A DNA stretch of 11,408 bases. Origin: an uncultured Dehalococcoidia bacterium. Its GTDB lineage: Bacteria; Chloroflexota; Dehalococcoidia; Tepidiformales; Tepidiformaceae. This document shows, piece by piece, positions 1 to 11,408 of this stretch. Each line of letters opens with the position of its first letter. Within the stretch, counting starts at the first letter, position 1. The notes under the pieces were generated by a model. The model did no database searches. It was not told the origin of the DNA and saw only the letters and a program-made list of their open reading frames with translations. The stretch spans positions 1-11,408 of the forward strand of contig CALFYR010000662.1 in the NCBI GenBank assembly GCA_937954195.1, in the 5' to 3' direction. Both the position numbers and the translations under genes were made by a program.

Positions 1-153
1 TACCTGCAGGCGGGCGGCGGGATTGTCTATGATTCGGTGCCCGATACCGAGTACACCGAAACGATGAACAAGATGCGCGCGCTGATGCGGGCCATCGACC
101 AGGCCGAGATTGCCGCTGCCGAGATGAAGACCGGCAGCATTGGATACGGGTAG
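1..153 (+). CDS. trpE: Anthranilate synthase component I, C-terminal end (partial)
   Basis: This is the last 50 codons of a gene that begins outside the window. TrpE converts chorismate plus ammonia, supplied by TrpG, to anthranilate, the first committed step of tryptophan synthesis. The segment [18 protein letters not shown] matches the conserved C-terminal chorismate-binding region of TrpE/PabB enzymes (usual form QAGAGIVADS..PE.EY.ET.NK), followed by [10 protein letters not shown], the typical last helix. It stops at TAG 151-153, 4 bases before the next start. Chorismate-binding relatives (PabB, isochorismate synthase) share this region, but the downstream trpGDCFBA genes make TrpE much the best reading. 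The promoter and any feedback-binding N-terminus are not visible. Confidence 0.9.
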
Positions 154-157
154 GGCC

Positions 158-550
158 ATGACCGACCGCCGTCCCGACTGCGTTTACGGCATCCTCATCC
201 GCGAGGGGCGTGTGTTCCTGCGCGAGATGGACGGGGGCCTCGGACTGCCGGGGGGCGTGTTCCGGCCGCTTGCCGAGGACCGGAAGGTTGAGCTGCGGGC
301 GCACATCTGGGACCAGCTGGAGGTCGAGGCGCGGGCGGTGTGGGCCCAGGGCGCGTTCGACTACCGAAACCCGGACGAGGAGACCGATCGGTTCAGCGGG
401 TTCTACACCGTTTGGGAGTGGGAGCCAGACCCGGCGCAGGGCCTCGGCCGGTGGCTGAACACCGACCAGGTGGCCGCGAGTGGGCTGGTGCCTTCGCTGA
501 AGATCTTGCTGCAGAGCGTGATTGCCACCCAGGCGGTGAAAACGACATGA
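158..550 (+). CDS. Degenerate Nudix-fold protein
   Basis: A 130-residue protein resembling the Nudix (MutT) fold. It has an N-terminal strand pair (GILIREGRVFL, residues 11-21), then LPGG (30-33) where the Nudix box begins, and a GRWL segment (97-100) at the place of the usual substrate-side loop. The catalytic box is not intact: aligning DQLEVEA (52-58) with the usual EELGVEA tail puts AH and DQ where the metal-binding RE and EE should be. It is therefore probably not a classical Nudix hydrolase and may bind a nucleotide-like ligand or act structurally. ATG 158 is chosen because it lies 4 bases after trpE and follows a GGGTAGGG purine run; a TTG at 140 is the in-frame alternative. It overlaps the next gene by ATGA. 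Family is moderately sure, function unknown. Confidence 0.7.
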   Translation: MTDRRPDCVYGILIREGRVFLREMDGGLGLPGGVFRPLAEDRKVELRAHIWDQLEVEARAVWAQGAFDYRNPDEETDRFSGFYTVWEWEPDPAQGLGRWLNTDQVAASGLVPSLKILLQSVIATQAVKTT

Positions 551-1425
551 AGCAGCACATCTACATGGCGGCGATCCTCGAACGCGAAGGGCGATTGTTC
601 CTGGTGCGGCCACGGCCGGACGCGCCGTGGGAGCTGCCGGGCGGTCCGTTGCCACCGCACATTGATGACGTCGACGAAGAGATGGATGCGATCCTCGGGC
701 GAATGGGCGTCCAGGCCCCGGCCATCGAAGAGGACTTCCTGCAGACGCACTACTTCCCGGTCCCGGATGGGCAGTTCGTGTTCAACCTGTATGCCGCGAC
801 CGAGTGGTCGGGCGAGCCGGCGGTGCCGCCGGGTCATGGGAGCGGGTGGTTCGAGCCGGGCGAGTTGGAATCGATCCATATGGATGAGGGCACGCGGAAC
901 GCCGTGTTGGAGGCGTTCGGGCTGAAGGAGCCCAAGGACATCACGGCCGACATCTTGCGGGCGATGGCCGGGCGAGACGACGAGGTAGACGCCGCTCCCC
1001 AAGCGCCACCGGCGGTGAAGCCTTCCAGCACCGAAGCCGCACGGGCCGCGGGGTTGGACGTGCTCGGGACGCTTTCGGGGCAGGACCCCGCGAAGGCAGC
1101 AGCGGCCATGGCGCAGCGCGAACCCGAGCTCGCGGACGACATCATCGATTTCGCGCTGGGGCAGGTATGGAGTTCGAAGGCGCTGGACCGGAAGACGCGG
1201 AGCCTGCAGGTGGTGGCCATGCTCGCCGCCCAGGGGCGTATCGGTCAGCCGCTACGGTCGCACATCAACGGCGCACTCAACCATGGCGCCACGCCGGATC
1301 AGATCGTCGAGACGCTGCGGATGGTTGCGGTCTACGCGGGGTTCCCGGCGGCGCTTGAGGCGTGGCCCGCGATGGAGGCGGTCTTCGAGCAGCGTGGCAT
1401 ACCGAGGCCGGGGAGCCCCCAATGA
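547..1425 (+). CDS. Degenerate Nudix domain fused to carboxymuconolactone decarboxylase-like domain
   Basis: A 292-residue two-domain protein. Residues 1-125 are Nudix-like (AAILEREGRLFLV at 8-20, ELPGG at 29-33, GWFEPGEL at 100-107), but the box is again broken: DAILGRMGV (47-55) stands where REUxEExGU is expected. An acidic, Ala/Pro-rich linker covers about 140-165. Residues about 193-285 match the carboxymuconolactone decarboxylase (CMD/PcaC) family: FALGQVWSS, LDRKTRSL, HINGALNHGAT, AVYAGFPAA. There is no Cys in that domain, so an AhpD-like CxxC peroxidase role is excluded; PcaC-type chemistry or a non-catalytic role remains possible. The start overlaps the previous stop (ATGA), and the N-terminal half looks paralogous to the preceding protein. 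I know of no assigned function for this fusion; aromatic ring-cleavage chemistry would be odd here. Confidence 0.75.
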   Translation: MKQHIYMAAILEREGRLFLVRPRPDAPWELPGGPLPPHIDDVDEEMDAILGRMGVQAPAIEEDFLQTHYFPVPDGQFVFNLYAATEWSGEPAVPPGHGSGWFEPGELESIHMDEGTRNAVLEAFGLKEPKDITADILRAMAGRDDEVDAAPQAPPAVKPSSTEAARAAGLDVLGTLSGQDPAKAAAAMAQREPELADDIIDFALGQVWSSKALDRKTRSLQVVAMLAAQGRIGQPLRSHINGALNHGATPDQIVETLRMVAVYAGFPAALEAWPAMEAVFEQRGIPRPGSPQ

Positions 1426-2072
1426 ACGCGATCCTCTGGGACATGGACGACACACTGCTGGACACCATCCAGGGCCGCATGATCGCGCTTGCGCACGCGC
1501 ACGAAACCATGCTCGGCACCAAGGTGGACCCCCGGGAGCTGTGGCGGTCGCACAAGGGTGGTTCGCTTGAGGCGATGGGGCAGCGGCTCGTGGGCGATGA
1601 CTGGGCGACGTTCGCGCGGATTTACCGCGAGCGATACTACAGCCTGGTGCGGGAGATCCGGCCGTATGAAGGCATCGAAGCGGTCCTCCGGTACTTTCAC
1701 GGGGCGGATGTCCCGATGGGCGTGGTGACCTCGAAGGTGTCGTACGGCGCAATCGAGGAGTTGACGACAGCGGGGCTGCTGGGATTCTTCCACTCGGTCG
1801 TTGGGGCTGACGACACGGACCGGCACAAGCCCGATCCCGAGCCCGTGTACGCGGCGCTCGACCGGATGATGGTCGACCACTTCGATAGCGTGCTGTTCGT
1901 TGGGGATAGCCCGGCGGACATCTGGGCAGCGCGAAACGCCGGCGTGAAGTCGGTGGCGGCACTGTGGGGGACGGTGGATTCGGAACTGCTGCTCGAGGCG
2001 CTGCCGGACTACACGGCGAAGACGCCCGGAGAGGTGCTGAGCATCGCCGCGGAACTCGGAGGTGCGGCGTGA
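1422..2072 (+). CDS. HAD-superfamily phosphatase (phosphoglycolate phosphatase-like)
   Basis: A 216-residue HAD hydrolase of the cap-bearing Gph/phosphatase type. All four HAD motifs are present: DMDDT (nucleophile D7, acid/base D9), motif II threonine T103 in VVTSK, the lysine K136 in HKPDPEP, and motif IV GDSPAD (D162, D166) followed by WAARNAG. A helical cap lies between residues about 15 and 80. It should remove phosphate from a small metabolite in the cytoplasm, but the substrate cannot be read from sequence; phosphoglycolate or a phosphosugar are ordinary guesses. The tryptophan in LWDMDD replaces the more usual Phe. ATG 1422 overlaps the preceding stop by ATGA and has GGGGAG (1410-1415) six bases upstream. 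It sits inside the block between trpE and trpG, so co-expression with the trp enzymes is likely. Confidence 0.85.
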
Positions 2073-2398
2073 ACGTCACCTTCGAAAAGCACGTCGCGCA
2101 CCTTGGCGTGCGGTTCTACCGGTATGGCGGCATCGAACTGGTGCTGGTCCCGCTGATGGACGAATCCGCATCGATGACGCGTTCGGCGGGGGACGGGTAC
2201 TTCCTTGTGGCGCTCATGGGCGAACCGGGTTCGTCGTACCCGCTGGACCTTCGGGCACCGGGTTCGTTCAACCCGAAGTACCTGGAAGAGAAATTCAAGC
2301 TCGACCGGCGAGGGTATGGGTACACGCCCGAAGAGCTGGCGGCGACGCTTCAACGCATCGCCGAAGACCTGGGCAACGAGGAGGGCATGGACCGGTGA
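2069..2398 (+). CDS. Hypothetical protein, 109 residues
   Basis: I do not recognise this family. The GTG start at 2069 overlaps the HAD stop (GTGA) and has a strong GGAGG (2058-2062) six bases upstream; its stop overlaps the trpG GTG in the same way, so it is tightly packed in the operon and almost certainly translated. The N-terminal half is beta-rich ([17 protein letters not shown], residues 13-29; GYFLVALMG, 43-51). The C-terminal part is charged and helical ([15 protein letters not shown], 87-101). There is no signal peptide, membrane segment or Cys. Translational coupling to trpG may make it a partner or modulator of anthranilate synthase, but that is inference from position only. Confidence 0.7.
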
Positions 2399-2976
2399 CA
2401 ACCGTACTCATCGATAACTACGACAGCTTCACGTACAACCTCTACCAGTACCTGGCGGAAATGGGCGCGGACGTGAAGGTCTTCCGGAACGACCAGGTGA
2501 CGATCGGCGAACTGAAGGCGCTGAACCCGGACCACGTGGTGATTTCGCCGGGTCCGGGGACGCCGGACGACGCGGGCATTTCGCGCGATGTGATCCGCGA
2601 GTTCGCAGGGAAGGTGCCGGTCCTGGGGGTCTGCCTCGGACACCAGTGCATTTATGACGTGTACGGCGGGACGGTGGCCGGCGCCGGCGAGATCAAGCAC
2701 GGGAAGACGTCGACGATTTCGCACGACGGCCGGGGCGTGTTCAAGGACATCCCGAACGACTTGAAGGCGGTCCGCTACCACTCGCTCGCCGGGACGCCGG
2801 ACACGCAGCCCGGCGACCTGGAAGTGACGGCGAAATCGGAGAGCGGCGTCATCATGGGCGTCCGGCACAAGACGTTGAAGGTCGAAGGCGTCCAGTTCCA
2901 CCCGGAGTCGATCGCGACAGAGCACGGGAAGGAGTTGTTGCGGAACTTCCTCGCGATGGAGGGAGGAACTTGGTGA
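2395..2976 (+). CDS. trpG: Anthranilate synthase component II (glutamine amidotransferase)
   Basis: A 193-residue class I glutamine amidotransferase that hydrolyses glutamine and passes ammonia to TrpE. Visible landmarks are NYDSF (8-12), [11 protein letters not shown] (51-61), the nucleophile elbow GVCLGHQ with catalytic Cys80, and VQFHPES with His169 and Glu171 completing the triad. Length is normal for stand-alone TrpG. GTG 2395 is chosen because it gives the standard N-terminus, overlaps the upstream stop (GTGA), and has GAGGAGGG (2378-2385) nine bases before it. PabA is nearly identical in sequence, so the protein may also serve folate synthesis if no separate pabA exists; trpD directly downstream supports TrpG. 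The stop codon lies at the start of an AT-rich heptad repeat. Confidence 0.95.
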
Positions 2977-3007
2977 TTTTGGATTTTGGATTTGGGATTT
3001 TGGATTG
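2975..3007 (+). repeat. Heptanucleotide tandem repeat (GATTTTG)n at trpG/trpD junction
   Basis: About 4.7 copies of a 7-base unit: GATTTTG, GATTTTG, GATTTGG, GATTTTG, then GATTG. The array is very AT-rich in a GC-rich operon and begins within the trpG stop codon (TGA 2974-2976). It fills about half of the 67-base trpG-trpD gap, the longest gap inside the trp cluster. Similar heptads (AATCCAA-type on the other strand) recur as dispersed short tandem repeats in some bacterial genomes. No promoter or terminator is evident in it. Confidence 0.85.
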
Positions 3008-3043
3008 TCCTGCCACCCGGGCCGTCGGCCGAGAGGCATTGCG

Positions 3044-4063
3044 ATGACGGCGGTGCAGGATGCGATTAAGGCGCTGGTGGATGGCGGCGGGATTGCCGGG
3101 GCGGAGGCTGCGCTGGCGCTTGAGGAAATCATGACCGGCAGCGCGACGCCGGCGCAGATCGGTGCGTTCCTTGCGGCTCTACGCGTGCGCGGAGAATCGC
3201 CGGAGATCATCTCGGCGTGCCTTGAGGTGATGCACCGGCATGCCGAGCCCGTGAACGCCCTGGACGTGATCGACATTTGCGGGACCGGCGGGGATGGCGT
3301 GGACACCATTAACGTCTCGACGGCTGCGGGATTCGTGGTGGCGGGCGCGGGAGTGCGCGTGGCGAAGCACGGGAACCGGGCCGCATCATCCAAGTGCGGG
3401 AGCGCGGACGTGCTGGAGGCGCTCGGCGCGAAGATCGACCTGAATGGCGAGCAAATAGCCAGCGTGATCGACGGATGCGGGTTCTGCTTCCTGTTCGCCC
3501 AGCGGATGCACCCGGCGATGCGCCACGTGGGTGGACCGCGGCGAGAGATGGGCGTGCGGACGGTGTTCAACATCCTCGGGCCGCTTTCGAACCCGGCGAA
3601 CCCGGCGCGCCAGCTGGTTGGCGTGGGTTCGCGCGCGCTAGGGCCGCTGGTGGCGGAGGCGCTGGCGCTCCGCGGCGTGGAGCGGGCGATGGTCATTCAC
3701 TCGGAAGACGGGATGGACGAAATTAGCCCGGCGGCGCCGACGCAGGTGTGGCTGGCAGCGGACGGCGCCGTCGCCGAGAGCGTGATGACGCCGGCGGACT
3801 TCGGAATCGTCCCCTCATCGCTGGAGGCGATTGCGGGCGGGGACGCGGAGACCAACGCGGGGGACATCCTTGCGATCCTCGATGGGCACGAGGGGCCGAA
3901 GACGGACTTTGTCCTTATGAACGCTGGGGCCGCGCTGTTCATGGCAGGCAGGGCCGCGACGGTGAAGGAAGGTGTGGAGGTTGCGCGCGATGCGATTGGC
4001 AGCGGTCGGGCTCGCGATGTGCTGAACCACTACGTCGAACTGACGCGGGAGTTCGGCGGATGA
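3044..4063 (+). CDS. trpD: Anthranilate phosphoribosyltransferase
   Basis: A 339-residue enzyme that transfers the phosphoribosyl group of PRPP to anthranilate. Family landmarks in order: helical N-terminal domain (1-70), the PRPP loop CGTGGDGVDTINVST (79-93), KHGNR (108-112), SSKCGSADVLEALG (115-128), then the segment around MHPAMRHVGGPRREMG and FNILGPLSNPA, and the metal-binding EDGMDE. Length and motif order are typical of a stand-alone TrpD with no TrpG fusion. ATG 3044 is chosen for its normal N-terminus and the GAGAGG at 3031-3036; an in-frame TTG at 3005 would add 13 repeat-derived residues and is less likely. The stop overlaps the trpC ATG. Confidence 0.95.
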   Translation: MTAVQDAIKALVDGGGIAGAEAALALEEIMTGSATPAQIGAFLAALRVRGESPEIISACLEVMHRHAEPVNALDVIDICGTGGDGVDTINVSTAAGFVVAGAGVRVAKHGNRAASSKCGSADVLEALGAKIDLNGEQIASVIDGCGFCFLFAQRMHPAMRHVGGPRREMGVRTVFNILGPLSNPANPARQLVGVGSRALGPLVAEALALRGVERAMVIHSEDGMDEISPAAPTQVWLAADGAVAESVMTPADFGIVPSSLEAIAGGDAETNAGDILAILDGHEGPKTDFVLMNAGAALFMAGRAATVKEGVEVARDAIGSGRARDVLNHYVELTREFGG

Positions 4064-4953
4064 GCGAGCCCACGATCCTCGACACCATCGTCGCACGGCG
4101 GCGGCAGGACGTGGCGGAGGCGAAGGCCGCGGTTTCGCAGGCTGAGCTTGGCGCGCGGCTGGCCGGCGCCCCGGAGCCGATCGACTTCGCCGAACGGCTG
4201 CGGCGGGATGCCCCGATGGCGGTGATCGCGGAGGTGAAGCGCGCCTCTCCGAGCAAGGGCGACATTGCGCCGGGGCTCGACGCAGTGGCCCAGGCGCTGA
4301 AGTACGCCCGCGGCGGTGCGGCCGGTATCTCGGTGCTGACCGAGCCGACGTGGTTCAAGGGGTCGCTGGCCGACATGGCGGGCGTGCGGGACGCAATCGG
4401 ACCGATGGGCGAGGCCCGCCCGGCGGTGCTTCGCAAGGACTTCATCATCGATGAGTACCAGGTCATCGAGGGGCGCGTGAACGGCGCCGACTCGGTGCTG
4501 CTCATCGTGGCGTCGCTGAGCGACGAACGGCTGGCGGCGCTGATGGATTGTTCGCGCGACCTTGGGATGGAGCCGCTGGTGGAAGTGAACAACAGCGACG
4601 AGATGGAGCGCGCGCTGGCGAGCGGGGCGAGCGTCATCGGCATTAACAACCGGGACCTGCGGACGTTCAACGTTGACCTGGGGACGACCGACCGGCTGGC
4701 TGGGATGGTCGGGAGCAGCGCGCTATTAGCGGCCCTGAGCGGCATCAGCACACGAGAGGACGTCGAGCGGTTCCAGGCGGCGGGCGCCGGTGCGGTGCTG
4801 GTGGGGGAAGCGTTGATGGTGGCGGGAGACCCGGGCGCGAAGATTGGGGAACTGCGGGCCCTCACCCCTAACCCCTCTCCCGACGCTGCGGGAGAGGGGA
4901 GCCGGGCGGATTCACGATTCACGATTCACGATTCGAAGGCGGCGACGCGATGA
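4060..4953 (+). CDS. trpC: Indole-3-glycerol phosphate synthase with repeat-encoded C-terminal tail
   Basis: A 297-residue protein. Residues 1-265 are a complete TIM-barrel TrpC, which closes the ring of CdRP to indole-3-glycerol phosphate. Landmarks: AEVKRASPSKGDI with catalytic Lys60, LRKDF with Lys126, LVEVNN with Glu175, GINNRDL (194-200), and the C-terminal phosphate site LSGIST...AGAVLVGEALM (226-253). The usual length is about 255-270; here about 31 residues follow, encoded by an inverted repeat and a heptad array (ALTPNPSPDAAGEG, then SRFTIHDS). The tail should be disordered and dispensable. ATG 4060 overlaps the trpD stop (ATGA), with GGGAG at 4047-4051. Despite the extra DNA, the stop still overlaps the trpF ATG. 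Confidence 0.95.
   Translation: MSEPTILDTIVARRRQDVAEAKAAVSQAELGARLAGAPEPIDFAERLRRDAPMAVIAEVKRASPSKGDIAPGLDAVAQALKYARGGAAGISVLTEPTWFKGSLADMAGVRDAIGPMGEARPAVLRKDFIIDEYQVIEGRVNGADSVLLIVASLSDERLAALMDCSRDLGMEPLVEVNNSDEMERALASGASVIGINNRDLRTFNVDLGTTDRLAGMVGSSALLAALSGISTREDVERFQAAGAGAVLVGEALMVAGDPGAKIGELRALTPNPSPDAAGEGSRADSRFTIHDSKAATR
4859..4935 (+). repeat. Inverted repeat plus (GATTCAC)n heptads inside the 3' end of trpC
   Basis: A composite repeat translated as the end of TrpC. CCCTCACCCC-type sequence leads into an 11-bp perfect stem (4872-4882 paired with 4889-4899; CCCCTCTCCC against GGGAGAGGGG) with a six-base loop. It is followed by three exact copies of GATTCAC at 4909-4929 and a partial GATTC. 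The translated string LTPNPSP is familiar from many unrelated bacterial proteins as readthrough of this kind of dispersed palindromic repeat. There is no T-run after the stem, so a terminator is unlikely. The reading frame remains open throughout. Confidence 0.85.
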
Positions 4954-5696
4954 CGCTGGTGAAGATCTGTGGGCTGCGGGATGTGGAGACGGCGCTGGAG
5001 ACGGCGAAGGCGGGGGCCGACCTCATCGGGTTGATGTTCGTCGCTGAATCGAAGCGGCGGGTGACACCGCAGCAGTGCCACGACATCGTCGAGGCGCTCA
5101 AGGAGAAGCGGACCCAGGGCAGGGAGGCCATCTTCGAGGGGCCGGTGCGTGGCGAAGTCTCGGCGCGGAGCTGGTATGGCGCCTGGGCGGACGCCATCGA
5201 GATGTCTATCGCGCGGTACCGGCCGCTCATCGTCGGCGTGTTCGCGGGGATGACCGCGGACGAAGTGAACAACATCGCCGATGCGGCGGGGCTGGACCTG
5301 GTGCAGCTTTCGGGCGGCGAAGATGACGAGTTCGTCCGGCGCATCGAACGGCCGGTGCTTCGCGTGGTGCACGTCGGCGAGGGCATGTCCGCCGAGGACA
5401 TCGAGGACCGGGCCTCGCCTGGCGTTTCCGCGGGAATGATGCTCGACAAGCAATCGAAGGCGGCACTGGGCGGGACGGGCGAATCGTTCGACTGGAGCGT
5501 GGCGGCGGAGGTCGCGCGGACGCGGCCGTTCCTGCTTGCGGGTGGGCTAACGCCGGAGAACGTGGCGGAAGCGGTGGGAGAGGTGGAGCCGTGGGGCGTC
5601 GACGTTTCGAGCGGGGTTGAGACGGACGGGACGAAGGACATCGAGAAGATCCGCGCCTTCATTCGCGCGGCGAAAGGGGTGCGGGTTGGCAACTGA
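4950..5696 (+). CDS. trpF: Phosphoribosylanthranilate isomerase with internal insertion
   Basis: A 248-residue TIM-barrel isomerase catalysing the Amadori rearrangement of PRA to CdRP. The N-terminal KICGLRD carries catalytic Cys7; the general acid is Asp166 in MMLDK, by alignment with the LLDT Asp126 of Thermotoga Trp[10 protein letters not shown] (174-182), [10 protein letters not shown] (196-205) and GVDVSSGVE (216-224) are the phosphate-binding and C-terminal signatures. It is about 35-40 residues longer than usual: the extra sequence lies at about 54-92, between the second helix and the VGVFAG strand. The usual VQLHG is VQLSG here. ATG 4950 overlaps the trpC stop (ATGA). The end overlaps the probable trpB start. 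Confidence 0.94.
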
Positions 5697-6873
5697 GACG
5701 ATGGCGCCGAGGTTCGGAGAGTTTGGCGGGCGGTACATCCCGGAGACGCTGGTCGGGGCACACGAAGACCTGGAGAAGGCGTATGCCGAGGCGACGGCGG
5801 ACCCGAGTTTCCACGAGGAGCTGGATTTCCTGCTCAAGCATTATGTCGGGCGGGAGACGCCGCTCTATTTCGCGGAACGGCTGACGCGTGAGTGCGGCGG
5901 CGCGCGCATCTGGCTGAAGCGCGAAGACCTGGCCCACACAGGGGCCCACAAGATCAATAACGCGCTCGGGCAGGCGCTGCTGGCCAAGCGGCTGGGTAAG
6001 CCGCGCATCATCGCCGAAACGGGCGCCGGACAGCATGGGGTCGCGACGGCGACGGTGTGCGCGATGATGGACCTCGAGTGCGTGGTGTACATGGGCAGCG
6101 AGGACATCCGGCGGCAGTCGCTGAACGCGTTCCGGATGAAGATGCTCGGCGCGGAGCTGGTCCCCGTGGAATCGGGCAGCAAGACGCTGAAGGACGCGAT
6201 TAACGAAGCGATGCGCGACTGGGTGACGAACGTCCGCACGACGCACTACATCATCGGTTCGGCGATTGGGCCTCACCCCTTCCCGACTATCGTGCGTGAC
6301 TTCCAATCGGTGATTGGCAAGGAAGCTCGGAAGCAGATGCTGGAGCAAGCGGGCAAGCTGCCGGATGTGGCCATCGCCTGCGTTGGCGGCGGAAGCAACG
6401 CGATCGGGCTGTTCCACCCGTTTGTTGATGACCCGGTGCGGCTGATCGGCGTGGAGGCCGGCGGTGACGGCGTGGGCACTGGCAAACATTCCGCGACGCT
6501 GGTCGCTGGCCGGCCGGGCGTGCTGCACGGGACGAGGACCTACCTGCTCCAGGACCAGGACGGGCAGATCCTGGAGACGCACAGCATCTCGGCGGGCCTC
6601 GATTACCCGGGCGTAGGACCAGAGCATTCGTGGCTGAAGACCAGCGAACGAGCCGAGTACGTAGCCGTCGATGACAAGCAGGCGCTGGAAGGGTTCCAAT
6701 CGCTGACGAAGGCGGAGGGGATCATACCGGCGCTGGAACCTTCGCACGCGATTTACCATGCGATGCGCGTGGCGCGGGAGCTGGGACCGGACAAGGACGT
6801 ACTCGTCGGCCTGAGCGGGCGAGGCGACAAGGACATGCATACGGTGGCGGCCGCCCTGGGAGTGACGCTCTGA
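5686..6873 (+). CDS. trpB: Tryptophan synthase beta chain
   Basis: A PLP enzyme joining indole and serine to make tryptophan. Landmarks (numbered from TTG 5686): [13 protein letters not shown] near the N-terminus, HTGAHKINN with PLP lysine Lys89, AETGAGQHG with Glu111, the phosphate-binding GGGSN (234-238), and SGRGDKD (377-383). It is a TrpB1-type chain of 395 residues, normal length, with every key residue. TTG 5686 is preferred because AAAGGGG (5673-5679) stands six bases upstream and it overlaps trpF by 11 bases; ATG 5701 (390 residues) is the alternative and lacks a spaced ribosome site. Unusually, trpA is not the next gene: two membrane protease genes intervene. Confidence 0.95.
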
Positions 6874-7703
6874 CGGAGGCCACGCAGGAGCCATCCCGAC
6901 GATATCCGTGGGGGCCGCGCGAGGTGCTGATCGCGGCCGGCGCGTACCTTGGGGTGCTCATCGCGACGAACGTGCTGGTGATCCTCTGGATTGTCGCGAC
7001 CGGGAACGACTTCGAGCCGAGAGACGTAGGAGACGCGTTCGAGAAGGCAAACGTGCTGGTGCAGTACGCCGATGAGCGGTTGGCGGCGGCGGCAAGCGAC
7101 CGCGCATTCCCGGGGTTGCCCCAGCTCCTGGCCGACCAGGAGAGCCTGCGGATCGGCCTGCTGGTGACGATGCTCTCGCAGGTTGGCGCGTTCACGATCG
7201 TGGGCATCATGAGCAAGCAGACGTTCAGCGAGCTGTGGACGACGCTCGGGCTGAACCGGTTCAGCTGGCGCGGTTTGTGGGTGCCAGTGGCCGCCGTCGT
7301 GGGCGCGTACATCGCGACCATCGCGTACATCGTTGCGATGCAAGCGACGGGGATCGACCTGCTGACGCCAGAAAGCACCGTACCGGTGGAGATAACGCGG
7401 GACGACCTGACACTGAGCGTGGCCGCGGCGGCGACCGTGGTGGGGGCGCCGCTGAGCGAGGAGCTGTTTTTCCGGGGCTTCGTCTTCGCGGGCTTGTTGC
7501 GGTGGGGATTCTGGCCGGCGCTGGGGGTCTCGTCGCTCGCGTTTTCGATCATCCATCTCGATCCCGGGAGCGTGATCCTGTTCTTCGGCATCGGGGCGAC
7601 GATGGCGTGGCTGTTCTACCGCCGCGGGTCGCTGTGGGACGCCATCGTGTTCCACTTCCTGTTCAATTTCACCAGTTTCGCGCTGCTGGCGGCCGGGCGG
7701 TGA
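6870..7703 (+). CDS. CPBP-family intramembrane metalloprotease, first of tandem pair
   Basis: A multi-pass membrane protein of the CPBP (CAAX-protease/bacteriocin-processing, formerly Abi) family. The three motifs are intact: EELFFR (Glu197, Glu198, Arg202), FSIIH with His229, and FHFLFN with His262 and Asn266. Hydrophobic segments appear at about 20-43, 95-113, 135-157 and through 185-275. The ATG/GTG-only start would be GTG 6924 (259 residues), but the open frame continues upstream to CTG 6870, which overlaps the trpB stop as CTGA, has GGGAG (6858-6862) seven bases upstream, and restores a PWG motif shared with the next protein. With CTG both paralogues are exactly 277 residues. Substrate unknown; such proteins process peptides or prenylated proteins, or act in peptide immunity. 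Confidence 0.85.
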
Positions 7704-8533
7704 GCACGATGCACATCCGGAGCTGGCCGTGGGGGGAGCTGAATGTGGTGGCCGGCATCTGGCTCGGCGCGTTCGCGTATATCGTGCCGCTGCTGCTGAT
7801 TGGGCCGACGGCGCGGGCGCTTGGCGCCGAACCCGACTTTAGCGATATCGGGGATGCGTTCGAGAAGGCCGCTTCTGTTGCCCGATATGGCGATGATGTC
7901 CTGGCGGCCGCGGCCGCGAACGCGCCGCGACCCGAGCCGCCGCGCCTGCTCGGAGACCCGGTCGCCGCGCGGGTGGCGTGGGTGTACGGCATGGCCTCGG
8001 CCGCGTTGTTCGCGACGATTGCCGTGGTCGCCACGCGGCAGCGGTTCGGCGCGTTCGTCGCGCGGACGGGCCTCAGCCGCGACCGGCTCGACTTTGATCG
8101 CCTTTGGTTGCCGGCGGGGGCAGTCGCGGTGATGTATTTGCTGGTCGGCGGGTACACGCAGCTGGTGGACGCTCTCGGCTGGGAGACGCTGGTACCGGCC
8201 GGGAGCAGCCTGGACACGACGCTCCGGGACCCGCTCGCGCTCGCGCTCTATGGGGTAACGACGGTGGTGTTCGCGCCGGTGGGGGAGGAGTTTTTCTACC
8301 GGGGGCTCACGTTCTCGGGGCTTGCCCGCTGGGGCTTCGTCCCGGCGGCCTTCGTTTCGAGCGCGATTTTCGCGATTTCGCACTTCGATGCTGGGTCGCT
8401 TATCCCATTCACGGCGCTGGGGATGGTGATGGCGTGGCTGTACTGGCGCACCGGATCGTTGTGGGATTCGATCGTGTTCCACTGCCTGTTCAACTCACTC
8501 ACGTTCATACTGCTGGTGGCGAGGATTAGCTGA
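7700..8533 (+). CDS. CPBP-family intramembrane metalloprotease, second of tandem pair
   Basis: A 277-residue paralogue of the preceding protein. It keeps the catalytic motifs: GEEFFYR (Glu196, Glu197, Arg201), FAISH with His228, and FHCLFN with His261 and Asn265. Both proteins share a distinctive segment between the first and second membrane helices (DIGDAFEKA here, DVGDAFEKA in the first, followed by Y.D..LAAAA), so this is a tandem duplication with substantial divergence rather than two unrelated acquisitions. GTG 7700 overlaps the previous stop (GTGA); ATG 7709 is an alternative three codons later. The stop immediately abuts the trpA ATG. Its place inside the trp operon implies shared transcription, not a shared reaction. 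Confidence 0.86.
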   Translation: MSTMHIRSWPWGELNVVAGIWLGAFAYIVPLLLIGPTARALGAEPDFSDIGDAFEKAASVARYGDDVLAAAAANAPRPEPPRLLGDPVAARVAWVYGMASAALFATIAVVATRQRFGAFVARTGLSRDRLDFDRLWLPAGAVAVMYLLVGGYTQLVDALGWETLVPAGSSLDTTLRDPLALALYGVTTVVFAPVGEEFFYRGLTFSGLARWGFVPAAFVSSAIFAISHFDAGSLIPFTALGMVMAWLYWRTGSLWDSIVFHCLFNSLTFILLVARIS

Positions 8534-9325
8534 ATGTCGAAACGACTACGAGACCTGTTCGCAAGCGCACACGCCGAAGGGCGCAAGCTGTTCGTCCCGT
8601 ATGTGACGGCGGGGTATCCGCGGCCCGAGGACACGGTGCCGATCCTGCTGGCGATGGAGGAGGGTGGCGCCGACGCGATCGAGATTGGGGTGCCGTTCAC
8701 CGACCCGCTGGCCGATGGCGCGACGATCCAGCACGCGAACCAGGTGGCGCTCGAACAGGGGGTGACGCTGGGCAAGTGCTTTGACTACGTCCGTGAGGCG
8801 CGGGCGCAAGGGCTGAAGGCGCCGGTTCTGTTCATGGGGTACTACAACCCGATCCTCGCCCGGGGGGAAGCGCGCGCGTGCGCGGAAGCCGCCGCCGCCG
8901 GCGCCGATGGGTGGATCGTGGTGGATCTGCCGCCAGAGGAAGCCGGTTCGTTCCTGGCGGAGTGCAAGAAGGCGGACATGAGCTTTGTGCCACTCATTGC
9001 TCCGACGACGCGTGATGAGCGCATCGGGACCATCGCGAGGGTAGCGGATGCCTTCATCTATTGCGTGAGCATGACGGGAACGACCGGCGGGGCCCAGGTA
9101 AACCAGGACGACCTGCCGGTGTTCATCGAGCGCATCCGGGCGCATACGGATACGCCGCTCGGTGTGGGGTTCGGGATCAACACGCGGGCGCAGGCGGATG
9201 CGGTCCGGAAGGTGGCCGATGCGGCTATCGTTGGCAGTGCTATAATCGCCACCATTGACGCCGCGGAGGAGAACCACCGCGCGCAGAGCGTCAGGGAGTA
9301 CGTGGAGAATGTCTCCGGCCGGTAG
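8534..9325 (+). CDS. trpA: Tryptophan synthase alpha chain
   Basis: A 263-residue TIM-barrel subunit that cleaves indole-3-glycerol phosphate and passes indole to TrpB. The catalytic acids are Glu50 in EIGVPF and Asp61 in DPLADG, matching Glu49 and Asp60 of the enteric enzyme. Other landmarks are GYYNPIL, the DLPPEE loop, CVSMTGTTGG (loop 6 region), LGVGFGI and AIVGSAII. Length is normal. ATG 8534 directly follows the protease stop and has GAGGA (8521-8525) eight bases upstream. Its last 90 bases contain a consensus-like extended -10 promoter and probably the start of a leader peptide. Separation from trpB by 1.66 kb is unusual because the two subunits form a complex. Confidence 0.95.
   Translation: MSKRLRDLFASAHAEGRKLFVPYVTAGYPRPEDTVPILLAMEEGGADAIEIGVPFTDPLADGATIQHANQVALEQGVTLGKCFDYVREARAQGLKAPVLFMGYYNPILARGEARACAEAAAAGADGWIVVDLPPEEAGSFLAECKKADMSFVPLIAPTTRDERIGTIARVADAFIYCVSMTGTTGGAQVNQDDLPVFIERIRAHTDTPLGVGFGINTRAQADAVRKVADAAIVGSAIIATIDAAEENHRAQSVREYVENVSGR
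9238..9246 (+). promoter_or_regulatory. Extended -10 promoter inside trpA, probably for the aroH-aroF unit
   Basis: TGCTATAAT is a perfect extended -10 element (TGnTATAAT) in otherwise GC-rich coding sequence. It encodes part of AIVGSAII using a rare ATA codon, which suggests the bases are constrained by more than the protein. No good -35 hexamer is seen at 16-18 bases, which extended -10 promoters can lack. Transcription would begin near 9253, about 56 bases before the candidate leader ORF and 245 before aroH. Direct sequence observation; promoter activity is inferred. Confidence 0.55.
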
Positions 9326-9446
9326 TGGACAGGTGAATGCGGCCCACACGTGGGAAAACGAGCGCCGATGGGCGTGGCGTTGGCCCCTCGTGGGCCGCGC
9401 TTATGGGTGTCCACCGGCCGGGACCTTTGGGCTCCCGGTTCGCTAA
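9309..9446 (+). CDS. Candidate Trp-rich leader peptide upstream of aroH
   Basis: A 45-codon ORF (37 codons from the alternative GTG 9333) ending at TAA 9444-9446, 51 bases before aroH. It contains four TGG codons at 9351, 9369, 9375 and 9381, the last three in alternate codons (RRWAWRWP), plus one Tyr and one Phe codon downstream. ATG 9309 has AGGGAG (9293-9298) ten bases upstream and overlaps the trpA end by 17 bases. Leader peptides of this kind let ribosome stalling at Trp codons control biosynthetic genes. TGG is not rare in GC-rich DNA, so enrichment alone is not proof. The promoter upstream, RNA stems around it, and a DAHP synthase operon downstream make regulation plausible. Confidence 0.5.
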   Translation: MSPAGSGQVNAAHTWENERRWAWRWPLVGRAYGCPPAGTFGLPVR

Positions 9447-9473
9447 GGGCACAACACCAAACCCTAACGAACC
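9339..9473 (+). promoter_or_regulatory. Putative attenuator-like leader RNA structure before aroH
   Basis: Three stems can be drawn. GCGGCCCAC (9339-9347) pairs perfectly with GTGGGCCGC (9390-9398), enclosing all four Trp codons; a local GGCCC/GGGCC hairpin (9382-9396) competes with its 3' arm. CCGGGA (9418-9423) pairs with TCCCGG (9433-9438). GGTTCG plus a TA and a GGG (9437-9449) pair with CCC, TA and CGAACC (9462-9473), sharing two bases with the previous stem and including the leader stop codon. No T-run follows any stem, so an intrinsic terminator is not evident; control could be translational or Rho-dependent. The aroH Shine-Dalgarno (GGAGGAGG, 9480-9487) is not obviously sequestered. 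Confidence 0.4.
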
Positions 9474-9497
9474 CCCGCTGGAGGAGGACCTGCGCGT

Positions 9498-9881
9498 ATG
9501 CCGGTTCGCGGCGTCCGTGGTGCTACAACTGTCACCCGGAACCAGAAGGAAGAGATCCTCGAAGTCACGAAGGAACTTTTGAGCACGATGCTCGAAGTGA
9601 ACGGGATAGACACCGAGGACATCGCTTCCGCCTGGCTGACCACAACGCCCGACCTGTACGCGGAGTTCCCGGCAGTTGCCGCCCGCCACATTGGCTGGAC
9701 GCAGGTGCCACTCATGCAAAGCCACGAGATGTCGGTACCCGGCATGCTCCCGCTGTGCATCCGAGTCCTTCTCCACTGGAATACGGAGAAGACCCAGAGT
9801 GAAATCCGCCATGTGTACCTGCGAGAGGCAGCCCGCCTCCGCCCCGACCTCAGTACGAGTACACACTCGACAGCGCGCTAG
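9498..9881 (+). CDS. aroH: Chorismate mutase, AroH class
   Basis: A 127-residue monofunctional chorismate mutase of the Bacillus AroH fold, converting chorismate to prephenate for Phe and Tyr synthesis. It has the same length as the Bacillus subtilis enzyme and the same signatures: [10 protein letters not shown] at the start with Arg7, HEM with Glu77, CIRV with Arg89, and IRHVYL with Tyr107, matching Arg7, Glu78, Arg90 and Tyr108 there. ARLRPDLS closes the conserved part. ATG 9498 follows a near-perfect GGAGGAGG (9480-9487) ten bases upstream. It is the first gene after the leader region, followed after 16 bases by DAHP synthase, so a small aromatic entry/branch unit is formed. Confidence 0.95.
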
Positions 9882-9897
9882 TGGAGATTCAGAACCT

Positions 9898-10941
9898 GTG
9901 ATCATTGTAGTTTCGCCGGAGGCCACTCCGGATGACATTGACGTTATCGTCGCCCGAGTCGAAGAGACCGGGCGGCAGGCCCACCTTTCCGTCGGCACCG
10001 AACGCGCCATCATCGGCGTGATTGGGCCGGACGACCCGGCGCTGCAGGACGCGTTCGAAAGCCTGCCGCACGTCGAATCCGTCCATCGCGTTACCAAGCC
10101 GTACAAGCTGGTGAGCCGCGAGTTCCATCCCAGCAACACCGTCGTGGACGTCGGACGCGGGGTGACCGTTGGGGGAACGGAGCTGGCGGTAATGGCCGGC
10201 CCGTGTTCGATCGAAAACGAAGAGCACATCTTCGAATCGGCGAGGGCCGTGAAGGCTGCCGGCGCGAACATGCTGCGGGGCGGGGCGTACAAGCCGCGAA
10301 GTTCGCCCTACGCGTTCCGCGGGCTCGGCGAAGTGGGACTTGAGTACCTTGCGGCGGCCGGCCGCGAGATGAACCTGCCGGTCATCACGGAACTGATGAC
10401 CGTGCGAGACATCGACTCGGTTGCCCGCTACGCCGACGTCATCCAGATTGGCGCGCGAAACATGCAGAACTTCATCCTGCTGGATGAGGTTGGGAAGACG
10501 AAGAAGCCGGTGATGCTGAAGCGCGCGCTGAGCGGGACCATTGAGGAGTGGCTGCTGGCAGCCGAGTACATCATGGCGCAGGGCAATCCGCACGTGATCC
10601 TCTGCGAGCGCGGCATCCGGACGTTCGAGACGGCATACCGCAACACGTTCGATGTGAACGCCATCCCGCTCGTAAAGGAGCTGAGCCACCTGCCGATCAT
10701 CGCCGACCCGAGCCATGGGACCGGGAAGCTCAACCTGGTGACGCCGGTGGCGATGGCGGGTATCGCCGCGGGGGCCGATGGGCTGATGATCGAGGTTCAT
10801 AACAATCCGGAGCACGCGCTCTCCGATGGAGCTCAGTCGTTGACATATGAACGCTTCACTTCGATGATGCGGTCAGTCGCCGGTATCGCTTCCGCGGTCG
10901 AGCGGACGCTCCCAGGGGTCTGGGCGTCTGCAGCGGTCTGA
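9898..10941 (+). CDS. aroF: 3-deoxy-7-phosphoheptulonate (DAHP) synthase, type I-beta with regulatory N-domain
   Basis: A 347-residue DAHP synthase that condenses PEP and erythrose 4-phosphate, the entry step of the shikimate pathway. Residues 1-66 form a ferredoxin-like (ACT-like) domain as in the Thermotoga enzyme, where it mediates Tyr/Phe inhibition. The barrel follows KPYKLVSREFHP (67-78). Metal ligands are Cys103 (GPCS), His273 (DPSHG), Glu299 (IEVH) and Asp310 (LSDG), each one residue later than in Thermotoga. RGGAYKPRSSPY, QIGARNMQNF and CERGIRTFE are the substrate-site signatures. GTG 9898 gives the standard N-terminus; GGAG (9883-9886) lies 11 bases upstream. It is probably co-transcribed with aroH. 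The symbol aroF is used loosely for the family. Confidence 0.93.
   Translation: MIIVVSPEATPDDIDVIVARVEETGRQAHLSVGTERAIIGVIGPDDPALQDAFESLPHVESVHRVTKPYKLVSREFHPSNTVVDVGRGVTVGGTELAVMAGPCSIENEEHIFESARAVKAAGANMLRGGAYKPRSSPYAFRGLGEVGLEYLAAAGREMNLPVITELMTVRDIDSVARYADVIQIGARNMQNFILLDEVGKTKKPVMLKRALSGTIEEWLLAAEYIMAQGNPHVILCERGIRTFETAYRNTFDVNAIPLVKELSHLPIIADPSHGTGKLNLVTPVAMAGIAAGADGLMIEVHNNPEHALSDGAQSLTYERFTSMMRSVAGIASAVERTLPGVWASAAV
10840..10868 (+). promoter_or_regulatory. Possible sigma70-type promoter for scpA inside the DAHP synthase gene
   Basis: TTGACA (10840-10845), a perfect -35 hexamer, is followed after exactly 17 bases by GATGAT (10863-10868), which matches four of six -10 positions. The start would be near 10875, about 130 bases before the scpA ATG. 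The local codons (TTG ACA TAT) are less GC-rich than the neighbourhood. This would let scpA, a chromosome-maintenance gene, be expressed apart from the aromatic genes. Inference from matches only. Confidence 0.3.
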
Positions 10942-11008
10942 TACGGGCGAGGGTCGTAAGACCGTTGCGGGAACGCCTCTGCGGGGGGGCGGCGGCCCGT
11001 CGGGAGCT

Positions 11009-11408
11009 ATGGCTGAGATATCCCTTCCCGTATTCCAGGGTCCCCTGGATCTTCTTCTCCACCTCATCGAGCGAGACGACCTTGATATCACGGCCGTCTC
11101 GCTCGTTGCCGTTACGGACCAATACCTGACGGCGATACGGACAAGCGAGGGCTTCGAACCCGGGGCCCTCGCGGAGTTCGTCGCGGTCGGTGCGAAGCTC
11201 ATCTACCTGAAATCGAAGGCGCTGCTCCCGCGGCCACCGCAGGAAGATGGCGGCGACTTCGAAGATGACGACGTTGGGCGGGAGCTGGTCGACCTTTTGC
11301 GGGAGTACAAGCGGTTCGCCGAGGTGGCGATGGTGCTCGAAGAGCGGCAGGAGGTTGGGATGCGGATTTACACCCGCCTGGCGCCACCGCCGCCAGTGCC
11401 AGAAGGCG
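11009..11408 (+). CDS. scpA: Segregation and condensation protein A, N-terminal part (partial)
   Basis: The first 133 codons of a gene running off the window. VFQGPLDLLLHLIERDDLDI (residues 7-26) is the hallmark N-terminus of ScpA (kleisin subunit of the bacterial SMC condensin), which binds the SMC neck, followed by VTDQYL, a helix with AEFVAVGAKLIYLKSKALLP, and the ELVDLLREYKRF helix after an acidic stretch (EDGGDFEDDD). ScpA works with SMC and ScpB in chromosome compaction and segregation. ATG 11009 is the first plausible start; GGGAG (11002-11006) is only two bases from it, closer than usual. The 67-base gap upstream holds a small GGTC-GTAA-GACC hairpin (10952-10963) with a GNRA-type loop but no terminator T-run. 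Functionally unrelated to the preceding genes. Confidence 0.92.
   Translation, partial: MAEISLPVFQGPLDLLLHLIERDDLDITAVSLVAVTDQYLTAIRTSEGFEPGALAEFVAVGAKLIYLKSKALLPRPPQEDGGDFEDDDVGRELVDLLREYKRFAEVAMVLEERQEVGMRIYTRLAPPPPVPEG

Follow-up and report, generated by a model that had tools for sequence, protein, structure and literature searches.

A conserved leader ORF with Phe and Tyr codons and a long hairpin ahead of aroH and DAHP synthase genes in Dehalococcoidia

Does a short Trp-rich ORF, placed where trp genes give way to genes of chorismate mutase and DAHP synthase, sense Trp, or does its conserved signal lie elsewhere? We addressed this question for a stretch of 11,408 nucleotides (the window; contig CALFYR010000662.1) from an uncultured member of the Dehalococcoidia (Chloroflexota; order Tepidiformales). 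According to Pfam, trpG, trpD, trpC, trpF, trpB, two Rce1-like genes and trpA are followed in this order by aroH (CM_1), DAHP synthase and scpA (Table 1). The two Rce1-like genes (CAAX protease family; 6924-7703 and 7700-8533) adjoin each other between trpB and trpA. Of the proteins scanned ahead of trpG (window 1-2400), none was recognised as a trpE product; they include a carboxymuconolactone decarboxylase-like protein and an HAD hydrolase. The first-pass annotation, made from the window alone, had proposed a Trp-sensing leader peptide of 45 codons on the forward strand. The ORF runs from ATG to TAA as it described, ends 51 bases before the aroH ATG, and has TGG codons at 9351, 9369, 9375 and 9381, the last three in alternate positions (RRWAWRWP). 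Its placement in the trpA-aroH gap holds for the end of the ORF; the start lies inside trpA, with a 17-base overlap in the +1 frame. The annotation itself cautioned that TGG is moderately common in GC-rich DNA. Of all 45-codon stretches in the six frames of the window, 3.1% hold at least four TGG codons and 0.36% hold W.W.W, and the Trp count is only mildly unusual for the composition. The number of Trp codons alone is weak evidence, and it is conservation among related sequences that shows the importance of the ORF.

Table 1. Features of the trpA-aroH region of the window
Feature	Position	Strand	Remarks
trpA (Trp_syntA)	8534..9325	+	Pfam; its end provides the P1 5' arm; stop 9323-9325
Leader ORF, 45 codons, ATG...TAA	9309..9446	+	overlaps the end of trpA by 17 nt, +1 frame
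Helix P1, 5' arm	9315..9321	+	pairs with 9415-9421; 5 of 7 pairs invariant
Helix P1b, 5' arm	9325..9330	+	pairs with 9409-9414; changes on both sides in 5 of 6 pairs
Helix P2, 5' arm	9339..9347	+	pairs with 9390-9398
Apical hairpin P3	9362..9375	+	9362-9366 with 9371-9375; spans Trp codon 9369-9371 and reaches the first base of 9375-9377
Trp codon block	9369..9383	+	codons 9369, 9375, 9381 (fourth at 9351); confined to part of the close clade
Helix P2, 3' arm	9390..9398	+	
Tyr codon UAU	9402..9404	+	3 nt behind P2 3' arm; UAU in 39/41 loci, UAC in 2/41
Helices P1b and P1, 3' arms	9409..9421	+	
Phe codon UUU	9426..9428	+	4 nt behind P1 3' arm; UUU in 41/41 loci; UUC in L044 and L195
Shine-Dalgarno-like GGAGGAGG of aroH	9480..9487	+	
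aroH, chorismate mutase type I (CM_1)	9498..9881	+	Pfam; ATG at 9498
DAHP synthase (DAHP_synth_1) with N-terminal ferredoxin-like domain (DAHP_snth_FXD)	9898..10941	+	Pfam; co-occurs with the leader

Relatives were collected with an AroH profile (24 proteins), of which the best 80 of 393 genome loci were used. Within the order, 32 of the 38 genomes searched had an aroH match, and the trpA-aroH gap could be aligned in 21 sequences, including the window. The AroH homologues bear names of Tepidiformaceae or near kin within Chloroflexota, and one 98% match is labelled Phycisphaerae. A covariance model of the leader RNA (R1) gave one match per genome in 22 of the 38 genomes of the order, and matches in 41 of 393 genomes of the class sample, two of which were judged to be chance. 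The R1 matches L038 and L040 (the latter inside aroH) look like chance, and L150, L151 and L196 were judged to be chance. Across the phylum, one search gave matches in 11 of 400 genomes, comprising five leaders also seen in the other searches and six weak matches (L157-L162), and another gave matches in four of 400, among them the chance match L199. No second leader copy was seen in any genome, each genome with an R1 match having one. Two profile matches in genome G261 (L192 and L193) were read as one locus divided over contigs, because one ends its contig after trpA and the leader, and the other starts in the leader before aroH and DAHP synthase.

We picked 41 core loci by a peptide pattern that required an open frame with a Tyr and residues resembling AGxF, and a stop at most 14 codons away. 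That these loci have a Tyr, a Phe and an early stop, and no stop inside the frame, is therefore partly a selection effect; codon choice, start codons and RNA-model matches are independent of the pattern. Seven loci missed by the pattern (L019, L026, L031, L044, L046, L062 and L195) were read by eye. The stop of L046 lies about 16 codons past the Phe, and its leader call is less clear than that of L044. The leader of L074 is cut by a contig end. In L132 (genome G027), the element is out of frame at 132 nt, and aroH and DAHP synthase are broken as well; frame breaks in all three are as expected in an error-rich assembly or a decayed region. Annotation mostly misses the leader: a profile of 36 leaders retrieved 10 predicted proteins, none with a domain, a lower bound since the search requires common 5-residue words and more may exist.

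The earlier claim that a leader ORF of coding character precedes chorismate mutase and DAHP synthase stood up well among the relatives. From codon 1 to the Phe codon, none of the 39 distinct sequences from the 41 pattern-chosen loci has a stop in the ORF frame; the same stretch contains stops in 18/39 and 36/39 sequences in the other forward frames and in 19-27/39 in the reverse frames. The lengths of the R1 matches are 2 mod 3 in 40 of 41 cases class-wide (two of the 40 being chance), with real matches spanning 89 to 125 nt and L132 as the exception. All 11 full-length gap matches have lengths of 2 mod 3 as well (62 to 104 nt). We examined synonymous changes past the trpA stop in six frames for three ungapped groups (13, 7 and 6 sequences), and the synonymous/non-synonymous ratio was highest in the ORF frame in each group: 2.57 (next 1.65), 1.88 (1.38) and 3.22 (1.59), where the two distant groups represent one clade and L083 of the close group still overlaps trpA beyond the assumed stop. 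In the 3' half of the leader of the close group, the synonymous ratio reached 4.32 versus 0.77 and 0.80. Start and stop are conserved in their own ways. An ATG or GTG stands at codon 0 in 20/41 loci, an ATG at codon -3 in 22/41, and at least one of them in 39/41; the leader stop follows 1-10 codons past the Phe, compared with 6 to 44 codons, up to the sequence end, in the other two forward frames. Where trpA is visible (38 loci), the ORF is always in the +1 frame relative to it, and overlaps it in 37 of them. In L067, the trpA tail recurs 157 nt past the trpA stop, together with the ATG and the P1 arm, and carries the leader, which indicates that the start and the P1 arm are kept apart from TrpA coding. 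The trpA tail of L067 is doubled at 4620-4930 (trpA end and leader start), as after a local duplication, and L191 and L192 have a trpA-to-leader distance as in L067. Judged by this conservation, the leader ORF is real and conserved in part of the Dehalococcoidia, and mostly unannotated.

The same stretch is also constrained as RNA. Positions 9310-9500 fold into a long hairpin (-95.3 kcal/mol, z -2.93) with the exact arms 9315-9323/9413-9421 and 9339-9347/9390-9398. In the close-clade alignment (20 distinct rows), 91.0% of the pair cells are standard pairs and 31 cells are changed on both sides. Such changes occur in 10 of 22 pairs (6 of the 22 never vary and are hence uninformative), and none of 500 shuffles reached the covariation score. 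The distant clade (14 sequences) gave a similar picture for the whole structure, with 93.8% paired and 33 cells changed on both sides; 0/500 shuffles reached its covariation score, and 6/500 had at least as many pairs with changes in both partners. Its apical helix is written in other letters and covaries, and P3 is kept, by eye, in Tepidiforma with a different sequence. An Rfam search covering riboswitches, T-box and Trp leader found no match in 9200-9600 at E up to 10, and none in the whole window at the gathering score; the T-box, riboswitch and Trp leader families were ruled out by this absence. By the sequence comparison, the stretch is under both a coding constraint and a hairpin constraint with compensatory changes.

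Which codons, then, are kept within the conserved frame? As far as the alignments go, the lasting feature of the leader is one Phe codon and usually one Tyr codon, rather than Trp codons. The near-exclusive use of UUU and UAU at these positions (Table 1) can be compared with trpA, trpB, aroH and the DAHP synthase gene of the same loci, in which TTT and TTC occur 97 and 870 times (10%) and TAT and TAC 99 and 574 times (15%), a comparison to which no simple probability applies because the loci are related. In L019 a Tyr replaces the Phe, and the upstream Tyr is absent at its place in L026, L031, L044, L046, L062 and L195, which are short or divergent members.

The distribution of the leader among operons points to DAHP synthase as its partner. 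Among 68 trpA-adjacent loci with aroH or DAHP synthase, 41 have both leader and DAHP synthase, 18 neither, 7 DAHP synthase only and 2 the leader only, counts for which shared ancestry accounts in part and in which L114, L130, L062, L031, L026, L019 and L074 were labelled as leaders by hand. Two of the seven DAHP synthase-only loci (L044 and L046) were read as having a leader, and the other five have a trpA-aroH gap of at most 36 nt. As for the two leader-only loci, the sequence of L139 ends 6 nt past aroH, and L062 is a weak member. The informative cases are L114 and L130, both from genomes within the order, in which aroH is lost between trpA and DAHP synthase (no match elsewhere in the whole draft genomes) and leader and DAHP synthase are kept, and the reverse case L013, which has aroH without DAHP synthase and shows no leader match. 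Because of these cases, DAHP synthase would be the partner of the leader.

Trp sensing, in which a shortage of Trp would make ribosomes stall on the TGG codons, was the reading that the locus first invited. It is suggested by the four TGG codons, by the rarity of W.W.W by chance and by the adjoining trp genes, and WxW past codon 0 does recur in 11 of 20 close loci as well as in P0122, P0123, P0125 and P0126. As a general function, however, it is not supported by the wider comparison: counting only past codon 0, since trpA is also coded at codon 0 and earlier (L021 has W.W there), WxW is found in 0/21 distant loci and any Trp in 3/21. TGG at codon 0 in 16/21 distant loci might be taken as support, but this position overlaps trpA, and the other five have TGC. 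Even among the close loci, nine lack WxW (L003, L004, L008, L011, L012, L016, L086, L087 and L095), and the Tepidiforma leaders (L003, L004, L086 and L087) have one Trp left. The outcome that the first-pass annotation named as refuting is half borne out: there are relatives that share the gene order and lack the Trp codons, but their frame is kept. A tree of 38 loci (FastTree, midpoint root; L005, L006, L066, L139 and L148 dropped for want of trpA or DAHP synthase, L114 and L130 added) suggests, by eye, an origin of the WxW block inside the close clade, followed by several losses. The block also coincides with P3, which by eye persists in Tepidiforma with a different sequence. We consider Trp sensing improbable as the role of the leader; the Trp codons are an addition of one subclade, with a possible Trp input there.

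Other accounts were weighed as well. TnaC and SecM are arrest peptides that stall the ribosome, and the conserved C-terminal GRxYG...AGxF could likewise be a nascent-chain arrest peptide responding to a small molecule; the conserved Ala-Gly before the Phe would also fit such a motif, and in the close group it is the 3' half of the leader, ending 1-10 codons before the stop, that shows the strongest synonymous bias. Such a peptide alone needs no UUU or UAU codons, yet UUC and UAC are rare, and we regard it as unlikely. If the ORF were incidental to a structured RNA, a riboswitch or an intra-operon processing hairpin splitting the trp from the aro mRNA, the strong compensatory pairing and the nucleotide-level constraint on UAU and UUU would be accounted for, but not the lengths in threes, the frame-specific synonymous bias and the kept start and stop, and Rfam offered no match up to E=10. 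This explanation is rather unlikely, and a pure RNA element as the complete account was rejected because of the frame results. The ORF might instead encode a functional protein of some 40 residues, such as a DAHP synthase partner. This would agree with the conserved C-terminal residues and with the co-occurrence with DAHP synthase even without aroH; it is quite unlikely given a middle part variable in length and sequence, constraints on codons and hairpin across the ORF, and the lack of any domain in the 10 predicted proteins. A +1 ribosomal frameshift at the trpA end, appending the ORF to TrpA, would be consistent with the invariable +1 frame in 38/38 loci and with a frame that is open through most of the 60 nt upstream in many loci. 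Nevertheless, L021, L030, L037, L049, L066, L139 and L142-L145 have an in-frame stop 6 codons before codon 0, just ahead of the -3 ATG, and the start codon is preserved by alternation. A TrpA extension is very improbable, and we rejected it on these upstream stops and on L067, whose leader lies well past the trpA stop.

The reading we tentatively favour is an attenuator-type control: the hairpin would be held open by a ribosome that waits at UAU or UUU, and this would set aroH-DAHP synthase expression. The position of these codons just behind the 3' arms of P2 and P1, together with the overlap of the leader with trpA, suggests a control by ribosome position according to Tyr and Phe supply. We infer that the leader is translated in the cell, probably coupled to trpA translation, and that its coding region would fold as one long hairpin, P1-P1b-P2-P3. 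A ribosome short of charged tRNA-Tyr or tRNA-Phe would wait at UAU or UUU, covering the 3' arm of P2 or P1 and keeping the hairpin open, and expression would run on into aroH and DAHP synthase. With plentiful amino acids, the ribosome would depart, the hairpin would re-form and the downstream part would be reduced. Rho-dependent termination or mRNA cleavage may bring about this reduction rather than an intrinsic terminator. In the sequence of this window, no intrinsic terminator or U-run was found (0 terminator-like sites in 8500-10000).

The access of the aroH Shine-Dalgarno sequence showed no consistent change with ribosome position over the 41 loci (mean access 0.42 free, 0.42 at UUU, 0.42 at UAU and 0.48 at the stop), and Shine-Dalgarno switching, modelled with a ribosome footprint on UAU, on UUU, on the stop of the leader or on that of trpA, was rejected accordingly. 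By eye, L066 seemed to have competing helices, but the access test supported them neither there nor at other loci. The alternative hairpin around UUU versus P1 is weak (mean z -0.91; its mean stem length is reached in 13/200 shuffles). Apart from the Trp cluster in 11 of the 20 close loci, the leader lacks a group of neighbouring codons for an amino acid that would regulate it, and one Phe and one Tyr are a thin signal for a classical attenuator. We also count against the attenuator reading the UUC in L044 and L195, the missing Tyr in six loci, the out-of-frame element of L132 and the reported lack of any effect of Tyr supply in Corynebacterium glutamicum. A broader proposal is doubtful: that the Dehalococcoidia have a new family of sensors for aromatic amino acids, each an overlapping gene whose leader peptide, codons and single hairpin are selected together, with single pauses at UAU and UUU controlling entry into the shikimate pathway without a terminator or a Shine-Dalgarno switch, and Trp as a third input in one clade.

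Leaders of a comparable kind are known from other bacteria. In Streptomyces, a Trp leader may stand ahead of an aroH-type DAHP synthase gene, for which a literature search gave no confirmation. The pheL/pheA leader has many Phe codons and a terminator, unlike the Dehalococcoidia leader with its one Phe codon and no terminator found in the window. The two are alike as Phe-codon leaders ahead of chorismate mutase, to judge from the excerpts of PMC11802643 on pheL/pheA of Escherichia coli, where the leader precedes the chorismate mutase activity. The closest known system, by analogy, is the aroR-aroF leader of Corynebacterium glutamicum, in which a leader with Phe-Tyr-Phe precedes aroF (DAHP synthase); stalling under Phe limitation is reported, and Tyr supply is said to have no effect, in excerpts of PMC11802643 (section 7, citing Neshat 2014), and the leader is also covered in PMC4046766. 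By this description, the two systems share a small ORF that carries Phe and Tyr codons and precedes DAHP synthase. Unlike aroR, the Dehalococcoidia leader sits within a trp-aro run and overlaps trpA, its coding region is a conserved hairpin, its Tyr and Phe stand apart ahead of aroH-DAHP synthase, and the window is without an intrinsic terminator. The trp leaders of Corynebacterium and Streptomyces, as outlined in excerpts of PMC1262725, share a UGG-bearing leader ORF in an aromatic pathway operon, and have double or triple UGG, an antiterminator and a terminator with poly-U; in the Dehalococcoidia, by contrast, the Trp block is specific to one lineage, and a search of the window gave no terminator. 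The same excerpts describe the LEU element upstream of leuA in Actinobacteria, where a pseudoknot forms and Leu codons pair with the Shine-Dalgarno box (PMC1262725). It resembles our element in combining a candidate leader peptide with a conserved RNA structure, but the Dehalococcoidia leader is a single long hairpin without a consistent Shine-Dalgarno effect. Among open-licence papers, searches on leader peptides in Chloroflexi or Dehalococcoidia and on tryptophan in Tepidiforma gave nothing recognisable as this element from titles and abstracts, and no open-licence paper turned up that links DAHP synthase to a leader peptide bearing tryptophan codons.

The analysis brings to light a conserved leader gene, unannotated in most genomes, in which constraints on coding and on RNA overlap; for Chloroflexota, the searched open-licence literature gave no description of such a control of aromatic synthesis. 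It also illustrates that a Trp-rich look can mislead, the lasting signal being the Phe and Tyr codons. With it, cultured Tepidiforma species gain a directly testable candidate regulator of DAHP synthase.
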